DNA of 64,000 bases from Verrucomicrobiota bacterium (GTDB taxonomy: Bacteria > Verrucomicrobiota > Verrucomicrobiia > Opitutales > UBA953). The stretch covers positions 1-64,000 of the forward strand of contig VHDL01000003.1 in assembly GCA_016871415.1 (NCBI GenBank), written 5' to 3'. The notes beneath the pieces were generated by a model that worked only from the letters and a program-made list of their open reading frames with translations, ran no database searches and had not been told where the DNA came from. A program made the translations under genes and the position numbers. Shown here one piece after another: positions 1 through 64,000 of the stretch (positions are counted from its first letter, which is position 1; each line of letters starts with the position of its first letter).

Positions 1-902
1 TGCGCACGGCCAAGAACGGCTCCCAGTATCAGGAGTTCACCGCGGCGGACGCCACCGATGACCTGAAGGTGCGCGTCTTCAACGACTCTCCCCTCCGCCA
101 GGCCCTCGTCGGACTCAAGGCTGGCTCCGTCGCGCGCGTCAGCGGTTCGGTCGGCGAATACGTCGGCCGGCCCGACCTCAAGGTCGACGGACTCGCCCCG
201 CTTTCGGACGCCGAGCGCGCCGATCCTGCGGTGATGGGCCGTCTGACGCCCGTCTCGCGTCACGACCCCGTGAAGATGCGCGCCGACCTCATGGGCATCG
301 TCGGCCGCATTCCGCACGAGGGCCTGCGCAACACCGTCCTTTCGGTCCTCGAGGAGCACGGCGAACGCTTCTGTGAGTCGGTGGCCGCCACGGGCATGCA
401 TCACGCCTTCCGCCACGGACTCCTCGAGCACACCCTCCGCATGGCCCGGATCGCCGAGGCGGTCCTGCCCCTCTATCCGACCGTCGACCCTTCGCTCGCG
501 CTGGCGGGCACGGTGCTGCACGACATCGGCAAGATCCAGGAGTATTACCGCCTCGAACCCGGTATGGCCAAGGCCGGCTTCACGCGCGCCGGCAACCTGC
601 ACGGGCATCTCGTGCTCGGGACCTTCATCGTGCGTGAGCACGCCGTTAAGGCCGGGCTCGACCCCGCCCTGCGCGAGCGCCTCGAGCACGTCATCCTCAG
701 CCACCACACCCTGCGCGAATACGGCGCCTGCGCCACGCCGTCCACGCCCGAGGCGGTCCTCATCGCCCGCATCGACGACATGGACGCTAAGCTCTCGGCG
801 GTCGAGGAGGAGCAGCATCGTGCCACGCCCGGCGCCGAATTCGTGCCCCTGCGCGCCATCGACGGGTTCCTGCTGCTGACTCCGCCCAAGACTGGTCGCT
901 GA
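1..902 (+). CDS. YhaM-like 3'-5' exoribonuclease / HD phosphohydrolase (5' end outside window)
   Basis: The reading frame is open from the left edge (first full codon at base 3) to a TGA at 900-902, so the true start lies upstream. The visible N-terminal part (RTAKNGSQYQEFTAADATDDLK) looks like the beginning of an OB-fold nucleic-acid-binding domain. It is followed by an HD domain with the histidines of HAFRHGLLEHT and the metal-binding HD pair in VLHDIGKI. This OB-HD order is that of the YhaM/CBF1 family, which trims RNA or single-stranded DNA from the 3' end. A GTG at base 69 could start translation but would cut the OB fold, so the longer partial frame is preferred. The next gene starts 3 bases downstream, suggesting an operon with queA. 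Confidence 0.85.
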   Translation, partial: RTAKNGSQYQEFTAADATDDLKVRVFNDSPLRQALVGLKAGSVARVSGSVGEYVGRPDLKVDGLAPLSDAERADPAVMGRLTPVSRHDPVKMRADLMGIVGRIPHEGLRNTVLSVLEEHGERFCESVAATGMHHAFRHGLLEHTLRMARIAEAVLPLYPTVDPSLALAGTVLHDIGKIQEYYRLEPGMAKAGFTRAGNLHGHLVLGTFIVREHAVKAGLDPALRERLEHVILSHHTLREYGACATPSTPEAVLIARIDDMDAKLSAVEEEQHRATPGAEFVPLRAIDGFLLLTPPKTGR

Positions 903-905
903 CCG

Positions 906-1982
906 ATGGACGTCCGGGAGCTGGACTTCGACATCCCCCCGGAGCGGATCGCCGCTGTGCCCGCGGCCAGGCGCGACGCCTCGCGCCTGCTGGTGGTACG
1001 TCGCGCGACCCGCGCAATCGAACACCGGGCCTTCGCCGATCTGCCCGCGCTGCTGCCGCCCCACGCCGCGCTCATCCGCAATAACGTCTCGGTCATCAGA
1101 GCGCGGCTGCACGGCGTGCGCCCCACCGGCGGTAAGGTCGAGTGCCTGCTGCTGCGTCCGACGGTCAATCCGAAGGAATGGTGGTGCATGCTCAGGCCGG
1201 GCAAGCGTGCGGCTGACGCGGCCGGCTTCGACGTCGCCGGCGTGCGTGCCGTCGCGGTCGAGACGGCGGGCGGCGAATACCGCGTGCGGTTCGAACTGGC
1301 GCCCGGCGACACCGTGGAGGCCCTCTCCGACCGTGCCGGCGAGCTGCCCCTGCCGCCTTACGTCGTCGAGGCGCGCAAGGCCCGGGGCGTCGTTGCCTCC
1401 GATGACGACGCGCGCTACCAGACCGTGTACGCCGATCCTTCGGCGCGTCGTGCCGTCGCCGCGCCCACCGCCGGTCTTCACTTCACGCCCGAACTTATCG
1501 AGGCGCTCCGCCGTCAGGGACACGATTTCCACGACCTCGTCCTCGACGTCGGGCCGGGCACGTTCCAGCCCGTGCAGACCGCCGACGTGTCATCGCACGT
1601 GATGCATCGCGAGGCCTACCGGATTCCGGCCCCGACCTTGCGCGCCCTGCGCGACCGCCGTCCGCGTCTGGCCGTCGGCACGACGTCCATCCGTGCCGCG
1701 GAGGACGCCCTGCGGAAGCTGGGCGGCGACTACGCCCGCGCCCCAGAAGGCGACTGGGTCGCCGACGCCTCGCTGTTCATCAAGCCCGGCGACGCCATCG
1801 GCTGCGCCGAGATGATGCTCACGAATTTTCACCTTCCTCGCTCGACCCTCCTCTGCCTCGTCTCCGCGTTCCTCACGCCGGGCAGCCCCGAAGGCCTGCC
1901 CTGGCTCAAGGAGATCTATGCGGAGGCCGTCCGTCGTGAGTATCGGTTTTTCAGCTACGGGGACGCGATGCTCATCCTCTGA
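906..1982 (+). CDS. queA: S-adenosylmethionine:tRNA ribosyltransferase-isomerase QueA
   Basis: QueA transfers and isomerises the ribosyl group of S-adenosylmethionine onto 7-aminomethyl-7-deazaguanine in tRNA, giving epoxyqueuosine, the penultimate step of queuosine synthesis in the cytoplasm. The 358-residue product has the family length and recognisable landmarks: the N-terminal [22 protein letters not shown], the conserved [12 protein letters not shown] block, [10 protein letters not shown] and the C-terminal [10 protein letters not shown]. The ATG lies 3 bases after the HD-domain gene, so the two are probably co-transcribed. Other queuosine genes are not seen in the window. Confidence 0.96.
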
Positions 1983-2069
1983 GGCCTGTTTTTGCACGCT
2001 TTCGGCCCTGAAATGCACTCGGGTGCGTTGACGGTGCAACCCCGGCCAGCCAAGGTGGGTCGTAGTGTC

Positions 2070-4619
2070 ATGCCCCGTCTCTCCCCGGCCATCGGCAGCC
2101 TCCTGCTGTCTTGCCTACCCCTCGTCGCCCAGATCGGTGACAAGTCGGACAAGCCCGGCGTGGTGCAGGCGCCGATCGTCCCCGCGGACCTCATCCCGCC
2201 TTCGCCTCCCCTGACCCCTGAGCAGGCGCTCAAGTCCTTCACCGTCGCGCCCGGCTACCGCGTCGAGCTCGTCGCCGCCGAGCCCCTCGTGCGTCATCCG
2301 ACCGTCCTGCAGTTCGGCCCCGACGGACGCCTGTGGGTCGTCGAGATGACCGGCTACATGGAGGACTTCGACGGCACGACCGAAGATAAGCCCAAGGGGG
2401 CCGTCGTCGTCCTGTCCGACACCGATGGCGACGGCCGTATGGACAAGCGTACGGTGTTCCTGGACAACATCATCCTGCCCCGCGCCCTCGTCCTTCATCG
2501 TGACGGCGCCCTCGTCGGCGCGCCTCCGCACCTCTGGTTTTGCCGCGACACCGACGGCGACGGCCGCGCCGATGAGCGGACCGAGGTCGCCTCGGACTTC
2601 GGCGTGCGCGTCGATCCCTCCCGTCCTCAGCTCGCCAATCCCGAACGCGCTCCGAACGCGCTGCTCTGGGGCCATGACGGCTGGTTGTACGTCGGCGCCA
2701 TGACCGCGCGGTTCCGCTTCGACGATGGCCGCTGGATTCGCGACACCAGCAACTTCCGCGGCCAGTGGGGACTCTCCCAAGACGACTACGGCCGCCTCTA
2801 CTCCAACAACAACAGCGACCTCCTGCGCGTCGACGTCGTCAACTCCGGCTACCTCTTCCGCAATCCCAACCTCGGTCGTGCCACCGGACTCAACACCAAG
2901 GCCGCCGTCGAGCAGGCCGTCTGGCCCGCGCGCGTGAATCCCGGAATCAATCGCGGCTACCGCCCGGAGATGCTCCGCGACAACCGCCTCAAGGAGTGCA
3001 CCGCCGCTTGCGGCCCCTGGGTGTATCGCTCGGACCTCTTCCCGGCCGATGCCTACGGCAACGCCTTCATCTGCGAACCCGCGGGCAACCTCGTGAAGCG
3101 GCTCGTCCTCAGGCCCGACGAGGACGGCCTCGTCCGCGGCACGCCCTTCTATGACCGGAAGGAGTTTCTCGCCTCGACCGACGAGCGTTTCCGCCCCGTC
3201 AACGCCCTCACCGGACCCGAGGGTGCGCTGTACGTCGTCGACATGCATCACGGCGTGATCCAGCACCGCATCTCCCTCACCAGCTACCTGCGTAAGCAGG
3301 GCGAGTCACGCGGGCTGATCGCCCCGCACGGCATGGGTCGCATCTGGCGCGTCGTGCCCGAGACCCGTTCCGCCGTCGTCGCGCCCGGTCTCCCCTCCCT
3401 GAAGCCGCGCGACCTAATCGCCGAGCTCGCCAGCGGCAACGAATGGCGGCGCGAGACCGCGCAGCGCCTCATCGTCGAGTCCGGCGACAAGTCGCTGGCC
3501 GGCGACCTGACCGCCTTCGGCATGCGGACCGATTCCCCCATGGGCCGCGTCCACGCGCTCTGGACCCAGCACGGACTCAGGGCCGCTGACTGGACCTTGG
3601 TCGAGGCCGGCCTGACCGACGCCGATCCGCGCGTCCGCGCCGCGGCCCTGCGCGTGTCCGAATCCCTCGTGTCCGGCGAGCGTCGCGGAGACGTCCTCGC
3701 ACGCTGGAACCAGATGGCCGCTTCGGAGTCCGTCGCCGAAGTCCAGATCCAGCTCATCCTGAGCATGGGCGAGGCCGGGGCCCTGCCCGTCGACCTCACC
3801 GCCGCGCGTCTCGCGCAGCGCGCGTCGGGACTGATGGCCGCGCAGGACGCCTTCATCAGTGGCGTTGCCGGTCGTGAGCTCGAGGTCATGGAGGCCGTCC
3901 TCAAGGACTCCGCTTCCTATTCCAAGACCCTGCCTGCCGTGCTCCTCCGCTGCGTCTTCGCCGAGCGTCGCCCTGAGCGCGTCGCCCGCGCCCTCGCCGT
4001 CATCGGCGCCCAGCCCCTCCGCTCCACCCAGCTGACCCTGCTCGGATCCCTGGCCGTGCATCCCACCGTCAGCGCCAAGCGCCCCGTGTCCCTGCCTGAG
4101 GCGCCCAAGGCCCTGCTGAAGTTCCTCGCGAGCAAGGATGCCTCCACCCTCAAGGCCGCCAACACCGTGAAGGCCCTGCTGACCTGGCCTGGCAAGCCCG
4201 GCGTCGCGACCGGCCCCAGGCCTCTGACCAACGAGGAGGCTCGTCTCTTCGACATCGGCAAGCAGACCTTCACTGGCCTGTGCGCCGCCTGCCACCAGCC
4301 CACCGGCAAGGGCCAGGAGGGCCTTGCTCCGCCCCTGGCGGAATCGGAGTGGGTCCTCGGCGACCCTGAGACCATCGCCAAGGTCGTCCTGCACGGCCTG
4401 CGCGGCCCCGTGAAGGTGAAGGGCGTGCAGTATTCCTTGGACATGCCCGCGGCCGGGTTCCTCACCGACGAGCAGGTCGCCGGCGTCCTGACTTACATCC
4501 GTCGCGAGTGGGACCATGAGGCCTCGCCTGTCACGCCTGACTTCGTCGCCAAAGTCCGTCTGGCCAACGCGCGCCGAACCGACGCGTGGACCGCGCCCGA
4601 ACTGGGCAAGAAGGACTGA
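2070..4619 (+). CDS. Exported beta-propeller / HEAT-like / cytochrome c protein (PVC membrane-bound dehydrogenase type)
   Basis: This 849-residue protein probably oxidises a sugar or related substrate in the periplasm and passes electrons to its own heme, as proposed for the large PVC-type dehydrogenase family; the substrate is unknown. The ATG at 2070 is chosen because it gives a signal peptide (MPRLSPAIGSLLLSCLPLVAQ); an upstream in-frame start at 1992 would add 26 residues before it. Order of parts: a propeller-like region (about 40-420) with two calcium-binding-like loops (DTDGDGRMD, DTDGDGRAD), a helical HEAT-like region (about 440-650), and a C-terminal cytochrome c with CAACH at 738-742. 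The cytochrome part resembles the N-terminal heme domain of the protein at 17537-19096. It stands alone downstream of queA. Confidence 0.88.
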   Translation: MPRLSPAIGSLLLSCLPLVAQIGDKSDKPGVVQAPIVPADLIPPSPPLTPEQALKSFTVAPGYRVELVAAEPLVRHPTVLQFGPDGRLWVVEMTGYMEDFDGTTEDKPKGAVVVLSDTDGDGRMDKRTVFLDNIILPRALVLHRDGALVGAPPHLWFCRDTDGDGRADERTEVASDFGVRVDPSRPQLANPERAPNALLWGHDGWLYVGAMTARFRFDDGRWIRDTSNFRGQWGLSQDDYGRLYSNNNSDLLRVDVVNSGYLFRNPNLGRATGLNTKAAVEQAVWPARVNPGINRGYRPEMLRDNRLKECTAACGPWVYRSDLFPADAYGNAFICEPAGNLVKRLVLRPDEDGLVRGTPFYDRKEFLASTDERFRPVNALTGPEGALYVVDMHHGVIQHRISLTSYLRKQGESRGLIAPHGMGRIWRVVPETRSAVVAPGLPSLKPRDLIAELASGNEWRRETAQRLIVESGDKSLAGDLTAFGMRTDSPMGRVHALWTQHGLRAADWTLVEAGLTDADPRVRAAALRVSESLVSGERRGDVLARWNQMAASESVAEVQIQLILSMGEAGALPVDLTAARLAQRASGLMAAQDAFISGVAGRELEVMEAVLKDSASYSKTLPAVLLRCVFAERRPERVARALAVIGAQPLRSTQLTLLGSLAVHPTVSAKRPVSLPEAPKALLKFLASKDASTLKAANTVKALLTWPGKPGVATGPRPLTNEEARLFDIGKQTFTGLCAACHQPTGKGQEGLAPPLAESEWVLGDPETIAKVVLHGLRGPVKVKGVQYSLDMPAAGFLTDEQVAGVLTYIRREWDHEASPVTPDFVAKVRLANARRTDAWTAPELGKKD

Positions 4620-4625
4620 ACTTCG

Positions 4626-5564
4626 TCAGACCTTCGGCACGAACCGCTCGATCCTCGACCACAGCCAGGGGAGCAGCAGCAGCGCGAGCCCCGAGGCCGT
4701 GAGGTTGAAGGCCGAGTGCACGAAGGCCACCTGCATGCCCGGCTCGTCCATCGCGGCCAGCAGCGGTCGGATCGCGTGCTGCATCACCAGCGCGAAGAGC
4801 GCCAGCCCGCACACGTCCAAGCCCGAATTGAAGAGCGCCAGACGTCGGGCGAACGGGCCCAGTGACCACGCCGTGGCGAGCGCGACCCAGCCCGTGCCCA
4901 GATTGGCCCCGACCACCACCCAGATGGAGAGTTCCGGTTCGAGCAGCCCGCCTGCGACTGAGAGCACCGTCATGCCGACCACGACCGCGGACGACTGCAC
5001 CAGCATCGTCACGCAGGCCCCGAAGGCCAGCGCCAGCGTCGGCGTCGAGAGACTGTCGCGCCAGGCGAGTACGTCCGGAGTCTGGGCCAGCGGGAGCAGC
5101 GTCGAACGGATCAGCTCGAGCGCCAGGAAGATGAGTCCGAAGTGGAAGACCGGCTTCCCGTAGGGCCGGAGCCGCTGCGGCGCCAGCAGCGACCAGAAGC
5201 CCCCGGCCGTCATCAGGACCGGGCCGAGCGCGGTCAGCTTGAACGCGATGAGCCAGGCCGTGGCCGTCGTGCCCACGTTGGCCCCGATCATGACCGTCCA
5301 GGCCGCGCGCATCGGCAGCGCCCGGCGTTCGGCCAGCCCCATCGTCACGAAGTTCACGACCGAGGACGACTGCACCAGCGCTGCGAAGCCCGCGCCCGTG
5401 AGCGCGCCCGTGAAGCGGTTGCCCGTGAGCTTGCGCAGCCAGCCGCGCAGCCGTTCGCCGCCCAGGTCCGTCACCTCCCGCGCGAAGTCGCGCAGGCTGT
5501 GCAAGTAGAGCATGACCGCCGCCACGGCGCTGAAGAGGATCTCCATCGCGCCCCATTCAGACAT
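4626..5564 (-). CDS. Na+/phosphate cotransporter (NptA/YjbB type), short form
   Basis: A 312-residue membrane protein made of two inverted halves, each with the QSSS-type signature of the type II Na/Pi cotransporter family: LVQSSSVVNFVTMGL in the first half and MLVQSSAVVVGMTVL in the second. It probably moves phosphate or a similar anion together with sodium across the inner membrane. Unlike longer bacterial homologues it has no C-terminal PhoU-like domain. The ATG at 5564 is preferred over the TTG 18 bases upstream. Its stop faces the stop of the dehydrogenase gene with only 6 bases between, and its start is divergent from the alpha/beta hydrolase gene. Confidence 0.85.
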   Translation of the reverse strand: MSEWGAMEILFSAVAAVMLYLHSLRDFAREVTDLGGERLRGWLRKLTGNRFTGALTGAGFAALVQSSSVVNFVTMGLAERRALPMRAAWTVMIGANVGTTATAWLIAFKLTALGPVLMTAGGFWSLLAPQRLRPYGKPVFHFGLIFLALELIRSTLLPLAQTPDVLAWRDSLSTPTLALAFGACVTMLVQSSAVVVGMTVLSVAGGLLEPELSIWVVVGANLGTGWVALATAWSLGPFARRLALFNSGLDVCGLALFALVMQHAIRPLLAAMDEPGMQVAFVHSAFNLTASGLALLLLPWLWSRIERFVPKV

Positions 5565-5688
5565 GCGCCCGGTCAAGCGCAAGCGTCAGGGGGCGGAGCC
5601 TCAGGTCGTCATGGGTGTCTCCGCCCATGCGTCGGACGTCATGTGAAGGGCCTTGATTGCGTTCCGCTGCGCCTGTGAGTCTGCGCGC

Positions 5689-7602
5689 ATGAGCCGACCT
5701 CTTCTTCTGGCGCTGCTGCTGGGTTGCCTTCACCCCCGCCTTCTGGGCGCGGGTCAGGTCGGCGGGAGCTTCGGGCTCCTGCTGGATCTGGACCGGGATG
5801 GATTCATTGCGATGGGCGAGGGATCCGGGACGGAACAACCCTTTCATTGGTGGATCAACGACGATGACGACGAAGGGGACTGGCAGGCGGGCAAGGACAC
5901 CCCTCGGTTTGGCCCGCCGGACTGGTCCACCCCGCGCATCGACGGGCTCCGCGACCTTGTGGACTTCTTCCCCGTCTTCCTCGACTGCGGATTACTATAC
6001 CGGATGAATGGTCTGCCTGGTTCGCGTTATGAGGTCAGGTGTCAGGGCGGCGGGCTGGAGGCCTATGCGGTCGGCCTGAGTCCTGAAGACGCCGGCGGCC
6101 TGCACCGTCTCAAGGACCAGAAGCTGTTTGGCGAACATTTCGACCTTCCTTTGGAGGAGGCCGAGCCCATGGGCCTCGCTTCGGGCCAATGGGTGCATCT
6201 CTCCGTTGAGCATCTTTACCGGCTCTCGGTTGAGCAGGTCACTGGCGCCGCCATGCTCATCATGGAGGGACGCAAGGTCGGAAGGTTCGTCTTGGAGCTG
6301 CGGGTCACCACCGCCGCCGGCGAAGTCCACCTCTCGCGTCGCACGGTGGTCATCTCGCATGTCGAGTCCATGTACCGGGAGCTGATGGCCGGATCCGGCG
6401 TATCCCGCCTCGCGGAGCCGCGCGGGCTGCCCGACGCCGGCCTCGGGCGGGGATGGACCGTCTTCGTGCATGGTTACAATGTCCCCACCCACGCGGCCCG
6501 CGGGTGGAATGCGGAGATGTTCAAACGCCTCCACGCGCTGGGGTCCCGGCGGAAGTTCGTAGGCGTGAACTGGCCCGGAGCCACCGGCCTCGATTACCAT
6601 GCCGCCGTGCAGCGGGCGCTGATCTCAGGGCGTTCGCTCGGGGCGCAGGCCACCGCTTCAATCCGCGGAGGCGAAGTCGTGCTCATCGCGCACAGCCTGG
6701 GCAATGTCGTGGCCGGCGAGGCCGTCGAGCGCGGCGGTTGGAAGCCGGACAGGTATTACATGGTCAATGCGGCCGTGCCGGCGGAGGCCTACTCGTCCGA
6801 GGAAACGGACCCCTCCCATGCCTTCCACATGACCGAAGTGCAGTGGCGGGGCTATGAGCGTCGGCTTCACGCCTCCTCCTGGCACACGCTGTTTCCCCCG
6901 CATGACTATCGGAGCAAGTTCGCTTGGTCCGGCGCTTTCGGCAAGCTTCCAAAGGCAGTCCAGGTCATCAATGCCTATTCTGAAGGCGAGGATGTGACCA
7001 ATTGTCCTGAGGACATCGACTCCGCCTCCTTGCTCTCCGCCTTGATCGACGGGCGGGACTACAGTTACGGTGTCTGGAAGACGCAGGAGCTGCTGAAGGG
7101 CGTCCCCATGACGCGGTCGCTGGGGACGCTGTTCATGCGTCGCAGCCAGGCCGGATGGGGTTTCAATGAGTACTGGAAGGGACGATACGTGCTCAACGGC
7201 TCCCGTGAGCCTGGCGGCACCTACCTGCGCATGACGCCGGACGAGGCCGCACGCCTGACCGACGAACAACTCCGCACCCAGCCGTTCTTCGACCGTTTTC
7301 TCTGGAAATGGCTGCATGACCCGCGCCCGCGCCGCTCCAACGGGTCGCAGCAGGAGCTCGCCATGTTCACCGACGTGCTCGCCCGGGGCGTCCCCGCCAG
7401 AAGCTACGCCGCCGGATGTCATGCGATGTCCGTCAAGCTGGTTGCTGATTTGAATCTGGAGTCAGAAGGGCGCATTCCGGCGATGGGCTGGCCTCGGGAC
7501 GGCCACGAGGGCGACAAGAAGGCCGGCCGATGGCTGCACAGCGATTTCCGCAACGCCGCCCTCCCTTACGTCCATCCTTTTTTCAAGCAGCTTTCCCAAT
7601 GA
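5689..7602 (+). CDS. Exported alpha/beta hydrolase with GHSLG-like nucleophile elbow
   Basis: The 637-residue product starts with a signal peptide (MSRPLLLALLLG), then an EF-hand-like loop (LDLDRDGFI) and about 240 residues with no recognised domain. An alpha/beta hydrolase core follows, with an oxyanion-type VFVHGYN motif and the nucleophile elbow IAHSLGNV, whose serine is residue 336. The region GWNAEMFKRLH to VNWPGAT resembles the DUF900/lipase-like hydrolase group. Substrate unknown; a secreted esterase or lipase is the simplest reading. The ATG at 5689 is chosen over 5653 because it begins the signal peptide. Its TGA overlaps the ATG of the next gene (ATGA at 7599-7602), so the two are translationally coupled. 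Confidence 0.8.
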   Translation: MSRPLLLALLLGCLHPRLLGAGQVGGSFGLLLDLDRDGFIAMGEGSGTEQPFHWWINDDDDEGDWQAGKDTPRFGPPDWSTPRIDGLRDLVDFFPVFLDCGLLYRMNGLPGSRYEVRCQGGGLEAYAVGLSPEDAGGLHRLKDQKLFGEHFDLPLEEAEPMGLASGQWVHLSVEHLYRLSVEQVTGAAMLIMEGRKVGRFVLELRVTTAAGEVHLSRRTVVISHVESMYRELMAGSGVSRLAEPRGLPDAGLGRGWTVFVHGYNVPTHAARGWNAEMFKRLHALGSRRKFVGVNWPGATGLDYHAAVQRALISGRSLGAQATASIRGGEVVLIAHSLGNVVAGEAVERGGWKPDRYYMVNAAVPAEAYSSEETDPSHAFHMTEVQWRGYERRLHASSWHTLFPPHDYRSKFAWSGAFGKLPKAVQVINAYSEGEDVTNCPEDIDSASLLSALIDGRDYSYGVWKTQELLKGVPMTRSLGTLFMRRSQAGWGFNEYWKGRYVLNGSREPGGTYLRMTPDEAARLTDEQLRTQPFFDRFLWKWLHDPRPRRSNGSQQELAMFTDVLARGVPARSYAAGCHAMSVKLVADLNLESEGRIPAMGWPRDGHEGDKKAGRWLHSDFRNAALPYVHPFFKQLSQ

Positions 7603-8567
7603 GAACTTTGCTCGCGCTCCTGTTCTTCTCCGTCTCCGAGGCCGACCAAATCGTCGTGCGCGACTTTGAGGGGCGTCCTGTTCCGGAAGCGGCCGTGCGC
7701 GTCCTGCTCAACCGCCGCAACTATCCTTTCTCCGACGGCTCGACGCTCCTGACCGGAGTCACGGACGAAAACGGCCGCTGGGATTTCAAGCCCGGCGATC
7801 TGCACGTCTCCCGTGTGCACGTCGACAAGGTCGGCCATCATGAGGCGCGCATGGAGGGATTGAAGGTGCCCCGGACGCCCGGCCGCGAAGTCATCCTCCC
7901 GAGGAAAGGGGAGGCCGTCCCCTTGCATGCCAGAAAGGCCAACGCCGAACTGCCCGGGTACGTTTTCTCGGGCGTCGTTCCTTATGATTTCGAGAAAGGC
8001 GACCTGGTCGCGCCCGGTTGCAAGGGGGCGAGTCCAGACATCCTGATCCGCCTCTCCGCAAAACAGCTGGGTTGGCATTTGACGAAGTCGCCCGAGGAGA
8101 TTGACGCGTTCCTTGCGAAGGAGAAGGACTCCAAGGCCAGGGCCGGCTTCATGGCCGTCCATGGGAAGTGGGAACTGACGCTCGAGCTTCTCTTTCCCCA
8201 CGAAGGCGACGGCATCCTCGAGTCGCCCTACGCTGCCTACGCTTCCATGAAGTTGCCCTCGAAGGCCCCGGTGTCAGGTTATGGCCGAACGCTGGTTTTG
8301 GACAACAAGGCCTATGCCCAGAAAGACAGGGGCTTCTTCCTGCGCGTACGCACCATCAAGGACGAGGCCGGCAACATCGTCTCCGCGCACTACGCCAAGA
8401 TCTACGGCACGCCCCTCTTGAGTCCCGGGGGCTTCGCTTTCCAGTACTACTTCAATCCCGTTCCGAACGATCGTCGGCTCGAGTTCGACACGTCCCGCAA
8501 CCTCCAGCGGCCCGGCAAGGATGCGGACGTGCTGGAGCGGATCCGCTGCGAAATCAGCTCCCCCTGA
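7599..8567 (+). CDS. Exported protein of unknown function with a carboxypeptidase-regulatory-like N-terminal domain
   Basis: I do not recognise a family for the whole 322-residue protein. After a short hydrophobic leader (MRTLLALLFFSVSEA) comes a region with the pattern VVRDFEGRPVPEAAVRV..TGVTDENGRWDF. That pattern is typical of carboxypeptidase-regulatory-like or other Ig-like beta-sandwich domains that decorate exported proteins. The rest, about residues 110-322, is mixed alpha/beta without clear catalytic motifs. Its start codon overlaps the stop of the alpha/beta hydrolase gene (ATGA), and the pair is likely made and exported together. The last 14 bases overlap the 3' end of the convergent gene on the minus strand. 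Confidence 0.75.
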   Translation: MRTLLALLFFSVSEADQIVVRDFEGRPVPEAAVRVLLNRRNYPFSDGSTLLTGVTDENGRWDFKPGDLHVSRVHVDKVGHHEARMEGLKVPRTPGREVILPRKGEAVPLHARKANAELPGYVFSGVVPYDFEKGDLVAPGCKGASPDILIRLSAKQLGWHLTKSPEEIDAFLAKEKDSKARAGFMAVHGKWELTLELLFPHEGDGILESPYAAYASMKLPSKAPVSGYGRTLVLDNKAYAQKDRGFFLRVRTIKDEAGNIVSAHYAKIYGTPLLSPGGFAFQYYFNPVPNDRRLEFDTSRNLQRPGKDADVLERIRCEISSP

Positions 8568-8853
8568 GCGCTTCGGCGGCGATCTCGTCCCAGAGGGCGT
8601 CGATGCGGTCGGGCGTGACGGGGCGCCTGCCGGCTTCGGAGAACCAGTAGCGCGCGTTGGAGAGGTCGCCCTCGATGAGGTGCAGGAGGGCGTGCACCCA
8701 GGAGCCGTGCGGGGTCTCGTCATCCTGGGCGATGGCGTGGGCGCGCTCCCAGTCGCCCCGGGCGATCCACCAGAGCGCCTCGGCGGCCGGCGTGAGTTTG
8801 CCGGGCGGCGCGTCCTGCGCCTTGGCCGACTCTCGCAGCTGCGCGGGGGTCAT
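8554..8853 (-). CDS. Small conserved hypothetical protein, TPR-like helical
   Basis: A 99-residue cytoplasmic protein of unknown function. The pattern ALWWIARGDWERAHAIAQ..HGSWVHALLHLIEGDLSNARYWFSEAGR looks like two to three helix-turn-helix hairpins of the tetratricopeptide type, and I recall similar small proteins in Verrucomicrobiota, but this is from memory. The ATG at 8853 overlaps the stop of the short frame at 8850-8990 (ATGA), suggesting coupling. Its 3' end overlaps the convergent gene by 14 bases. Confidence 0.72.
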   Translation of the reverse strand: MTPAQLRESAKAQDAPPGKLTPAAEALWWIARGDWERAHAIAQDDETPHGSWVHALLHLIEGDLSNARYWFSEAGRRPVTPDRIDALWDEIAAEALRGS

Positions 8854-8990
8854 GCGTTCACTTCTTCTCCGCGGGCTTGCCGGGGGCGAGCGGGCGGTCC
8901 TGCGCGGCGATCACGGCGCGGTTCATCGGCCGCCAGGACGGCGAATGGGAGCACCAGGGCGGCGAGGAGGAAGCGGGATCTCATGTCCAT
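8850..8990 (-). pseudogene. Small exported protein, apparently frameshifted
   Basis: Read without correction, this frame encodes a 46-residue peptide: a convincing signal peptide (MRSRFLLAALVLPFAVLA, from ATG 8984 or 8990) and then an arginine-rich tail with poor third-position GC. In the +1 frame, from about 8926 to a stop at 8858-8860, the sequence reads MNRAVIAAQDRPLAPGKPAEKK, with almost every third codon base G or C as in neighbouring genes. This suggests a single-base frameshift near 8927, by mutation or sequencing error, in a small secreted or periplasmic protein. It precedes the gene at 8554-8853. Confidence 0.45.
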
Positions 8991-9039
8991 GAGGCCATCA
9001 TGCGGAGGAAGCGGTTCCGCCCGAAGCCTGAAATGGCGG

Positions 9040-10338
9040 TCAGACCTTTCTTCTGACCAGCAGTTTGTCGATCCGGGTGCCGTCGAGGTCGACCACTTCT
9101 GCTTCCAGCTTTCCAAGGTCGGCGACGTCGCCCTCCTTGGGGATGCGGCCCAGCGTGCGCATGACCAGCCCCGCCATGGTGGCGCATCCCTGTTCGCTCT
9201 CGCAACTGAAGGCCGCTTCGACCCCGGTCGCCTTGCGCAGCTCCTCCGGGGCGGCGTCACCGTCGACCAGCCATCCGCCCTCCGTCCGCGGCGTGATGGC
9301 GCGGGCCGGCGTCCGGGGCAGTTCGCCGGGCAGACGCCCCACGAGCCGCTCGAGAATGTCGTTGAGCGTCACGATGCCCAGCACCCGCCCGAACTCGTCG
9401 TTGACCAGCGCGACGTGCGCGCCACGCGTCTGGAACAGCTCGAGCAGCGCCGAACCGGAGAGGTCCGGCGGCACCGTGGCCGCGCCGGTGAGCAGCTCCT
9501 TGACCGGCGCCCCCCCCGTCATGGCGAGATTGGCCCAGAGACGTTTCACGGAGACCACGCCCGCCAGATCGTCGGGGGAGCCCCGATGGACCGGGAACCA
9601 GGTGTGGCCTGAACGGATCACCCGCCGCCAATTGTCCTCGTCCGGCAGCCGCAGGTCGAGCCAGGTGACCTTGCGCGCTGGAGTCATCAGTTGGGCCGCC
9701 GTCGTCCCGTCGAGCGAGAGCGCGCCGAGCATGATGCGCCGTTCGGCGTCATGGAGCCGCCCCGTCGCGTGGCCCGTCTCGACGAGCATCCGGAGGTCTT
9801 CCTCCGAGACGCCGGCCTCCTCGGGCCGCCGCCAGCCGGCCAGTCGCAGCACCCCTTCCGCGGCCCAGCCCAGTGCGCGCACCAGCGGATAGGCCGCCCA
9901 AGCGACGCCGGCCATCGGCCTCGCCAGCCAGCAGGCATAGGTCTCCGCATGGGCCATCGCGAGACGCTTGGGGACGATTTCCGCAAAGACGATCGTGACT
10001 GAGCCGATACCGAAGGAGACGATGCCCTCGGCGACCGCCAGCGCGTGTCCGCTGGCCCAAGGCAGGCTGGAACCTTCGAGGGATTTCGCCAGGCCGGCGC
10101 TCAGTTCGCCGCCGGACACGATCGCCGCAAGCACTCCCGTGAAGGTGATGCCCACCTGCACCGTCGATAGGAAGACCGCCGGTTCCTCGAGCAGCTTCAG
10201 CGCGGCCTCGGCGCCCCGGCTTCCCTGTCGGGCCATCCGGGTCAGCCTTGGTCTGCTGGCCGAGGCCAGCGCCATCTCGGCCGTCACGAAAAGCGTGGCG
10301 ACGGCGAGGCAGAGCGCGAGGAACAGCAGGGGGCCCAT
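9040..10338 (-). CDS. CNNM/CBS-domain transporter-like protein (hemolysin/CorC family)
   Basis: A 432-residue inner-membrane protein with the domain order of the HlyC/CorC family. An N-terminal DUF21/CNNM membrane domain (about 1-190; FVTAEMALASASR, FLSTVQVGITFTGVLAAI) is followed by a CBS pair (about 200-330; MTPARKVTWLDL, FGRVLGIVTLNDILERLVG) and a C-terminal CorC_HlyC domain (about 345-430). Members are linked to magnesium or other divalent-cation export or homeostasis; the old name hemolysin C is misleading. About 50 bases separate it from the sulfatase gene upstream on the same strand. Confidence 0.92.
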   Translation of the reverse strand: MGPLLFLALCLAVATLFVTAEMALASASRPRLTRMARQGSRGAEAALKLLEEPAVFLSTVQVGITFTGVLAAIVSGGELSAGLAKSLEGSSLPWASGHALAVAEGIVSFGIGSVTIVFAEIVPKRLAMAHAETYACWLARPMAGVAWAAYPLVRALGWAAEGVLRLAGWRRPEEAGVSEEDLRMLVETGHATGRLHDAERRIMLGALSLDGTTAAQLMTPARKVTWLDLRLPDEDNWRRVIRSGHTWFPVHRGSPDDLAGVVSVKRLWANLAMTGGAPVKELLTGAATVPPDLSGSALLELFQTRGAHVALVNDEFGRVLGIVTLNDILERLVGRLPGELPRTPARAITPRTEGGWLVDGDAAPEELRKATGVEAAFSCESEQGCATMAGLVMRTLGRIPKEGDVADLGKLEAEVVDLDGTRIDKLLVRRKV

Positions 10339-10389
10339 CCCTGCCCCAAGATGAACCGTCGCCAGGAGGTTGGAAGCCGCAAAGCGCCT

Positions 10390-11874
10390 TCAGGCCCCGG
10401 ACTTCTTCTTGCCCTTGCCTTTGCCCTTCTTGGCGCCGGCGGCCTCGGCCGGGGCGGCGGAAGCGTCGTTCGGCCTGGGCATCGGCGCGTTCACCTGCTT
10501 GCGCCACGCGACCAGTTTCTCTCGCAGCTCCTTCGCCTTGTCGGGCATCGAGCCCGCGAGGTTCTTCGTCTCACCGAGGTCCTCCTTCAGATTGTAGAGT
10601 TCCAGCCGTCCGTCCTCGAGATATTCCATCAGCTTCCAGTCGCCCGCGTGGATGAGGCTCACCGGCGTGGTGCGCCAGAGTCCCGTGCCCGCGCCGAGGT
10701 AACCCGGGAAGTGCTGGAAGATCGCCTCACGTCCGAGGCTTGCGTCAGGGCTCTTGAACAGTCCGGCGAGGCTCACGCCGTCGAGCGTCTGGCGAGGTTT
10801 GGGCGCGCCGGCGAGTTCGAGCAGCGTCGGGTAGAGGTCCACGTGCGCCGTGGGGACGTCGGCCGAGGAGCCCGGAAGCGTGCGTCCCGGCCAGCGCACG
10901 ATGAAGGGCACGCGCGTGCCGCCCTCGTAGAGCGAGCCCTTGCCGCTGCGCAGCGGAGCGTTGTCGGTGACGCCCTTGCCGTCTTCACCCGGCGCCTCCC
11001 CCTTCTTCGTGGCCTTGGCTTCGCGGCCCGGCTCGCGGATGAGGCCGTCGGGCCGGCCGTAGCCGCCCACGCCGCCGTTGTCGCTCATGAAGACCACCAC
11101 CGTGTCATCGGCCACGCCGACCTCCTGCAGTTTCGCCATCACCCGGCCGACGCTTTCGTCGACGCTCGCGATCATCGCCGCGTAGGTCGCGCTGTTGTGT
11201 CCGCCCACGACCGGCTTGTCCTTGAAGCGCGCGACCAGGTCCTTCTTCGCGTGGAAGGGCGAGTGCACCCCGAAGTGCGGCAGGTAGAGCAGGAACGGCC
11301 GGTCCTTGTGTCGGCCGATGAAGTCCACCGCGCGGTCCGTCAGCCAGTCGGCCAGGTAGGGCCTGCCGGCCACGTCCGTGGGCGGGCTGACCTTGAAGTC
11401 GAAGTGGGCGCCCATCGAGACCAGCGCCTCGTCGAAGCCGCGCTTCGAGGGATGGAACGCGCCGTTATCGCCGATGTGCCACTTGCCGAACATCCCCGTC
11501 GCGTAGCCCGCCTTCTTCAGCTGGTCCGCGAAGGTGTCCCGGTCGAGCGGCAGACTGGTGACGTTGTCGACCGGACGCAGCAGGCGCTTCGACCAGTCGA
11601 ACCGGTCGACGCCGCCCACCGTGTACACGCCCGTGCGCGCCCCGTACTGTCCGCTGAGCAGGGCCGCGCGCGTCGGCGTGCAGTTCTGGCAGTGGTGGTG
11701 GTTCGTGAGGCGCATCCCACTGGTGGCTAGCCGGTCGATGGCCGGCGTCTCATAATATTTTGAACCGAAGCAGCCGAGATCGGTCCAGCCGAGGTCGTCG
11801 GCCATGATGAGCACGATGTTGGGCTGGCGGGCGCAGAGGGGCAGGGCGGCCAGCAGGAGCAGCAGGAGTCGCAT
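10390..11874 (-). CDS. Exported arylsulfatase-type sulfatase (S1 family)
   Basis: This 494-residue enzyme probably removes sulfate esters from polysaccharides outside the cytoplasm. A signal peptide (MRLLLLLLAALPLCA) is followed by the metal-binding start of the fold (NIVLIMADDLGWTDLG). Next comes the sulfatase signature CTPTRAALLSG, with Cys65 as the residue expected to become formylglycine, and later the LYLPHFGVHSPFH and FMSDNGG blocks. The C-terminus is a lysine/glycine/alanine-rich tail. The ATG at 11874 is chosen over an in-frame start 21 bases upstream because it begins the signal peptide. The formylglycine-generating enzyme is not in this window. Substrate cannot be read from sequence. 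Confidence 0.94.
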   Translation of the reverse strand: MRLLLLLLAALPLCARQPNIVLIMADDLGWTDLGCFGSKYYETPAIDRLATSGMRLTNHHHCQNCTPTRAALLSGQYGARTGVYTVGGVDRFDWSKRLLRPVDNVTSLPLDRDTFADQLKKAGYATGMFGKWHIGDNGAFHPSKRGFDEALVSMGAHFDFKVSPPTDVAGRPYLADWLTDRAVDFIGRHKDRPFLLYLPHFGVHSPFHAKKDLVARFKDKPVVGGHNSATYAAMIASVDESVGRVMAKLQEVGVADDTVVVFMSDNGGVGGYGRPDGLIREPGREAKATKKGEAPGEDGKGVTDNAPLRSGKGSLYEGGTRVPFIVRWPGRTLPGSSADVPTAHVDLYPTLLELAGAPKPRQTLDGVSLAGLFKSPDASLGREAIFQHFPGYLGAGTGLWRTTPVSLIHAGDWKLMEYLEDGRLELYNLKEDLGETKNLAGSMPDKAKELREKLVAWRKQVNAPMPRPNDASAAPAEAAGAKKGKGKGKKKSGA

Positions 11875-11936
11875 CGGGCGTACGCAGGTAAGCACAGTGG
11901 CAACCCCGTGGCACCCGCAAAGTTCCGCCCGGCGGA

Positions 11937-12350
11937 TCAGATCTCCCAGTCCGCGCCCTCGCCGTCCGTGGCGAGCTGGGCGACCGTGAAGCCGTTGAGC
12001 GCCTTTTCGAAGCGCTTGGAGACCTCGCGCCAGAGCGAGGCGACCGCGGGGCCCGAGTCGCCCTTGAGCGTGATCTTCGTCTGCACCAGGTCCGGCTCCA
12101 CCACCGCGAGCACCTGGCGCAGCGTGATTTCGTCGGCCGGGCGGGCAAGCCGGTAGCCGCCCGTCTTGCCGCGCTTGGAGTCGACCAGGCCGCCTTCGCG
12201 CAGCTCGTTGAGCAGCTGCACAAGGTAGTTGGAGGGGATGGCCTCCGCCTTGGCCAGCTCCTCGATGCGCGTCACGGCCGCGCCCTTGTTGCGTCGCGCC
12301 AGCTGGGCGAGCACGCGGAGCGAGTATTCGAGCTTCAGGGAGGCTTTCAT
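11937..12350 (-). CDS. Rrf2 family transcriptional regulator lacking cluster cysteines
   Basis: A 137-residue winged-helix repressor of the Rrf2 family: MKASLKLEYSLRVLAQLA, the recognition region IPSNYLVQLLNELREGGLVDSKRGKTGGYRLAR and the following ITLRQVLAVVE are typical. The three cysteines that bind a [2Fe-2S] cluster in IscR or NsrR are absent; the protein contains no cysteine at all. It is therefore closer to the cluster-free members such as CymR and would sense something else or work with a partner. Start 12350 is chosen by family alignment. It lies just downstream of the HAD-like gene and upstream of the sulfatase on the same strand. Confidence 0.9.
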   Translation of the reverse strand: MKASLKLEYSLRVLAQLARRNKGAAVTRIEELAKAEAIPSNYLVQLLNELREGGLVDSKRGKTGGYRLARPADEITLRQVLAVVEPDLVQTKITLKGDSGPAVASLWREVSKRFEKALNGFTVAQLATDGEGADWEI

Positions 12351-12372
12351 CGGCGGAGCAGGGGCGGAGAGT

Positions 12373-12891
12373 TCAGGGGGATTTCGGCCCGCCGTCCACA
12401 TGGATGAACGTGCGGCCGGCGGCCTCGTCGGGGAGGATGGGGGCCTTGGGGCGGGCGAAGACCGAGGTGCCGAGGAAGCAGATGCCGGAATTCTGGACGA
12501 CCTGGATGGCGCGGTCGTCCCAGAGCTCGATCATCCCGAAGTCCTTGCGATCCGTGACCTCGAGGTCAGGGAGTCCGTTGGCCTTGAGCCAGGACTGCGT
12601 GGCCTTGAGTCCTTCCGGGTCGCCGGCCCGGGCCGTGACGATTTTCACCCGGGCGCCCTTCTCCAGCCAGAGCCGGACGCGGCGCATCATCAGCGGGACC
12701 GGCGGGCCGATGTGGGACATCCCCTCCCAGGGCGTGGCCTCGGCGAGCGTCCCGTCGAGGTCGACGCCGATCCATGGCTGGAGGTCCGGCGGCCGCATGG
12801 ATTCCTGTCTCTCCGTGGGCACGGGTTCCTCGGGCGCCTGAGAGAGGTCCGGGGCGCCGGTGGCGAAGAGCCTGCGAAGCCAGGAGAGCAC
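12373..12891 (-). CDS. HAD-like phosphatase family protein
   Basis: A 172-residue protein with the HAD nucleophile motif GVDLDGTLA at about residues 42-50, where the first Asp would form the phospho-aspartyl intermediate. Later come KIVTARAGDPEG (motif II region, a Thr) and the acidic RKDFGMIELWDDRAIQVV (motif IV region). A function on a small phosphorylated metabolite is plausible but the substrate is unknown. The first 35 residues are a low-complexity extension. It precedes the Rrf2 gene by 22 bases on the same strand. Confidence 0.78.
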   Translation of the reverse strand: MLSWLRRLFATGAPDLSQAPEEPVPTERQESMRPPDLQPWIGVDLDGTLAEATPWEGMSHIGPPVPLMMRRVRLWLEKGARVKIVTARAGDPEGLKATQSWLKANGLPDLEVTDRKDFGMIELWDDRAIQVVQNSGICFLGTSVFARPKAPILPDEAAGRTFIHVDGGPKSP

Positions 12892-12950
12892 CCCGCATCC
12901 TTGTCCTGCCCGACCCCCGCTGACAAGCGGCTAAGGAGTCCGGGCGGACT

Positions 12951-13283
12951 TCAGTCTCCGCCGCCGCCGTCACCGCTATCACCGCCGCCGTCGATGCCCG
13001 CCTCGTAGTTGTCCGAACTCGAGCCTTCGGCCAGCCCCTCGCCGGACCCTTGGCTCTGGCCGCCTTCGTCGTCCCTGTGTCTCACCACGCCGTCGTCCCC
13101 GATCACGTAGGGGTGGAAGGAGTCATCCCTTCCACCCTGGGTCCTGCCCAGGTCCTTCGTGAGGAGGTGGATAATGCCGACGCCCACCGCCGCGAACGGC
13201 AGCCAGCCCCATGGCGCCGGAATCAGGGCCAGGGACAGCCAGCCTGCGAAGAGGGCGGCCATGATGATCAGGAGGGATTTCAT
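12951..13283 (-). CDS. Small membrane protein with glycine/aspartate-rich tail
   Basis: I do not recognise a named family. The 110-residue product has two hydrophobic segments (IIMAALFAGWLSLALI and WLPFAAVGVGIIHLL), then a soluble part DDSFHPYVIGDDGVVRHRDDEGG. It ends in a low-complexity Gly/Asp/Ser tail (GIDGGGDSGDGGGGD) similar to tails seen on many small bacterial membrane proteins. Third-position GC is high, supporting a real gene. It lies 59 bases upstream of the HAD-like gene on the same strand. Confidence 0.6.
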   Translation of the reverse strand: MKSLLIIMAALFAGWLSLALIPAPWGWLPFAAVGVGIIHLLTKDLGRTQGGRDDSFHPYVIGDDGVVRHRDDEGGQSQGSGEGLAEGSSSDNYEAGIDGGGDSGDGGGGD

Positions 13284-13461
13284 CGGCGTCGGGGCGGTCG
13301 CGCTTGCCGATCGTTATCCGCCGTCGGGCCCGCCCACAAACATTCTCTTCCGTGCAATCATCTGTCAGTCACCTGAGGAGTCATGTTCCGGCAGTCCACC
13401 CGTGGCAGGCGCCCCGTCCTCCTGCCTTGCCAGTGCAATGGCCGGCTTGTAGAGGTTCTCA
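13284..13461. other. AT-richer intergenic stretch, left part of the 13284-13808 gap
   Basis: This stretch and the following one up to the tRNA form a region of about 525 bases with visibly lower GC than its surroundings and no confident gene. I see no repeat, no transposase fragment and no clear terminator here. It would contain the promoter of the small membrane protein gene at 12951-13283 (minus strand). Confidence 0.5.
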
Positions 13462-13740
13462 ATGCCGTCCCCGGGCAAGAGCAGGAAGAGTCGTCGCGTG
13501 CGCGACGTCGGACTCCGAGGCGTTGTTAAAAATACGAAATCATCCGGGCCCAAAAGGGCGGCCCGGATTCGCAAGAGTCCATTTCAGGATCTCAGCATCG
13601 AGGATTTGCTGAAGCACGGTTCATTTCTTGAGACCAGGGATGACGAACGCTTCAAGGGCATTGAAAGGCAGCTTTTAAAGCCTGGCGCCAAGTCCAAGCT
13701 CCCGAGACGTTTTTCTCGGCGACGGCGTTCGGGTGGATAG
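13462..13740 (+). CDS. Possible small basic protein of unknown function
   Basis: A 92-codon frame encoding a very basic product (many Lys/Arg at both ends, ending RRFSRRRRSGG). A central part, SIEDLLKHGSFLETRDDERFKGIERQLLKPG, could form amphipathic helices. A GAGG lies about 7 bases before the ATG. Codon third positions are less GC-rich than in neighbouring genes, so this could be a recently acquired or decaying gene or no gene at all. It is oriented opposite to its neighbours and sits 68 bases from the 3' end of a tRNA gene. Confidence 0.35.
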   Translation: MPSPGKSRKSRRVRDVGLRGVVKNTKSSGPKRAARIRKSPFQDLSIEDLLKHGSFLETRDDERFKGIERQLLKPGAKSKLPRRFSRRRRSGG

Positions 13741-13808
13741 CTACGCTCAAACGGACGACATGCATTGCCCTTATCATTGTGGGCTCAAATAGGCGTCAAT
13801 TCGCCGGG

Positions 13809-13889
13809 TGCTCGGGGCGGGGGTCGAACCCGCACACCTTGCGGCGCCAGAACCTAAATCTGGTGTGTCTGCCATTCCACCACCCGAGC
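13809..13889 (-). tRNA. tRNA-Leu (anticodon TAG)
   Basis: The reverse complement folds into a class II tRNA: acceptor stem GCTCGGG paired with CCCGAGC and discriminator A. The D arm begins GTGGAATGGCAGACAC, and the anticodon stem is CCAGA/TCTGG with loop TTTAGGT (anticodon TAG, reading CUA). A long variable arm of about 13 bases (CGCCGCAAGGTGT) follows, then T arm GCGGG-TTCGACC-CCCGC. The long variable arm and discriminator A are as expected for leucine. The 3' CCA is not encoded (CCC follows). It lies downstream of psd on the same strand. Confidence 0.95.
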
Positions 13890-13936
13890 CGCGGCGAGCC
13901 CGTACGCTCGTCGAACGCGCCGAGTCAGGCAAGCGC

Positions 13937-14842
13937 TTAGGCGAGGCGGCCGAGGGGCGAGCCGACCTTGGCGTACAGTTCGACGGCGGTCTCGCCGGCC
14001 TCGACGAGGTCGGCTTCGAGGCGGATGCGGCCAGGCTCGAAGAGGGTCGCGAGGTAGGATCCTCCGAAACGGAAGTAGCCGTTCTCCTCGCCCTTCGCGA
14101 CGGAGCGGCCGGGCTCGTAGGTGTCGACGATGGAGCCGACGTTGGTCGCGCCGACGGCCACGATGGTGACAAGGCCGAAGGGGCCGGCGTCGACGCTCAC
14201 GCGCCGCCTCCGGTTCTCCCAGAGGTAGGAGACGCGGCGACGAAGGGCCATGGGGTTCACTGAGAAGAGCGGGCCGTCGGTCATGACGGGCGCGCCGGGC
14301 ATGCCGCCGACGGGAAAGTGGAAGCGGTGGTAGTCCACCGGACAGAGCCGGGAGCAGACGACCGTCCCGTGCGCATACTTCTCGCCCAGCGCGCGGTCGG
14401 CCACCAGCGCGGGGATGTCGAAGGTCTGCCCCTTGGCGAAGACGCCCTTCACTGCGCCCGCGTCCTGGAAGCCGAGATGACGTCCGTCTGCCGGCAGCAC
14501 CGCCATGTCGGGCCGGGGGTCGGTGGGCCGGGCCGAGGGCTTGAGCCGGCGGTAGAAGAACTCGTTGAACGTCCGGTAGGCTGACAGGTCCTCCTCGGCG
14601 AACTCCGTCGCGTCCAGATCGTAGGCCTTCACGAAGGGCGCGACGCGGGACGCACTGGAGGGGCGGTCCATCGCCTTTCCGTAGAGGGCCGAGAAGAAGG
14701 CCCGCTTCACGACCAAGTGCAGGACGGCCCGCCCGAGGGGGTTGCCGTAGATACGCCGCAGCCAGGCCTCACCGTAGACCCGCTCCACCTCCGTCCCGCC
14801 GGTGTGGCGGTTGCGCAGGGTGATGGGGGCGTCGGCGGACAT
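13937..14842 (-). CDS. psd: Phosphatidylserine decarboxylase proenzyme
   Basis: Psd converts phosphatidylserine to phosphatidylethanolamine at the inner membrane and matures by self-cleavage to a pyruvoyl enzyme. The 301-residue product shows the family motifs: YRTFNEFFYRRLKP, VLPADGRHLGF, the histidine motif VDYHRFHFP, and a C-terminal YFRFGGSYLATLFEPG. The Ser of FGGS there is the expected cleavage and pyruvoyl residue; the usual GGST or GSS context is GGSY here. ATG 14842 is chosen over an in-frame start 39 bases upstream. It is divergent from the ClpP-like pair and shares a short promoter region with it. Confidence 0.93.
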   Translation of the reverse strand: MSADAPITLRNRHTGGTEVERVYGEAWLRRIYGNPLGRAVLHLVVKRAFFSALYGKAMDRPSSASRVAPFVKAYDLDATEFAEEDLSAYRTFNEFFYRRLKPSARPTDPRPDMAVLPADGRHLGFQDAGAVKGVFAKGQTFDIPALVADRALGEKYAHGTVVCSRLCPVDYHRFHFPVGGMPGAPVMTDGPLFSVNPMALRRRVSYLWENRRRRVSVDAGPFGLVTIVAVGATNVGSIVDTYEPGRSVAKGEENGYFRFGGSYLATLFEPGRIRLEADLVEAGETAVELYAKVGSPLGRLA

Positions 14843-14845
14843 GCG

Positions 14846-14890
14846 GTCAGATTTGCCAAGATTGGGCTTCTTTGGAACCATTTATCTGAC
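14846..14890. promoter_or_regulatory. Dyad in the psd / ClpP-like divergent promoter region
   Basis: The 66 bases between the two divergent starts contain the inverted repeat GTCAGAT (14846-14852) and ATCTGAC (14884-14890), with a smaller CCAA...TTGG pair inside. The stretch is AT-rich compared with its surroundings. A regulator binding site or overlapping promoters are possible; no consensus -35/-10 pair was convincing. Confidence 0.35.
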
Positions 14891-14908
14891 AGAAAAGAAA
14901 GACCCCCG

Positions 14909-16099
14909 ATGCGACGCCCAGCCCTTTCCGTCCTCCTAATCCTCGCCGCTTCCCTCGGCGCCCAGCAGTCCCCTCGTCCGCCCGAGGTCGTGAAGGCCGA
15001 GCTGGAGACCGAAGCCATCCGCGCGCGCCTCGAGCTCGCCGCCGCCAAGCGTCGTCTCGAGTCCCTCCCGGGTTCGCTGGAGATGCGCCGTCTCGAAGCC
15101 GAGGCCGCGCTCCGCAAGGCCCGTGCCGAAGCCGCGGCCGCCGGTGACGACGCCGAGAAGGAGCGCATCAAGCTCGAGCTCGAGACCGCCTCGGCCCGCG
15201 CCTCCTCCGCTTCTGTGGGCAAGGACCGCGCCCGCGCCGAACTCGAGATCAAAGCCCGCCTTGCCGCCGCCGAGGCCTCCGTCGAACTCGCCAAGGTGGC
15301 CTCCTCCGCCCAGATTGTCCTCCTCGAGAAGAAGGTCGCCGAAGTCGCCGCCGGCGCGAAGATGGAGTATCCGCAGGATCCCTTCGCCGACGGCGTGCTG
15401 CGCGTGAGCGACCGACGCATCCCCTTCAACGGCCGCGTGACCAGCCAGCTCGCCGACTACGTCTGCGGACGCATCGCCTTCTACAACGCCGTCGACCCCA
15501 AGGCGCCCATCTTCCTCATCATCGACCGCAACCCCGGCGGTTCCGTCATGGCCGGCTACCAGATCCTGCAGACCATGGAGGCCTCGAAGGCCCCAGTCTA
15601 CGTCGTCGTCAAGGGCTACGCCGCCTCGATGGCCGCCATCATCACCACCCTCGCCAAGCGCTCCTTCGTGTATCCTCAGGCGATTGTCCTGCACCACCAG
15701 GCCTCCACGGGCCTCGGAGGCAACCTCACCCAGCTCAACGAGCAGCTCAAGTGGAGCAAGTTCTGGGTCGAGCGCATCTTCGTCAAGGTGGCCGACCGCG
15801 TCGGCGTACCGCTCGACGACTTCGTGAAACAGATGTACGCCAACGCCTCGACCGGCGACTGGAAGGTCCTGGGTGACGAAGCCGTGCGCCGCCGCTGGGC
15901 CACCGACGTCGTGCAGCAGATCAAGGAGGAGTCCTTCTACGTCGCGGGCGCCACGCCCGCTCCCGCTCCGCTCGAACCCGACGTCTTCGGCAATGCCCGC
16001 CCCGGCGCCGACGGACGCGTCCGCGAGTCCCTGCCTCCCGCGGAGGCCGGCGACGCCTGGTGGATCCACGACCCCTCCGTCGAATTCGTCCTCCGCTGA
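14909..16099 (+). CDS. Exported ClpP-like serine peptidase with coiled-coil N-terminus (first of tandem pair)
   Basis: A 396-residue protein with a signal peptide (about 1-19), a long Ala/Glu/Arg/Lys-rich coiled coil (about 25-150) and a ClpP-type domain (about 155-340). The oxyanion/strand motif RNPGGSVMAGYQI and the catalytic triad expected from ClpP alignment are present: Ser240 in GYAASMAA, His263 in VLHHQAS and Asp317 in STGDW. Canonical ClpP is cytoplasmic, about 200 residues long, and works with AAA+ unfoldases; this one should be outside the cytoplasm, where ATP is absent. The C-terminus has a Pro-rich linker and ends in a DAWWIHDP motif shared with the next protein. ATG 14909 gives the signal peptide. 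Substrate and role are unknown; it is more likely a self-contained envelope protease or a scaffold than a Clp partner. Confidence 0.85.
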   Translation: MRRPALSVLLILAASLGAQQSPRPPEVVKAELETEAIRARLELAAAKRRLESLPGSLEMRRLEAEAALRKARAEAAAAGDDAEKERIKLELETASARASSASVGKDRARAELEIKARLAAAEASVELAKVASSAQIVLLEKKVAEVAAGAKMEYPQDPFADGVLRVSDRRIPFNGRVTSQLADYVCGRIAFYNAVDPKAPIFLIIDRNPGGSVMAGYQILQTMEASKAPVYVVVKGYAASMAAIITTLAKRSFVYPQAIVLHHQASTGLGGNLTQLNEQLKWSKFWVERIFVKVADRVGVPLDDFVKQMYANASTGDWKVLGDEAVRRRWATDVVQQIKEESFYVAGATPAPAPLEPDVFGNARPGADGRVRESLPPAEAGDAWWIHDPSVEFVLR

Positions 16100-16118
16100 A
16101 CCCCGCTCCCTCCCTCTC

Positions 16119-17417
16119 ATGAACACGCACCGCATCCTTCCCGCGCTCCTCGCGCTCGCCGCCCCGCTTTTCGCGCAGCAGGCCGCCGCCCCCTCCGCCG
16201 TTACCGCGCCCACGCCCGCCCCGGTCTCGCCCCGCCCCTCGCCCGAACTCACCCCCGAACAGAAGGAGCTGATGAAGGAGGTTGAGCGTATGCGCGGCGA
16301 GAAGGCCCGCATCGACGCCCAGGTCGCGCTCGCCGAGGCCCGTCGGGCCGAGGAGCTCGCTCCCCTCACCGCCGAGACCGCCAAGCTCGCCGCCGAACGC
16401 GCGCTCCGTCTCGCCAAGGCCGCCGCCGAGGCCGCCGCGCTCGAGGACGAGAAGGCCAAGCTGGAGCGCCAGACCTCCCTCGAGGCCGCCCGTTCGTCCG
16501 CCCGCCTCGCCGAGCGCATGAACCGTATCCGCGAGCTCGAGGCCGAGGCCAAGCAGCTCCAGCTCGAGGCTGGCAACACCGTCGCCCGCCTCACGAACGA
16601 GCTGAGCCGTTTCCAGAAGGAGGAGGAGGCCCGCAAGGTCGCCTCCCGCGCCAAGCCCCGCTATCTCAAGGACCCGCTCGTCGACGGCGTGCTGTACATC
16701 AGCGACCGCCGCATCCCCTTCAACGGCGCCGTCACCGACCAGCTGGCCGACCACGTCATCCAGCGCATCAACTTCTACAACAACCAGTCGGCCGAATTCC
16801 CGATCTTCATCGTGGTCGACAACAGCCCCGGTGGCTCCGTCGCCGCTGGCTACCAGATCCAGAAGGCCATGGCCGCTTCCAAGGCGCCCGTCTACGTCGT
16901 CGTCAAGGGCTTCGCCGCCTCGATGACCGCGGTCATCGCCACCCTCGCCGAGCGCTCCTTCTGCTACCCGAACAGCATCCTGCTGCACCACCAGGTCTCC
17001 AACAACCTGCGCGGCAACATGACCGTGCTCAAGGAGCAGATCCGCTTCACCACGGAGTGGTTCGACCGTCTCGGCACGCCGGTCGCCAAGAAGATGGGCA
17101 TCAGCCTCGAAGAGTTCGTGAAGCAGATGTACGCCAACGACTCGACGGGCGACTGGCAGGCCTTCGGCGAGCAGGCCAAGGCGCTCAAGTGGGTCGACAC
17201 GACCGTGGAGCGCATCGAGGAGACCGCCGTGCTCGATATCCTCCCCGTGCCCGTCGCGCCGACCGCCCCGGTCATCCGCCCCCCGCAGACCGAGGTCAGC
17301 GGCGTGACCGCCAAGGTCGACGACAAGGGACGTCCCTATTACGAGCTTCCTCCGCTCTCGAATCCCTTCGACGCCTGGTGGATGTACGACCCCCAAGGTC
17401 TTTACCGGGCGCGCTGA
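16119..17417 (+). CDS. Exported ClpP-like serine peptidase with coiled-coil N-terminus (second of tandem pair)
   Basis: A diverged paralogue of the upstream gene, 432 residues, 19 bases downstream. It has a signal peptide (1-19, ending APLFAQ), a Pro/Ala-rich stretch, a coiled coil (about 45-175), and a ClpP-type domain (about 185-370). The domain carries NSPGGSVAAGYQI, Ser268 in GFAASMTA, His291 in LLHHQVS and Asp345 in STGDW. The segments SDRRIPFNG, SKAPVYVVVKG, EFVKQMYAN-like and the C-terminal DAWWMYDP are shared with its partner, while the coiled coils differ. The pair could form a hetero-oligomeric ring, as some ClpP1/ClpP2 systems do; that is inference. A hairpin-forming stretch follows the stop. 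Confidence 0.85.
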   Translation: MNTHRILPALLALAAPLFAQQAAAPSAVTAPTPAPVSPRPSPELTPEQKELMKEVERMRGEKARIDAQVALAEARRAEELAPLTAETAKLAAERALRLAKAAAEAAALEDEKAKLERQTSLEAARSSARLAERMNRIRELEAEAKQLQLEAGNTVARLTNELSRFQKEEEARKVASRAKPRYLKDPLVDGVLYISDRRIPFNGAVTDQLADHVIQRINFYNNQSAEFPIFIVVDNSPGGSVAAGYQIQKAMAASKAPVYVVVKGFAASMTAVIATLAERSFCYPNSILLHHQVSNNLRGNMTVLKEQIRFTTEWFDRLGTPVAKKMGISLEEFVKQMYANDSTGDWQAFGEQAKALKWVDTTVERIEETAVLDILPVPVAPTAPVIRPPQTEVSGVTAKVDDKGRPYYELPPLSNPFDAWWMYDPQGLYRAR

Positions 17418-17466
17418 GCTGGCCTTAGACGCCGTTCGGCCCTGCGCCGGCCTGAGGGACGTGCTG

Positions 17467-17503
17467 CCTGGGCGTCGTCCAGACACCATGCCTCTTGCCC
17501 AGG
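17467..17503 (+). terminator. Weak hairpin after the ClpP-like pair
   Basis: CCTGGGC (17467-17473) and GCCCAGG (17497-17503) form a 7-bp stem with a 23-base loop in the 119-base gap before the next gene. There is no T-run after it, so it is at best a weak or factor-dependent terminator, or a leader structure of the following gene. Confidence 0.25.
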
Positions 17504-17536
17504 GCGGGTAAGGGTGCTTGATTGGTTGGACCCCTC

Positions 17537-19096
17537 ATGCGTCCCTCGTCCCTCCTCGCCCTGCTGACTTCGGCCGCCCTGCTTTCCGCCGCTGAAGACG
17601 GCGCTCAGGTGTACAACACGCTCTGCGCCGCCTGCCACGGGCCCGACGGCAAGGGACTCAACGGCCTGCCTCCCCTCGTCGGCAGCGAATGGCCTAAGGG
17701 CCCGGCCGAGCGCTCCATCAAGATCGTGCTCAACGGCATGACCGGTCCGGTCGAGGTCGCGGGCATGACCTACAATATTGACATGCCTCCGCAGGGCGCG
17801 GTGCTCAGCGATGAGAAGATTGCCGCCGCGCTCACCTACGTGCGCGACAAGTTCGCCGGAGGCGCTGGCGCGGTGACTCCCGCCCAGGTGGCCGCGGTCC
17901 GCGCCCAGACCACCAAGCGCGCGACCCCGTGGACCGCCGCCGAGCTCCTCAATGCGCACCCCTTCCCGCCCGCAAAGACCGCGCTGAAGAACCTCGTGGG
18001 CATGATGTACCAGGGCGAGTGGAAGACCCTCCCCGACTTCTCCGCGCTCAAGCCCGCGCTGATGGAGGACTTCAACGCCGGCGTAATCGATCCGGCCCAG
18101 TCGGGCCTGAAGGACCATTTCGCGATGGTCTGGACAGCGCAGTTCGAGGCCAAGGAAGACGGCAAATATAACTTCGTCTTCGACTGCGACGACTTCGGCG
18201 CCCTCTACGTCGGCGGAGAGCGCATCGCCGAAATCAAGGGCATCGGCCCCGTCGGCGGCCGCCGCAAGGAGGTTCCCGTCATCCTTAAGAAGGGCCTGAC
18301 TCCAATCCGTCTCGAATACGTCGAGTTCGCCGGCCACGAGGTCGTCGTCCTCGGCTACAAGGGGCCGAAGGACAAGGAGATCAAGTGGCTCTCCAAGACC
18401 AAGGCCAACGCGCCCAAGCCGCGCGTGTCCATCCCGATCGAGGCCAAGGACGGTGTCGCCGCGATCTACCGCAACTTCATCGACAAGACCACGCCGCGCG
18501 CGATCGGCATCGGCTTCCCGAACGGACTCAACCTCGCCTACAGCGCGGATAACCTCGCCGCGGAGCTCATCTGGACTGGCAAGTTCATGGACGGCGGCCA
18601 CCACTGGACCGATCGTGGCGCCGGCAACGAGCCGCCCGCGGGCACCAACGTGATCAAGCTCTCCGATGGTCCCGGCGTCGCCCTCGCCTCGGGCGAGGGC
18701 TCCGTCGTCCGCTTCGACCGCAAAGGCGAAGGCAAGGAATGGACTTTCTCCGCGGTCAAGGTCGCCGCCGAATTCAAGGGCTATGACCTCGACGCCGCGG
18801 GCAACCCGACCTTCCGCGCGGCGGGGGAGGGCGTCTCACTCACCGACGCCTGGATTCCCGAAGCGATCGCCGGCAAGCCCGGCCTGAGGCGCACCCTCAA
18901 ATCCGAGGGCGACCGGCCCGTGACGGTTGTGCTCGCGCGCGACCTCACTTCAGAGGGCGCCGACGGCGCCACCGTCCTCGGCGGCTCGTTGAGCCTCCGC
19001 GCCCTCTCCGGCCCTCAGCCCAAGGCCGCCGACAAGCTGCTCACCGTCACCCTGAAGCCCGGCGAGACCGTCGTGCTCGGCTACTCCTTCCGCTGA
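17537..19096 (+). CDS. Exported cytochrome c / PA14-domain protein
   Basis: A 519-residue periplasmic protein. A signal peptide (MRPSSLLALLTSAALLSAA) is followed by a single-heme cytochrome c domain with CAACH at 30-34 and a downstream Met-containing YNIDMPPQGAVLSDEKIAAALTYVR. A PA14-like carbohydrate-binding domain follows (about 155-280; FEAKEDGKYNFVFDCDDFGALYVGGERI). The C-terminal domain (from about 300; IGFPNGLNLAYSADNLAAELIWTGKF) also occurs in the five-heme protein at 30596-32653. This architecture is common in PVC genomes in saccharide-oxidation loci. It is the first gene of a pair with the propeller protein 20 bases downstream. The ATG at 17537 is preferred over 17522 for the signal peptide. 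Confidence 0.87.
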   Translation: MRPSSLLALLTSAALLSAAEDGAQVYNTLCAACHGPDGKGLNGLPPLVGSEWPKGPAERSIKIVLNGMTGPVEVAGMTYNIDMPPQGAVLSDEKIAAALTYVRDKFAGGAGAVTPAQVAAVRAQTTKRATPWTAAELLNAHPFPPAKTALKNLVGMMYQGEWKTLPDFSALKPALMEDFNAGVIDPAQSGLKDHFAMVWTAQFEAKEDGKYNFVFDCDDFGALYVGGERIAEIKGIGPVGGRRKEVPVILKKGLTPIRLEYVEFAGHEVVVLGYKGPKDKEIKWLSKTKANAPKPRVSIPIEAKDGVAAIYRNFIDKTTPRAIGIGFPNGLNLAYSADNLAAELIWTGKFMDGGHHWTDRGAGNEPPAGTNVIKLSDGPGVALASGEGSVVRFDRKGEGKEWTFSAVKVAAEFKGYDLDAAGNPTFRAAGEGVSLTDAWIPEAIAGKPGLRRTLKSEGDRPVTVVLARDLTSEGADGATVLGGSLSLRALSGPQPKAADKLLTVTLKPGETVVLGYSFR

Positions 19097-19116
19097 ACCG
19101 CGCCGCACCACCTCTC

Positions 19117-20673
19117 ATGAAGCACCTCACCGTCATCGCCCTGCTCGCCTGCGTCGCGGGCCTGCAGGCCGCGCCCGCCAAGACGCCCAAGAAGGGCAAG
19201 CTCGTCCCCGCCGAGGCCGTCAAGGCCGCCGAGGCCAGGCAGTCGGAATTCTACGAACGCGTCGAGATCCCGACTCCGGCCGGCGAGGTCTGCGAAGTCG
19301 GATCGATCGCGTTGCTGCCTGGCAAGAAGGTCGCCATCGGCACCCGCCGCGGCGACGTCTGGGTCGTCGAGGGCGCCTACGACGCCGACCTGTCCAAGGT
19401 GAAGTGGACCAAGTTCGCCTCCAACATCCACGAGCCCCTCGGGATGTTCTGGAAGGAGGGCTCGCTGTTCGCCATGCAGCGTCCGGAGTTCACCCGCATG
19501 ACCGACCGAGACGGCGACGGCCGGGCCGATCGTTTCGAGACCATCTGCTCCAAGTGGGGCGTGAGCGGCGATTACCACGAATACGCCTTCGGTTCCGATC
19601 CCGACAAGGACGGCAACGTCTGGGCCGTCTTCTGCCTGACCGGATCGTTCCATTCCCATGCCCCGTGGCGCGGCTGGGGCGCCAAGATCACCCCGGACGG
19701 CAAGTTCATCCCCGTCGCGTCCGGCATCCGTTCTCCCGGCGGCATCGGCGCCAACGGCGAGGGTGACGTGTTCTACACCGACAACCAGGGCGTGTGGAAC
19801 GGCTCCTCCTCCCTGAAGTGGCTCCGCCCCGGATCCTTCCAGGGTAACCCGACCGGCAACAAGTCATACGCCCTCGCCGACTTCCCCGCGCCGCCCGAGC
19901 CGCAGAGCGGATCGCGCATCCTCACCGAGCGCCTGAAGCATCCGGCATTCGTCCCGCCCGCCGCCTTCCTGCCGCACGGCAAGGTCGGCAATTCGCCCTC
20001 CGGAGTCGGCTGCGACCTGGCCCGGGGCAAGTTCGGTCCCTGGCAGGGCCAGATGCTCGTCGGGGAGCAGACCGCTTCGCAGGTCCAGCGCGTCGCCCTC
20101 GAGAAGGTCAACGGCCTCTACCAGGGCGCCGTGTTCCATTTCCTCGGCGGCTTCGAGGCCGGCCTTGTGCCCGTGCGCATGGATCAGGAGGACGGCACGC
20201 TCTTCATCGGCGGCACCAACCGAGGCTGGGGGTCGCGCGGCTCGAAGCCCTTCACCTTCGAGCGCGTGCGTTTCAAGGGCCGGACGCCCTTCGAGATGCG
20301 CGCCATCGCGGCTAAGCTTGACGGCTTCGAGATCGAGTTCACCCATCCCGTCGACGCCGCCGCCGCGGCCGACGTCGAGAACTACGCCTTGGACACCTTC
20401 ACTTACATCTACCAGTCCAGCTACGGCAGCCCCGAGGTGGACCAGACCGAGCCGACCGTGAAGTCGGCCGTCGTCTCGGCCGACGGCCTGCGCGTGCGTC
20501 TCGTCGTCGACGGACTCGTGCGCGGCCACGTCCATCACCTCGTCGTGACCGACGTGAAGTCCAAGTCCGGCGAGACCCTCTGGCATACCGAGGCCTGGTA
20601 CACCTTGAACGAGCTTCCGACCAGCGTCACGAGCTTGAAGTTGCCGCCCGTCCCGGTTGACCTGAGCTTGTAA
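19117..20673 (+). CDS. Exported beta-propeller dehydrogenase-like protein
   Basis: A 518-residue protein with a signal peptide (MKHLTVIALLACVAGLQAAP) and a propeller of the PQQ-glucose/sorbosone dehydrogenase-like type used in PVC bacteria: IGTRRGDVWVVEGAY, EPLGMFWKEGSLFAMQRPEFTRM, DRDGDGRADRFET and GDYHEYAFGSDPDKDGNVW. The last ~120 residues form a separate Ig-like beta domain beginning FEIEFTHPVDAAAAADVENY. It has no heme motif of its own and probably gives electrons to the cytochrome encoded just upstream. It is clearly homologous to the protein at 32650-34134. Substrate unknown, likely a sugar or sugar derivative. Confidence 0.85.
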   Translation: MKHLTVIALLACVAGLQAAPAKTPKKGKLVPAEAVKAAEARQSEFYERVEIPTPAGEVCEVGSIALLPGKKVAIGTRRGDVWVVEGAYDADLSKVKWTKFASNIHEPLGMFWKEGSLFAMQRPEFTRMTDRDGDGRADRFETICSKWGVSGDYHEYAFGSDPDKDGNVWAVFCLTGSFHSHAPWRGWGAKITPDGKFIPVASGIRSPGGIGANGEGDVFYTDNQGVWNGSSSLKWLRPGSFQGNPTGNKSYALADFPAPPEPQSGSRILTERLKHPAFVPPAAFLPHGKVGNSPSGVGCDLARGKFGPWQGQMLVGEQTASQVQRVALEKVNGLYQGAVFHFLGGFEAGLVPVRMDQEDGTLFIGGTNRGWGSRGSKPFTFERVRFKGRTPFEMRAIAAKLDGFEIEFTHPVDAAAAADVENYALDTFTYIYQSSYGSPEVDQTEPTVKSAVVSADGLRVRLVVDGLVRGHVHHLVVTDVKSKSGETLWHTEAWYTLNELPTSVTSLKLPPVPVDLSL

Positions 20674-20684
20674 GGTAGGGCTGA

Positions 20685-20736
20685 CCGCCTCGAGCAGCCG
20701 TGGTTGAGCGAGGGCGCTCAACCTTGCCCGAGGCGG
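20685..20736 (+). other. Large nested hairpin between propeller gene and symporter gene
   Basis: A perfect 9-bp stem GGTTGAGCG/CGCTCAACC (20702-20710 and 20715-20723) with a 4-base AGGG loop is nested inside a perfect 8-bp outer stem CCGCCTCG/CGAGGCGG (20685-20692 and 20729-20736). The 9- and 5-base single-stranded arms form an internal loop. No T-run follows, so it is not a classical intrinsic terminator. It may separate the symporter transcript from the upstream pair, stabilise the 3' end, or act in the leader of the symporter. Confidence 0.6.
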
Positions 20737-20831
20737 AGGGCCCGGGCGCTAATGCTCCCATCTGCTCAAATAGGGCGGGGGAGCGCGGTTGCCACGTCGC
20801 GCATGCTACGGGATAAAATCCTCACCCCGCC

Positions 20832-22715
20832 ATGCGCCTTCAGACCCTCGACTGGATCATCGTCGCGATCTCAATCCTCATCTGCTTCGTGCCGGCGCTG
20901 TTCTTCGCGCGTCGGTCGGGTCAGAGCACCTCGGAGTTCTTCGCTTCCGGACGTTCCGTGCCGTGGTGGCTGGCCGGCCTCTCCATGGTGGCGACGACCT
21001 TCTCGTCCGACACCCCCAACTGGGTGACCGAGCAGGTGCGCAAGTTCGGTGTGGCCGGCAACTGGCAGTGGTGGTCGCAAGCCCTGACTGGCGTGGCCAC
21101 GGTGTTCTTCTTCGCCCGTCTCTGGCGTCGCTCGGGGGTGATGACCGACCTTGAGTTCTACGAGCTGCGCTACTCCGGCCGCGAAGCCTCCCTCGTGCGC
21201 GGCTTCCGCGCTGTGTACCTCGGGCTCTTCTTCAATTGCTTCATCATGGGCATGGTGACCCTGGCCGCCTGCAAGATTGCGAACATCCTCTTCGGCCTGC
21301 CGGCCTGGCAGACCATCGTCATCTGCGGCGTGCTCAACGTCGTCTTCGCCGCGCACTCCGGACTCTGGGGCGTGCTGGTCATCGACATGCTGCAGTTCTT
21401 CATCAAGATGACCGCCGTCTTCGCGGCCGCGTGGTTCTCGCTCGTCGAGGTGGGCCGCCGTCTGGCTGGGGACGCCTCCGTCACCGCTGGGCTCAGGTCG
21501 CTCTACGGCGCACTGGCGGACAGGCAGGTCGTCACCAGCGCCCGGGGCGTGCCCGCCCTGTCGGCCTACGACGGCTCCGGTCAGCGCGTCCTGGAGCTGC
21601 TGCCCAACTTCGCCTTCGAGGAGCTCGCGCTGATGACCTTTATCCTGCCCATGGCCGTGAGCTGGTGGGCCAACTGGTATCCCGGCGCCGAGCCCGGCGG
21701 CGGGTCGTACATCGCCCAGCGCATGCTGGCCTCAAAGTCGGAGAAGGACTCCCTTGGCGGCACGCTGTTCTTCAACGTGGCGCATTACGTTATGCGGCCC
21801 TGGCCTTGGATCGTGACCGCGCTGTGCTCCATCGTGGTCTATCCCGACCTGGCTTCCATCAAGGCCGCGTTCCCCGAGGCGGATCCGGGTCTCATCGGCC
21901 ATGACTCGGCCTTCCCAGCCATGCTCAAGTTCATGCCGGTCGGCTTCGTCGGACTGATGGTCGGGGGGCTGATCGCCGCCAATTCATCCACCATCCTCAC
22001 GCACCTCAACTGGGGCTCCTCCTACCTCGTGCACGACTTCTACCGCCGCTTCCTCGTGAAGGGCGCCGAAGAGTCGCATTACGTCAACGTCGGCCGCGTC
22101 TCGACCGTGCTGCTTTATGTCGTGGCGGCCCTCCTGAGCCTGACGATGTCCTCCGCCCAGCAAGCTTTCCAGATCCTCCTCTCCATCGGCGCCGGTACGG
22201 GCCTCATCTACGTCGCGCGCTGGTACTGGTGGCGCGTCTCGGCCTGGTGCGAGATCGTCGCGATGGTCATGTCGCTGGTTACCTCGGTGGCCGTGCCGCT
22301 CGTGCTTCCGGATGTCGGATTCGCCAAGACGACGCTGATCCAGGTGGGCATCACCACCGTGTCCTGGCTCGTCATCGCCTTCGTCGGTCCGCAGACCAAT
22401 CCGGCCACGCTCGCCGACTTCTGCCGTAGGGTGCGTCCGTCCGGTCCGGGCTGGGACGCAGTGCGTCAAGCCGCCGGCATCCGTGAGGAAACCACGGCAG
22501 GGTCCGCCGGCATGGCACTGCTCGGCTGGATCATGGGTTGCATCGCGATCTGGTCGGCCCTCTTTGCCCTGGGTCACTTCCTGTATGCCGTAGGCGAGCC
22601 CGGTCATGTGAACCGTAACGCCGCCTGGACGTTCGGGGCGGTCGCGCTCGTCTCAGCCTCCCTGACCCTCAGGGCCGCGCGCGTCCTGTGGAAGGATGGA
22701 CAGTCCGACGCCTGA
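20832..22715 (+). CDS. Sodium:solute symporter (SSF family)
   Basis: A 627-residue multi-spanning inner-membrane transporter of the SSF family, which couples inward sodium movement to uptake of sugars, amino acids or other solutes. Typical elements are the N-terminal DWIIVAISILICFVPALFFARRS, the FFASGRSVPWWLAGLSMVATTFSSDTP region (TM1-2), and further repeated hydrophobic helices to VALVSASLTLRAARVL. Given the neighbours (cytochrome/propeller pair upstream, aldose epimerase convergent), a sugar is the likely substrate, but this is inference from context. A TAAAAT box lies 12 bases before the ATG. Confidence 0.93.
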   Translation: MRLQTLDWIIVAISILICFVPALFFARRSGQSTSEFFASGRSVPWWLAGLSMVATTFSSDTPNWVTEQVRKFGVAGNWQWWSQALTGVATVFFFARLWRRSGVMTDLEFYELRYSGREASLVRGFRAVYLGLFFNCFIMGMVTLAACKIANILFGLPAWQTIVICGVLNVVFAAHSGLWGVLVIDMLQFFIKMTAVFAAAWFSLVEVGRRLAGDASVTAGLRSLYGALADRQVVTSARGVPALSAYDGSGQRVLELLPNFAFEELALMTFILPMAVSWWANWYPGAEPGGGSYIAQRMLASKSEKDSLGGTLFFNVAHYVMRPWPWIVTALCSIVVYPDLASIKAAFPEADPGLIGHDSAFPAMLKFMPVGFVGLMVGGLIAANSSTILTHLNWGSSYLVHDFYRRFLVKGAEESHYVNVGRVSTVLLYVVAALLSLTMSSAQQAFQILLSIGAGTGLIYVARWYWWRVSAWCEIVAMVMSLVTSVAVPLVLPDVGFAKTTLIQVGITTVSWLVIAFVGPQTNPATLADFCRRVRPSGPGWDAVRQAAGIREETTAGSAGMALLGWIMGCIAIWSALFALGHFLYAVGEPGHVNRNAAWTFGAVALVSASLTLRAARVLWKDGQSDA

Positions 22716-22723
22716 GCCCTCGC

Positions 22724-23878
22724 TCAGGAGCGTTCGTTAATCACCCCGAAGCGCAGGACCATCGTCTGCGCGTACTTCTCGCCCGGGCGCAGCACGCCGG
22801 AAGGGAAGCCCATGCGCTGGAACTCCGGGCGGTTCGGTGAGTCGGGGAAGAGTCCGGGCTCGAGGCAGAAGCCCTGGCGGAAGCCGTAGGGCGCCGACCA
22901 GCGGCCCTGCACCGTGCCGTCGAGGAAATTGCCGGTGTAGAGCTGGACGCCCGGGGCGTCGGTGAGCAGTTGCATCGTGCGGCCCGACGAGGAATCGCGG
23001 ACCTCGGCCGCGAGACGTATCGCGCCGGGCTGGCCGAGCACGTAGCAGTGGTCGTAGCCGCGTCCGAGGCGCAACTGCTCATGCGGCTCTGAGATGCGGG
23101 CGCCGATGGCGGTCTCCCTCCGGAAGTCGAAGGGCGTCCCTTCCACGGCGGCCAGCTCTCCCGTGGGGATGAGGTTGGCGTCGACCGGCACGAAGCGCTC
23201 GGCCGCCAGACGCAGGCGGTGGCCGGTGATCGCGCCGCTGCCGGCCAGGTTGAGAAACACGTGGTTCGTCAGGTTGCACGCCGTGGGCGCGTCGCATTCG
23301 GCCTCGAAGCGGATTGTCAGCTCATTGCACGCGTCGCTGAGCGCGTAGGTGACGGTCGCCCTGAGCTCTCCCGGGTAGCCGCCTTCGCCAGCCGGGCTCG
23401 TCACCTTCAGCGTGACCTCGCCCGCGTCGACCCGACGGACCGCGGCCGAGCTCCAGAGTTTGGCGTCGAGCCCGTGGGCGCCGCCGTGCAGGTGGTTCGG
23501 CCCGTCGTTACGATCCAGCGCGTGCGTCATGCCGTCGACGGTCAGCCGGCCTTGCGCCAGCCGGTTGGCGTAGCGCCCGACCGTGCTGCCAAGGAACGCA
23601 CGGTGCCGTTGCAGCGCCTCGGCCGTGTCCAGCCCGAGCGTGACCTCGCCGACCTCCCCGCGCACGTCCTGAACCCGGATTGACGTGAGCGTCGCGCCGT
23701 AGGCGCTGACCGAGACCGACATCCCGTGCGCGTTAGTCAGCGTGTGCAGCCGGGCCTCCCGTCCGTCGGAGAGGGCGTGCGTGACCGCGACATGGCTACC
23801 GGGCCGGCGGCGGCGCAGGAGTGCGCACGCGAGTCCGGCGGCAGCGCAGGCGAGCAGGGCCAGGGCGGGGAGTTCCAT
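22724..23878 (-). CDS. galM: Aldose 1-epimerase with N-terminal membrane anchor
   Basis: Mutarotase that interconverts alpha and beta anomers of galactose, glucose or related sugars. The 384-residue product carries the galactose mutarotase fold: YGATLTSIRVQD, TVGRYANRLAQGRL, the substrate-binding PNHLHGGAHGLDAKLW, and LTNHVFLNLAG. Near the end, GVQLYTGNFLDGT and FCLEPGLFPDSPN supply the catalytic Glu region. The first 20 residues are hydrophobic (LPALALLACAAAGLACALL) and followed by basic residues, which suggests a membrane anchor or export signal, unusual for the cytoplasmic enzyme. Convergent with the symporter gene with 8 bases between. Confidence 0.92.
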   Translation of the reverse strand: MELPALALLACAAAGLACALLRRRRPGSHVAVTHALSDGREARLHTLTNAHGMSVSVSAYGATLTSIRVQDVRGEVGEVTLGLDTAEALQRHRAFLGSTVGRYANRLAQGRLTVDGMTHALDRNDGPNHLHGGAHGLDAKLWSSAAVRRVDAGEVTLKVTSPAGEGGYPGELRATVTYALSDACNELTIRFEAECDAPTACNLTNHVFLNLAGSGAITGHRLRLAAERFVPVDANLIPTGELAAVEGTPFDFRRETAIGARISEPHEQLRLGRGYDHCYVLGQPGAIRLAAEVRDSSSGRTMQLLTDAPGVQLYTGNFLDGTVQGRWSAPYGFRQGFCLEPGLFPDSPNRPEFQRMGFPSGVLRPGEKYAQTMVLRFGVINERS

Positions 23879-23926
23879 GCCGCGGAATGTGCGGCCGGAA
23901 GCCCCCTCGCCAAGCCTAACCCCGGC

Positions 23927-26137
23927 TCACTTCGCCTCGACCGGGTCGTTCTTGACCGCGGGGGCGGCGGCCACCGCCGGACCGCCCAGACGGACCGTCC
24001 AGTCGGTGGCGATGCGCACGGCCTCGTTGAGCTGCACGTCGTAGTCGGGCCACTCCTCGTCGTCGGCGAGCGGGTTGCGGGACTTCGCCTTGCGCGCCTT
24101 GCCGTAGGGCGAGGCCTCGTCCTTCTTCTCCTGCTCGATGGCGGCCTCCACCTTGACCTCGCTGACCTTGACCTTGCGGCCGGCCGCGTAGGCCTCGAGC
24201 TCCTTGCGGACCTGTTCGCGGAAGGCCGCGTCATCGGTCTTCTCCCGCTGACGGGCCTCGAGTGAGATTGGGAGCTCCTGCCGTTCCTGCCGGCTGCGCG
24301 TCCATTCGATCAGACGTCCCTGCGTGAGGAATTCCGGTAGCTCCGCGCGGCGGCGTTCACTGGCCGAGGAAAGTTCAGCGATGAGCTCGTCGGACACCTT
24401 GGCCTTGAGCCAGGGTCCCAGGTCGGGCTCGGTCAGCGAAGGCTTGACCGAATCCCAGGGGAGCGGGCGTTCCAGGTCGGACTCCGCGTTGGGCAGCACC
24501 GACCAGACCGAGGGAACCACGATGTCGGCGGGCACGCCCTTGAGCTGGATGGAGGAGCCGCTGGGCGCGTACCACTTCTGAATCGTCACCTTGACCGCCG
24601 ACTTCAGCTTCCGGTCGAACCGGCTCAGCTCGATGATGTTCTGCACCGAGCCTTTGCCGTGGGTCGTCTGGTCGCCGACCACGATGCCGCGCCGGTGGTC
24701 GCGCATCGCGCCTGCGAAGATCTCAGAGGCCGACGCGGAGCGCTTGGACGTGAGGACCACGAGCGGGCCGTTCCACGCGACCTTCTCGTTTTCGTCGCGG
24801 TAGTCCTCCTGCCGCCCCTGGCTGTCGCGCACCTGGAGCACCGAGCCCTTGGGGATGAACAGCCCGGAAAGGTCGACCGCCTCGGTGAGCAGTCCGCCGC
24901 CGTTGCGGCGAAGGTCCATGACGAGCGCCTGCATGCCCATCTTCTTGAGCTTGCCGAGGAGCTCCTCCACGTCCGCCGTGGGGCTGGAGCCTGTGCCGTC
25001 GGCGTTCTTGCTGTAGAAGGAGGGGAGGTCGACGACGCCGACGGAAACGAACCCCTTGCCCGCCGGCATCTCGAAGTAGCGGGCGGAGGCGAGCTGTCCG
25101 ACCAGCTTGATCTGGTCGCGCTTCAGCGAGATCGTCTCACGGCCGCCGGTGGCCTTGTCGAGCGTCAGGCGGACCGTCGATCCCTGCTTGCCGCGGATGC
25201 GGGTGATGGCGCGGTCGAGCCGCATGCCCACGATGTCCTCGACCGGGCCGTCGCCCTGGCCGACCGCGATGACCTTGTCACCCGGCTTGGCCTTGCCTGA
25301 CTGGTCGAGCGGACCGCCCGGGAGGATGTCCTTGATCACGCAGTAGCCGTCCTCGTCGGAGAGCGTGGCCCCGATGCCGCAGAGCGAGTTGCGCATCGCA
25401 ATCTCGAACTCCTCCAGCGTCTGCCCCGACATGAACGTCGAGTGCGGGTCATACTGCTGCGTGTAGGAATTGAGGAAGATCTCCTCCACCTCGTGCTGCT
25501 CCATCTTCAGGTAGGAGTGCACCTTGTCGTAGCGCTTGCGCAGCCGCTCGACCGCCTCGGCGACCTTGGCCGGAGAGACGTCCGCCTTGGCGGTGGCCTT
25601 TGCCTTCTCCTCCTTGTCACCGGACTTGTCGTCCCCGAGCAGTTCTCCCAGCAGGTCGAACTGCAGGCGCCGCATCCAGAGCTCGTCTGCCTCGGTGTCC
25701 GTCTTGGGCCAGCTCGCCTTGCGCCGGTCGGCGGGGAACGTACCTTCGCGGGCGAGGTCCACCGGCTTGACGAGCGCGTCCTTGATGATGCGGGCGCGTT
25801 CCTCGGCCTTGCGGGTGAACAGGGCGTAGATCTCGAAGGCCGGCGTGAGGTTGCCCCGCTCCATGTAAAGGTCGAGCGTCTTGGCGTAGCGTTCCATGAA
25901 CTCGTCCACCTCGGCCTGGGTGAAGTACATCTTCATCCGGTCGAGGTTCTCGCAGTAAGTGAGCAGTACCTCGCGCATGTCGACGGTCGACATCGCGCGA
26001 CGGCTGATGTGGAGGCGCTCGAGGAGCAGCGCGGTGGCCCGGGTCTCCTTCTGGATGGACTCGGTGGTCGTGAAGGCGGGCTGGTCGGCCGCCGAGCAGA
26101 GGGCGGCGGCCAACAGTAGCGACAGGATGGGGCGCAT
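23927..26137 (-). CDS. prc: Carboxy-terminal processing (tail-specific) protease Prc
   Basis: A 736-residue periplasmic S41A protease that trims or degrades envelope proteins from their C-terminus. A signal peptide (MRPILSLLLAAALCSA) is followed by the long Prc N-terminal helical region (YFTQAEVDEFMERY, EEIFLNSYTQQYDPHSTFM) and a PDZ domain (GIGATLSDEDGYCVIKDILPGGPLDQSGKAKPGD). Next comes the S41 core with LRRNGGGLL and the catalytic Ser in SASASEIFAG, then the Lys-containing THGKGSVQ. The domain order and length match E. coli Prc (about 680). It is followed on the same strand by galM after 48 bases and preceded by the rhomboid gene. Confidence 0.94.
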   Translation of the reverse strand: MRPILSLLLAAALCSAADQPAFTTTESIQKETRATALLLERLHISRRAMSTVDMREVLLTYCENLDRMKMYFTQAEVDEFMERYAKTLDLYMERGNLTPAFEIYALFTRKAEERARIIKDALVKPVDLAREGTFPADRRKASWPKTDTEADELWMRRLQFDLLGELLGDDKSGDKEEKAKATAKADVSPAKVAEAVERLRKRYDKVHSYLKMEQHEVEEIFLNSYTQQYDPHSTFMSGQTLEEFEIAMRNSLCGIGATLSDEDGYCVIKDILPGGPLDQSGKAKPGDKVIAVGQGDGPVEDIVGMRLDRAITRIRGKQGSTVRLTLDKATGGRETISLKRDQIKLVGQLASARYFEMPAGKGFVSVGVVDLPSFYSKNADGTGSSPTADVEELLGKLKKMGMQALVMDLRRNGGGLLTEAVDLSGLFIPKGSVLQVRDSQGRQEDYRDENEKVAWNGPLVVLTSKRSASASEIFAGAMRDHRRGIVVGDQTTHGKGSVQNIIELSRFDRKLKSAVKVTIQKWYAPSGSSIQLKGVPADIVVPSVWSVLPNAESDLERPLPWDSVKPSLTEPDLGPWLKAKVSDELIAELSSASERRRAELPEFLTQGRLIEWTRSRQERQELPISLEARQREKTDDAAFREQVRKELEAYAAGRKVKVSEVKVEAAIEQEKKDEASPYGKARKAKSRNPLADDEEWPDYDVQLNEAVRIATDWTVRLGGPAVAAAPAVKNDPVEAK

Positions 26138-26149
26138 GGGGGAGGGGGG

Positions 26150-27052
26150 TCAGCGCAACTTTGCGCTGAGCTCTTCGAGTCTGCGTTTCTCGCCGGGAGT
26201 GAGCGAGCCGAATCCCCGGGCGGAGATCTTGTCCAGGAGGGCGTCCAGCTCGGCCCGGGCGCGGGCGCGGCTAAGTCCTTCCGGGGCTGACGCTTCCTCT
26301 TCGCCCGCATGGGCGAACTCGGGATTCTCAGAATAGGCCTGACGTTCCGAAGGTATCGTCTCCTGAGCGGAGCCGGCCCCCGTTTCCGTCTGCCCGACCC
26401 GGCGCCAGGCGAGGAAGCCCACCAGCAGGCCTCCGAGATGCGCCGAATGGGCCACCGAAGAGACCCAGGCCGCCCGCCAGCCCTGCCAGTCATGGCGGTG
26501 CGGCAGTTCGGAGAACGCCCACCCGGCGAGGGCGAAAACGGCGGTGCCGATGACCAGCCAGCGCACCTTCAAGTTCACCGGCAGGAAGAAAAAGAGCAGG
26601 ATCGGGATGCGGTCCTCCATGCGCCCGAGCAGGGCCACCAGGGCCAGCGCGTGCACCGCGCCGGAGGCGCCGACGAGGGCGCCGTCGCTCCTACCGCCGA
26701 CGCCGGTCAGCCACCAGACGAGGGCGCCGACCACCGCGCCGGCCGACAGCACGCCGACGAAGATCCGCGGCCCCCGCTCGCGTTCGACGATGGCGCCGGT
26801 CCACCACAGCATGAGCCCGTTGCCCAGCAGGTGCCAGAAGCCCTCATGCACCAGGGCGTAGGTGAACCATTGCCAGGTGTGCGTCTCCCGCTCGCGGATT
26901 ACCGCCCAGCCGAGCAGGTCGGCCTGGGCGGAGTCCCCGACCAGCCCCACGATGAAGAAGAGTACGAGCAGGCCGACCGTCCAATGGGTCAGCGGCCGCG
27001 CCTCGGAAGAGGGGCGGGTTCCGCGCATGTACGTCCGGTCGCCGACGCCCAT
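26150..27052 (-). CDS. Rhomboid family intramembrane serine protease
   Basis: A 300-residue protein with six or seven membrane helices and the rhomboid signatures: HEGFWHLLGNGLMLWWTG (HxxxN region), the nucleophile motif VGASGAVHAL, and the catalytic His in SAHLGGLLVGF. The C-terminal ~80 residues are soluble and rich in Ala/Glu/Arg, with a helical GFGSLTPGEKRRLEELSAKL tail. Rhomboids cut single-span membrane proteins; the target is unknown. The gene starts 4 bases after clpP and ends 12 bases before prc, so clpP, rhomboid and prc form a protease operon. An alternative ATG lies at 27028. Confidence 0.9.
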   Translation of the reverse strand: MGVGDRTYMRGTRPSSEARPLTHWTVGLLVLFFIVGLVGDSAQADLLGWAVIRERETHTWQWFTYALVHEGFWHLLGNGLMLWWTGAIVERERGPRIFVGVLSAGAVVGALVWWLTGVGGRSDGALVGASGAVHALALVALLGRMEDRIPILLFFFLPVNLKVRWLVIGTAVFALAGWAFSELPHRHDWQGWRAAWVSSVAHSAHLGGLLVGFLAWRRVGQTETGAGSAQETIPSERQAYSENPEFAHAGEEEASAPEGLSRARARAELDALLDKISARGFGSLTPGEKRRLEELSAKLR

Positions 27053-27056
27053 GCGC

Positions 27057-27665
27057 TCAGAGCTTCTTCACGATCGCGTCGGCGAGGCCGTACTCGATGG
27101 CCTCCACGGCGGTCATGTAGAAGTCGCGGTCCGTATCCTTGACCACCTTGTCCAGCTTCTGGCCGGACGCCTTGGCGAGGATCTCGTTCAGTTCGGCGCG
27201 GAGACGCTCCATCTCCAGGGCCTGAATGTGGATATCGACTGCCGGAGCTTGGATGCGGCCCATGATGAGCGGCTGATGGATCATCACCCGGGCGTGGGGG
27301 AAGAGCAGCCGTCCGCCCTTCTGCCTGGGGGCCTGGAGCAGGATGGAGCCCATCGAGGCGGCCATGCCGGTGACCACGACCTTCACCGGCGAGGAGATTA
27401 GGCGGATGGTGTCGTAGACCGCCATGCCGGCCGTGATGGAGCCGCCGGGGGTGTTGACGTAGAAGGTGATCTCCTTGCCCGGGGCGTCGGACTCCAGGTA
27501 GAGGAGCTTCTCGACGATGTCCTTGGCGGAGGCGTCATCAACGCCGCCCCAGAGGAAGATCTTCCGCTGCTCCAGGAACTTCTTCTGGATTAGCATCGCG
27601 CTCGGGGGCGTCTCCTTCGGGGCCTCCGGGGTCTTCTCGTCTTCTTCGTCGTCGTCGTTAAACAT
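27057..27665 (-). CDS. clpP: ATP-dependent Clp protease proteolytic subunit
   Basis: The cytoplasmic ClpP peptidase, a 202-residue protein that assembles into double heptameric rings and degrades substrates fed by ClpX, ClpA or ClpC. The triad is Ser104 in TGMAASMGS, His130 in VMIHQPL and Asp181 in DTDRDFYM, with the usual NTPGGSITAGMAVYD before them. The N-terminal ~22 residues are an acidic, proline-rich extension (FNDDDEEDEKTPEAP) and may be a processed propeptide. The start has no Shine-Dalgarno sequence. No unfoldase gene is adjacent. It is clearly distinct from the two exported ClpP-like proteins at 14909-17417. Confidence 0.96.
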   Translation of the reverse strand: MFNDDDEEDEKTPEAPKETPPSAMLIQKKFLEQRKIFLWGGVDDASAKDIVEKLLYLESDAPGKEITFYVNTPGGSITAGMAVYDTIRLISSPVKVVVTGMAASMGSILLQAPRQKGGRLLFPHARVMIHQPLIMGRIQAPAVDIHIQALEMERLRAELNEILAKASGQKLDKVVKDTDRDFYMTAVEAIEYGLADAIVKKL

Positions 27666-27732
27666 GGGAACGGTTAGCGTGCCCCAAAGTCTCGCCGTGG
27701 CAAGCGTGCCGAGCGGTCTGCGGGGCGGTTGT

Positions 27733-28908
27733 TCACACCGACCCCGCGCCCGAGGCCCGCAGCTTGCGGAACTTGCCCGGCGTCATCCCGTAGCGGGCTC
27801 TGAAGACCGACTGCAGGTAGTGGGAGTGCCGAAAGCCCGTCTGATTCGCCACCGCCGCGACCGTGAGGCGGGTCTCACGCAGGAGCCGTTCGACCTCGGT
27901 GAAGCGCACGCGGTGGATCTCCTCCTTGGGCGACCGACGCAGCGCGGCCTTCATCCGTCGGTCGAGCGTGCTGCGCGAGGCGTTGAGGCGGCGGCAGAGG
28001 GCGTTGACGTCGAGTCCGGACAGCGTCTGCTCGCGGATGATCCTCAGCGCCTGGGCGACGAGCCGGTCGGGATGCGCGATGAGGCCCGAGGAACCCCGCA
28101 CGACCATGCCCTTGGGCGGGATGAGCGTCGGGCCGGCGGGCGCCCGGCGGCCGCGCATCAGTCGGTCGAGCAGCCCCGCCGCCGCGTAGCCGACCGCCCG
28201 GCCGTCGAACTGCACGCTGGAGAGCGTCGGCGTCGCGAACCCGCAGAGCGTCTCCTCGTTCTCCGCGCCGACGACCGCGACCTCTTCCGGCACGGCCAAT
28301 CCGCCGCGTCGGCAGGCCTCGAGCAGTCGCACGCCGAGCTGGTCGTTGGCTGCGAACACCGCGACGGGCTTGGGCAGGCCGGTCAGCCAGCGGACCAGCC
28401 GCCGCTGGGCCTTCTCCCAGTCCTCGGTGCGTTCCGACAAGGTCTCCGGCAGTTCATGGCAGGCGTGGCCGAGTTCCGCCAGAGCCTCGGCGTAGTTGCG
28501 CACGCGCTCGGTGAAGAAGGGCTCGGTGTGCAGGCTGTGGACCGCGAAATGCCGGTGGCCGCGCTCCACGAAGTGCTCGGCGACCATCCGGCCGATACGC
28601 ACGTTGTCGCTGCCCACGAAGGGCAGACGGGGGGAGAGGACCGGGGAGCGCAGTTCCACGGCCGGCAGGCCGGTCGCAGCGACCAGCGCCGCGGTTTCCT
28701 CGGAGAAGGTTCGCACGAGCAGCCCGTCGCCGTCCCAGTCCTTCAGCCAGGACGGCGGCGTGGAGTCCGAGGCCCGCAGCTCGAGGTACGACGACCAGGG
28801 TCCCCGCTCGGCCACGAAGCGCCGGACGCCGGCCAGAATCTCCCGGGCGTAGGTGCGGCTGGTCTCGATGAGCAGGGCGACCCGGGGGATGCGGCGACGG
28901 GCGGGCAT
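27733..28908 (-). CDS. XylR-type transcriptional regulator (LacI-like sensor + AraC helix-turn-helix)
   Basis: A 391-residue regulator. Residues about 8-265 are a periplasmic-binding-protein-like sugar sensor (RVALLIETSRTYAREILAGVRRF, PFVGSDNVRIGRMVAEHFVERGHRHFA, VFAANDQLGVRLLEACR). Residues about 285-385 are an AraC-type DNA-binding domain with two helix-turn-helices, ending TGFRHSHYLQSVFRARYGMTPGKFRK. This is the layout of E. coli XylR, common in Verrucomicrobiota sugar loci. It is divergent from the PfpI/TIM barrel/cytochrome operon and is its likely regulator. ATG 28908 is chosen over an upstream in-frame start because it begins the conserved sensor. Confidence 0.92.
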   Translation of the reverse strand: MPARRRIPRVALLIETSRTYAREILAGVRRFVAERGPWSSYLELRASDSTPPSWLKDWDGDGLLVRTFSEETAALVAATGLPAVELRSPVLSPRLPFVGSDNVRIGRMVAEHFVERGHRHFAVHSLHTEPFFTERVRNYAEALAELGHACHELPETLSERTEDWEKAQRRLVRWLTGLPKPVAVFAANDQLGVRLLEACRRGGLAVPEEVAVVGAENEETLCGFATPTLSSVQFDGRAVGYAAAGLLDRLMRGRRAPAGPTLIPPKGMVVRGSSGLIAHPDRLVAQALRIIREQTLSGLDVNALCRRLNASRSTLDRRMKAALRRSPKEEIHRVRFTEVERLLRETRLTVAAVANQTGFRHSHYLQSVFRARYGMTPGKFRKLRASGAGSV

Positions 28909-28929
28909 GGTGATGAAAAAACTGACCTT

Positions 28930-28940
28930 TTGTGATACAA
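28930..28940. promoter_or_regulatory. Candidate operator between the XylR-type regulator and the saccharide operon
   Basis: TTGT-GAT-ACAA is a short perfect dyad in the 71-base AT-rich region between the divergent starts. It is the sort of site a LacI/AraC-type dimer could bind, but short palindromes also arise by chance. Confidence 0.3.
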
Positions 28941-28979
28941 CCTTGTAATGACGGCGAGGGCAACCGCGGATACAATGTG

Positions 28980-29666
28980 ATGATGGACCCCTTCGCACTC
29001 CGCCCGAGGTCCGCCCAGGAGGCCCCCAGGGGCGCCGGCGGACTCATCGACAACCGCAACCAGGGCTCGATCTCCTCGGGCGCCCACCTGCCCGCCTCCG
29101 CCGGCAAGCCCAAGGTGCTCGTGGTCATCGGCGACGCCGCGGAGACGGTCGACACGCTCTACCCGTTCTACCGCTTGATCGAGGCCGGCTTCCAGCCCGT
29201 GGTGGCCGCGCCCACCGTGCGTCCCTACAGCATGGTGATGCACGAGGTGAAGCCCGGCTGGACGATCACCAAGGAGTGGGAGGGCTACTCGATCAACGCC
29301 GACGTGGCCTTTAGGGACATCCGGCCCGAGGACTACGCCGGCATCTTCTTCAGCGGCGGCCGGGCGCCGGAATACCTCCGCGAGGACGAGGACCTGCTCC
29401 GCGTCACGCGCTGGATGTGGGAGCACGGGCGGCCGATGGCCAGCGTCTGCCATGGCGTCGAGATCCCCGCCCGCGCCGGCATCGTCAAGGGCCTGCGTAT
29501 GGCCACGGTGCCCAAGTGCAAGTTCGACCTCGAGGTCTGCGGCGGCGTCTTCGTCAACGAGCCTTGCGTGATCGACCGCCACATGGTCAGCGGCCGCACC
29601 TTCCATGACAACGGACACTTCGTCGGCCCTTGGATCAGGATGCTGGAGGCGTCGGTCCGCCGATGA
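28980..29666 (+). CDS. DJ-1/PfpI family protein
   Basis: A 228-residue protein of the class I glutamine-amidotransferase-like DJ-1/PfpI superfamily. It has a core VLVVIGDAAETVDTLYPFYRLIEAGFQPVVAAP, the acidic YAGIFFSGGRAPEYLRED region, and the nucleophile elbow SVCHGVEIP with Cys157. Members include proteases, glyoxalases and hydratases; the exact activity here is unknown. It is the first gene of the operon and its stop overlaps the next start (ATGA at 29663-29666). Two ATGs in tandem (28980 and 28983) could serve as the start. Confidence 0.88.
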   Translation: MMDPFALRPRSAQEAPRGAGGLIDNRNQGSISSGAHLPASAGKPKVLVVIGDAAETVDTLYPFYRLIEAGFQPVVAAPTVRPYSMVMHEVKPGWTITKEWEGYSINADVAFRDIRPEDYAGIFFSGGRAPEYLREDEDLLRVTRWMWEHGRPMASVCHGVEIPARAGIVKGLRMATVPKCKFDLEVCGGVFVNEPCVIDRHMVSGRTFHDNGHFVGPWIRMLEASVRR

Positions 29667-30592
29667 GCGCCCTGACTTCACGGCGCGACTTCCTGCGCAC
29701 GGCCGCCCTCGCCGCCGCGGCGGCCGCTTCGCCCGCCGCCCTCGCCGCCGACGGCAAGTTCCGCCTGCGCTACGTGCTCTCCTCGGCGATGTACGGCTAC
29801 GCCCCGCTCGCGGAGGTCCTGCCCGAGGTGGCCAGGACCGGCAGCGAGTCGATTGACATCTGGTGCAAGGTGCACGGCGACCAGCGCGAGCAGGCCGCCG
29901 CGCTCGGTGACGAGGCCTTCGCCGCGCTGCTGAAGAAGCACGACGTGCGGCTCGGCGTGAGCACGCGCTATCCGCTCGGGCCGTTCAAGCTCCAGGACGA
30001 GATGGCCTGGGTCAGGAAGCACGGCGGCACCACGCTCGTCTGCGGCAGCACCGGCCCCAAGAACCCCTCCGGCGCCGCCGCCCGGGCCGCGATCGCCAAG
30101 TTCCTCGAGGAGATGAAGCCGCACGCGGCCAAGGCCGAGGAGCTCGGCCTGCGCATCGCCATCGAGAACCACTCGAACCAGGCCCTGCATCACCCCGACT
30201 CCATCCGCGCCTTCGCCGAACTGAACAAGTCGCCCGCGCTCGGCGTCGCCTTCGCGCCGCACCATCTCCATGAGTGGGCGGACCAGATCCCCGCGCTCCT
30301 GCGCGACCTCGGGGCGAAGAACCTGCCGTTCATGTATTTCCAGGAGCATTCCGATGGCATCTTCAAGAAGGCCTCCAAGGAGGAGGAACTGCGCCAGATG
30401 CCCGGACGGGGCAAGCTGGACTACCGTCCGATCGTGAAGGCGCTGCGCGACATCCGCTTCGACGGGCTCGTCGAGCTCTTCATGCACCCGACCCCGCGAG
30501 GCATCCCCGTGCTGCCCACCACCCCCGAGGTCACCGCGCTCATCAACGAGTCGCGCGCCTACGTGGAGAAGTGCCTGCGCGAGACGGCCTGA
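29663..30592 (+). CDS. Tat-exported sugar phosphate isomerase/epimerase-like TIM barrel
   Basis: A 309-residue protein of the xylose-isomerase-like TIM-barrel (AP endonuclease 2) family with a twin-arginine signal (SRRDFLRTAALAAAAAASPAALA). Barrel motifs include RYVLSSAMYGY, GLRIAIENHSNQALHHPDS, LGVAFAPHHLHEW, YFQEHSDG and FDGLVELFMHP, which supply the usual Glu/His metal ligands. Family members isomerise or epimerise sugars; folded export by Tat with a bound metal suggests action in the periplasm. The start overlaps the upstream stop by ATGA and the next gene begins 3 bases after its stop. Confidence 0.9.
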   Translation: MSALTSRRDFLRTAALAAAAAASPAALAADGKFRLRYVLSSAMYGYAPLAEVLPEVARTGSESIDIWCKVHGDQREQAAALGDEAFAALLKKHDVRLGVSTRYPLGPFKLQDEMAWVRKHGGTTLVCGSTGPKNPSGAAARAAIAKFLEEMKPHAAKAEELGLRIAIENHSNQALHHPDSIRAFAELNKSPALGVAFAPHHLHEWADQIPALLRDLGAKNLPFMYFQEHSDGIFKKASKEEELRQMPGRGKLDYRPIVKALRDIRFDGLVELFMHPTPRGIPVLPTTPEVTALINESRAYVEKCLRETA

Positions 30593-30595
30593 GCG

Positions 30596-32653
30596 ATGCG
30601 CGCCGCCGCCCTCATCCTGCTCGCCGTCGCCTCGGCCTCCGCCGCGCCCGTCGTCACGGGCTTCGAGCGTTTCCACGCCGCGGCGCCCACGGCCGAGGGC
30701 GGCCGGCTACTCTACAACGAGCTCGGTTGCGTGAACTGCCACGGCGGCGACACGGGCCTGCCCGCGCAGCGCGGCCCGGCGCTGGCGACGGTCTCCCAGC
30801 GCGCGCAGGGCGAATGGCTGCGCAAGTTCATCGCCGATCCGCAGTCGGTCCATCCCGGCGCCGTCATGCCGCAGGTCCTGACGAAGGCCGATGAGAGGAC
30901 CCTCGTGGCGATCGAGCACTACCTGGCTTCCCTCGGGCCTAGGACGAAGGTGAAGCCGGCGGACATCCGGCATGTGAACGCCTCGCGCGGCAGCGGTCTC
31001 TACCACTCGCTCGGCTGCGTCGCCTGCCACGCGCCGGACAAGGCCTTCGTGCCGGACGGTGGCGCTCCGAAGGACTCCGAGTTCACGCACGCCTCCGTGC
31101 CGTTCCCCGACCTCAGGGCCAAGTACTCGCTGGAGTCGCTGAGCGCCTTCCTGCAGGACCCGCTCAAGGTCAGGCCGGACGGTCGCATGCCGCGCATCGC
31201 GATGGAGAACCAGGACGCGATCGACATCGCCGGCCATCTCCTGGCCTTCGAAGGCAGCGACGGACGCGTCGGCCCGTGGGTCACCCCGGCCACGGTCGAC
31301 CGCGAGCTGGCCATCACCGGCCGCAAGGCGGTCATCGCCGCCCGTTGCGCGGCCTGCCACGAGCTCCCGAAGGACGCCGCCGCCACTCCGGTCGCGCTCG
31401 GCCGCAAGGAGGGCGGCTGTCTCGACTCCGCCCACGCCAAGGGACCCCGCTACGCGCTCACGGACGCGCAGCGCTCCTCACTGAAGCTTTTCCTGGCCGC
31501 GCGCGACAAGGCCGCCGATCCCAAGCTCGCCGCCGACCTCACCTTGCAGGCGCTCAACTGCGTCGCCTGCCACGAACGCGACGGCAAGGGCGGCCCTGAC
31601 GGGGCCCGGAAGGCGTTCTTCGAGGGCGATCACAACCTCGGCGACACCGGCCGCTATCCTCCGCCTCTCACCGGCGTCGGCGGGAAACTGCGGCCCGAGT
31701 GGCTGGCCAAGGTCCTCGATGGGGAGAACCGCGTTCGTCCCTACCTTCGCACGCGCATGCCCGTCTACGGCAAGGCCACCGACGGACTCGCACGGCTCCT
31801 CGGCGTCGCCGACGCGCGTCCTGCGCTCAAGTTCGAGGGCGGCGATGACTCCGCCGGACGGAAGCTCCTCGGCACCGAAGGCGGCGCCGGCTGCATCACC
31901 TGCCACCGGTGGGGTGACCGGCCTTCGCTCGGCATCCAGGGGCCGGACATCAGCAACATGGCGGCGCGCCTGCAGGAGGGCTGGCTCCGCGACTATCTCA
32001 TCAACCCCGCTGGCTACCGCCCCGGCACGCTGATGCCCTCCTTCTGGCCCGGCGGGAAGTCCTTCAACCCCGCCATCCTCGGCGGCGACACCGACCGCCA
32101 GATCGCCGCCATCTTCAAGTTCGCCGAGAGCGCCAACGGCGAGCCCGAGGGCTTTCCCAAGAACCGCAACGGCGAGTTCGAGATCGTGCCCAAGGACCGT
32201 CCCGTCGTTCAGCGCGCCTTCATGGAGGACGTCGGCGTGCGCGCCATCCTCGTCGGATTCCCGACCGGCGTGCATCTCGCCTACGACGGCGAGAAGGGCG
32301 GCCCCGCCCGCGCCTGGAAGGGCAGGTTCTTCGACGCCTACCTGACGTGGTTCTCCCGCTTCCCGATCTTTGAGAAGCCGCTCGGCGCCCAGGTCGTGAA
32401 CTGGCCGAAGTCCTCGGGCCGGTTCCTCGGCTACCGTCTCGATTCCAAAGGCAACCCCACCTTCATCGCCGAGCAGGCCGGCGTCCGCGTCGAAGAGACC
32501 TTCGAGGGCGTCGGCGAGGGACTGCGCCGGACCGTGGTCTGGAAGCCGACGCCGGACTTCGCGCCGGTCATCCATCATCCCGCCGGACTGGAGTTCGCCG
32601 AGAATCCCGGCTCCGCGGCCGGCCGGCGCGTCTTCACCTACCTTTGGAAATGA
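30596..32653 (+). CDS. Five-heme c-type cytochrome, exported
   Basis: A 685-residue protein with a signal peptide (MRAAALILLAVASASAAP) and five CxxCH heme-binding motifs: CVNCH at 45, CVACH at 141, CAACH at 251, CVACH at 322 and CITCH at 433. It appears to be a string of cytochrome c modules. The C-terminal ~180 residues (VGFPTGVHLAYDGEKGG..AWKGRFFDAYLTWFSRF) are homologous to the C-terminal domain of the protein at 17537-19096. Likely role: collecting electrons from the partner dehydrogenase or propeller protein and passing them to the respiratory chain. It overlaps the next gene (ATGA at 32650-32653). Confidence 0.88.
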   Translation: MRAAALILLAVASASAAPVVTGFERFHAAAPTAEGGRLLYNELGCVNCHGGDTGLPAQRGPALATVSQRAQGEWLRKFIADPQSVHPGAVMPQVLTKADERTLVAIEHYLASLGPRTKVKPADIRHVNASRGSGLYHSLGCVACHAPDKAFVPDGGAPKDSEFTHASVPFPDLRAKYSLESLSAFLQDPLKVRPDGRMPRIAMENQDAIDIAGHLLAFEGSDGRVGPWVTPATVDRELAITGRKAVIAARCAACHELPKDAAATPVALGRKEGGCLDSAHAKGPRYALTDAQRSSLKLFLAARDKAADPKLAADLTLQALNCVACHERDGKGGPDGARKAFFEGDHNLGDTGRYPPPLTGVGGKLRPEWLAKVLDGENRVRPYLRTRMPVYGKATDGLARLLGVADARPALKFEGGDDSAGRKLLGTEGGAGCITCHRWGDRPSLGIQGPDISNMAARLQEGWLRDYLINPAGYRPGTLMPSFWPGGKSFNPAILGGDTDRQIAAIFKFAESANGEPEGFPKNRNGEFEIVPKDRPVVQRAFMEDVGVRAILVGFPTGVHLAYDGEKGGPARAWKGRFFDAYLTWFSRFPIFEKPLGAQVVNWPKSSGRFLGYRLDSKGNPTFIAEQAGVRVEETFEGVGEGLRRTVVWKPTPDFAPVIHHPAGLEFAENPGSAAGRRVFTYLWK

Positions 32654-34134
32654 AAGCCGTAGCCATCGCCCTCCTCTCCGCGGCCGCGCTCGGCGCCGCG
32701 CCCTCCTATGATATCGCCGACATCCTGACCGCGAGCACCGCGGCCGACACGCGCGCCAAGGACTGGAAGCCCGGCCAGGGCCTCGCCCTGGAGGTCAGCG
32801 GCATGGACTGGACAGCCGACGGACGGCTCGCGCTCTGCATCCGCAAGGGCGAGGTCTGGCTTCTCGACGGCGTGCTCGCGCCCAGGCCCGACAAAGTCGG
32901 CTTCAAGCTCTTCGCTTCCGGACTCCACGAGCCGCTCGGACTCCTCCGCGACGGCAAGGACCTCCTCGTCACCCAGCGTACCGAGACCACGCGCCTGCGC
33001 GACACTGACGGCGACGGCGTCGCTGACGAGTATCTGACCGCCGGCGCGGGCTGGAACGTCTCCGGCGCCTACCACGGCTACGCCTACGGTCCCAAGCGCG
33101 ACGGCAGGGGCGACCTCTGGGTCACCCTCAACGTCGACATGGGGGATCACTCCGACAACAAGGCGCCGTGGCGCGGCTGGGGCGGGATCATCGGCAAGGA
33201 CGGCCGCTTCGTGCCCATGGCGGCCGGCATGCGTTCTCCCTGCGGACTCGGGACGAACCGCGAGGGCGACATGTTCTGCGTCGACCAGCAGGGCACCTGG
33301 ATTCCCACCACCCCCATCTATCACCTCCGCAAGGGCGCCTTCTTCCTCAATCCTGAGGGCATCGCGTCCGAGAAGCTGCCCGATTCGCCCCTGAGGCTCT
33401 CCGCGAAGATTCCTGAGAAGCGTCCGTATCCCGAGGCCGTCAGGGCCTTACCCGAGATGCGTCCGCCCGCCGTCTGGATGCCCTACAACAAGATGGGCCG
33501 CAGCGGGACCGACCTCGTCACCTGCGATGCCGGCGGCAAATTCGGCCCCTTCGACGGGCAGATGTTCGTGGCCGAGTTCACCGACGCCAAGATCAGCCGC
33601 GTCTTCATGGAGAAGGTCGGCGGGGAATATCAGGGCGCCTGCTTCCCCTTCGTCGGCGGCTTCGCCTCCGGCATCGTGCGCCTGACGTTCGCGCCGGACG
33701 GCTCGCTGATGGTCGGCATGACCAGCCGGGGCTGGTCTTCCCTCGGCACCAAGGCCTACGGCCTGCAGCGGCTCCGCTACAACGGCAACGTGCCCTTTGC
33801 GATCAAGGAGATGCGGGCCCGTCCTGACGGCTTCGAGCTCGTCTTCACCAAGCCCGTCGACCGGGCGCGCGCCGCCGACGTCGCCTCCTACCGCATGAGC
33901 AGCTACACACTGCTCTATTCCGGCGCGTACGGCAGCGACGAGATCCTCACCGCGCCGAATCCCGTGACGTCCGCCGTCGTGGCCGCCGACGGCCTGAGCG
34001 TGCGGCTGAAGGTCGGGGCCCTCCGTGAGCTACACATCCATGAGCTGCATGCCGACGGCGTGAAGTCCGAAGCGGGCGAGCCGCTCGACCATGCGGACGC
34101 CTACTACACCCTGAACCGCATCCCGCAGAACTGA
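32650..34134 (+). CDS. Exported beta-propeller dehydrogenase-like protein (second copy)
   Basis: A 494-residue exported protein with signal peptide MKAVAIALLSAAALGAAP and a propeller closely related to the one at 19117-20673. Shared features are CIRKGEVWLLDG, EPLGLLRDGKDLLVTQRTE, DTDGDGVADEY, GAYHGYAYGPKRDGRGDLW and the C-terminal beta domain with VDRARAADVASY and YYTLNRIP. It lacks a heme and is translationally coupled (ATGA) to the five-heme cytochrome, as expected for a donor-acceptor pair. ATG 32650 is preferred over 32644 because of the overlap. The substrate is probably a sugar or sugar acid; this is not readable from the sequence. Confidence 0.86.
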   Translation: MKAVAIALLSAAALGAAPSYDIADILTASTAADTRAKDWKPGQGLALEVSGMDWTADGRLALCIRKGEVWLLDGVLAPRPDKVGFKLFASGLHEPLGLLRDGKDLLVTQRTETTRLRDTDGDGVADEYLTAGAGWNVSGAYHGYAYGPKRDGRGDLWVTLNVDMGDHSDNKAPWRGWGGIIGKDGRFVPMAAGMRSPCGLGTNREGDMFCVDQQGTWIPTTPIYHLRKGAFFLNPEGIASEKLPDSPLRLSAKIPEKRPYPEAVRALPEMRPPAVWMPYNKMGRSGTDLVTCDAGGKFGPFDGQMFVAEFTDAKISRVFMEKVGGEYQGACFPFVGGFASGIVRLTFAPDGSLMVGMTSRGWSSLGTKAYGLQRLRYNGNVPFAIKEMRARPDGFELVFTKPVDRARAADVASYRMSSYTLLYSGAYGSDEILTAPNPVTSAVVAADGLSVRLKVGALRELHIHELHADGVKSEAGEPLDHADAYYTLNRIPQN

Positions 34135-34170
34135 CTCGCCACCGCGGGGCGTTCCTCTCCTCTTGGGGGC

Positions 34171-35505
34171 TTGTCCAGCCCGCCCACCATCCGTTCGGAG
34201 ATCGGTCCGACCCTCCGTCTGGCCGTCCCGATCATGCTCGGGATGCTGGGCTACGGCCTGATGTTCGTGATCGACGTCGCCATGGCGGGCCGGCTCGGCG
34301 AAGTGCCCCTCGCGGCATCCGCGCTCGCCGCCAACATCACCTACATCCCCTACGTCTTCGGCATCGGCCTCGTCGGGGCCGTCACCGTCTACCAGTCGCA
34401 GGAGAACGGGGCCGGTCATGCCGAGTCCGCGCCCGCCGTGCTGCGGCACGGCACCGTGCTCGGCCTGGCGTCCGGCGTCATCCTCGCCGTCCTGACCCAC
34501 GCCTTCGCTCCTTTGATTCCGCATCTCGGGTCCGCGCCCGAGGTGGCCGCCGAGGCCCACGACTTCTACGTCATCATGGCCTGGGCGATGGTGCCCGGCC
34601 TCGCCTTCCACGGCCTGCGTTCGTACCGCGACACCCAGCACCAGCCCTGGATCTCGCTCGCGTGGCTGACCTTCGGCCTCGCGCTCAACGTCCTCCTAAA
34701 CTGGCTCTGGATGTACGGCAACTGGGGCTTTCCCGCGCTCGGCCTCGCCGGTGCCGGCTGGGCGACCCTCGTCTCCCGCGTCGCCATGTTCATCGGGCTC
34801 TGGCTGCACCCCGGACGCGGCGAGGTGCGTTGGGCCGACGGACTGCAGCGCACGGTCTTCGCCCGACTCCTGCACACCGGCCTGCCCGCGGGCCTGCACA
34901 GCATCAGCGAGGTGGGCATCTTCGCCATCGTGCCGATCCTGGCCGGGTGGATCTCGCCCACCGCGCAGGCCGCGCACCAGGTGGCCGTCAGCACCGCCAG
35001 CGCCGCATTCATGCTTCCCCTCGGCCTGGGCATGGCCGCCGGCATCCGCGTCGGCGAGGCTTACGGAGCGCGTGACTCCGCCCGCGTGCGCGTCGTCGGC
35101 TGGGGCGCGCTCATCCTCGGCGGACTCATGATGACCTTCTATGGCGCCGCCATGGTGTTGCTCCGCCCGTGGCTGCTCGGTCTCTATGACGTGGCCGGAA
35201 CGGCCACCGGCCAGCTCGCGACGGCGCTGCTCATCTGGGCGGCCCTCTGGGCGCCGTTCGACGGCGTGCAGGTCGTGGCGGCTTACCTGCTCCGCTCCGT
35301 CGACCAGGCCTCCTGGGCCTCCCGGGGCGTCGCCATCGTCTACTGGGTCGTGACCTTGCCCCTGGCCCTGCTTCTGGCGTTCCCTGTGGGCCTCGGCGCG
35401 GAGGGCATCTGGATCGCCTTGGCGACCGGGCTCATGCTCGTGGCCCTCGCCCTCGGCTGGAAGTTCCGGCGCGCGACCCGTCACATTCCCGACGCGGGAA
35501 ATTGA
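34171..35505 (+). CDS. MATE family multidrug/Na+ antiporter
   Basis: A 444-residue inner-membrane protein with twelve predicted helices and MATE features: LAVPIMLGMLGYGLMFVIDVAMAGRLGEVPLAA at the start, PWISLAWLTFGLALNVLLNWLWMYG in the first half and the corresponding LPLGLGMAAGIRVGEAYGA in the second. MATE proteins export drugs, toxic metabolites or natural products in exchange for Na+ or H+. Translation probably starts at TTG 34171, 36 bases after the preceding gene, with a G-rich stretch just before it. It may be the last gene of the saccharide operon or independent. Confidence 0.9.
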   Translation: MSSPPTIRSEIGPTLRLAVPIMLGMLGYGLMFVIDVAMAGRLGEVPLAASALAANITYIPYVFGIGLVGAVTVYQSQENGAGHAESAPAVLRHGTVLGLASGVILAVLTHAFAPLIPHLGSAPEVAAEAHDFYVIMAWAMVPGLAFHGLRSYRDTQHQPWISLAWLTFGLALNVLLNWLWMYGNWGFPALGLAGAGWATLVSRVAMFIGLWLHPGRGEVRWADGLQRTVFARLLHTGLPAGLHSISEVGIFAIVPILAGWISPTAQAAHQVAVSTASAAFMLPLGLGMAAGIRVGEAYGARDSARVRVVGWGALILGGLMMTFYGAAMVLLRPWLLGLYDVAGTATGQLATALLIWAALWAPFDGVQVVAAYLLRSVDQASWASRGVAIVYWVVTLPLALLLAFPVGLGAEGIWIALATGLMLVALALGWKFRRATRHIPDAGN

Positions 35506-35558
35506 CGAGCCCGGCCTCGCCGTCGGCTGGCGGGCCTCATCATCGGAAGCGCACCCCG

Positions 35559-35843
35559 ATGCCCCCATCCGTCATGAACAACATCCAGCCGCCCTTCATG
35601 GGAGAAGAGGACGATCCCGAATACCGGTTCTCCGACCTGAACGTCGCCGAGGAGGCCCGCGCCCTGGCCGGACTTGAGCAGCTCGTGCGAGAACTGTCGC
35701 TCCTGCGCGCTTCTCCGTCGGGGGCCGAGACCGCGCTCGTGCGTGTCTGCGAGCACGTCATGCGCGATCCGGTCTACGCCGAATCGACCCGCGAGGCCTT
35801 CCGCTCCACGTGGGAGGTCCTGCGTTCCCGCGCGTCCTCCTGA
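35559..35843 (+). CDS. Small hypothetical protein
   Basis: A 94-residue acidic protein with no recognised family. After [18 protein letters not shown] it is predicted to be helical ([52 protein letters not shown]). Codon third positions are GC-rich as in neighbouring real genes. An alternative start is ATG 35574. It lies between the MATE gene and the convergent rpmA, and its stop is just before a strong hairpin. Confidence 0.55.
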
Positions 35844-35850
35844 AAACGAG

Positions 35851-35873
35851 GAAGCCGGCCAGAGGCCGGCTTC
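35851..35873 (-). terminator. Intrinsic terminator of the rplU-rpmA operon
   Basis: A perfect 10-bp stem GAAGCCGGCC/GGCCGGCTTC with a 3-base loop. On the minus strand it is followed by CTCGTTTTC, a short U-rich tail, and it lies 21 bases after the rpmA stop. The plus strand has no T-run after the stem, so it terminates mainly the minus-strand transcript. Confidence 0.7.
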
Positions 35874-35894
35874 CGGAGGGCGCTGGGCGCCGGT

Positions 35895-36164
35895 TCAGCG
35901 CACCGAGCAGGACGCGGAGGCGGTCGGGATGACCTCGACCTTGCGGTGCTCGCGGTCCCACTTCACCAGACCGTCGGACAGCGCGAAGAGCGTATGGTCG
36001 CGGCCCATGCCGACGTTGCGTCCCGGGCGGACGACCGTGCCGCGCTGGCGCATGAGGATGGAGCCGGAGGTGGCGAACTCGCCGCCGTAGAGCTTCACGC
36101 CGAGGCGCTTGGAATTGGAGTCGCGGCCGTTCTTGGAAGTGCCGCCGCCTTTCTTGGTTGCCAT
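35895..36164 (-). CDS. rpmA: 50S ribosomal protein L27
   Basis: An 89-residue large-subunit protein whose N-terminus reaches the peptidyl-transferase centre. The start [29 protein letters not shown] and the later [29 protein letters not shown] are diagnostic. There is no N-terminal extension of the Firmicutes type that needs Prp cleavage. It is 21 bases downstream of rplU. The start codon is preceded by a pyrimidine-rich leader with no Shine-Dalgarno sequence. Confidence 0.98.
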
Positions 36165-36185
36165 GGTGGGTAGGGCGCTGGGGGG

Positions 36186-36500
36186 TTAAGCGGAGATGGA
36201 TTCGACCTTGATTACGGACAGCTCCTGGCGGTGTCCGCGGCGGCGGTAGTAGCCCTTGCGGCGGCGGTGCTTGAAGATGTCGATCTTCTCGCCGCGCTTG
36301 TTTTCGAGGATCTTGGCGGTCACCTTGGCGCCGGCGACGATGGGGGTGCCGATCTTGGCGGAGGCGCCTTCGCCCACGAGGAGGACTTGGTCAAAAGTGA
36401 GGGTGTCGCCCTTCGCCTTGCCAGGGTACTGGTTGACGATGAGGATGTCGCCCTGCTTGACGGTGAACTGGCGACCGGAGGTGATGAACGTGGCCTTCAT
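36186..36500 (-). CDS. rplU: 50S ribosomal protein L21
   Basis: A 104-residue large-subunit protein that binds 23S rRNA near domain [26 protein letters not shown] at the start and the basic [20 protein letters not shown] are typical. The ATG at 36500 is used because it begins the conserved N-terminus; an upstream in-frame start would add a non-conserved proline-rich stretch. First gene of the rplU-rpmA operon; obg is not adjacent. Confidence 0.97.
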
Positions 36501-36523
36501 GGCTGTCGGAAGGTCGGAGCAAA

Positions 36524-36586
36524 GGGAGGGCGGGGGGGTTGGCAAGGGGATTCTGGGCCATTCGGGGGGCCTGTGGCGGGAGGGGG
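36524..36586 (+). other. G-tract cluster (potential G-quadruplex) in the rplU / carbonic anhydrase-like divergent region
   Basis: Nine runs of three or more G lie within 63 bases of the plus strand (for example 36532-36538 with seven, 36564-36569 with six, 36582-36586 with five). The stretch is far more skewed than its surroundings. It lies upstream of both divergent starts, so it could affect transcription or give a G-rich 5' leader on the plus strand and a C-rich leader on rplU mRNA. Confidence 0.5.
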
Positions 36587-36647
36587 CGGCCCGTGAGGCG
36601 GGGTCTTAGGGCTTTTCTGCCCGTCGGCGGGGCCCAATAGTCCGACC

Positions 36648-37214
36648 ATGAACCCTTTCCAGCGGCCCGAAGAAGGCCCGATGTCGGAGGAGGAGCTCTC
36701 CCAGGAGCTCACCCGGAACCTCTCCCGGGGGCCGTCGATGCATGCCACCGCCTTCGTCCACTCGAAGTCCGTGGTGGTCGGCAACGTGGTGCTCCAGGCC
36801 CGGTCCAGCGTCTGGCCCTGCGCCGTCCTCCGAGGTGACATCGCCCCGATCGAGGTGGGCGAGGGCAGCAACGTCCAGGACGGCGCCGTGGTCCATGTCG
36901 CTGACGGCATGCCCGCGACCATCGGCGCCTGGGTGACCGTCGGTCACCTCGCCGTGCTGCACGCGTGCACCGTCGAGGATGAATGCCTGATCGGCATGCA
37001 TGCCACCGTCCTGGACGGCGCCTTGATCGGGCGGCGCTCAATCGTCGGCGCGGGCGCCCTCGTGACCAAGGACACCGTGGTTCCGCCCGGCTCGCTCGTG
37101 CTGGGTTCGCCGGCCAAGGTCGTGCGCGCCCTCTCGCGCGAGGAGCAGGAGTCGCTCCGGGGCTGGGCCGAGAAGTACGTCAAGGTCGCGGCCCATCACC
37201 GGCGCTTCGATTGA
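36648..37214 (+). CDS. Gamma-carbonic-anhydrase-like hexapeptide-repeat protein
   Basis: A 188-residue left-handed beta-helix protein of the gamma-carbonic-anhydrase/YrdA group. The hexapeptide-repeat region carries the conserved VLRGDIAPIEVG and the three zinc-ligand regions VVHVADG, VGHLAVLHACTV and MHATVLDG. A helical C-terminal part follows (LSREEQESLRGWAEKYV). Many members are annotated carbonic anhydrases but few have been shown to be active. Its stop overlaps the TTG start of the next gene (TTGA at 37211-37214). Confidence 0.88.
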   Translation: MNPFQRPEEGPMSEEELSQELTRNLSRGPSMHATAFVHSKSVVVGNVVLQARSSVWPCAVLRGDIAPIEVGEGSNVQDGAVVHVADGMPATIGAWVTVGHLAVLHACTVEDECLIGMHATVLDGALIGRRSIVGAGALVTKDTVVPPGSLVLGSPAKVVRALSREEQESLRGWAEKYVKVAAHHRRFD

Positions 37215-38083
37215 GCGACGTCGGGACCAGTGCGCCGCCGCTCGCCGCCGACGCCTGGCGTGCGGAGCGTCGCGCGCATGAGGCGCGCGTCGACGCGCTC
37301 ACCGCCCCGCGTCGCGCAAGGGCCGCGCAGGGCGTGCCGGATCCCGTCGAGGATTTCCTCTTCACCTACTACCCCTTCCGGCCCGCGGCCTTGCGTCGCT
37401 GGAGCCCCGGGGTCGGCGTCGCCCTCGAGGGCGCGGATGAGCTCGCGGCCGATTCCCGTTTCGCCTTGGGGCGGGACGGGCTCGTCACGGTGGCCGCGCC
37501 TGACGACAAGGCGCGCGAACGGCTGGAATTCAGCCTTCGCCTCTGCCGGGCCGTGGCCGGACGCGAGGCCAGGCACGCCTGCTTCGGCCTCCACGAGTGG
37601 GCGATGGTCTTCGCCGACGCCGACGGCCGGCGTCACCGGAAGTGGCCGTTGCGACTCGGCGCCGAGGGGACCGACCGCGTTGTCCGGTCGCTGCCCCTGC
37701 GTTGCACCCATTACGACGCCTACCGTTTCTTCACCCCGTCCGCGCGCCCTTTGAACCAGGAGGCGCCGACCCTGGAGGCGCGCGTCGACAACGAGCAGCC
37801 CGGCTGCGTGCACGCCAACATGGACCTCTACAAGTGGGCCATGAAGGCCTCGCCTTGGATTCCCTCGGCGCTCGCCGCCGACTGCTTCGAGCTCGCGGCC
37901 GAGGCGCGTCTCCTCGACATGCGCGCCAGCCCCTACGACTTCTCGGCCGCCGGACTCGAGCCCGTGCGGATCGAGACGTCCGAGGGCCGGGCCGAGTATG
38001 AGGCCGCGCAGCGCACGGTCATGAAGAAGGCGGAGCCGCTGCGGCTCCGCCTCATCACGGCCCTCGGGAGGGCGCTTGCCTGA
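37211..38083 (+). CDS. 3-methyladenine DNA glycosylase-like protein
   Basis: A 290-residue protein resembling a group often annotated, mainly in Actinobacteria, as 3-methyladenine DNA glycosylase. It shows ERRAHEARVDALTAPRRARAAQG, PVEDFLFTYYPFRPAALRRWSPGVGVALEG, CFGLHEWAMVFAD and LRCTHYDAYRFFTPSARPLN. I recall the group from annotation only; I see no helix-hairpin-helix motif of the classic AlkA type, so the activity is doubtful. Translation probably starts at TTG 37211, which overlaps the stop of the upstream gene. Confidence 0.7.
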   Translation: MSDVGTSAPPLAADAWRAERRAHEARVDALTAPRRARAAQGVPDPVEDFLFTYYPFRPAALRRWSPGVGVALEGADELAADSRFALGRDGLVTVAAPDDKARERLEFSLRLCRAVAGREARHACFGLHEWAMVFADADGRRHRKWPLRLGAEGTDRVVRSLPLRCTHYDAYRFFTPSARPLNQEAPTLEARVDNEQPGCVHANMDLYKWAMKASPWIPSALAADCFELAAEARLLDMRASPYDFSAAGLEPVRIETSEGRAEYEAAQRTVMKKAEPLRLRLITALGRALA

Positions 38084-38087
38084 ACGC

Positions 38088-38741
38088 TCAGCGCAGGCGC
38101 GTCACGCGGATGTCCTTGTAGTCCACCTTGCAGCCCGGGTCGTGGGCCTGGATGGCGAACGTGCCCGAGCTGAGGCGGCGGCCCGGCATCCCCTTGGGGG
38201 GCGTCCAGTCGGCCGGTTCCGTGAAGTCCACCGTCTGACGTCCGTTGATCCAGATCTGCACCCGCTTGCCCTCGACCCGGATGCGGTAGTCGAACCACTC
38301 GCCGTCCGGAGCCGCCGGCGTGTTGAGCACGTCCTGCACCGCGTAGAGACCGCCCGTCTTCTTGATGTCCTTGTGCGTGGCGTTGACCTGGCACTCGTAG
38401 CCGGCGTAGGGCCAGCCCTTGTCCTCGAACTTCGTGTGGAAGTAGAGGCCGGAGTTGGCGCCCTCGTAGGTGCGGACCTTGGCGCTGAAGTCGAAGTCGG
38501 TGAAGGAAGCCGCGCCGTCCGGGCCCACGTAGAAGAGGTGGCCCTTGCCGCCGCGCACCTGGAGCGCGCCGTCGACGACCTTGAAGCTCCCCGGATCTTC
38601 GGAGGAGGCCTTCCAGCCCGCAAGCGACTTGCCGTCGAAGAGCGACTCGGAGGCCGTCGGGGACGCGCTCTGGGCGCAGGCGACGAAGGCGGCCGCGAAT
38701 GCGGCGAAGATGGGAAGGCGGGTCAGGGCGGGGCGGTTCAT
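38088..38741 (-). CDS. DUF1080 (3-keto-disaccharide hydrolase-like) exported protein
   Basis: A 217-residue periplasmic protein consisting of a signal sequence or lipoprotein signal (LPIFAAFAAAFVAC) and one DUF1080 domain, a concanavalin-like jelly roll. It contains SLFDGKSLAGWKASSEDPGSFKVVDGALQV, the NSGLYFHTKFEDKGWPYAGYECQVN block and GEWFDYRIRVEGKRVQIWINGR. Family members in PVC and Bacteroidetes hydrolyse 3-keto-glycosides or glycans in the periplasm. This would fit with the dehydrogenase-like proteins elsewhere in the window. Convergent with the upstream gene, 4 bases apart. ATG 38741 begins the signal. Confidence 0.87.
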   Translation of the reverse strand: MNRPALTRLPIFAAFAAAFVACAQSASPTASESLFDGKSLAGWKASSEDPGSFKVVDGALQVRGGKGHLFYVGPDGAASFTDFDFSAKVRTYEGANSGLYFHTKFEDKGWPYAGYECQVNATHKDIKKTGGLYAVQDVLNTPAAPDGEWFDYRIRVEGKRVQIWINGRQTVDFTEPADWTPPKGMPGRRLSSGTFAIQAHDPGCKVDYKDIRVTRLR

Positions 38742-38781
38742 GACCCGCCCATCCAAGCGACACCCGTCCGTGAGGCAAAGA

Positions 38782-40254
38782 TTAAGTGAAGACCCGGATG
38801 CCGGCCTCGCGCATCTCGCCCAGCCGCTTCTTCAGCGTCGAACGGTTGATGCCGAGGATGAGGGCCGCGCGCAGCTGGTTGCCCCGCGTCTCCTCCATGG
38901 CGCGCTTGATCATCTCCATCTCGATGACGTTGAGGATGGATTTGCCGTCCCCCTCGCGGCAGCCGCGGTAGATCGCGTCGTAGGACGGCACCAGGCCCGT
39001 CTCGGGGGCGGGCGCAGCGACGGAGGTTGCGGCGGGCGTGGCCGCGGCGGCCGGAGCGGGCCGCCTGGGCGTGAGCACGTCAGAGGGCAGGTCCTTGGTC
39101 AGGATCGTCTCGCCCTTGGCGAGCACGTTGGCGCGCTGTACGACGTTCTCGAGTTCGCGCACGTTGCCCGGCCAGTCGTAGGCGAGCATCGCCTCGAGCG
39201 CCTCGGCCGAGAGCCGCTTCGGGCGCGACTTTCGCGCGGCCGCCTGGCGCTGTAGCATGTAGTCCACGAGCAGGGGCACGTCCCCCTTACGCTCGCGCAG
39301 CGCGGGCAGGCGGATGCGAAAGACGTTGAGTCGGTAGTAGAGGTCCTCGCGGAACTGGCGGGCGGCGACCATCGTCTCCAGGTCTTTGTTGGTTGCGGCG
39401 ACCACGCGCACGCTGACCTTGAGCGTGGCGGTGCCTCCGACGCGCTGGATTTCACCCTCCTGGATGGCGCGCAGCACTTTGGTCTGCGTCGGCAGTGACA
39501 TGTCGCCGATTTCGTCGAGGAAGATCGTGCCGCCGTCGCAGAGCTCGAACTTGCCGGGCTTCTGGCCGGCGGCGCCGGTGAAGGCGCCCTTCTCGTGACC
39601 GAACAGCTCGGACTCGATGAGGTTCTCCGGGATGGCCGCGCAGTTCACGGCGGTGAAGGGACCCTTGGAACGGAGCGAGTGCTGATGGATGCAGCGTGCG
39701 ACCAGTTCCTTGCCGGTGCCGCTCTCCCCGGTGATGAGGACCGTCGCGTCCGAAGCCGCGACCTGGCCGATGGACTTGAGGACCTCCTGCATCGGCTCGG
39801 AGCTGCCGATGATGCCCTCCTTGTAGTCGGCGGGATTGACGAGCATGCGCGCCTGCTTGCCGGCGTTGGCGAGGTCGCGACCGGCTGACATCGCTTTATC
39901 GACCAGTGCGATCAGCTTGGCCTGGTCGAAGGGCTTCATCACGTAGTCGAAGGCGCCGAACTTCATAGCCTCGATTGCGGTCTGCGTCGTGCCGTAGGCG
40001 GTCATAAGGATGACCATGGCCTGCGGCTGGGCGCCGCGGAGCATCTGCAGGGTCTCGATGCCGGACATGCCGCCCATCCGGTTGTCGAGCAGGATGACAT
40101 CGGGCTGTTCGCGCTTGGCGAGGCCCACGCCCGATTCGCCGCTGTCCGCCTCAATCACGTTGTACCCCAAGCCGGCGAGCGCGCGACGCAGGGAATAGCG
40201 GAGGTCCTTATCGTCATCGATGACGAGCACTTTGCTCGGGCTGGTCGCACTCAT
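38782..40254 (-). CDS. NtrC-family sigma-54-dependent response regulator
   Basis: A 490-residue activator. It has a receiver domain (about 5-125) with phospho-acceptor Asp57 in [10 protein letters not shown], a sigma-54 AAA+ domain (about 150-385) with Walker A GESGTGKE and the GAFTGA loop ([11 protein letters not shown]), an Ala/Pro linker, and a Fis-type helix-turn-helix ([22 protein letters not shown]). When phosphorylated it should open sigma-54 promoters. No histidine kinase gene is nearby, so it is an orphan in this window. ATG 40254 is chosen by alignment of the receiver start. Confidence 0.95.
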
Positions 40255-40408
40255 TTGACCAAAAGCAGGCAAGAGGTATGCCATTCGATGACGGGCACAT
40301 TGTTTGTCTAAAAAAGCCCAATGGCAATTAGGTATTGCCTAAATTTAATCAATACAGCTTATTCAGGCACCGTATTGCAGGGTGGACGAATCAGGCTGAT
40401 AAAGGTGC
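40255..40408. promoter_or_regulatory. AT-rich divergent control region with a dyad and sigma-54-like elements
   Basis: This 154-base gap is strikingly AT-rich for the genome. It contains the perfect inverted repeat GGCAAT-TAGGT-ATTGCC (40323-40339). It also holds two imperfect sigma-54 -24/-12 matches on the plus strand: GGGCAC-N5-TTGT at 40293-40307 and AGGCAC-N4-TTGC at 40365-40378 (spacing one base short). The dyad may bind the adjacent Fis-type regulator. The elements are weak individually. Confidence 0.4.
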
Positions 40409-41032
40409 GTGCTTCGCTGGTTAAGACGGCTGTTCCTTTGGTCCTCAGGCGGGCTGGTAGTCTTTGCCGTCTTCAGCAATCTCTGGGTGTGGTCCGCCGC
40501 CATCGGAAGAATGGAGGGCGAGGCGCCCCCGGGGTCGGTGATCGTCGTGCTGGGCACCAATGAGTTTTTTCCTGATGGCGTGACCCCGACCACCACCTAT
40601 GGCCCGCGGATCGCGACCGCCGCGTCGGCTGCCCGTTCCGGTCGAGCCTCCTTGGTCATCGTTTCGGGTGCCGTGGAGCAGGTGGATGGCATGGCCTCGG
40701 GCCTGAAGGCACGGGGGTGCGTCACCCCGATCGAACTCGATCCCTACGGCTGGCGCACGCTTGACTCGGTGTTCAGGGCCAAGGCCCACCACCCTGGCCG
40801 CACGCTGGTGTTCGTCTCCCAGAGTTGGCATTGCGCGCGGGCCCTCTGGTGGGCGGACCGTCTGGGCGTGCCGGCGGTCGCCGTATCGGCCGGATACGGA
40901 GACGGGTTCGACGCGCATCGCGCGGCGGCGCGCGACCTTTTCGCCAAGCCCAAGGCCGTGATCGACTGGGCGCTGGGCGTCGGGCCGGCCTCGTCCGTGC
41001 CCGTCGACGCGGGGAACCGTCCCGCGCGCTGA
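40409..41032 (+). CDS. ElyC/SanA/YdcF family (DUF218) membrane-anchored protein
   Basis: A 207-residue protein with one N-terminal membrane helix (LFLWSSGGLVVFAVFSNLWVW) and a DUF218 domain: VIVVLGTNE, YGPRIATAASAARSG, LVIVSGAVEQVDG, LDPYGWRTLDSVFRAK and LVFVSQSWHCARALWWADRLG. SanA and ElyC act in envelope integrity and peptidoglycan or lipid-carrier metabolism. Translation starts at GTG 40409, with AAAGG just upstream. Divergent from the NtrC-type regulator, which may control it. Confidence 0.88.
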   Translation: MLRWLRRLFLWSSGGLVVFAVFSNLWVWSAAIGRMEGEAPPGSVIVVLGTNEFFPDGVTPTTTYGPRIATAASAARSGRASLVIVSGAVEQVDGMASGLKARGCVTPIELDPYGWRTLDSVFRAKAHHPGRTLVFVSQSWHCARALWWADRLGVPAVAVSAGYGDGFDAHRAAARDLFAKPKAVIDWALGVGPASSVPVDAGNRPAR

Positions 41033-41033
41033 A

Positions 41034-42131
41034 TCAGACCCGTTCGTGCCGCCCGTCGGGCCGGCGCCGAAGCACGCCGCGTATTTCCAGCAGCGTCAGC
41101 ATGACCGCTGCCTCGGGCGTCGGGCAGCGCGCCGCCTCGGACAGCGTGTCCGCGTCATGCGCCGTACCGCCGCCGAAATGCCGTAGCCAGCGGGCATGCT
41201 CCGGCGGATCCTCGGGGAGCGTCAGCTCGGGCTGGACCCCGCGTTCGCCCAGTTCTTCCAGCACCTCGTCGGCCGACGACACCAGCACCGCGCCGTCACG
41301 GATGAGCGTGTGGCAGCCCCGGCTCGACGGGCTGTCGGCCCGACCCGGTACAGCGCACACCGTGCGACCGAGGTCCGCCGCGAAGCGCGCCGTGATCATG
41401 CTCCCGCCGTCGACGTCGGTCTCGATCACGACCACCGCGCGGGTGAGGCCGGCCACGATGCGGTTGCGCTGCGGAAAGCTCTGCCTGTCCGCCGGCCGGC
41501 CGAGCGGGAATTCGGAGAGCACGCAGCCTGATTCCGCCATCCTGCGGCGCAGCGGCGCCGCTTCCGGTGGATAGGTCAGGTCGAGCCCGTGCCCCAGCAC
41601 CGCCGCCGTGCGACCGCCTCCTTCCAGCGCGCCCTCGTGCGCGGCGGCGTCCACGCCCCGGGCGAGTCCGCTCACGACCCACCAGCCCGCGCGGGCGAGG
41701 TCGCGGGCGAAGGCGCGGGCCAGCCCGGCGCCGTAGGGCGTGCAGCGACGCGAGCCGATGACCGCCACCGCGCGGGCGTCCGGTAGAGCCGCGCCCTCCA
41801 TGTAGAGGAGCAGCGGCGGATCCCAGAGACGGGACAGTTCCGCCGGCCAGTCCGCGTCCTCCGGCGAGGCGATCCGGTAGCCCCTGGCGGCGGCCTCATT
41901 CAGCTCCCTGCGCCAGTCGAAGCGACATTCCGCGACCGCGCGTGCGGCGGCGGCGGACACGCCCCGGACCTGCCGCAGCCGTTCGACCGGCGTCTCGAGC
42001 GCGCGGGCCAGGTCGGGACCGAAGGCCTCGCGCAGACGGCGCACCGTGACCGGTCCGACTCCGGTCAGACCGTTGAGCAGCACGCGCTGGGCGAGGAGGT
42101 CCTGGGGGATGGGCGGCACGCCGCCTTCCAA
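41034..42131 (-). CDS. dprA: DNA-processing protein DprA
   Basis: DprA binds incoming single-stranded DNA during natural transformation and loads RecA. The 365-residue product has an N-terminal helix-hairpin-helix region (LLNGLTGVGPVTVRRLREAFG, RQVRGVSAAAARAVAE) and the Rossmann-like DprA core (RAVAVIGSRRCTPYGAGLARAFA, WVVSGLARGVDAAAHEGAL, SEFPLGRPADRQSFPQRNRIVAGL). A C-terminal winged-helix-like part (PEAAVMLTLLEIRGVLRRR) completes it. The likely start is TTG 42131, overlapping the region after the nnr stop; GTG 42119 with a GGAAGG just upstream is an alternative. Confidence 0.92.
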   Translation of the reverse strand: MEGGVPPIPQDLLAQRVLLNGLTGVGPVTVRRLREAFGPDLARALETPVERLRQVRGVSAAAARAVAECRFDWRRELNEAAARGYRIASPEDADWPAELSRLWDPPLLLYMEGAALPDARAVAVIGSRRCTPYGAGLARAFARDLARAGWWVVSGLARGVDAAAHEGALEGGGRTAAVLGHGLDLTYPPEAAPLRRRMAESGCVLSEFPLGRPADRQSFPQRNRIVAGLTRAVVVIETDVDGGSMITARFAADLGRTVCAVPGRADSPSSRGCHTLIRDGAVLVSSADEVLEELGERGVQPELTLPEDPPEHARWLRHFGGGTAHDADTLSEAARCPTPEAAVMLTLLEIRGVLRRRPDGRHERV

Positions 42132-42133
42132 TC

Positions 42134-43636
42134 TCAGCGGACTGCCGACCGCAACGCGGGGGAAAGCCCAGGGAGAAGCTCCGTGGTCCGCACCGATTCT
42201 TCCCCCCTTGCCTCGCCGAGCCACTGCGCCGCGAGCGCGTGCCAGAGCACCGCGGCCTCCACCGCCTCGAAGTGTCCTAGCCCTAGCGCGCGACGACGGG
42301 CGAGCAGCGAGACGACCATGCCGGCGAGCAGGTCGCCGGAGCCGCCGCGAGCGAGCACCGGACCGCCGTGAGGGACGTGCGTGACCCTGCGTCCGTCGGT
42401 AACCGCGGTGAGCGGTCCCTTGAGTACGATGACCGCTCCCAGCCGCCCGGCCCAGCGGCAACCCGTCTCGGTCGTCATGCGGACTCCGGTCAGCCGCAGG
42501 AATTCGCCAGCATGGGGCAGCAGGGTGAGCGTCGTCCGGGAGCGCGGCGACCGCACGAGTTCCGGCCGCAAGGCGTCAGCGTCGAGCACCAAGTCTCCCT
42601 TGAAGCGGGCTAGCGCCAGCCGCAGCGCGGGCAGGGCCGCGGGCGTCATGCCCGAGCCGGCGAGAACCGCGTCCTTATCCTCGCACAGCGCACGCAGGAC
42701 GGCGGCTTCGGACGTCGCCAGCGCGCCCGAACGCGAAGTGCGGAACGACCGCCACATCGCCTCCGGCGTCGCGGCCGCGGCCGCCGAACGAACCGATTCC
42801 GGCACGGCGGCCGTCACCAGCGCCGCGCCCGACTGCAGCGCCGCCCTCACGTTCATCAGCGCCGCGCCGGGCATGCCGTCGGATCCTCCGATGATCGCCA
42901 CGCGCCCCTGGTGGCGCTTGTCCGTGCGGGCGTCACGCGGGCGGCTCAGCGGTCGGAGCAAGGCGGGAAGCGCGGCGTTCTCCTCCGTCTCCGCCAGCGG
43001 AAGTCCGATGTCGGCGACGCGGATCCGGCCCGCCGTCCGCGCGCCGCCAGCGGTGAGCAGCGGACGCTTGAGGCAGCCGATGGAGACCGTCAGGTCGGCC
43101 CGGAAGGCCGTGGTCGCGCCGCCATCGTCATAGAGTCCGCTCGGCAGGTCGACCGACACCTTCACCGCGTCCGTTTCGCCGGCCAGGCGCAGAATCCGTC
43201 GATGGCCGGCGGAAAGCGGAGGCCTGAAACCCTGGCCAAACAGGCCGTCAAGGACGAGGTCGTGCTCCTGATTGAACGCCTGCGCGGCCTGATCGGCCTT
43301 CAGCAGCGTCACCTTCACGCCCGCCTTGCGTCGCCGCCAGGCCCGGAGGGCCGTCTCGCCGCGCGGTTCGCCGTCCGCGAGCAAGCACACGACGCGGCCG
43401 CCGCGCGGAGCGACGAGCAGCGCGGCGAGAAAGGCGTCCGCCCCGTTGTTGCCGCGTCCGGCGATCACCAGCGTACGCAGTGGAGCCGCGGGCAGGAGCG
43501 AACGCGCGTGGCGCGCGACCGCGCCGGCCGCCTTGCGCATCAGGTTCCAGGCCTTCGTGCCGTCGCTGCCGATGTACGCCGCCTCCGTCGCCGCGGCTTC
43601 GGCGCAGGAGAGCGCGGGCAGCCGGTCGCGGGACAT
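42134..43636 (-). CDS. nnr: Bifunctional NAD(P)H-hydrate repair enzyme
   Basis: A 500-residue fusion that repairs damaged NAD(P)H hydrates. The N-terminal YjeF_N epimerase domain (about 1-210; IAGRGNNGADAFLAALLVA, DLVLDGLFGQGF, VSVDLPSGLYDDGG) converts R to S hydrates. The C-terminal ribokinase-like domain (about 235-500; GRVAIIGGSDGMPGAALMNVRAAL, LDADALRP, LLPHAGEFLRLTG, VARGGSGDLLAGM-type motif as LARGGSGDLLAG) is the ADP/ATP-dependent dehydratase. It follows acpS by 4 bases in the same operon, a common arrangement. Confidence 0.95.
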   Translation of the reverse strand: MSRDRLPALSCAEAAATEAAYIGSDGTKAWNLMRKAAGAVARHARSLLPAAPLRTLVIAGRGNNGADAFLAALLVAPRGGRVVCLLADGEPRGETALRAWRRRKAGVKVTLLKADQAAQAFNQEHDLVLDGLFGQGFRPPLSAGHRRILRLAGETDAVKVSVDLPSGLYDDGGATTAFRADLTVSIGCLKRPLLTAGGARTAGRIRVADIGLPLAETEENAALPALLRPLSRPRDARTDKRHQGRVAIIGGSDGMPGAALMNVRAALQSGAALVTAAVPESVRSAAAAATPEAMWRSFRTSRSGALATSEAAVLRALCEDKDAVLAGSGMTPAALPALRLALARFKGDLVLDADALRPELVRSPRSRTTLTLLPHAGEFLRLTGVRMTTETGCRWAGRLGAVIVLKGPLTAVTDGRRVTHVPHGGPVLARGGSGDLLAGMVVSLLARRRALGLGHFEAVEAAVLWHALAAQWLGEARGEESVRTTELLPGLSPALRSAVR

Positions 43637-43640
43637 CGTG

Positions 43641-44036
43641 TCAGCGGATCAGGACCGCGAACGCCTCGGCCAGTGTGTCCGTGTGGGTCAGGGAGACCAG
43701 GATCCGCGTCGCGCCCTTGCGGGCCAGCAGCGCCTGCGCGGCCTCGTCGAGCCGGGGTACCGGCGCGCCGTGCTCGTCCGAGAGCACGCTGACGCCCTTT
43801 AGGGAGAGTTCGGTACCCAAGCCTGTGCCGAAGGCCTTGCTCACCGCCTCCTTGGCGGCGAAGCGGGCCGCGAGCGACGGGTAGGGGTCGGGTTTGGCGA
43901 GGCACAGCGCCTGCTCCTCCTTCGTGAACACCTTGTCGAGGAACGCGTCGCCGTGCCTTTGGTGGGCCTCGCGGATGCGCGCGACTTCCGTCAGGTCCAC
44001 CCCGACGCCTAGGACGTTGCCTCCCTCGAGCTTCAT
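43641..44036 (-). CDS. acpS: Holo-[acyl-carrier-protein] synthase
   Basis: AcpS transfers 4'-phosphopantetheine from CoA to acyl carrier protein in fatty-acid synthesis. The 131-residue product has the magnesium-binding GVGVDLTEVARI, the FTKEEQALC and ARFAAKEAVSKAFGTGLG motifs (Glu and Lys of the active site) and the terminal VSLTHTDTLAEAFAVL. Its start overlaps the stop of pdxJ (ATGA at 44033-44036) and it precedes nnr; the pdxJ-acpS-nnr order is common in bacteria. Confidence 0.96.
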   Translation of the reverse strand: MKLEGGNVLGVGVDLTEVARIREAHQRHGDAFLDKVFTKEEQALCLAKPDPYPSLAARFAAKEAVSKAFGTGLGTELSLKGVSVLSDEHGAPVPRLDEAAQALLARKGATRILVSLTHTDTLAEAFAVLIR

Positions 44037-44788
44037 CGGCGGCGGAGCAGCGCCTTCATCTCGGACACCGCCGTCCGCGCGCCGGTCATGAGCGCGCGGC
44101 TGACGATGGCGTGGCCGATGTTGAGCTCATGGAGCCAGGGCAGGGTCATCACCGTCCCCACGTTTTCGTAATTGATGCCGTGGCCGGCGTTGACCGTGAG
44201 GCCCAGCGCGTGCGCCCGTTCGCAGGCCCGCCGGAGACGGAGCAGTTCGGCGTCCGCCGCGGGCGTGCCCCAAGCCTCGGCGAAAGCGCCCGTGTGCAAC
44301 TCGATGACCGGCGCGCCCGAGGCGTGCGCCGCCTCCACCTGCCGCTCGTCCGGATCGATGAAGAGCGACACTTCGACGCCGACCTCGGTCAGTGCGCGGA
44401 CCGTGTCGCCGACGCGGCCGGGCTGGCCCGCGACGTCGAGGCCGCCCTCCGTGGTGACTTCCTCGCGCGATTCTGGCACGAGGCAGGCCGCGGCTGGACG
44501 CAGCGCTCGCGCGAAGGCGAGCACCGCTGGCGCGCAGGCCATCTCGAAGTTGAGACGCACGCCCGGGAGGGCGGCGATGGCGCGCACGTCCTCGTCCTGG
44601 ATGTGGCGGCGGTCCTCGCGGAGGTGGACCGTGATGCCGTCCGCGCCGCCGGTGAGCGCCTCGCCGGCGAACGCCGTCGGCGACGGTTCGGCGCGGGCCG
44701 AGGCGTGCCGTCCGCGGTAGCGCGCCTGACGGAGCGTGGCGGCGTGATCGACGTTCACGCCGAGGAGGACGTGGTCACGGGAGCTCAT
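44033..44788 (-). CDS. pdxJ: Pyridoxine 5'-phosphate synthase PdxJ
   Basis: PdxJ condenses 1-deoxy-xylulose 5-phosphate with 3-amino-2-oxopropyl phosphate to form pyridoxine 5'-phosphate. The 251-residue TIM barrel shows LGVNVDHAATLRQAR, GADGITVHLREDRRHIQDEDV, LNFEMA, LVPESREEVTTEGGLDV, SLFIDPDE, IELHTGAFAEA, LTVNAGHGINYENV and ELNIGHAIVSRAL. ATG 44788 fits the family start and overlaps the stop of the upstream gene (ATGA at 44785-44788). Confidence 0.97.
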   Translation of the reverse strand: MSSRDHVLLGVNVDHAATLRQARYRGRHASARAEPSPTAFAGEALTGGADGITVHLREDRRHIQDEDVRAIAALPGVRLNFEMACAPAVLAFARALRPAAACLVPESREEVTTEGGLDVAGQPGRVGDTVRALTEVGVEVSLFIDPDERQVEAAHASGAPVIELHTGAFAEAWGTPAADAELLRLRRACERAHALGLTVNAGHGINYENVGTVMTLPWLHELNIGHAIVSRALMTGARTAVSEMKALLRRR

Positions 44789-46923
44789 TTCTTCATCTTC
44801 TCGAGGTTCTTGCGGAGCTTCTCCGACTCCAGCTGGAGCCGCCTGGCGCGGTCGGCGTCCCCGCATTTCTCGAAGTACCCGAGGATCAGGTCAAGCAGTC
44901 CGAGCACGGCCTGCTGGCGGAAGACGTCGCCGCCGCCCCCGCTCAGCCGACGTTTGTAGACGCGCTCGATCTCGGCGAGGAACAGGCCTTCCAGCTTCCC
45001 GTCACCCCGCACCGCCTCGTAGTAGCCGTCGAGGAGCGCCCGGAAGGTGGGCACGTGGTCGGCGTTCTCCTCGAGCGCCCGGCGGTGCAGCGAGGCCAGC
45101 CGGTCGGCGTTGGCCGCCCGGTCCTTCACGAGCACCGCGGATTCACGTTCGACCGCCTTCTGGATCAGGTCGTAGCGCGTGCGGTCGTAGGCTCCGCGAC
45201 GGCGTTTCTCCGAGATGAGCCGGTCGTAGGCCCGCTTGCAGGTGAGCAGCACCTCGTCCTGCGTCATGGCCGGGAACAGGTGCTTCCGCTCCATCTCGTC
45301 GGCGAGCTCACGCATGTCCGGCCAGTCGTCGAACGCGCGGCGCATCTCCGTCACGAAGGCCTTCCATTCGCCCGGGGCCGGCCGGGCCGCCGGCGATTCC
45401 AAGCACTCGGCGTAGGCGCGCCACGCCTCCAGGCACCGGTTGGCGGCGGCGACGGCGAGGCGCAGGCATTCGTGCCGGGCGGCCTCCTCTCCGCCGTCGG
45501 CGAAGATCTGCGCGGCGAGCTGCAGGCGCTGCGACTTGACGAAGCGCTCGCCGCGGCGCTGCGGGTCGCCGAGGATCTCGACCTCGAACTCGCCGATGCG
45601 GCGTCCGGTCTGCGGGTCGGTCGTGTCGCCGCGCGCGTAGCCGTCGTTGTAACGCCCCGTGTCCATGCTCCAGGAGCGGTCCTTGCGCTGGAAGGCGAAC
45701 CACGCGTGCCCGCCGCGGTTGCCGTCGCCGGTCACGTAGGCGGCGGGAATGCCGTAGGCGCGCGCGGTGTTGGCGGCGAAGTGGGCCTGATGCATGCAGA
45801 TGCCGCCGATCTCGAAGATCTCCTTCAGCGTGCCTTCGCTCGGTTTCGGCAGGCGGGTCTTCTCCTGCGTGACGTAGTCCATCCGGTAGCGGATCATGCC
45901 GTAGCTGGGGGACCAGTCGGAGAGCGACCGCAGCTTCGGGTTGGCGAGGGCCCAGGCCATCTCCTCCTCGGTGGCGGTGGCGCCCACGACCCACACCAGG
46001 TCGCCCGGCGCGGCCCTGCGGACGTCGCCGGCGAGCTTGCCGGCCTCGGAGGCGGAGCGGTAGTGACGGTAACGGGCGATCGGTTCGGCCTCGCATGCGG
46101 CGCCGCCATCGAAGCGCGTCCAGCGGAGCGGCCGGTCGAAGACGACCGCGCAGGCGATCTGCAGATTCTCGTATCTGCCCCGCAGCGCCGGCGGGTCGTC
46201 GGCATCCAGCGTCGCCCAGATGCGCAGGGCCTCGGCCGCGTCGTCCTCCGGGCGGAGCATGAGCGAGAACTTCTCCAGCGACTCCGGGCGTGCGACCAGG
46301 TCCGAGAGGAGCGCGGCCACCCTGCGGTCTGCCTCGGCGCCCGATCGCAGCGCCTCGGGCGTGACGCGGCGGATGAAGAGGGCCTGGGTCATGCCCAGCG
46401 CGAAGGAACGGTTCTGCCAGAGCCGGGCGTGGCGTTCGACGCCGTCGGAGGCCGGCGTGGCGGCGAGCGCGGGCAGCAGGCCCTTCCGGAGCCGCACGAG
46501 GTGTTCCTCCCATCTGCCGTCCTTGATGCGCGCGCGGGCGTCTTCGACGAGGGCGGCGAAGCTCCTGGGGTCGCTGAGCGCGGCGCCGCCGAACGCATAA
46601 GGGGGGAGCTCGGGCGCCGGTTCGGGCGCCTTCGGCGTCTCCGTGACCATCTTGGCCGGCGCCGCCGGCTCGGGCGCCTTCGCGACCGGGACGGGTTCGG
46701 GCGCCTTCACGGGTTCGGGCGCCTTGGGTATTTCGACCACCTTCGGCGGCTCCGCCTTGGTCACGGGCGGCGGCGCGGGCTCGGGTCGGCGCGACTGGTG
46801 GACGTACCATCCCGCCGCCGCCACCAGCGTTCCCACGATGAGGAGCGCGGGCCAGTTCACCCCGCTGCCCCTGCGGGCCACTATGGGCGCGGGCTTGCGT
46901 GGGCTGGAGCCGGAGGAGGCCAT
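44785..46923 (-). CDS. Membrane-anchored transglutaminase-like protein
   Basis: A 712-residue protein. It has one membrane helix near the N-terminus (NWPALLIVGTLVAAAGWYV), a Pro/Ala/Glu/Lys-rich linker with repeated PKAPEPV-type units (about 45-110), and a large domain. Within that domain lies a transglutaminase-like core: EIGGICMHQAHFAANTARAYGIPA (catalytic Cys), GGHAWFAF (His) and SMDTGRY (Asp). The C-terminal ~230 residues are helical. Such proteins may act as periplasmic cysteine proteases, peptide cross-linkers or inactive scaffolds. The ATG at 46923 is preferred to a TTG at 46962. Its stop overlaps the pdxJ start. Confidence 0.75.
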   Translation of the reverse strand: MASSGSSPRKPAPIVARRGSGVNWPALLIVGTLVAAAGWYVHQSRRPEPAPPPVTKAEPPKVVEIPKAPEPVKAPEPVPVAKAPEPAAPAKMVTETPKAPEPAPELPPYAFGGAALSDPRSFAALVEDARARIKDGRWEEHLVRLRKGLLPALAATPASDGVERHARLWQNRSFALGMTQALFIRRVTPEALRSGAEADRRVAALLSDLVARPESLEKFSLMLRPEDDAAEALRIWATLDADDPPALRGRYENLQIACAVVFDRPLRWTRFDGGAACEAEPIARYRHYRSASEAGKLAGDVRRAAPGDLVWVVGATATEEEMAWALANPKLRSLSDWSPSYGMIRYRMDYVTQEKTRLPKPSEGTLKEIFEIGGICMHQAHFAANTARAYGIPAAYVTGDGNRGGHAWFAFQRKDRSWSMDTGRYNDGYARGDTTDPQTGRRIGEFEVEILGDPQRRGERFVKSQRLQLAAQIFADGGEEAARHECLRLAVAAANRCLEAWRAYAECLESPAARPAPGEWKAFVTEMRRAFDDWPDMRELADEMERKHLFPAMTQDEVLLTCKRAYDRLISEKRRRGAYDRTRYDLIQKAVERESAVLVKDRAANADRLASLHRRALEENADHVPTFRALLDGYYEAVRGDGKLEGLFLAEIERVYKRRLSGGGGDVFRQQAVLGLLDLILGYFEKCGDADRARRLQLESEKLRKNLEKMKK

Positions 46924-46969
46924 GGGAGCACTCGAGGTTGGCTTCGCCCTCCGGATGGTCAAAGGAACA

Positions 46970-49900
46970 TTATCCGCGGACGCCGCGCTTGAGAGCCGCC
47001 CGCAGGGCGGGCGCGGTCGGGGAGCTTTTCAGGGCCGCGAGCGACTCCGGGTCGCCCGTATGCAGCAGGCGGCCGCCGGCGGACCCGCCCTCGGGGCCGA
47101 TCTCCACCGCCCAGTCCGCCTCGGCGATCACGTCAGGATGGTGTTCGATGACCACGACCGTGTGCCCCTGGTCGACAAGCGCATGCAGCAGCTCGATGAG
47201 CTTACGGCAGTCGGACTGGTGCAGACCGATGGTCGGCTCCTCCAATATGTAGAGGCAGGGCTTCACCTCGCCTCGGGCCCGTTCGCGGAACGTCGGCAGC
47301 CCGTGCGCGAGCTCGCTGACCAGCTTGAGGCGCTGGGCTTCGCCGCCGGAAAGCGTCGGGCTGCTTTGTCCGAGCGTCAGGTAGCCGAGGCCCGTGCTCA
47401 CCATCAGGCCGCACAGGTCCTTGAGTTTGGCGTCGAACGACAGGAAGGCGGCGGCCTCCTCGAACGTCATGGCGAGTAGGTCGGCCGCCGACTTGCCGTT
47501 CCAGCGCAGCGCCTTGGCGGCCGGGCCGAAGCGCGAGCCGCCGCATTCCTCGCAGGCCACGTAGGTGTCGGGCAGGAAGCTCATCTCGAGCCGCACCCGC
47601 CCGGCCCCCGCGCAGGCCTCGCAGCGCCCGCCCGAGGTGTTGAACGAGAAGAAGCCGGGGCCGTGACCGCGCACGCCGGACTCGGGCAGAGAGGCCAGCC
47701 TGGCGCGCACGAGGTCCCACGCGCCCACGTAGGTGGCGGGCGTAGAGCGCGGGGTCTTGCCGATGGGTTCCTGGTCGACCACCACGACCTGTCGGAATCC
47801 GGTGAGCCCCGAGAGTGAGACGAAGGCCGCTCCGTCTGCGCCGGCGACCTTGCGCGCCGCCTCGCGACCGCTCACCGCGCCCTTGCGTGAGGCGATGGCG
47901 AGCTGGGCGGCGGGCGCGAGCAGGTCGCAGACCAGCGTGCTCTTGCCGGCGCCGGAGACGCCGCACACCACCGTCAGCCGTCCGGTCGGGATGCGCAGGT
48001 CGAAGCCCCGCAGGTTGCGCAGCGCCGCGCCCTTCAGCTCGATCCATCCCGTCGGCCCACCCGGGCCCTTGAGCGGCCTACGGCGGCCGCGCAAAGGGTG
48101 GGGAATCGCCTCGCGCAGGAACCGTCCCGTGACCGAGGTGCGGTCCCGTTCCAGTTCCGCGGCCGTACCGTGCGCCACCACCCGTCCGCCGTGCACGCCG
48201 GCGCCCGGACCCATGTCCACGACCAGGTCAGCGGCGCGCATCGTGTCCTCGTCGTGTTCGACCACCAGGACCGTGTTCCCGCGGTCGCGCAGCCCGCGCA
48301 GCGAGCCGATGAGACGGTCGTTGTCGCGCGGGTGCAGGCCGATGCTTGGTTCGTCGAGTACGTAGAGCGCGCCGGAGAGCGTCGACCCGAGCTGCGAGGC
48401 CAGGCGGATGCGCTGCGCCTCGCCGCCGGAGAGCGTGTCGGCGCCGCGGTCGAGCGCGAGGTAGCCGAGTCCGACCGAGCCGAGGAAGCTCAGGCGCGAC
48501 TCGATCTCCGGCAGCAGCGCGTCGGCCACGGCGCGTCCGCGCGCGTCGAGCTGCAGGCCTCGGAGGAAGCCGAGCGCCTCGTCGGGCTGCAGACGGAGCA
48601 GGTCGGGGAGCGAGCGCGCGCGCGCCTTCGGTCCCTTGAGGAGCACCGACCGGCCGATCGGTCCGAGCCGGCGGCCCGCGCAGGCCGGGCAAGGCTTTGC
48701 TCCCACGCGGTCCGCGATGGCGTCCTCGTGTAGCGTCTCTTTCTCGTCCGAGGCGAACTTCTCGACCTCGAGCCCGTGTCCGCGGCATTCCGGGCACCAG
48801 CCGCGGGGAGAGTTCCAGGACAGGTGCTTCGGATCCACCTCGGGGTAGGATTCCCCCGTGGAAGGATCGCAGCGCGACGTGGAGAGGAACGCCGTCTGGG
48901 CGCCGCGTGCGTCGAGCAGGGCGGCGGAGCCTCGGCCCATGGCCAGCGCCTCCCGCAGCAGCGCGCGCACCGCCTTCTCGCCGGAATCCTCCGTCCCGTC
49001 CGGGCGCGAAGTGCGCAGCCCGGGCAGGATCTCGCCAACGACCGCGTCGACGTCGTGCTCTGCGTAGCGGTCCAGTCCTTCGAAGCCCTGCGTGCCGACT
49101 AGTTTCCCGTCGCAGCGCAGGCGGCGGATCCCGCGGCCCTCGGCCCATTCCGCCAGTGGGCGGTGGTGGCCCTTGCGGGCGCGCACCAGCGGCGCCGCGA
49201 TGAGCAGCGCGCCCGTGCGCAGCTTCTTCGCGCGGTCCAGCGCCGTGCGCGCGACTGCGTCGGCCGTCAGTTCCTCCAGCGGTTCGCCCGTGACCGGCGA
49301 GTGCAGCGTGCCCGCGCGTGCGAAGAGCACGCGCAGGTACTGGGCCACCTCGGTCACCGTGGCCACCGTGGACTTGGCCGAGCCGCGCGTCACCCGTTGC
49401 TCGATGGCCACCGTGGGCGGCAGGCCGGTGAGCGCGTCGACGTCGGGCTTGGGCAGCTGCTCGACGAACTGGCGCGCGTAGGCCGAGACGCATTCCAGGA
49501 ACCGCCGCTGTCCCTCGGAGAAGAGGATGTCGAACGCCAGCGAGGACTTTCCGGAGCCCGAGACGCCCGTCATCACCGTGAGGGAGCCGTGGGGCAGTTC
49601 CAGGTCGACGTCCTTGAGGTTGTGCTCGCGGGCGCCGCGGAGCGAGACTGACGTCGGCGGCCTGCGTCTGGCGTCGCCCGCCTGCGCGGTGAAGGTCTCC
49701 CCGTCGCCGGCGAGGAACGAGCCCGTGGGCGTGCGGCCGCGGGCCAGGGCTTCCGGCCGCCCTTCGGCCACCAGCAGGCCGCCGCCCGGCCCCGCCTCCG
49801 GTCCGAGCTCCAGCAGCCAGTCGCAGGAGCGGAGCACGTCGAGGTGGTGCTCGACCACGAGCAGCGAGTGTCCGGCGTCGACCAGACGGTGCATGAGGCC

Positions 49901-52471
49901 GATGAGCCTCGCCACGTCCTCGCGGTGCAGGCCGGTGGTGGGTTCGTCGAGCAGCAGCAGCGCTCCGCCGCGGCCGGCCTCCACCTTGGACAGGTAGCGC
50001 ACGAGCTTGAGCCGCTGCGCCTCGCCACCCGAGAGCGTGGTCAGCGGCTGTCCCATCGTCAGGTAGCCCAGGCCCACCTCCTCCAGGCAGGCCAACTGTC
50101 CCGTGGCGGGCGTCCGTCCGCCGAGGAAGGCGCGCGCCTCCGTCACCGTCATGCGCAGGATGTCGCCCACGCTCCGCCCCTCATATTTGAAGGATAGCAC
50201 CTCATCGCGGAAGCGACGCCCCTGGCAGGAGGGGCAGGGCAGGGAGACGTCGGAGACGAACTGCATCTCGACCGTCTCCCATCCCGCGCCGCCGCACCGT
50301 TCGCAGCGTCCCTCGCCGGAGTTGAAGGAGAAGTGCGAGGGAGTAAGGCCGGCGGCCGCGGCCTCGGGAGAGCCGCCGATGAGGTTGCGCACCGCGTCCC
50401 AAGCCCCCACGTAGAGGGCGGGGTTGGAGCGCGGCGTGCGCACGGCCGGAGACTGGTCGACGAGCGCCACTTCGGACGGTTCGCGGTCGAACTGGATCCA
50501 GCGTCGCCCGGCACGCTCGTCGCCGGACTCGGGATCGCGTCCGCCGATGACCTGGTGGAGTAGGGTGGACTTGCCCGAGCCTGAGACGCCGCAGAGGCCG
50601 ACCAGCCGTCTCAGCGGAACGGAGGCCGAGAATTCCCTCAGGTTGTTGGCGGTAGCGCCCGTGACCCTGAGCCGCGGCGTGCCGTCGTCGACCTCGCGGA
50701 CCGTCCGGGCCGCCGGCTGGCGACGGCCCGACAGCCAGGCGCCCGTCACCGAGTCCTTGCATTCCAGTACGCCCTTGGGCGGCCCCTGGTAGATGAGATT
50801 GCCGCCTTCCGCACCGGGGCGAGGCCCGATCTCCACCAGCCAGTCCGCCGCGCGCATGACCGATTCGTCATGCTCCACCACGACGACCGTGTTGCCTTGG
50901 GCCACGAGCCCGCGCAGGATTTCCGTCATGCGAGCGAGGTCGCGAGCGTGCATGCCCACGCTCGGCTCATCGAGCACGAAGACCGTGTCCGCGAGGCTGG
51001 CGCCGAGGCAGGAAGTCAGATTGACGCGCTGAACTTCTCCGCCGGAGAGCGTGCGCGAGAGCCGGTCGAGCGTGAGGTAGCCGAGGCCGACCGCCTCGAG
51101 GTAGCCCAGCCTCGCCAGGATGGCGTTGAGCGCGTGGTCCGCGGGATGCGAGGAGTCGGACGCCCTTTCCGGGGCGAGCAGGGCACGGAGTTCCGAGACC
51201 GGCAGCGCGTAGAGGCCGGGCAGCGGGCGCCCGCGCCACTTCCACCAGAGCGACTCCTCCCGGAAGCGCCGACCACGGCAGTCCGGGCATTCCTCGTAGG
51301 CGCGCCAGCGCGAGAGGAAGACCCTCACGTGCATCTTGTAGGTCGTGCCTTCGAGCCAGCGGAAGAAGCCGCGAATCCCGTACCACTTCGACTCCCATTC
51401 ACCCGGCACGTAGTCGGGCGCTCCGTCCTCGATGAACTTGCGGTGGGCCTTGGACAGCCGTCGCCAGGGCACGTCCATCGGGATGCCGGCCTTGCGGCAC
51501 GCCCGGGCGAGGTCCTTCTGGCTTTCGCCGTAGACCGTGCCTTGGAACGGAGCCACCGCGCCCTCGGCGAGCGTCAGTTCCTGATTAGGGACGATCTTAC
51601 CCCAGTCCAGGCCGATGACCCGTCCGAATCCGCGGCAGGACGGGCAGGCGCCGACCGGAGAGTTGAAGGAGAAGAGCGCCGGAGTGGCCGGACGGAAGCG
51701 GCGTCCGTCGACGGGCGACTCGAGCGTCTCGCTGTAGCGGGCGAGTTCCGCGCCCTCGTCGTCGAGCAGCCGCATGCGTCCGCCGCCGAGGCGGAAGGCC
51801 GCGAGCGCCGCCTCATGGAAGCGGGCGGCGGCCTCCTGGCTCACCTCCATCCGGTCCTGAGCCACTACCAGTTCGTCGCCTTCGGGCGCGTCCTCGCCCA
51901 GGCGCAGCCGCTGGCCGGCGCAGTAAGCGCGGGAAAAGCCCGCCTTCATGAATTCGGGCGTCACCGCGTCCCAGCCCATGCCTTCCGGCCGCGTCACCGC
52001 AAAGCCGAGCGTCACGGCCCGACCCGGGAAGCGGTCCCGCGCGTCCTTCCACGCCACGTCCGGACCCTGGGGCCTGACCGTCAGGCCTGAAGCCGGATCG
52101 ATCAGTTCTGCGCGGTGGGCGAACCACACCTTGAACCAGTCGCAGAGTTCAGTCATCGTGCCGACCGTCGAGCGCGACGTGCGGACCGAGTTGCCCTGAC
52201 GGATGGCCACCGACGGCCGCACGTTCTCCGCCGAGTCCAGGTCGGGCGCCGGCAGCAGCTCGAGGAACTGCCGCACGTAGGGACTGAACGTCTCGACGTA
52301 GCGCCGCTGCCCTTCGGCGTGCAGCGTGTCGAACACCAGCGACGACTTGCCTGCGCCGCTCAGCCCCGTGACCACCGTCAGCCGCCCCACCGGGATGTCG
52401 ATGTCGAAGCCCTTCAGGTTGTTCTGCCTGACTCCGCGGAGTCGGATGGCCTCTGGACGTTCGGTTGGCAT
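46970..52471 (-). CDS. uvrA: Excinuclease ABC subunit A, double-length fusion
   Basis: UvrA recognises bulky DNA lesions and hands them to UvrB in nucleotide excision repair. This protein has 1833 residues, about twice the usual ~940, and is two UvrA units in one chain. There are four Walker A motifs ([60 protein letters not shown]) and four LSGGE(V/A)QR signatures. Paired CxxC zinc motifs are present in each half (CPSCRG, CPDCRG, CERCGG, CPSCQG, CPECRG, CPACAG, CEACAG, CEECGG). The second unit starts near residue 930. The gene starts at ATG 52471 with GGAGGG just before it. Fused UvrA is known from Chlamydiae. Confidence 0.96.
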
Positions 52472-52515
52472 CGGACCCTCCAACGGGCTCGCTTCCGTCC
52501 GCTTGGCAAACCGGT

Positions 52516-53097
52516 TTAGCGGAGCCTGCAGCGTAGCACTTCCCGGGGAGTCACCACCGCCCGGACCCTGACGTCGTGCGGCTCGACTGGCACCATCCCC
52601 GTAATCTGGAAAGCGTGGGCGTGGCCGAGCAGGAACGTGCGCCGGGTCAGGCCATGCAGCAGCCGATCATAGAATCCGGCTCCCCGGCCGAGCCTCCTTC
52701 CCCGGCGGTCGAAGGCCAGCCCCGGCACCAGGATCAGGTCCGCGTCCCCGGCCGATCCTTCCGGAGCTCCTTCGGACGGCTCGCGGATGCCGAGCCGCGA
52801 GACCGCGAGCTCCTCCAGCGCGTTCACCTTGCGGACCGTGGACGAACGGTCAGCGGCCATGCGGGGCAGCAGCAGCGTGCGGCCTTGGCTGAGCGCGAGC
52901 CGCAGCAGCGCGTCCGTGGCGGGTTCGGATCCGAAGGAGGCGTAGAGACAGACCGTGCGGGCCTGTTTCCATTCGGGCAGGGCGGCAACTAGGAGGGTGG
53001 TTGCTTCGCCGGCCGTCTCAAGCTCCCGGCGCGTGAGAGCGGCCGCGCGGCTCGACATCTCGACGCGCATCCGGTCTTTTTTCTGCCGCAGTTCCAT
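52516..53097 (-). CDS. 5-formyltetrahydrofolate cyclo-ligase
   Basis: A 193-residue enzyme that converts 5-formyltetrahydrofolate to 5,10-methenyltetrahydrofolate using ATP. Family marks are the N-terminal helix LRQKKDRMRVEMSSRAAAL, VCLYASFGSEPATDALL, LLLPRMAADRSST, the substrate-binding DLILVPGLAFDRRGRRLGRGAGFYDRLL and the C-terminal PHDVRVRAVVTP. It lies 44 bases upstream of uvrA and 9 bases after ctaB on the same strand. The gene is also called ygfA or fau in other bacteria. Confidence 0.93.
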   Translation of the reverse strand: MELRQKKDRMRVEMSSRAAALTRRELETAGEATTLLVAALPEWKQARTVCLYASFGSEPATDALLRLALSQGRTLLLPRMAADRSSTVRKVNALEELAVSRLGIREPSEGAPEGSAGDADLILVPGLAFDRRGRRLGRGAGFYDRLLHGLTRRTFLLGHAHAFQITGMVPVEPHDVRVRAVVTPREVLRCRLR

Positions 53098-53106
53098 GGA
53101 CTGAAT

Positions 53107-53994
53107 TCAGAACAGCCGGCAGAGCGTCAGCGTGAGGAGCACCGCGGGCAGGTAGAGGATGGAGGCGATGAAGTAGGGTTTCGCCGCCGCCTCGCGACGG
53201 TCCGGACGGAGGAAGTCCGACGTCAGCTTCAGGAACCACAGCCCCGCGGCCGTCGAGACCCACCAGTAGGGCGAGGACCAGACTGGGGAGAACATCGTGC
53301 CGATCAGACCGGCCGTGACGACCATCGGCACCGTGAAGACCGCGGCCCAGCGGGCGGCGGAGCCGCCGGTGGGGTCCTCGACCGTCGCCATCCTGAATCC
53401 GCCGCGGGCGTAGTCCTCGCGCCACAGCATCGCCAGAGCCATGAAGTGCGGCACCTGCCAGAAGAAGAGCAGGGCGAAGAGCATCCAGCCCATCTCGTCA
53501 ATCCGGCCGCCGAGCTTGGCGGCCGTGCCGATGAGAGGCGGCAGCGCGCCGGGCAGCGAGCCCACGAGCGTGCACCAGGACGTGCGCGACTTCAGCGGCG
53601 TATAGAGGAGGAGGTACGAGGCGGCCGTGCCGGCGGTCAGCCCGCCGGCGAGCGGATCGGCGCCGAACCAGACCAGCCCCACACCGGCGGCCAGGAGCGT
53701 GAGTCCGAAGGCCAGCGCCGCTCCGGGCGCTACCGTGCCGGCGGGGATGGGCCGCCCGCGCGTGCGTTCCATCCGTGCGTCGGCCTCGCGGTCCCACCAC
53801 ATGTTGAGCGCGCCGCAGGCGCCCGCGGCGAGCGCCGTGCCGAGCGCGAGCGAGACGAGCGTGCGCGCGTCGGCGGCTCCGTCCGGGTCGCTACAGAAGT
53901 AGCCCGCCAAGGCCGTGAGCGCCGCAAGTGCGGAGAGCCTGGGCTTGGTCAGTTCCCAGCAGGCTGCGGGCACCGATTCGGCACGTTCGCTCAT
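53107..53994 (-). CDS. ctaB: Protoheme IX farnesyltransferase (heme O synthase)
   Basis: A 295-residue UbiA-family prenyltransferase of the inner membrane that adds farnesyl to protoheme IX, making heme O. Motifs include ELTKPRLSALAALTALAGYF, NMWWDREADARMERTRGRPIPAG (the first Asp-rich motif), and YTPLKSRTSWCTLVGSLPGALPPLIG. FFWQVPHFMALAMLWREDYARGGFRM then holds the conserved ALxxxWxxDY-type motif. ATG 53994 is chosen by family alignment. It lies 47 bases downstream of ctaA, so heme O to heme A conversion is encoded together; cytochrome oxidase subunits are not in the window. Confidence 0.94.
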   Translation of the reverse strand: MSERAESVPAACWELTKPRLSALAALTALAGYFCSDPDGAADARTLVSLALGTALAAGACGALNMWWDREADARMERTRGRPIPAGTVAPGAALAFGLTLLAAGVGLVWFGADPLAGGLTAGTAASYLLLYTPLKSRTSWCTLVGSLPGALPPLIGTAAKLGGRIDEMGWMLFALLFFWQVPHFMALAMLWREDYARGGFRMATVEDPTGGSAARWAAVFTVPMVVTAGLIGTMFSPVWSSPYWWVSTAAGLWFLKLTSDFLRPDRREAAAKPYFIASILYLPAVLLTLTLCRLF

Positions 53995-54041
53995 CCTTCC
54001 TGTGGTGGAGTCTTTGTCACCGCTGTCCAAGGCAAAACGCC

Positions 54042-54977
54042 TCAGGCGTCGCGCAGCGCCCCTTCGCGTCGATGGACGAGCAGCGTGGCCGCGGCGAGCG
54101 TGGAGAGCAGCGCGGCGGCGGTGACCACGTGAATCGTGCGCACGTGCGGGTTGAGCGGGAGCTTCAGCCCCAGCACGCCGAGTACCGTCTGGAGCGTCAG
54201 CAGGGCCGTGACCGCAAGGGCCAGCCCCCGGCGTCCTTCGCGCGCCAGTCCGTAGGCGAAGCGCAGCACGAGCAGTCCGGCCAGGATCGCGCCCGAGCGG
54301 TGGAGCAGGTTGAACCACCAGGCCGCCCCTTCGCCCGCCGAAGGGATGAAGAGTCCGGTGATTGTCGGTTCCACCACCCACATGGTGCTGCGGCTCTGGC
54401 GCATGAGCGCTCCGGCGACGATGACCGCGAACGTCGCGAGGAGGGCGGCGCGCGCCGCGGAACGCAGCCGATCCGAGCCTCCGGTGGCCTCGCGCCAGGT
54501 CCCGAGGTGCGAGGTTGCGAGCGCGGCGAGCAGCGCGATGGTCAGCTGCGCGTTGACGCCGTGCGTGACGGCGAAGGCCAGCGCTTTGAAGTTACCCTCT
54601 CCGCCCACGTTGAGCTGGTCGAGCATCACGCGGAACCCGCCGAGCAGGCCTTGCGCGACCACTAGGACCAGCACCGCGTAGGCCGCGAGCCGCGGAATGC
54701 GCCGCGGTTCGCGCGCCGCGTGGGTCCAGGCGATGGCCAGGCAGAGCAGCCCGAGTCCGGCGGCGGCCAGCCGGTGGGAATGCTCGGCGAACTTGTCGAT
54801 TTCCGTCAGCCAGCCGGGCGGATTGACCGAGCCGTTGGAGAGCGGCCAGTCCAGGAAGGCCATGCCGGCGTGGATACTCGTGGTGAAGCCGCCCGCCTGC
54901 AGCACCAGCACGGCCCAGCCCAGCGCGCCGAAACAGAGCCAGCGCAGCGTCACGTCGCCTTTCGTCGCCGTCGTCAT
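54042..54977 (-). CDS. ctaA: Heme A synthase (CtaA/Cox15)
   Basis: A 311-residue inner-membrane protein with eight helices that oxidises heme O to heme A for aa3- or caa3-type oxidases. Visible features are QAGGFTTSIHAGMAFLDWPLSNGSVNPPG, the EHSHRLAAAGLGLLCLAIAW motif (catalytic Glu and heme-ligand His), VTHGVNAQLTIALL, FNLLHRSGAILAGLLV and VRTIHVVTAA (further His ligands). ATG 54977 overlaps the stop of sufE (ATGA at 54974-54977). ctaB follows. Confidence 0.93.
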   Translation of the reverse strand: MTTATKGDVTLRWLCFGALGWAVLVLQAGGFTTSIHAGMAFLDWPLSNGSVNPPGWLTEIDKFAEHSHRLAAAGLGLLCLAIAWTHAAREPRRIPRLAAYAVLVLVVAQGLLGGFRVMLDQLNVGGEGNFKALAFAVTHGVNAQLTIALLAALATSHLGTWREATGGSDRLRSAARAALLATFAVIVAGALMRQSRSTMWVVEPTITGLFIPSAGEGAAWWFNLLHRSGAILAGLLVLRFAYGLAREGRRGLALAVTALLTLQTVLGVLGLKLPLNPHVRTIHVVTAAALLSTLAAATLLVHRREGALRDA

Positions 54978-55396
54978 GACCGGGCCGCCTCCGCGGCGCG
55001 CCCGAAGGCGCGGATTCTTCCGACCAGGTTGGAGAGTCCGTTGCGCCGGTTGGTGGACAGATGCTGCGTGATGCCGGCCTTGGAGAGGAAGTCGGCGTCC
55101 GTGGAGGCGACTTCCGCCGGCGAGGCCCCGTCGTAGAGTTCGCACACCAGGGAGGCGACCCCTTTGGTGATGAGCGAGTCGGCGTCGCAGCGGAAGCGGC
55201 AGACTCCGTCCTCCAGCGAGGGCAACAGCCACAGGTTGGACGTGCAGCCCTCGATGAGGAACTGGTCGAGCCGGAGTTCGGCGGAGAGTCCCGGAGCACC
55301 TTTGGCCCGGTCGATCACGTACTGGAAGCGCTCATGATGATCGGCGAACGGCTCCAGTTCGGCGAGCAGCTCGGAGCGGCGCGAGGCGAGGTCCAT
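54974..55396 (-). CDS. sufE: SufE-like cysteine desulfuration protein
   Basis: A 140-residue sulfur acceptor for the cysteine desulfurase SufS in iron-sulfur cluster assembly. Family features: ADHHERFQYVIDRAK near the N-terminus, the catalytic Cys51 in FLIEGCTSNLWL, GVASLVCELYDGASPAEVA, and the C-terminal HLSTNRRNGLSNLVGRIRAFG. It overlaps ctaA by ATGA and starts 3 bases after the TPR protein gene ends. No other suf genes are in the window. Confidence 0.92.
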   Translation of the reverse strand: MDLASRRSELLAELEPFADHHERFQYVIDRAKGAPGLSAELRLDQFLIEGCTSNLWLLPSLEDGVCRFRCDADSLITKGVASLVCELYDGASPAEVASTDADFLSKAGITQHLSTNRRNGLSNLVGRIRAFGRAAEAARS

Positions 55397-55399
55397 GGC

Positions 55400-57202
55400 T
55401 CAGCGTCCGGCGAGAGCTTCCTGATCCAGGTTGGGGCGGGTCAGGCTTGAGACCTCGCTTTCCAGCCTCCGACGCTGGTCGTCGGGCAGCTTCGCCTCGG
55501 ACCGGATCCAGCCCAGCACCTCCTGCCAGACGATGGGCGAGGGCCTCCGGGACCGGAGCAGTTCCTCCACGTCGTCGGCGAGGGGCTTGCGGTCGCCGTA
55601 GCCTTCCGTGAGCCCTGCGATGATGCGGGCGCCGATCAGGTCGGCCCGCAGCTGTGAATAGCGCGGATGAGCGCGGACTCCGGCCTCGAGCACGCGGACG
55701 GAGGCATCCGAGGCGCGGACCGTGCGCAGGTGTCGTCCGACCGAGCGGTAGGCTTCCGGCCCGAGGTTGGGGGCCTTGAGGAATTCCTGCAGGTAACGGT
55801 CCCCGATGTCGCGGTCCCGTCTGGAGCTGAGCTCGTCCTTCTTGGGCCGCCCGTGATGCGCGATGCCGAGCAGCGCCTGCACCAGGGGCTCGTTGGTCTT
55901 GAAGAAGGCCCGGTCCGCGGCCGTCACCTGACGGTGCTGGGCGATCACCTCGTCGTAGCCTTTCGCGTTGAGGAGCGCCTCGAGGTGGAGGGCGGCGTAG
56001 GTGGCCTTCTCGAAGCCCCGTGCGGCGGATTGGTTGGCCACCGCGAGCGTGAGCCCGTCGTAGCCCTTCTCCGCGGCGAAGTTGGCGAGCGCAATCATGG
56101 CGGGTGCGCTGTTGGCGAACCTCTCCATGACCGTGCGCAGTTCCTTCTCATATTCCTCGCGGAGCCCGAGCCGGTCCAGCAGGTGCAGCCGTTGCAGCCG
56201 GGGGAAGGGCGCCTTCGGTTCGGCAGCAATACGTTCCTCGGCGATCGAGAGCGCCACCTTCGGCTGGCCGAGCAGCAGGTGGAACCGGCCCAGCTGTGAG
56301 AGCAGTGCGTCCTTGGCCGTGCCCTTGAAGGCGCTCGTGCGTCCTTCCAGCAGCGTGACTGCCTCGCGCGTGCGACCTCCATCGAAGAGCGACCGGGCCT
56401 TGAGCAGCAGTCCGCTCACCTCGCGGTCGAGGGTGGCGCCGTCGACGGTCGCGACCGCTTCAGGATATTTCCCGCTCCAATAGAGGGACGTGGCCACCCC
56501 CATGGCGACCGCTTCGCGAAGCGGAGGGGGGAGGACTTTGCCGGATTGGAGCAGCTTCAGACCTTGGGATACCACTTCTCCGTCCCGTTCCTTGAGTTGG
56601 AGAAACTGGAAATACCGTTCGACGTAGTCCTTGGCCAGAGGGTCATCGATGGCCAGGTGTTCGAGACCGTGCTGAAGCGTCTGGATGGCATCGTCAGTAC
56701 GACCAAGATATGAGTGTAAGATGTTGGAATAGAACAATTTAGCCTTTGCATTGGAAGGCTGGCAACGCACCGCAATCTGGGCTAGGTTGAGCACGTCGGC
56801 GAGGCCTGCGTTCCTGGCCTGCGCGTCCATGGCCTGCTTGAGGAAATGGCTCGAGACCAAGCCTAGGTGTTCCGCTTTGATCGCCTCGGATTTCTTTGGA
56901 TTTTCTTCGATTCTGGTGAGCGCCATGCGAGTCATTTGTTGGAGGCCCGGATCAAGAATCAAATCCGTGAACAGGTAAGTACGCCGGGCGTAGCTGGTTA
57001 TTTCGGCTTCTGATTTGCCAGCCGGAAGGCCGGCCAAGAGAATGACTTCAGCGTCAGAATCCTCCACTTTTTGGGCATTTTCCACCTTTTGGGGGGCCGG
57101 CGGGGTGCCCGGTGAAGGGGTCTTAGCCTGTCCCGAGGCCCAAGAGGGTGACATGAGCCCGAGCAGAGTCAGAGCAACGCTAAAGCCGGACCCTTTTATC
57201 AT
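55400..57202 (-). CDS. Exported TPR-repeat protein of unknown function
   Basis: A 600-residue protein with an N-terminal signal (MIKGSGFSVALTLLGLMSPSWASG), a Pro/Gln-rich stretch and then tetratricopeptide-like helical repeats to the end (for example AKLFYSNILHSYLGRTDDAIQTLQHGLEHLAIDDPLA and LLLGQPKVALSIAEERIAAEP). TPR proteins usually act as protein-binding scaffolds; the partner is unknown. The gene contains an AT-richer patch around 56690-56770 within the repeats. ATG 57202 is chosen because it begins the signal sequence. Divergent from rpsL; first gene of the long minus-strand train. Confidence 0.82.
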   Translation of the reverse strand: MIKGSGFSVALTLLGLMSPSWASGQAKTPSPGTPPAPQKVENAQKVEDSDAEVILLAGLPAGKSEAEITSYARRTYLFTDLILDPGLQQMTRMALTRIEENPKKSEAIKAEHLGLVSSHFLKQAMDAQARNAGLADVLNLAQIAVRCQPSNAKAKLFYSNILHSYLGRTDDAIQTLQHGLEHLAIDDPLAKDYVERYFQFLQLKERDGEVVSQGLKLLQSGKVLPPPLREAVAMGVATSLYWSGKYPEAVATVDGATLDREVSGLLLKARSLFDGGRTREAVTLLEGRTSAFKGTAKDALLSQLGRFHLLLGQPKVALSIAEERIAAEPKAPFPRLQRLHLLDRLGLREEYEKELRTVMERFANSAPAMIALANFAAEKGYDGLTLAVANQSAARGFEKATYAALHLEALLNAKGYDEVIAQHRQVTAADRAFFKTNEPLVQALLGIAHHGRPKKDELSSRRDRDIGDRYLQEFLKAPNLGPEAYRSVGRHLRTVRASDASVRVLEAGVRAHPRYSQLRADLIGARIIAGLTEGYGDRKPLADDVEELLRSRRPSPIVWQEVLGWIRSEAKLPDDQRRRLESEVSSLTRPNLDQEALAGR

Positions 57203-57308
57203 GGGGCGTTTATCTTGGAGGAGCTCCCGTGGTTGTCCCGCCCAAAATGCCATTCCCGGCGGCAATGCTGCCCCGAGTAAAGAAACCTTAAAAAGCCCAA
57301 GATTCCTC

Positions 57309-57336
57309 TTGCATGAGGGGCTCTCGTTTGTATGCC
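57309..57336 (+). promoter_or_regulatory. Candidate promoter of the ribosomal protein operon
   Basis: TTGCAT (57309-57314) and TATGCC (57331-57336) are separated by 16 bases and lie 33 bases upstream of the rpsL ATG, in an AT-richer stretch. They are imperfect sigma-70-type boxes. The position fits a short leader before rpsL, but other weak boxes in the region could serve instead. Confidence 0.3.
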
Positions 57337-57368
57337 CAAACGCCCTTTTCCCTATTTAACCGAGGTCC

Positions 57369-57752
57369 ATGCCCACCATCAACCAGCTCGTGCGCAACCC
57401 GCGCATCAAGCCGAAGACCAAGTCGAAGTCTCCGGCCCTCAACAATTCTCCGTTCCGTCGGGGCGTCTGCGTGCAGGTGATGATCCGCACCCCCAAGAAG
57501 CCGAATTCCGCCCAGCGCAAGGTCGCCAAGGTGCGTCTCACCAACGGCCAGGAGGTCATCTCCTACATTCCTGACGAAGGCCACAAGCTGCAGGAGCACT
57601 CCGTGGTGCTCGTCCGCGGCGGCCGTGTGAAGGACCTTCCCGGCGTCCGTTACCACATCGTCCGGGGCCCCCTGGACTGCTCTGGCGTCGAGAAGCGCCG
57701 CCGCTCCCGCTCCAAGTATGGCGTGAAGCGTCCCAAGGAAAAGAAGGCTTGA
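57369..57752 (+). CDS. rpsL: 30S ribosomal protein S12
   Basis: A 127-residue small-subunit protein at the decoding centre. It starts [16 protein letters not shown] and contains the [18 protein letters not shown] loop, with the Lys that gives streptomycin sensitivity, and [18 protein letters not shown] basic tail ([19 protein letters not shown]) closes the protein. First gene of the merged str/S10 operon, with GAGG about 6 bases before the ATG. Confidence 0.99.
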
Positions 57753-57779
57753 ACCCCGTCCCCCTCAATCTGGTCCGCC

Positions 57780-58253
57780 ATGTCCCGTCGTCGCAAAGCA
57801 GCCAAGCGCGTCCATCTCCCTGACGCCCGTTACGGCAGCGCCCTCGTCAGCCAGCTCATCAACATCGTGATGAAGTCCGGCAAGAAGTCCGTCGCCCAGG
57901 CCATCGTCTACGGCGCAATCGAGAAGGTCAGCGAGAAGCTCATGAAGGGTAACCCCGTGGAGCTTCTCCTCGGCGCCCTGGAGAACTGCCGCCCCAAGCT
58001 CGAGGTGAAGAGCCGCCGCGTCGGCGGAGCCACCTACCAGGTGCCCGTCGAGGTCAGCCACGAGCGTCAGAACAGCATCGCCCTCCGCTGGGTCGTGGCC
58101 GCCGCCACCGCCCGCAAGGGATCCCCGATGTCTGAGGCCCTCGCTGCCGAGGTCGTCGACGCCTACAACAACACCGGCAACGTGGTGAAGAAGCGCGAGG
58201 AGACCCACAAGATGGCGCAGGCCAATCGCGCCTTCGCCCACCTGCGCTGGTAA
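57780..58253 (+). CDS. rpsG: 30S ribosomal protein S7
   Basis: A 157-residue protein that nucleates assembly of the 30S head and contacts the exit-site tRNA. Diagnostic stretches are the N-terminal SRRRKAAKRVHLPDARYGS, LINIVMKSGKKSVAQAIVYGA, VGGATYQVPVEVSHERQ and the C-terminal EETHKMAQANRAFAHLRW. It follows rpsL by 27 bases; no Shine-Dalgarno sequence precedes its ATG. Confidence 0.99.
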   Translation: MSRRRKAAKRVHLPDARYGSALVSQLINIVMKSGKKSVAQAIVYGAIEKVSEKLMKGNPVELLLGALENCRPKLEVKSRRVGGATYQVPVEVSHERQNSIALRWVVAAATARKGSPMSEALAAEVVDAYNNTGNVVKKREETHKMAQANRAFAHLRW

Positions 58254-58292
58254 TCTCCGTCCGTCCGCAAGGTCCGTCTCGAGGTTCTGTCC

Positions 58293-60443
<2,151 letters not shown>

Positions 60444-60460
60444 ACCCGAGACCCTTCCCG

Positions 60461-60772
60461 ATGGCCCGCATCCCCAAAATCCGCATCAAGCTCAAAGGCT
60501 TCGACTATCGCATGATCGATCAGTCGGCCAATGAGATCGTCGACACCGCCAAGCGCACCGGCGCGCAGGTCTCCGGACCCGTGCCGCTGCCGGTCGTGAT
60601 CCAGCGCCTGACCGTCAATCGTTCGCCCCACGTCGACAAGAAGTCGATGGACCAGTTCGAGATCCGCACCCACAAGCGGCTGATCGTGATCCAAGAGCCC
60701 AACTCCCAGACCGTCGACGAACTGAAGAAGCTGAACATGCCCTCTGGCGTCGACATCAGCATCACCGTCTAA
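60461..60772 (+). CDS. rpsJ: 30S ribosomal protein S10
   Basis: A 103-residue small-subunit protein (also NusE, an antitermination factor). Typical sequence: [66 protein letters not shown] and the C-terminal [13 protein letters not shown]. It starts 17 bases after fusA. Unlike E. coli, the long untranslated stretch is after this gene, not before it. Confidence 0.98.
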
Positions 60773-60909
60773 CCTCCACCCTCCGACCAACCTCCAACCC
60801 AACGCAGGCCTCGCGCCCCGCATCAGGAAGAAGTCTCCGCAAGGACACCCATCCCTAACGCAGGTCAGCGATGACCAAACGGCCTCACCGGCCACCTGCC
60901 TCTTAGAAA
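60773..60909 (+). promoter_or_regulatory. Structured leader upstream of rplC
   Basis: A 137-base gap interrupts the otherwise tight operon. It contains two copies of AACGCAGG (60801-60808 and 60857-60864) and a hairpin with outer stem GCAGGT/ACCTGC (60860-60865 and 60894-60899) enclosing GGCC-TCACC-GGCC (60881-60893). A short reading frame ends 3 bases before rplC. A translational or transcriptional control element, for example for L3/L4, is plausible; S10-operon control by L4 is known in E. coli but its leader lies before rpsJ. Confidence 0.4.
60871..60906 (+). CDS. Possible 11-residue leader peptide before rplC
   Basis: ATG at 60871 opens an 11-codon frame (MTKRPHRPPAS) ending in TAG at 60904-60906, just 3 bases before the rplC ATG. 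An AGGT lies about 6 bases upstream, while rplC itself has no Shine-Dalgarno sequence. Ribosomes ending here could restart at rplC. The frame spans the GGCC hairpin, so translating it would disturb that structure. Too short to be judged by codon use. Confidence 0.35.
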   Translation: MTKRPHRPPAS

Positions 60910-61548
60910 ATGAAGCACCAGCTACTTGGTAAGAAAATCGGCATGACCCAGGTCTACGACGGGGACAACGTCCTCGTGCCCGTGACCGTCATCCAGGCGG
61001 GCCCCTGCCCAGTGACCCAGGTTAAGACGCAGGAGAAGGACGGCTACCACGCCGTCCAGATCGCCTTCGGCGCCCAGAAGGAGAGCCGCGTCTCCAACGG
61101 GGAGATGGGCCACCTCCGCAAGGCCGGCGTCGCCGCCCACAGCCATCTCCATGAGATCCGCCAGAACGGCACCGTGGAGGCCAAGGTGGGCGACATCATC
61201 ACCGTCGAGAAGTTCGCCCCCGGGCAGCTCGTCGACGTCATCGGCACCGTCAAGGGCCGCGGCTTCCAGGGCGTCATGAAGCGCCACAACATGTCCGGCC
61301 AGCCCGACTCCCACGGTCACATGATGCACCGCCGCTCGGGCTCGATCGGCATGCGTCAGACCCCGGGTCACGTCTTCAAGGGAAAGCGCATGCCCGGTCA
61401 CATGGGCGACGTGCGCCGCACCGCCCAGAACCTCCGCGTCGTGCAGGTGCTTGCCGAGAAGAACCTCCTCCTCGTCAAGGGCAGCTTCCCCGGCGCCAAC
61501 GGCGAGCTCGTCGTCGTCCGCCCGGCCAAGAAGGCCATCGTCAAGTGA
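60910..61548 (+). CDS. rplC: 50S ribosomal protein L3
   Basis: A 212-residue large-subunit protein whose loop reaches the peptidyl-transferase centre. Sequence marks: LLGKKIGMTQVYDGDNVLVPVTVIQAGPCPVTQVKT, VIGTVKGRGFQGVMKRHNMSGQPDSHGH, and SIGMRQTPGHVFKGKRMPGHMG, the loop containing the residue methylated in some species. It is followed by rplD after 23 bases. Confidence 0.98.
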   Translation: MKHQLLGKKIGMTQVYDGDNVLVPVTVIQAGPCPVTQVKTQEKDGYHAVQIAFGAQKESRVSNGEMGHLRKAGVAAHSHLHEIRQNGTVEAKVGDIITVEKFAPGQLVDVIGTVKGRGFQGVMKRHNMSGQPDSHGHMMHRRSGSIGMRQTPGHVFKGKRMPGHMGDVRRTAQNLRVVQVLAEKNLLLVKGSFPGANGELVVVRPAKKAIVK

Positions 61549-61571
61549 ACCGCCCAGCCATCCGAAGCAAA

Positions 61572-62198
61572 ATGAAGCTCAAAGTCTACAAGCCCGACGG
61601 CTCCGCCTTCACCGAGAAGGAGTTCGACATCCCCGCCTTTGAAGGAAGCAAGGGCGTCGCCCTGCTCAAGCAGGTCGTCGTCTCCTACCAAGCCAACAAG
61701 CGCCAGGGCACTTCCAAGACCAAGGACTACGGCGAAGTCGCCGGTTCCGGTAAGAAGATTCTGCCGCAGAAGGGCTCCGGCGGCTCCCGTCACGGCGACA
61801 AGCGCGCCCCCCAGCTTTACAAGGGCGGCATCGTCTTCGGTCCCCGTCCTCGCGACTGGTCCAAGACCATCACCGCCAAGGCCCGTCGCATCGCGCTGGC
61901 CCGCGCCCTCTTCGAACTCGCCAAGGACGGCGGACTCTCGGTCATCGAGAAGTTCGAGGTCGCCCAGCCCAAGACCCGTCTGTTCGCCAAGGTCCTGAGC
62001 AACGTGAGCCCCGAAGGACGCCGCCTGCTCGTCGTCGACAGCGCCTGGTCCGAGCCCGTGCTCCGCGCCAGCCGCAACGTCGGACGCGCCGTTTTCTCCA
62101 ACTCCGCCAACCTCAACGCCCTCGACCTCGTCCGCACGCCCCGCGTGCTGATCTCCGAGTCCGGACTCCAGAAGGTCCTCGAGCGCGCCAAGAACTGA
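61572..62198 (+). CDS. rplD: 50S ribosomal protein L4
   Basis: A 208-residue protein lining the peptide exit tunnel; in E. coli it also represses its own operon. Marks: EFDIPAFEGSKGVALLKQVVVSYQANKRQGTSKTK, the tunnel loop KILPQKGSGGSRHGDKRAPQLYKGGIVFGPRPRDWSKTI, and the C-terminal NLNALDLVRTPRVLISESGLQKVLERA. ATG 61572 gives the family N-terminus; the frame upstream to 61545 is not conserved. Confidence 0.98.
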   Translation: MKLKVYKPDGSAFTEKEFDIPAFEGSKGVALLKQVVVSYQANKRQGTSKTKDYGEVAGSGKKILPQKGSGGSRHGDKRAPQLYKGGIVFGPRPRDWSKTITAKARRIALARALFELAKDGGLSVIEKFEVAQPKTRLFAKVLSNVSPEGRRLLVVDSAWSEPVLRASRNVGRAVFSNSANLNALDLVRTPRVLISESGLQKVLERAKN

Positions 62199-62209
62199 GA
62201 CGCACCGTC

Positions 62210-62497
62210 ATGAAGCCCGCTTCCGAAATCATCAGCCGCCCGATTCTCACCGAGAAGGCCTCTGGCCTCTCCGAGGCCAACAAGTACGTCTTCGAGGTGC
62301 TCCCGGGCGCCGACCGCCGCCAGATCAAGGCCGCCGTCGAGGCCGCCTTCAAGGTCACCGTCGAGAAGGTCAACGTCCTCGTCCGCAAGGGCAAGGTGCG
62401 CCGCAGCCGCCTCGGCGGAGGCGCCATCTACACCGAGACGCCCTCCCGTCGCGCCATCGTGACCCTCAAGAAGGGCGAAGTCATCACCCTCGCCTGA
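62210..62497 (+). CDS. rplW: 50S ribosomal protein L23
   Basis: A 95-residue protein at the tunnel exit, docking site for trigger factor and signal recognition particle. Typical: SEIISRPILTEKASGLSEANKYVFEVLPGADRRQIKAAVEAAFKVTVEKVNVL and the C-terminal RRAIVTLKKGEVITLA. It lies 11 bases after rplD. Confidence 0.98.
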   Translation: MKPASEIISRPILTEKASGLSEANKYVFEVLPGADRRQIKAAVEAAFKVTVEKVNVLVRKGKVRRSRLGGGAIYTETPSRRAIVTLKKGEVITLA

Positions 62498-62517
62498 TCC
62501 AGCCGGACCTCACTCCC

Positions 62518-63378
62518 ATGCCTCTCATCACCCATCGTCCGGTCACCCCCGGCCAGCGTTTCCTGGTCCGCGTGAAGACCGAGGGCCTCCACGAGGGCCG
62601 TCCTGAGCGCTCCCTCACGGAGAGCAACCAACGCGCCCGCGGCCGCAACTGCTACGGACGCATCACCTCGCGGCGCCGCGGCGGAGGCCACAAGAAGCTC
62701 TACCGTCGCGTCGACTTCCGTCGCGACCGCATCGATGAGGTCGCCACCGTGACCCGTCTCGAGTACGATCCTAATCGCACCGCGCACCTCGCTCTGCTCG
62801 AGTACGCCGACAAGTCCATCGCCTACATCCTGGCGCCAGACGGCCTCAAGGTCGGCGACAAGGTCGTCAGCACCAACACCGCTCAGGAGCAGCTCACGCC
62901 CGGACTCTCCCTGCCGCTACGCCTGATCCCCCCCGCCACCTTCATCCACTGCATCGAGTTGGAGCCCGGCAAGGGAGGCCAGCTCGCCCGCAGCGCCGGC
63001 GGCTTCGCCCAGCTCCTCGGCATCGAGGCTGAACGCGCTATCTTGCGCATGCCTTCCGGCGAGCAGCGCTATCTGAACGCCGACTGCCGCGCCACCGTGG
63101 GCGTCGTCGGCAACGTCGACCACCACAACGCCAGCCAGGGCAAGGCTGGTCGCAACCGCTGGAAGGGCCTCCGTCCCCGCCAGCGCGGCATGACCATGAA
63201 CCCCGTCGACCACCCCAACGGCGGCGGCGGCGGCAAGAAGAAAGGCGGCGGCGGACGCCAGCAGCTCAAGTCCCCGTGGGGCCAGCTCGCGAAGGGCTTC
63301 CCGACGCGCATCAAGGCCAAGCCTTCCAACAACCAGATCATCGTCCGCCGCAACGGCCGGAAGGTGAAGCAGGTCTAA
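62518..63378 (+). CDS. rplB: 50S ribosomal protein L2
   Basis: A 286-residue core protein needed for subunit joining and peptidyl transfer. Marks: RGRNCYGRITSRRRGGGHKKLYRRVDFRRD, EYDPNRTAHLALLEYADKSIAYILAPDGL, and the C-terminal GMTMNPVDHPNGGGGG. The functionally implicated first His of the DHPHGGG motif is kept, but the second His is Asn, and a Lys/Gly-rich insert (KKKGGGGRQQ) replaces the usual GEGR stretch. It lies between rplW and rpsS. Confidence 0.98.
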   Translation: MPLITHRPVTPGQRFLVRVKTEGLHEGRPERSLTESNQRARGRNCYGRITSRRRGGGHKKLYRRVDFRRDRIDEVATVTRLEYDPNRTAHLALLEYADKSIAYILAPDGLKVGDKVVSTNTAQEQLTPGLSLPLRLIPPATFIHCIELEPGKGGQLARSAGGFAQLLGIEAERAILRMPSGEQRYLNADCRATVGVVGNVDHHNASQGKAGRNRWKGLRPRQRGMTMNPVDHPNGGGGGKKKGGGGRQQLKSPWGQLAKGFPTRIKAKPSNNQIIVRRNGRKVKQV

Positions 63379-63399
63379 CCCCTCCAGCCACCACGCAAC

Positions 63400-63678
63400 A
63401 TGGCACGCTCCCGCAAGAAAGGATTCTTCGTCGACGCCCACCTGCTCGACAAGGTCCAGGCCGCCCAGAAGGCGAACAGCCGCAAGCCCATCAAGACTTG
63501 GTCCCGTCGCTCGACCGTCACCCCCGACTTCATCGGCGTGAATCTCGAGGTGCACAACGGCAAGGCTTTCGTCTCGGTGTACGTCACCGAGAACATGGTC
63601 GGGCACAAGCTGGGCGAGTTCTCGCCCACCCGCACCTTCCGCCAGCACACCCAGCCCTCCCGCAAGGAGGTACAGTAA
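63400..63678 (+). CDS. rpsS: 30S ribosomal protein S19
   Basis: A 92-residue small-subunit head protein. Marks: [73 protein letters not shown]. In most bacteria it is followed directly by rplV; here the next frame encodes an unrelated exported protein. An AAGGAGG lies inside its last codons, 13 bases before the next start. Confidence 0.98.
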
Positions 63679-63683
63679 TCCCC

Positions 63684-64000
63684 GTGCGCTCCGTCCTCAC
63701 CACCGCCTGCCTCCTCGCCGTCGCCTCCGCGACCGGCGCGGAGACGCGCGTTCTGGCACCGGCGGAGTCCGACGGCCGTGCTCTCGTGGCCTCCGTCGTC
63801 CCCGGCTCCTCCGCGGACCTCCTGGTCCTGGACGGAGGCTATGCCCGCGGCCTTCGCCCCGGCGCCGTCTGCACCCTCTCCCGTGCGGGCGCCCCGCTCG
63901 GGTCCGTCATCGTCGCCGAATCGGTCCGCGCCCGATCCGTCGCCCTCGTGCTCGAGCTCGCCCCCGGCGTCTCCGTCTCAGCCGGGGACCTTGTCTCCGT
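63684..64000 (+). CDS. Exported protein of unknown function (3' end outside window)
   Basis: A frame open from GTG 63684 to the right edge (105 codons visible). It begins with a signal peptide (MRSVLTTACLLAVASATGAETR) and continues with beta-rich sequence VSVVPGSSADLLVLDGGYARGLRPGAVCTLSRAGAPLGSVIVAE (approximate reading). Its pattern of turns resembles C-terminal FlgT-like or other small beta-barrel domains, but I do not recognise the family. Codon third positions are GC-rich, supporting a real gene. It takes the place expected for rplV. Confidence 0.6.
   Translation, partial: MRSVLTTACLLAVASATGAETRVLAPAESDGRALVASVVPGSSADLLVLDGGYARGLRPGAVCTLSRAGAPLGSVIVAESVRARSVALVLELAPGVSVSAGDLVS

What the first reader, a model, noticed from the sequence alone, without database searches (positions are those of the whole stretch)
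14909..17417. Tandem exported ClpP-like proteases with long coiled-coil N-termini
Seen: two adjacent, diverged genes each encode a signal peptide, a coiled coil of over 100 residues, a ClpP-type domain with the Ser-His-Asp triad in the expected order (240/263/317 and 268/291/345), and a shared C-terminal DAWWxxDP motif. Known: ClpP normally works inside the cell with an ATP-driven unfoldase, and a normal clpP is also present at 27057-27665. Inference: these could be an ATP-independent envelope protease, possibly a mixed ring in which the coiled coils replace the unfoldase as gate or substrate adaptor. I know of no described system with this layout.
Basis: partly seen in the sequence, partly recalled or inferred. 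Interest (0 to 1): 0.72.

Follow-up and report, generated by a model that had tools for sequence, protein, structure and literature searches.

The report
Exported ClpP-like protease pair, Verrucomicrobiota
Two side-by-side genes encode exported relatives of ClpP, normally a protease of the cell interior, in which a long helix sits where the ATP-driven feeding ring would dock; the family is conserved in Verrucomicrobiota and I found no published description of it, which suggests an ATP-free protein-degrading machine in the cell envelope.

Summary
A (14909-16099, 396 aa) and B (16119-17417, 432 aa) are real, purifyingly selected genes 19 bp apart. Each has an export signal, a predicted helix of about 125 residues, an S14 ClpP domain with intact Ser-His-Asp, and a C-terminal DAWWxxDP element. 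The layout defines a family with single-copy members in several families and classes of Verrucomicrobiota. One tandem duplication occurred in the ancestor of the window's family; the pair is kept in four genera, and a fifth (g18) has one B-type copy. All 51 complete pairs examined are adjacent. Export is supported by lipoprotein signals on B in a gut clade. Canonical clpP-clpX lies elsewhere in the genome. In two lineages one partner has lost the whole catalytic triad while its neighbour stays intact, the pattern expected of mixed rings such as ClpP/ClpR. The helix is not a classical heptad coil: it has a 25-residue repeat and joins the ClpP domain at the axial face. Best reading: an ATP-independent, envelope-located, probably hetero-oligomeric ClpP-type peptidase. 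Export and family are well supported; ring assembly, mixed subunits, gating and substrates are inferred. New variant of a known kind.

The parts
14909..14965 (+). Signal peptide of A (about residues 1-19, putative cleavage LGA|QQ)
   Evidence: Sequence; hydrophobic N-terminus in all 62 aligned members
14981..15352 (+). Long helix of A (residues 25-148)
   Evidence: AlphaFold2 model, block-mean pLDDT 79-93 over most of it; 25-residue hydrophobic repeat; dN/dS 0.27
15380..15931 (+). ClpP-type domain of A (residues 158-341), S240 H263 D317
   Evidence: PF00574 E 3.8e-20; structural match to ClpP Z 23.7
15932..16096 (+). C-terminal element of A with DAWWIHDP
   Evidence: Conserved in the family as DxWWxxDP / YNPDxYYR
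14909..16099 (+). Gene A, exported ClpP-like peptidase subunit, 396 aa
16119..16178 (+). Signal peptide of B (about residues 1-20, putative cleavage LFA|QQ)
   Evidence: Sequence; lipobox in orthologues of the gut clade
16254..16643 (+). Long helix of B (residues 46-175)
   Evidence: AlphaFold2 model, block-mean pLDDT 74-96 over most of it; 25-residue repeat; dN/dS 0.12
16674..17225 (+). ClpP-type domain of B (residues 186-369), S268 H291 D345
   Evidence: PF00574 E 5.4e-21; structural match to ClpP Z 21.6
17226..17414 (+). C-terminal element of B with DAWWMYDP, predicted beta strands
16119..17417 (+). Gene B, exported ClpP-like peptidase subunit, 432 aa
13937..14881 (-). Phosphatidylserine decarboxylase gene, divergent, start codons 27 bp apart; kept next to the locus in several genera (neighbour, not shown to be part of the system)
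   Evidence: PF02666; neighbour cluster c0 in g1, g16, g17, g18
27057..27665 (-). Ordinary ClpP without signal peptide (comparison, not part of the system)
   Evidence: PF00574 E 3.7e-61, PRK12553 over cut-off

Best explanation
A and B are the two subunits of an exported, ATP-independent serine peptidase of ClpP type that works in the cell envelope. Both cross the inner membrane by the Sec route; in a gut clade B carries a lipid anchor, so the complex there is membrane-tethered. The ClpP domains assemble, probably as a ring containing both A and B, with the catalytic sites inside. The long N-terminal helices leave the ring at the face where ClpX or ClpA would dock, and form a helical collar that holds the ring and restricts entry, so that only unfolded proteins or peptides are cut, without ATP. 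Shown by computation: family, intact triad, export signals, linked and conserved tandem genes, one old duplication, helix leading into the ClpP N-terminus. Inferred: proteolytic activity, ring number, A-B mixing, collar or gate, substrates (envelope quality control).
For: All 62 members match PF00574; Ser-His-Asp kept in 60 of 62; fold match to ClpP Z 21-24 over about 170 residues. The ClpP handle helix and the GN-T segment after the active His are retained. Export: N-terminal signal in all, lipobox in B orthologues of L079, L081, L083, L084, L085, L088 and L135. Partnership: 51 of 51 complete pairs adjacent, gap -4 to 46 bp, median 20, A first in all 53 scored; duplication older than the genera, A clade 93/85, B plus g18 92/88, whole family 100/99. 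Mixed complex: L134 (first gene) has G-E-Q and L135 (second gene) has G-S-E in place of S-H-D, each beside an intact partner. No unfoldase link: clpX lies beside the ordinary clpP on another contig, and a Tyr of the strand before PGG in both ordinary ClpPs is Val/Ile in 62 of 62. The helix runs into the ClpP axial N-terminus: model residues 164-171 onwards align with ClpP residues 1-8 onwards.
Against: No experiment and no oligomer prediction. The Arg just before the catalytic Asp of ClpP, recalled as part of the ring-ring contact, is Gly in 60 of 62, so the double ring may not form in the usual way. Seven genomes of genus g18 and the other families of the phylum manage with one gene, so mixing is not needed for function in general. 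The inactive partners are long branches from two single genomes; L134_B falls in the A clade, so the A/B labels there are uncertain. Signal peptides were judged by a home-made hydropathy rule, not by a dedicated predictor.
Confidence: 0.55

Rival explanations
1. Two separate homo-oligomeric envelope peptidases that arose by duplication and diverged in substrate or anchoring, without forming a joint complex.
For: Single-copy relatives with the same layout are the rule outside the family; genus g18 has one B-type copy only; A and B are only about 45% identical.
Against: Strict adjacency, order and short gap across genera and loss of the triad in one partner only, on different sides in two lineages, fit subunits of one complex better.
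Confidence: 0.25
2. SppA/NfeD-like signal-peptide or stomatin-linked membrane peptidase.
For: Weak sub-threshold matches to SppA, SDH and NfeD1b profiles; an exported long-helix plus ClpP-fold protein invites comparison with stomatin-NfeD systems.
Against: All such matches are far below curated cut-offs; the catalytic columns are Ser-His-Asp; no NfeD or SPFH domain matched; the nearest structures listed are all ClpP.
Confidence: 0.07
3. Non-proteolytic scaffold or other hydrolase on a ClpP fold, with the helices as the main functional part.
For: Two members have lost the triad yet persist; the helix of B is as constrained as its domain (dN/dS 0.12 and 0.11).
Against: 60 of 62 keep the full triad plus the PGG oxyanion loop, including all single-copy members aligned.
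Confidence: 0.08
4. Cytoplasmic ClpP variants whose N-termini only look like signal peptides.
For: No dedicated predictor or fractionation was available.
Against: Lipobox motifs in orthologues (FAGC, LSGC, LGGC, LAGC), hydrophobic N-termini in all members and none in the two ordinary ClpPs of the same genome.
Confidence: 0.05

Closest known systems
ClpP, MEROPS S14 (ClpXP, ClpAP core)
   Same: Domain fold, Ser-His-Asp triad in order, PGG loop, handle helix
   Different: Exported, with a 125-residue helix in place of the N-terminal axial loops, no linked unfoldase, Tyr of the strand before PGG replaced by Val/Ile, Arg before the catalytic Asp replaced by Gly, one-residue insert before PGG, extra C-terminal element
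ClpP/ClpR and ClpP1/ClpP2 mixed rings (cyanobacteria, plastids, Mycobacterium, Listeria; own knowledge)
   Same: Two paralogues, in some lineages one catalytically dead
   Different: Envelope location; both usually active; mixing not shown here
SppA (S49) periplasmic ClpP-class peptidase
   Same: Envelope location, ATP-independent, ClpP/crotonase superfamily (own knowledge)
   Different: Ser-Lys dyad and other architecture (own knowledge); sub-threshold profile match only
NfeD1b (STOPP) with stomatins, and SPFH cages such as HflK/C
   Same: ClpP-fold protease and long-helix oligomeric cage at a membrane, as separate proteins (own knowledge; papers listed)
   Different: Here both in one polypeptide; no NfeD or SPFH domain found over threshold

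Membership tests
ClpP domain family (PF00574, S14) | Profile match over the curated cut-off | tested here: met
   72.9 and 75.7 bits against 20.2; 62 of 62 members match
ClpP domain family (PF00574, S14) | Ser-His-Asp triad | tested here: met
   S240/H263/D317 and S268/H291/D345; 60 of 62 members
ClpP domain family (PF00574, S14) | ClpP fold | tested here: met
   Z 21.6 (B) and 23.7 (A) to solved ClpPs, predicted models
Canonical ATP-dependent ClpP | Equivalog profile TIGR00493 | tested here: not met
   51.3 and 53.2 bits against 308.6
Canonical ATP-dependent ClpP | Cytoplasmic, no export signal | tested here: not met
   Signal or lipoprotein N-termini throughout the family; by sequence rule only
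Canonical ATP-dependent ClpP | Partner Clp ATPase | tested here: inconclusive
   None beside the pair; clpX is beside the ordinary clpP; physical partners not testable
Canonical ATP-dependent ClpP | Tetradecameric double ring | not testable with these tools
   Monomer models only; Arg before catalytic Asp is Gly in 60 of 62
SppA (S49) | Profile match over cut-off | tested here: not met
   TIGR00706 17.2 and 24.3 bits against 155.45
SppA (S49) | Ser-Lys dyad | tested here: inconclusive
   Ser-His-Asp present; no SppA structure was aligned to locate the Lys position
NfeD1b / STOPP | PF25145 over cut-off | tested here: not met
   18.9 and 22.3 bits against 40; 31 of 62 members match weakly
SDH-type ClpP-like proteinase | PF01972 over cut-off | tested here: not met
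   23.1 and 21.3 bits against 31.3
ClpP/ClpR-like mixed ring | Physical mixed oligomer | not testable with these tools
   Only indirect: triad loss in one partner, strict tandem order

The most novel reading that the evidence does not exclude
A self-compartmentalised ClpP chamber that works outside the cytoplasm without ATP, built from two paralogous subunits and gated by a barrel of long N-terminal helices with a 25-residue repeat that ties the ring to a membrane: an envelope counterpart of ClpXP in which a passive helical gate replaces the unfoldase.
Probability: 0.3. Interest if true: 0.78.

Novelty: new variant of a known kind. Interest (0 to 1): 0.58.

Why it matters
ClpP is the textbook ATP-dependent compartment protease of the cell interior. 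The envelope has no ATP, and known envelope proteases (Deg, Prc/Ctp, SppA, rhomboids) are built differently. A conserved, exported S14 family in Verrucomicrobiota would show that the ClpP chamber can be re-used without its motor, and gives a natural system to ask what the minimum gate is. The old duplication and the one-sidedly dead partners make the mixed-ring question directly testable.

Tried and rejected
Conserved operon partner: in the window's family only a divergent phosphatidylserine decarboxylase recurs across genera; in families f29 and f33 a membrane-anchored protein of about 280 aa (cluster c24) mostly lies directly upstream, but it has no Pfam match over cut-off and a single-sequence search gave no match in the window's genome, so it is not shown to be a general partner. 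Phage or plasmid origin: only domain-level matches (about 25-42% identity, half of the query or less) to ClpP-type proteins, some annotated as ClpP or head-maturation proteases. Anti-phage defence: no PADLOC match. Shared promoter: no sigma-70 site found; a block conserved upstream of A turned out to be mostly the start of the decarboxylase gene. Heptad coiled coil: not supported by the spectra; a 25-residue repeat is. Literature: targeted full-text searches found no described exported S14 family; the library lacks most subscription journals. A coil-only alignment for a separate search failed on frame and was not repeated. Members outside Verrucomicrobiota were tested only through one narrow genome-contig scan, plasmids, phages and viral contigs, so the phylum restriction is provisional.

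Full report
Observation. The window lies in a 2.2 Mb, 99.5% complete genome whose near relatives are mostly freshwater Opitutae of the Verrucomicrobiota. Gene A (14909-16099, 396 aa) and gene B (16119-17417, 432 aa) are on the plus strand, 19 bp apart. Both match the ClpP family (E 4e-20 and 5e-21) and are far below the cut-offs of the canonical ClpP models. The genome also has two ordinary ClpPs, one beside clpX on another contig and one at 27057-27665.

Family and distribution. Within the window's GTDB family, 57 of 61 genomes (at least 80% complete) carry the gene. Four genera (g1, g15, g16, g17) have the pair; all 7 genomes of genus g18 have one copy. One g1 genome with a single match that I checked (G628) has B at the contig edge, so A would lie off the end. 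In loci from named records, all 51 complete pairs are adjacent, with a gap of -4 to 46 bp (median 20), and A comes first in all 53 scored for order. Outside the family the gene is usually single: 8 genomes of other families of the order, and further ones in other families, the class and the phylum (32 of 388 sampled genomes in all). G524 shows an independent tandem duplication. These proteins share signal peptide, long helix, ClpP domain and a C-terminal element ending like YNPDxYYR.

History. Rooted on relatives outside the family, the family is one clade (100/99), A is one clade (93/85), and B plus the single g18 copies form the other (92/88) (the long-branched L134 and L135 and the separate duplicate L146 were left out). 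This says one duplication before the genera split, with later loss of A in g18. The supports of the inner two clades are good but not decisive.

Export. All 62 aligned members have a hydrophobic N-terminus of signal-peptide type by my own rule. In the gut clade B carries a clear lipobox (FAGC, LSGC, LGGC, LAGC), which is hard to explain for a cytoplasmic protein. The residue after the Cys is not Asp, which in E. coli would point to the outer membrane; whether that rule holds here is unknown (own knowledge).

Structure. AlphaFold2 models built from family alignments give a continuous helix of 130 residues in B and 124 in A, followed by a ClpP domain (mean pLDDT about 85). The domain matches solved ClpPs at Z 21.6 and 23.7 over about 170 residues. 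The end of the long helix aligns with the ClpP N-terminal segment, which in ClpP lines the axial entrance (own knowledge), so the helices should leave the ring where an unfoldase would sit. The helix has a 25-residue hydrophobic repeat (mean autocorrelation 0.255 against -0.01 +/- 0.011 in shuffles, 57 members; the members are related, so this is not a probability) and no clear heptad. 25 residues are close to 7 helical turns, consistent with nearly straight packed helices, as in helical barrels (inference).

Departures from ClpP. Compared with the two ordinary ClpPs of the same genome: a one-residue insert before PGG, loss of 2-3 residues before the His strand, extra residues before the catalytic Asp, Tyr to Val/Ile in the strand before PGG in 62 of 62, and Arg to Gly before the catalytic Asp in 60 of 62. 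By own knowledge the Tyr belongs to the unfoldase-docking pocket and the Arg to the ring-ring contact, so docking is probably lost and ring stacking, if present, is arranged differently.

Dead partners. In L134 (G161) the first gene has Gly-Glu-Gln, and in L135 (G092) the second gene has Gly-Ser-Glu, in the three catalytic columns; the neighbouring gene is intact in both. The reading frames are open over full length. Independent loss on either side, with both genes kept, is what mixed complexes such as ClpP/ClpR show. It is indirect evidence: two genomes, long branches, and the L134 assignment to A or B is not clean.

Selection. Median dN/dS within the near relatives is 0.18 (A) and 0.11 (B) for the ClpP domain and 0.27 and 0.12 for the helix, though synonymous sites are close to saturation. 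So the helix of B is about as constrained as its enzyme domain.

Mechanism. The best reading is an exported, ATP-independent, ClpP-type peptidase of the envelope, made of A and B together, with the helices as tether and passive gate. My estimates: export about 0.9, peptidase activity about 0.8, mixed A-B complex about 0.55, helical gate at the axial entrance about 0.4. Substrates are unknown; envelope quality control is the natural guess. The divergent phosphatidylserine decarboxylase gene, whose start codon is 27 bp from that of A, recurs beside the locus in several genera and may share its regulation.

Known or new. I found no description of this family in the library searched, which lacks most subscription journals. 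It is filed as a new variant of the ClpP (S14) kind: it meets the domain, triad and fold tests, and fails profile tests of the canonical ATP-dependent subunit, SppA, NfeD1b and SDH.

Noticed in passing
window 23927-27665, minus strand: Three proteases in a row: ordinary ClpP without an ATPase gene next to it (27057-27665), a rhomboid with DUF6576 (26150-27052), and a Prc-like S41 tail-specific protease (23927-26137).
   Followed up: partly
L162, L163, L165, L166, L168, L171, L172, L174, L176 (cluster c24): In families f29 and f33 a membrane-anchored protein of about 280 aa without Pfam match over cut-off mostly lies directly upstream of the exported ClpP-like gene (in L169 one gene further), a candidate operon partner there.
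   Followed up: partly
window 14881-14909: Start codons of the phosphatidylserine decarboxylase gene and gene A diverge with only 27 bp between them.
   Followed up: partly
window 16254-16643 and 14981-15352: 25-residue repeat in the long helix, present in A, B and single-copy relatives (weaker in gut-clade B).
   Followed up: yes
L134:6903-8222 (-) and L135:5925-7319 (-): Full-length paralogues that have lost all three catalytic residues next to an intact partner.
   Followed up: yes
L166 (G524), 6972-8276 and 8358-9554: Independent tandem duplication of the otherwise single gene in family f29, both copies with intact catalytic motifs.
   Followed up: partly
L124:5834-7144 (-), G242, genus g18: Single-copy member whose open frame starts without a visible signal peptide; a frameshift, an assembly error or an unusual start is possible.
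   Followed up: no

Follow-up and report, generated by a model that had tools for sequence, protein, structure and literature searches.

Periplasmic sugar oxidation linked to a cytochrome is known, and in the direct-electron-transfer FAD glucose dehydrogenase a catalytic subunit works with a multihaem cytochrome partner. A 3-keto glycan pathway was reportedly described in Bacteroides in 2024. Among enzymes built on a six-bladed propeller, the soluble PQQ aldose sugar dehydrogenases of the GSDH family (PF07995; Asd/YliI and sGDH) have active-site residues whose roles are given in PMC6881789, which also reports that uptake of PQQ from outside occurs in E. coli and that the AA12 pyranose dehydrogenase likewise pairs a propeller with a cytochrome. 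In C-glycoside deglycosidase, according to PMC8563793, Glu147 serves as a metal ligand and His149 as the base that takes the C2 proton of a 3-oxo-sugar. A 2017 study suggested that the specific cytochromes of freshwater Verrucomicrobia take part in carbohydrate metabolism, and it gives the roles of the Planctomycete-specific cytochromes as entirely unknown (PMC5615132).

Verrucomicrobiota hold many propellers and cytochromes of unassigned role. Here we describe a four-gene operon of this phylum, a small set of proteins suited to direct tests, for which we calculated gene order, linkage, purifying selection, protein families, folds, and the relation of its propeller to GSDH.

Gene arrangement and regulator

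The window analyzed is a stretch of 64,000 nucleotides (contig VHDL01000003.1, positions 1 to 64,000) from a Verrucomicrobiota bacterium whose genome is a 2.2 Mb draft with a completeness of 99.5%. Its relevant features are collected in Table 1.

Table 1. Features of the operon and of a paralogous module in the window
Feature	Position	Strand	Basis
pfpI (DJ-1/PfpI-family)	28980-29666	+	reading frame
Tat-exported xylose-isomerase-like TIM barrel	29663-30592	+	reading frame; PF01261 (AP_endonuc_2) 63.2 bits, cut-off 31.1
Five-haem cytochrome c	30596-32653	+	reading frame; PF00034
GSDH-related six-bladed propeller, presumed sugar dehydrogenase	32650-34134	+	model, fold matches, profile comparison
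XylR-type regulator (LacI-like sensor + AraC helix-turn-helix)	27733-28908	-	PF13377, PF12833
Cytochrome of paralogous module, one haem, PA14, same C-terminal domain as the five-haem cytochrome	17522-19096	+	
Paralogous propeller	19117-20673	+	identity of 43% in 458 aligned positions; PF23500 above cut-off (35.9 bits)
Sodium:solute symporter beside paralogous module	20832-22715	+	PF00474 70.8 bits

An ATGA overlap (29663-29666) joins pfpI to the TIM barrel gene, a 3-base gap (30593-30595) separates the latter from the cytochrome gene, and a second ATGA overlap (32650-32653) leads into the propeller gene. This coupling of a PfpI-like protein, a Tat-exported TIM barrel, a five-haem cytochrome, and a propeller had been proposed in the first-pass annotation, which also placed the operon divergent from a LacI-like/AraC regulator; we found the frames and both strands to agree. 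Its term "XylR-type" holds for the architecture of the regulator, i.e. a LacI-like sensor fused to an AraC helix-turn-helix, but not for the Pfam XylR N-domain: in a domain scan that started at 28929 (7 residues too long), PF13377 (Peripla_BP_3) reached 133 bits and PF12833 (HTH_18) 66.5 bits, both above cut-off, whereas PF22177 scored 21.3 bits against a cut-off of 27. All comparisons with two relatives (7 comparisons, vs L047 and L061) gave dN/dS values of 0.06-0.18, indicating purifying selection.

Among loci with 2 kb of upstream sequence, an orthologue of the regulator lay divergently upstream in 19/31 close and 7/27 distant loci (groups defined below); it was missing beside the operon in the other 12/31 close loci. 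Between regulator and pfpI, relatives share a conserved element, TGAC.AAAAACCT. We do not claim it as an operator; it may encode the N-terminus of the regulator instead. Downstream of the operon lies a MATE gene (34171-35505), which was left out of the unit because only the close loci have it in this place.

Conservation of the gene set

Within the genus, orthologues of the TIM barrel were detected in 24 of 37 genomes, the present one counted; among 20 other genomes of the order, one gave a weak match. A scan of genome contigs yielded 67 loci. Most come from Opitutae and Verrucomicrobiales, several are assigned to Spartobacteria, and Planctomycetota and Bacteroidetes account for one each; the source genomes of the relatives were mostly named Opitutae/Opitutales metagenome assemblies. 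A script divided these loci into 36 close ones, which share clpP/MATE neighbors or a TIM identity of at least 66%, and 31 distant ones.

Neighbors were counted for loci with sufficient contig and by tblastn, which can miss diverged orthologues (e.g. in L145). On this basis, close loci had PfpI upstream of the TIM barrel in 32/33 cases, the cytochrome downstream in 31/32, and the propeller downstream in 25/26. The corresponding counts around the TIM barrel of distant loci were 23/31, 16/27, and 14/23, so that the cytochrome was absent beside it in 11/27. Several Verrucomicrobiales loci (L096, L105, L107-L110, and L113) carry the PfpI-TIM pair without the cytochrome. Where the TIM locus is without the cytochrome-propeller pair, a propeller homologue was found elsewhere in the genome in 12 of 13 genomes. 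Some loci carry additional genes, namely (i) a TonB receptor gene that separates PfpI from the TIM barrel in distant loci L087 and L094 and (ii) a sulfatase between the TIM barrel and the cytochrome in close locus L073; sulfatases also occur near the operon in distant loci L100, L101, and L103. These neighbors favor a role in saccharide use.

The linkage was also followed from the propeller, whose profile matched 35 of the 387 genomes searched in the phylum. Of these places, 20 were examined, chosen mostly among the best-scoring, and in 19 a cytochrome match adjoins the propeller (the exception is L163). Nine of the 20 (L144-L152, where L144 and the earlier L094 are one contig) have a full-length cytochrome of the five-haem type beside the propeller; the TIM barrel is present in six of these nine, PfpI in five, and both genes in four. 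Neither gene was present in the stretch examined for L148 and L149, and L150-L152 display the gene order TIM, PfpI, cytochrome, propeller. Most of the other 11 loci (L153-L163) belong to the paralogous type, and none gave a TIM or PfpI match. Conserved co-occurrence of the four genes, suggested as a check in the first-pass annotation, therefore extends well past the genus, as the 67 loci and those taken from the propeller side show. The linkage exceeds chance, and the four-gene unit with its sugar-type regulator is kept across several orders.

Two related modules were found in the same genome. The paralogous module within the window (Table 1) is accompanied by an aldose 1-epimerase on the opposite strand. 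On another contig (C5), three consecutive genes on one strand encode a GSDH protein (127.7 bits with PF07995, above cut-off), a Tat TIM barrel (70 bits with PF01261), and a haem propeller (346.7 bits with TIGR02604, above cut-off). This second operon independently supports a pairing of GSDH propeller and Tat TIM barrel in sugar oxidation.

Propeller and cytochrome

The propeller protein was modeled as a six-bladed propeller (residues 18-379) followed by a C-terminal beta domain, with a pLDDT of 75.1 and low values at approximately residues 165-240, a region expected to contribute to the site. The propeller model (18-379) matched 2ism (Z 20.5, rmsd 3.5, 269 aligned), and matches to 3a9g (Z 20.2, rmsd 3.8, 282 aligned) and to the SMP30 lactonase 4gnc (Z 19.6) followed. 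As the lactonase lies within 1 Z unit of the PQQ sugar dehydrogenases, the fold comparison is a tie. Sequence profiles were more discriminating. The wider propeller family (A6, with paralogous propellers included) reached a probability of 96% against the GSDH profile (E 4.4e-9, 280 columns) vs 24% over 60 columns against the SMP30/SGL profile as a control; GSDH and SGL profiles compared with each other gave 6.5%. The close family (A2) alone reached 34% against GSDH, and comparison of the propeller with E. coli YliI alone by hhalign gave 0.5%. No PF07995 match to the propeller was obtained at E 0.01, and a PDB sequence search with the propeller profile returned nothing useful. In the domain scan, the only matches were DUF7133 and TIGR02604, both below cut-off (33.7 bits for TIGR02604, cut-off 122.2), and the propeller is without CXXCH. 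Judged by sequence profiles, the propeller appears clearly related to GSDH and far less similar to SMP30.

Conservation of the active site is partial. Arg195 aligns with the GSDH arginine. Of the two C-terminal arginines, one is matched by Arg344 and the second is lost, and His142 misses the catalytic histidine by one column. Arg344 is not retained in the paralogous propellers. Neither pqqE nor PF03070 (PqqC-containing) was found in the genome (99.5% complete), and therefore PQQ would come from outside, or the propeller may use another cofactor.

CXXCH occurs five times in the cytochrome, with Cys at residues 45, 141, 251, 322, and 433, and every one of these motifs was invariant in 28 aligned sequences. 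Its C-terminal beta domain (approximately 32168-32650) is, according to domain alignment, common to the partner cytochromes of other propellers. The model of this domain (pLDDT 86.9) gave no Foldseek match at E <0.001; the best VIA rows were YidC (Z 8.2), followed by domains of GH38, PL33, and LacZ (Z 6-7), and from the model a sugar-binding supersandwich is possible. No PSCyt domain match was detected. The genome has two COX1 (haem-copper oxidase) matches, so that a terminal oxidase is available.

TIM barrel and PfpI protein

The N-terminus of the TIM barrel displays SRRDFL and an Ala-rich leader; Tat matches in Pfam/NCBIfam were weak and below cut-off, and the genome encodes TatC, which provides a route of export. 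Glu168-x-His170 was invariant in 34 aligned sequences and has the spacing of Glu147/His149 in C-glycoside deglycosidase, as given in PMC8563793. At the matching strand, Glu-x-His occurs in 1 of 11 other PF01261 members of the genome (L197), which makes it infrequent among them without being exclusive to the operon protein. Comparison with family members showed that the metal Asp of the family corresponds to Ala198; therefore, the metal site would be rebuilt. With this replacement, the TIM barrel departs from the metal site of C-glycoside deglycosidase alpha (Glu/Asp/His/Lys/Glu with Glu-x-His). In L145, which also has PfpI, the TIM slot is occupied by a Tat TIM barrel of another kind; its top NCBIfam match, to myo-inosose-2 dehydratase, scored far under the cut-off.

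The PfpI protein was assigned by PF01965 (97.3 bits, above cut-off); the PfpI/YhbO subfamily model TIGR01382 scored 110.5 bits against a cut-off of 139.05. Glu55, Cys157, and His158, invariant in 25 aligned sequences, are presumably the DJ-1/PfpI site residues with the roles that these have in the family. Its nearest PDB relatives are archaeal PfpI and DJ-1 homologue D of Arabidopsis. No signal peptide was seen at the N-terminus of the window's PfpI protein, which should be cytoplasmic in this species. A Sec-like leader was detected on the PfpI frame in 26/57 loci (by scripted hydropathy) and a Tat-type leader in L097; the remaining frames, including that of the close relative L047, had no visible leader or a start that was cut off. 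The protein would therefore have joined the exported set in some lineages and would stay inside here.

Proposed function and alternatives

A scheme that we infer for the oxidation, the electron path, the order of steps, the role of the PfpI protein, and the substrate comprises the following: (i) the propeller would oxidize a hydroxyl group on a mono- or oligosaccharide by two electrons, using external PQQ or another compound as cofactor; (ii) the five-haem cytochrome, encoded by the overlapping upstream gene, would receive these electrons and deliver them to the respiratory chain; (iii) the exported TIM barrel would then isomerize, epimerize, or eliminate on the keto sugar, Glu168 and His170 occupying the metal and base positions; (iv) the DJ-1/PfpI protein would probably scavenge or convert reactive dicarbonyl side-products, in the periplasm of many relatives and, by its sequence, in the cytoplasm here; and (v) the divergent regulator would sense the sugar. 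We see even chances that the operon is a periplasmic oxidative sugar-processing unit of this kind. Counting against it are Ala198 in place of the metal Asp, the window's leaderless PfpI protein, the 34% to which the close propeller family is limited with GSDH, and the 11/27 distant loci that have no cytochrome beside the TIM barrel. The more specific version, in which a GSDH-derived propeller oxidizes a glycoside without NAD, the cytochrome drains the electrons, the keto sugar is cleaved or remodeled by the exported TIM barrel, and PfpI handles the dicarbonyl, is tentative and, taken as a whole, rather unlikely.

The first-pass annotation had the propeller oxidize a sugar and the cytochrome take the electrons. 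The relation to GSDH and the cytochrome match adjoining the propeller in 19/20 propeller loci agree with this part, but the propeller is without a Pfam GSDH match and its PQQ site is incomplete. The same gaps in the site, together with the PQQ genes not found in the genome and the tie between SMP30 and GSDH in fold score (4gnc Z 19.6 vs 20.5), would suit a propeller acting as a hydrolase, a lactonase, or a binding protein, with the cytochrome serving another donor, e.g. a sugar dehydrogenase encoded elsewhere. We hold such a non-redox role to be doubtful, since the profiles favor GSDH (96%/280 columns vs 24%/60) and a cytochrome so regularly adjoins the propeller.

The order of steps in our scheme reverses that of the first-pass annotation, which had the TIM barrel act first and the propeller second. 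Conversion of a sugar by the TIM barrel into the substrate of the propeller would fit with the epimerases and isomerases of its superfamily and with the position of its gene ahead of that of the dehydrogenase. However, gene order is not reaction order, and L150-L152 run TIM, PfpI, cytochrome, propeller. We place oxidation before the TIM barrel because of the relatives of the latter: its Glu-x-His resembles that of 3-oxo-glycoside enzymes, and its substitute in L145 is most like inosose dehydratase, which works on a keto product. This leaves the TIM-first order improbable. Similarly low is the probability we assign to a stress or repair unit, in which PfpI and the TIM barrel would clear damaged or reactive sugars next to a propeller-cytochrome pair that is a separate neighbor. 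Relatives of PfpI are named deglycases, and the PfpI-TIM pairs without cytochrome in Verrucomicrobiales point the same way; yet the four genes overlap or nearly touch in the window, occur together in most close loci, and lie divergent from a sugar-type regulator.

Comparison with known systems

The first-pass annotation did not recognize the combination with PfpI as a described pathway. In agreement with this, searches of the open-licence literature, judged by titles and the beginnings of abstracts, found no description of PfpI and a Tat TIM barrel with a cytochrome-propeller pair. Cytochrome-linked periplasmic sugar oxidation is already known; as far as searched, what appears new is that PfpI and a Tat TIM barrel accompany it.

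With the soluble PQQ sugar dehydrogenases (PF07995), the operon propeller shares the six-bladed fold, the 280-column profile relation, and Arg195. Unlike them, it falls below Pfam detection, is missing one of the two C-terminal PQQ arginines, has an extra C-terminal beta domain and a separate five-haem c-type partner, and is encoded in a genome in which the PQQ synthesis genes were not found. The direct-electron-transfer FAD glucose dehydrogenase follows the same plan of catalytic subunit plus multihaem cytochrome, but its catalytic fold is unrelated. The PVC-type haem-binding CxxCH proteins (TIGR02604/TIGR02603) have a related propeller (DUF7133/TIGR02604, below cut-off); in contrast to these and to the Planctomycete-specific cytochromes, the operon splits propeller and haems between two proteins, is without a PSCyt match, and adds PfpI and a Tat TIM barrel.

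The C-glycoside deglycosidases and 3-oxo-sugar pathways (DgpA-C, CarB-C) likewise couple oxidation to a Glu-x-His TIM barrel (PMC8563793). They use Gfo/Idh/MocA oxidoreductases and a beta-sandwich subunit, whereas oxidation by the operon would be periplasmic and cytochrome-linked, and the metal Asp is replaced. If our scheme is true, the operon would be a respiration-linked periplasmic version of the keto-sugar route in glycan breakdown; and a TIM barrel with a keto sugar as its substrate would represent an exported, cytochrome-linked counterpart of the oxidize-then-eliminate routes in C-glycoside breakdown.

Regulator and operon in relatives

In relatives L048–L112, the interval between the regulator (LacI-like sensor with an AraC helix-turn-helix) and pfpI contains a conserved stretch, TGAC.AAAAACCT, of which the window carries a variant. 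This stretch may be an operator, or else a hidden N-terminus of the regulator. At five congener loci (L047, L051, L062, L066, and L072), the operon has no adjacent regulator and clpP adjoins pfpI; part of the genus has thus apparently either lost the regulator or relocated it. In Verrucomicrobiales (L096, L105, L107–L110, and L113), the PfpI–TIM barrel pair is retained without cytochrome and propeller. The same two gene families flank the pair at L096, L105, and L107 (in L096, a class-V aminotransferase and a metallophosphatase).

Propeller–cytochrome modules

The partner cytochromes of the propellers end in an unnamed C-terminal beta domain, which is conserved in both propeller types; fold comparison gave no clear match. 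The cytochrome of the second module carries a PA14 domain. This module is followed by genes for a sodium:solute symporter and, in opposed orientation, an aldose 1-epimerase. This gene order recurs at congener locus L160.

Coordinates of features in the window and on contig C5
Feature	Location	Strand	Remark
Sulfatase gene	window 10390-11895	-	~17 kb from operon
Second module (propeller, cytochrome) with symporter and aldose 1-epimerase	window 17522-23878		
Beta domain, second module	window 18398-19093		
Variant of TGAC.AAAAACCT	window 28910-28960		
Beta domain, operon	window 32168-32650		
GSDH–TIM barrel–haem propeller row	L221:4026-8978		own genome, contig C5

On contig C5, consecutive same-strand genes encode a propeller of the PQQ-type sugar dehydrogenase family (GSDH), a Tat-exported TIM barrel, and a haem propeller. 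This row is a separate instance of the operon's combination.
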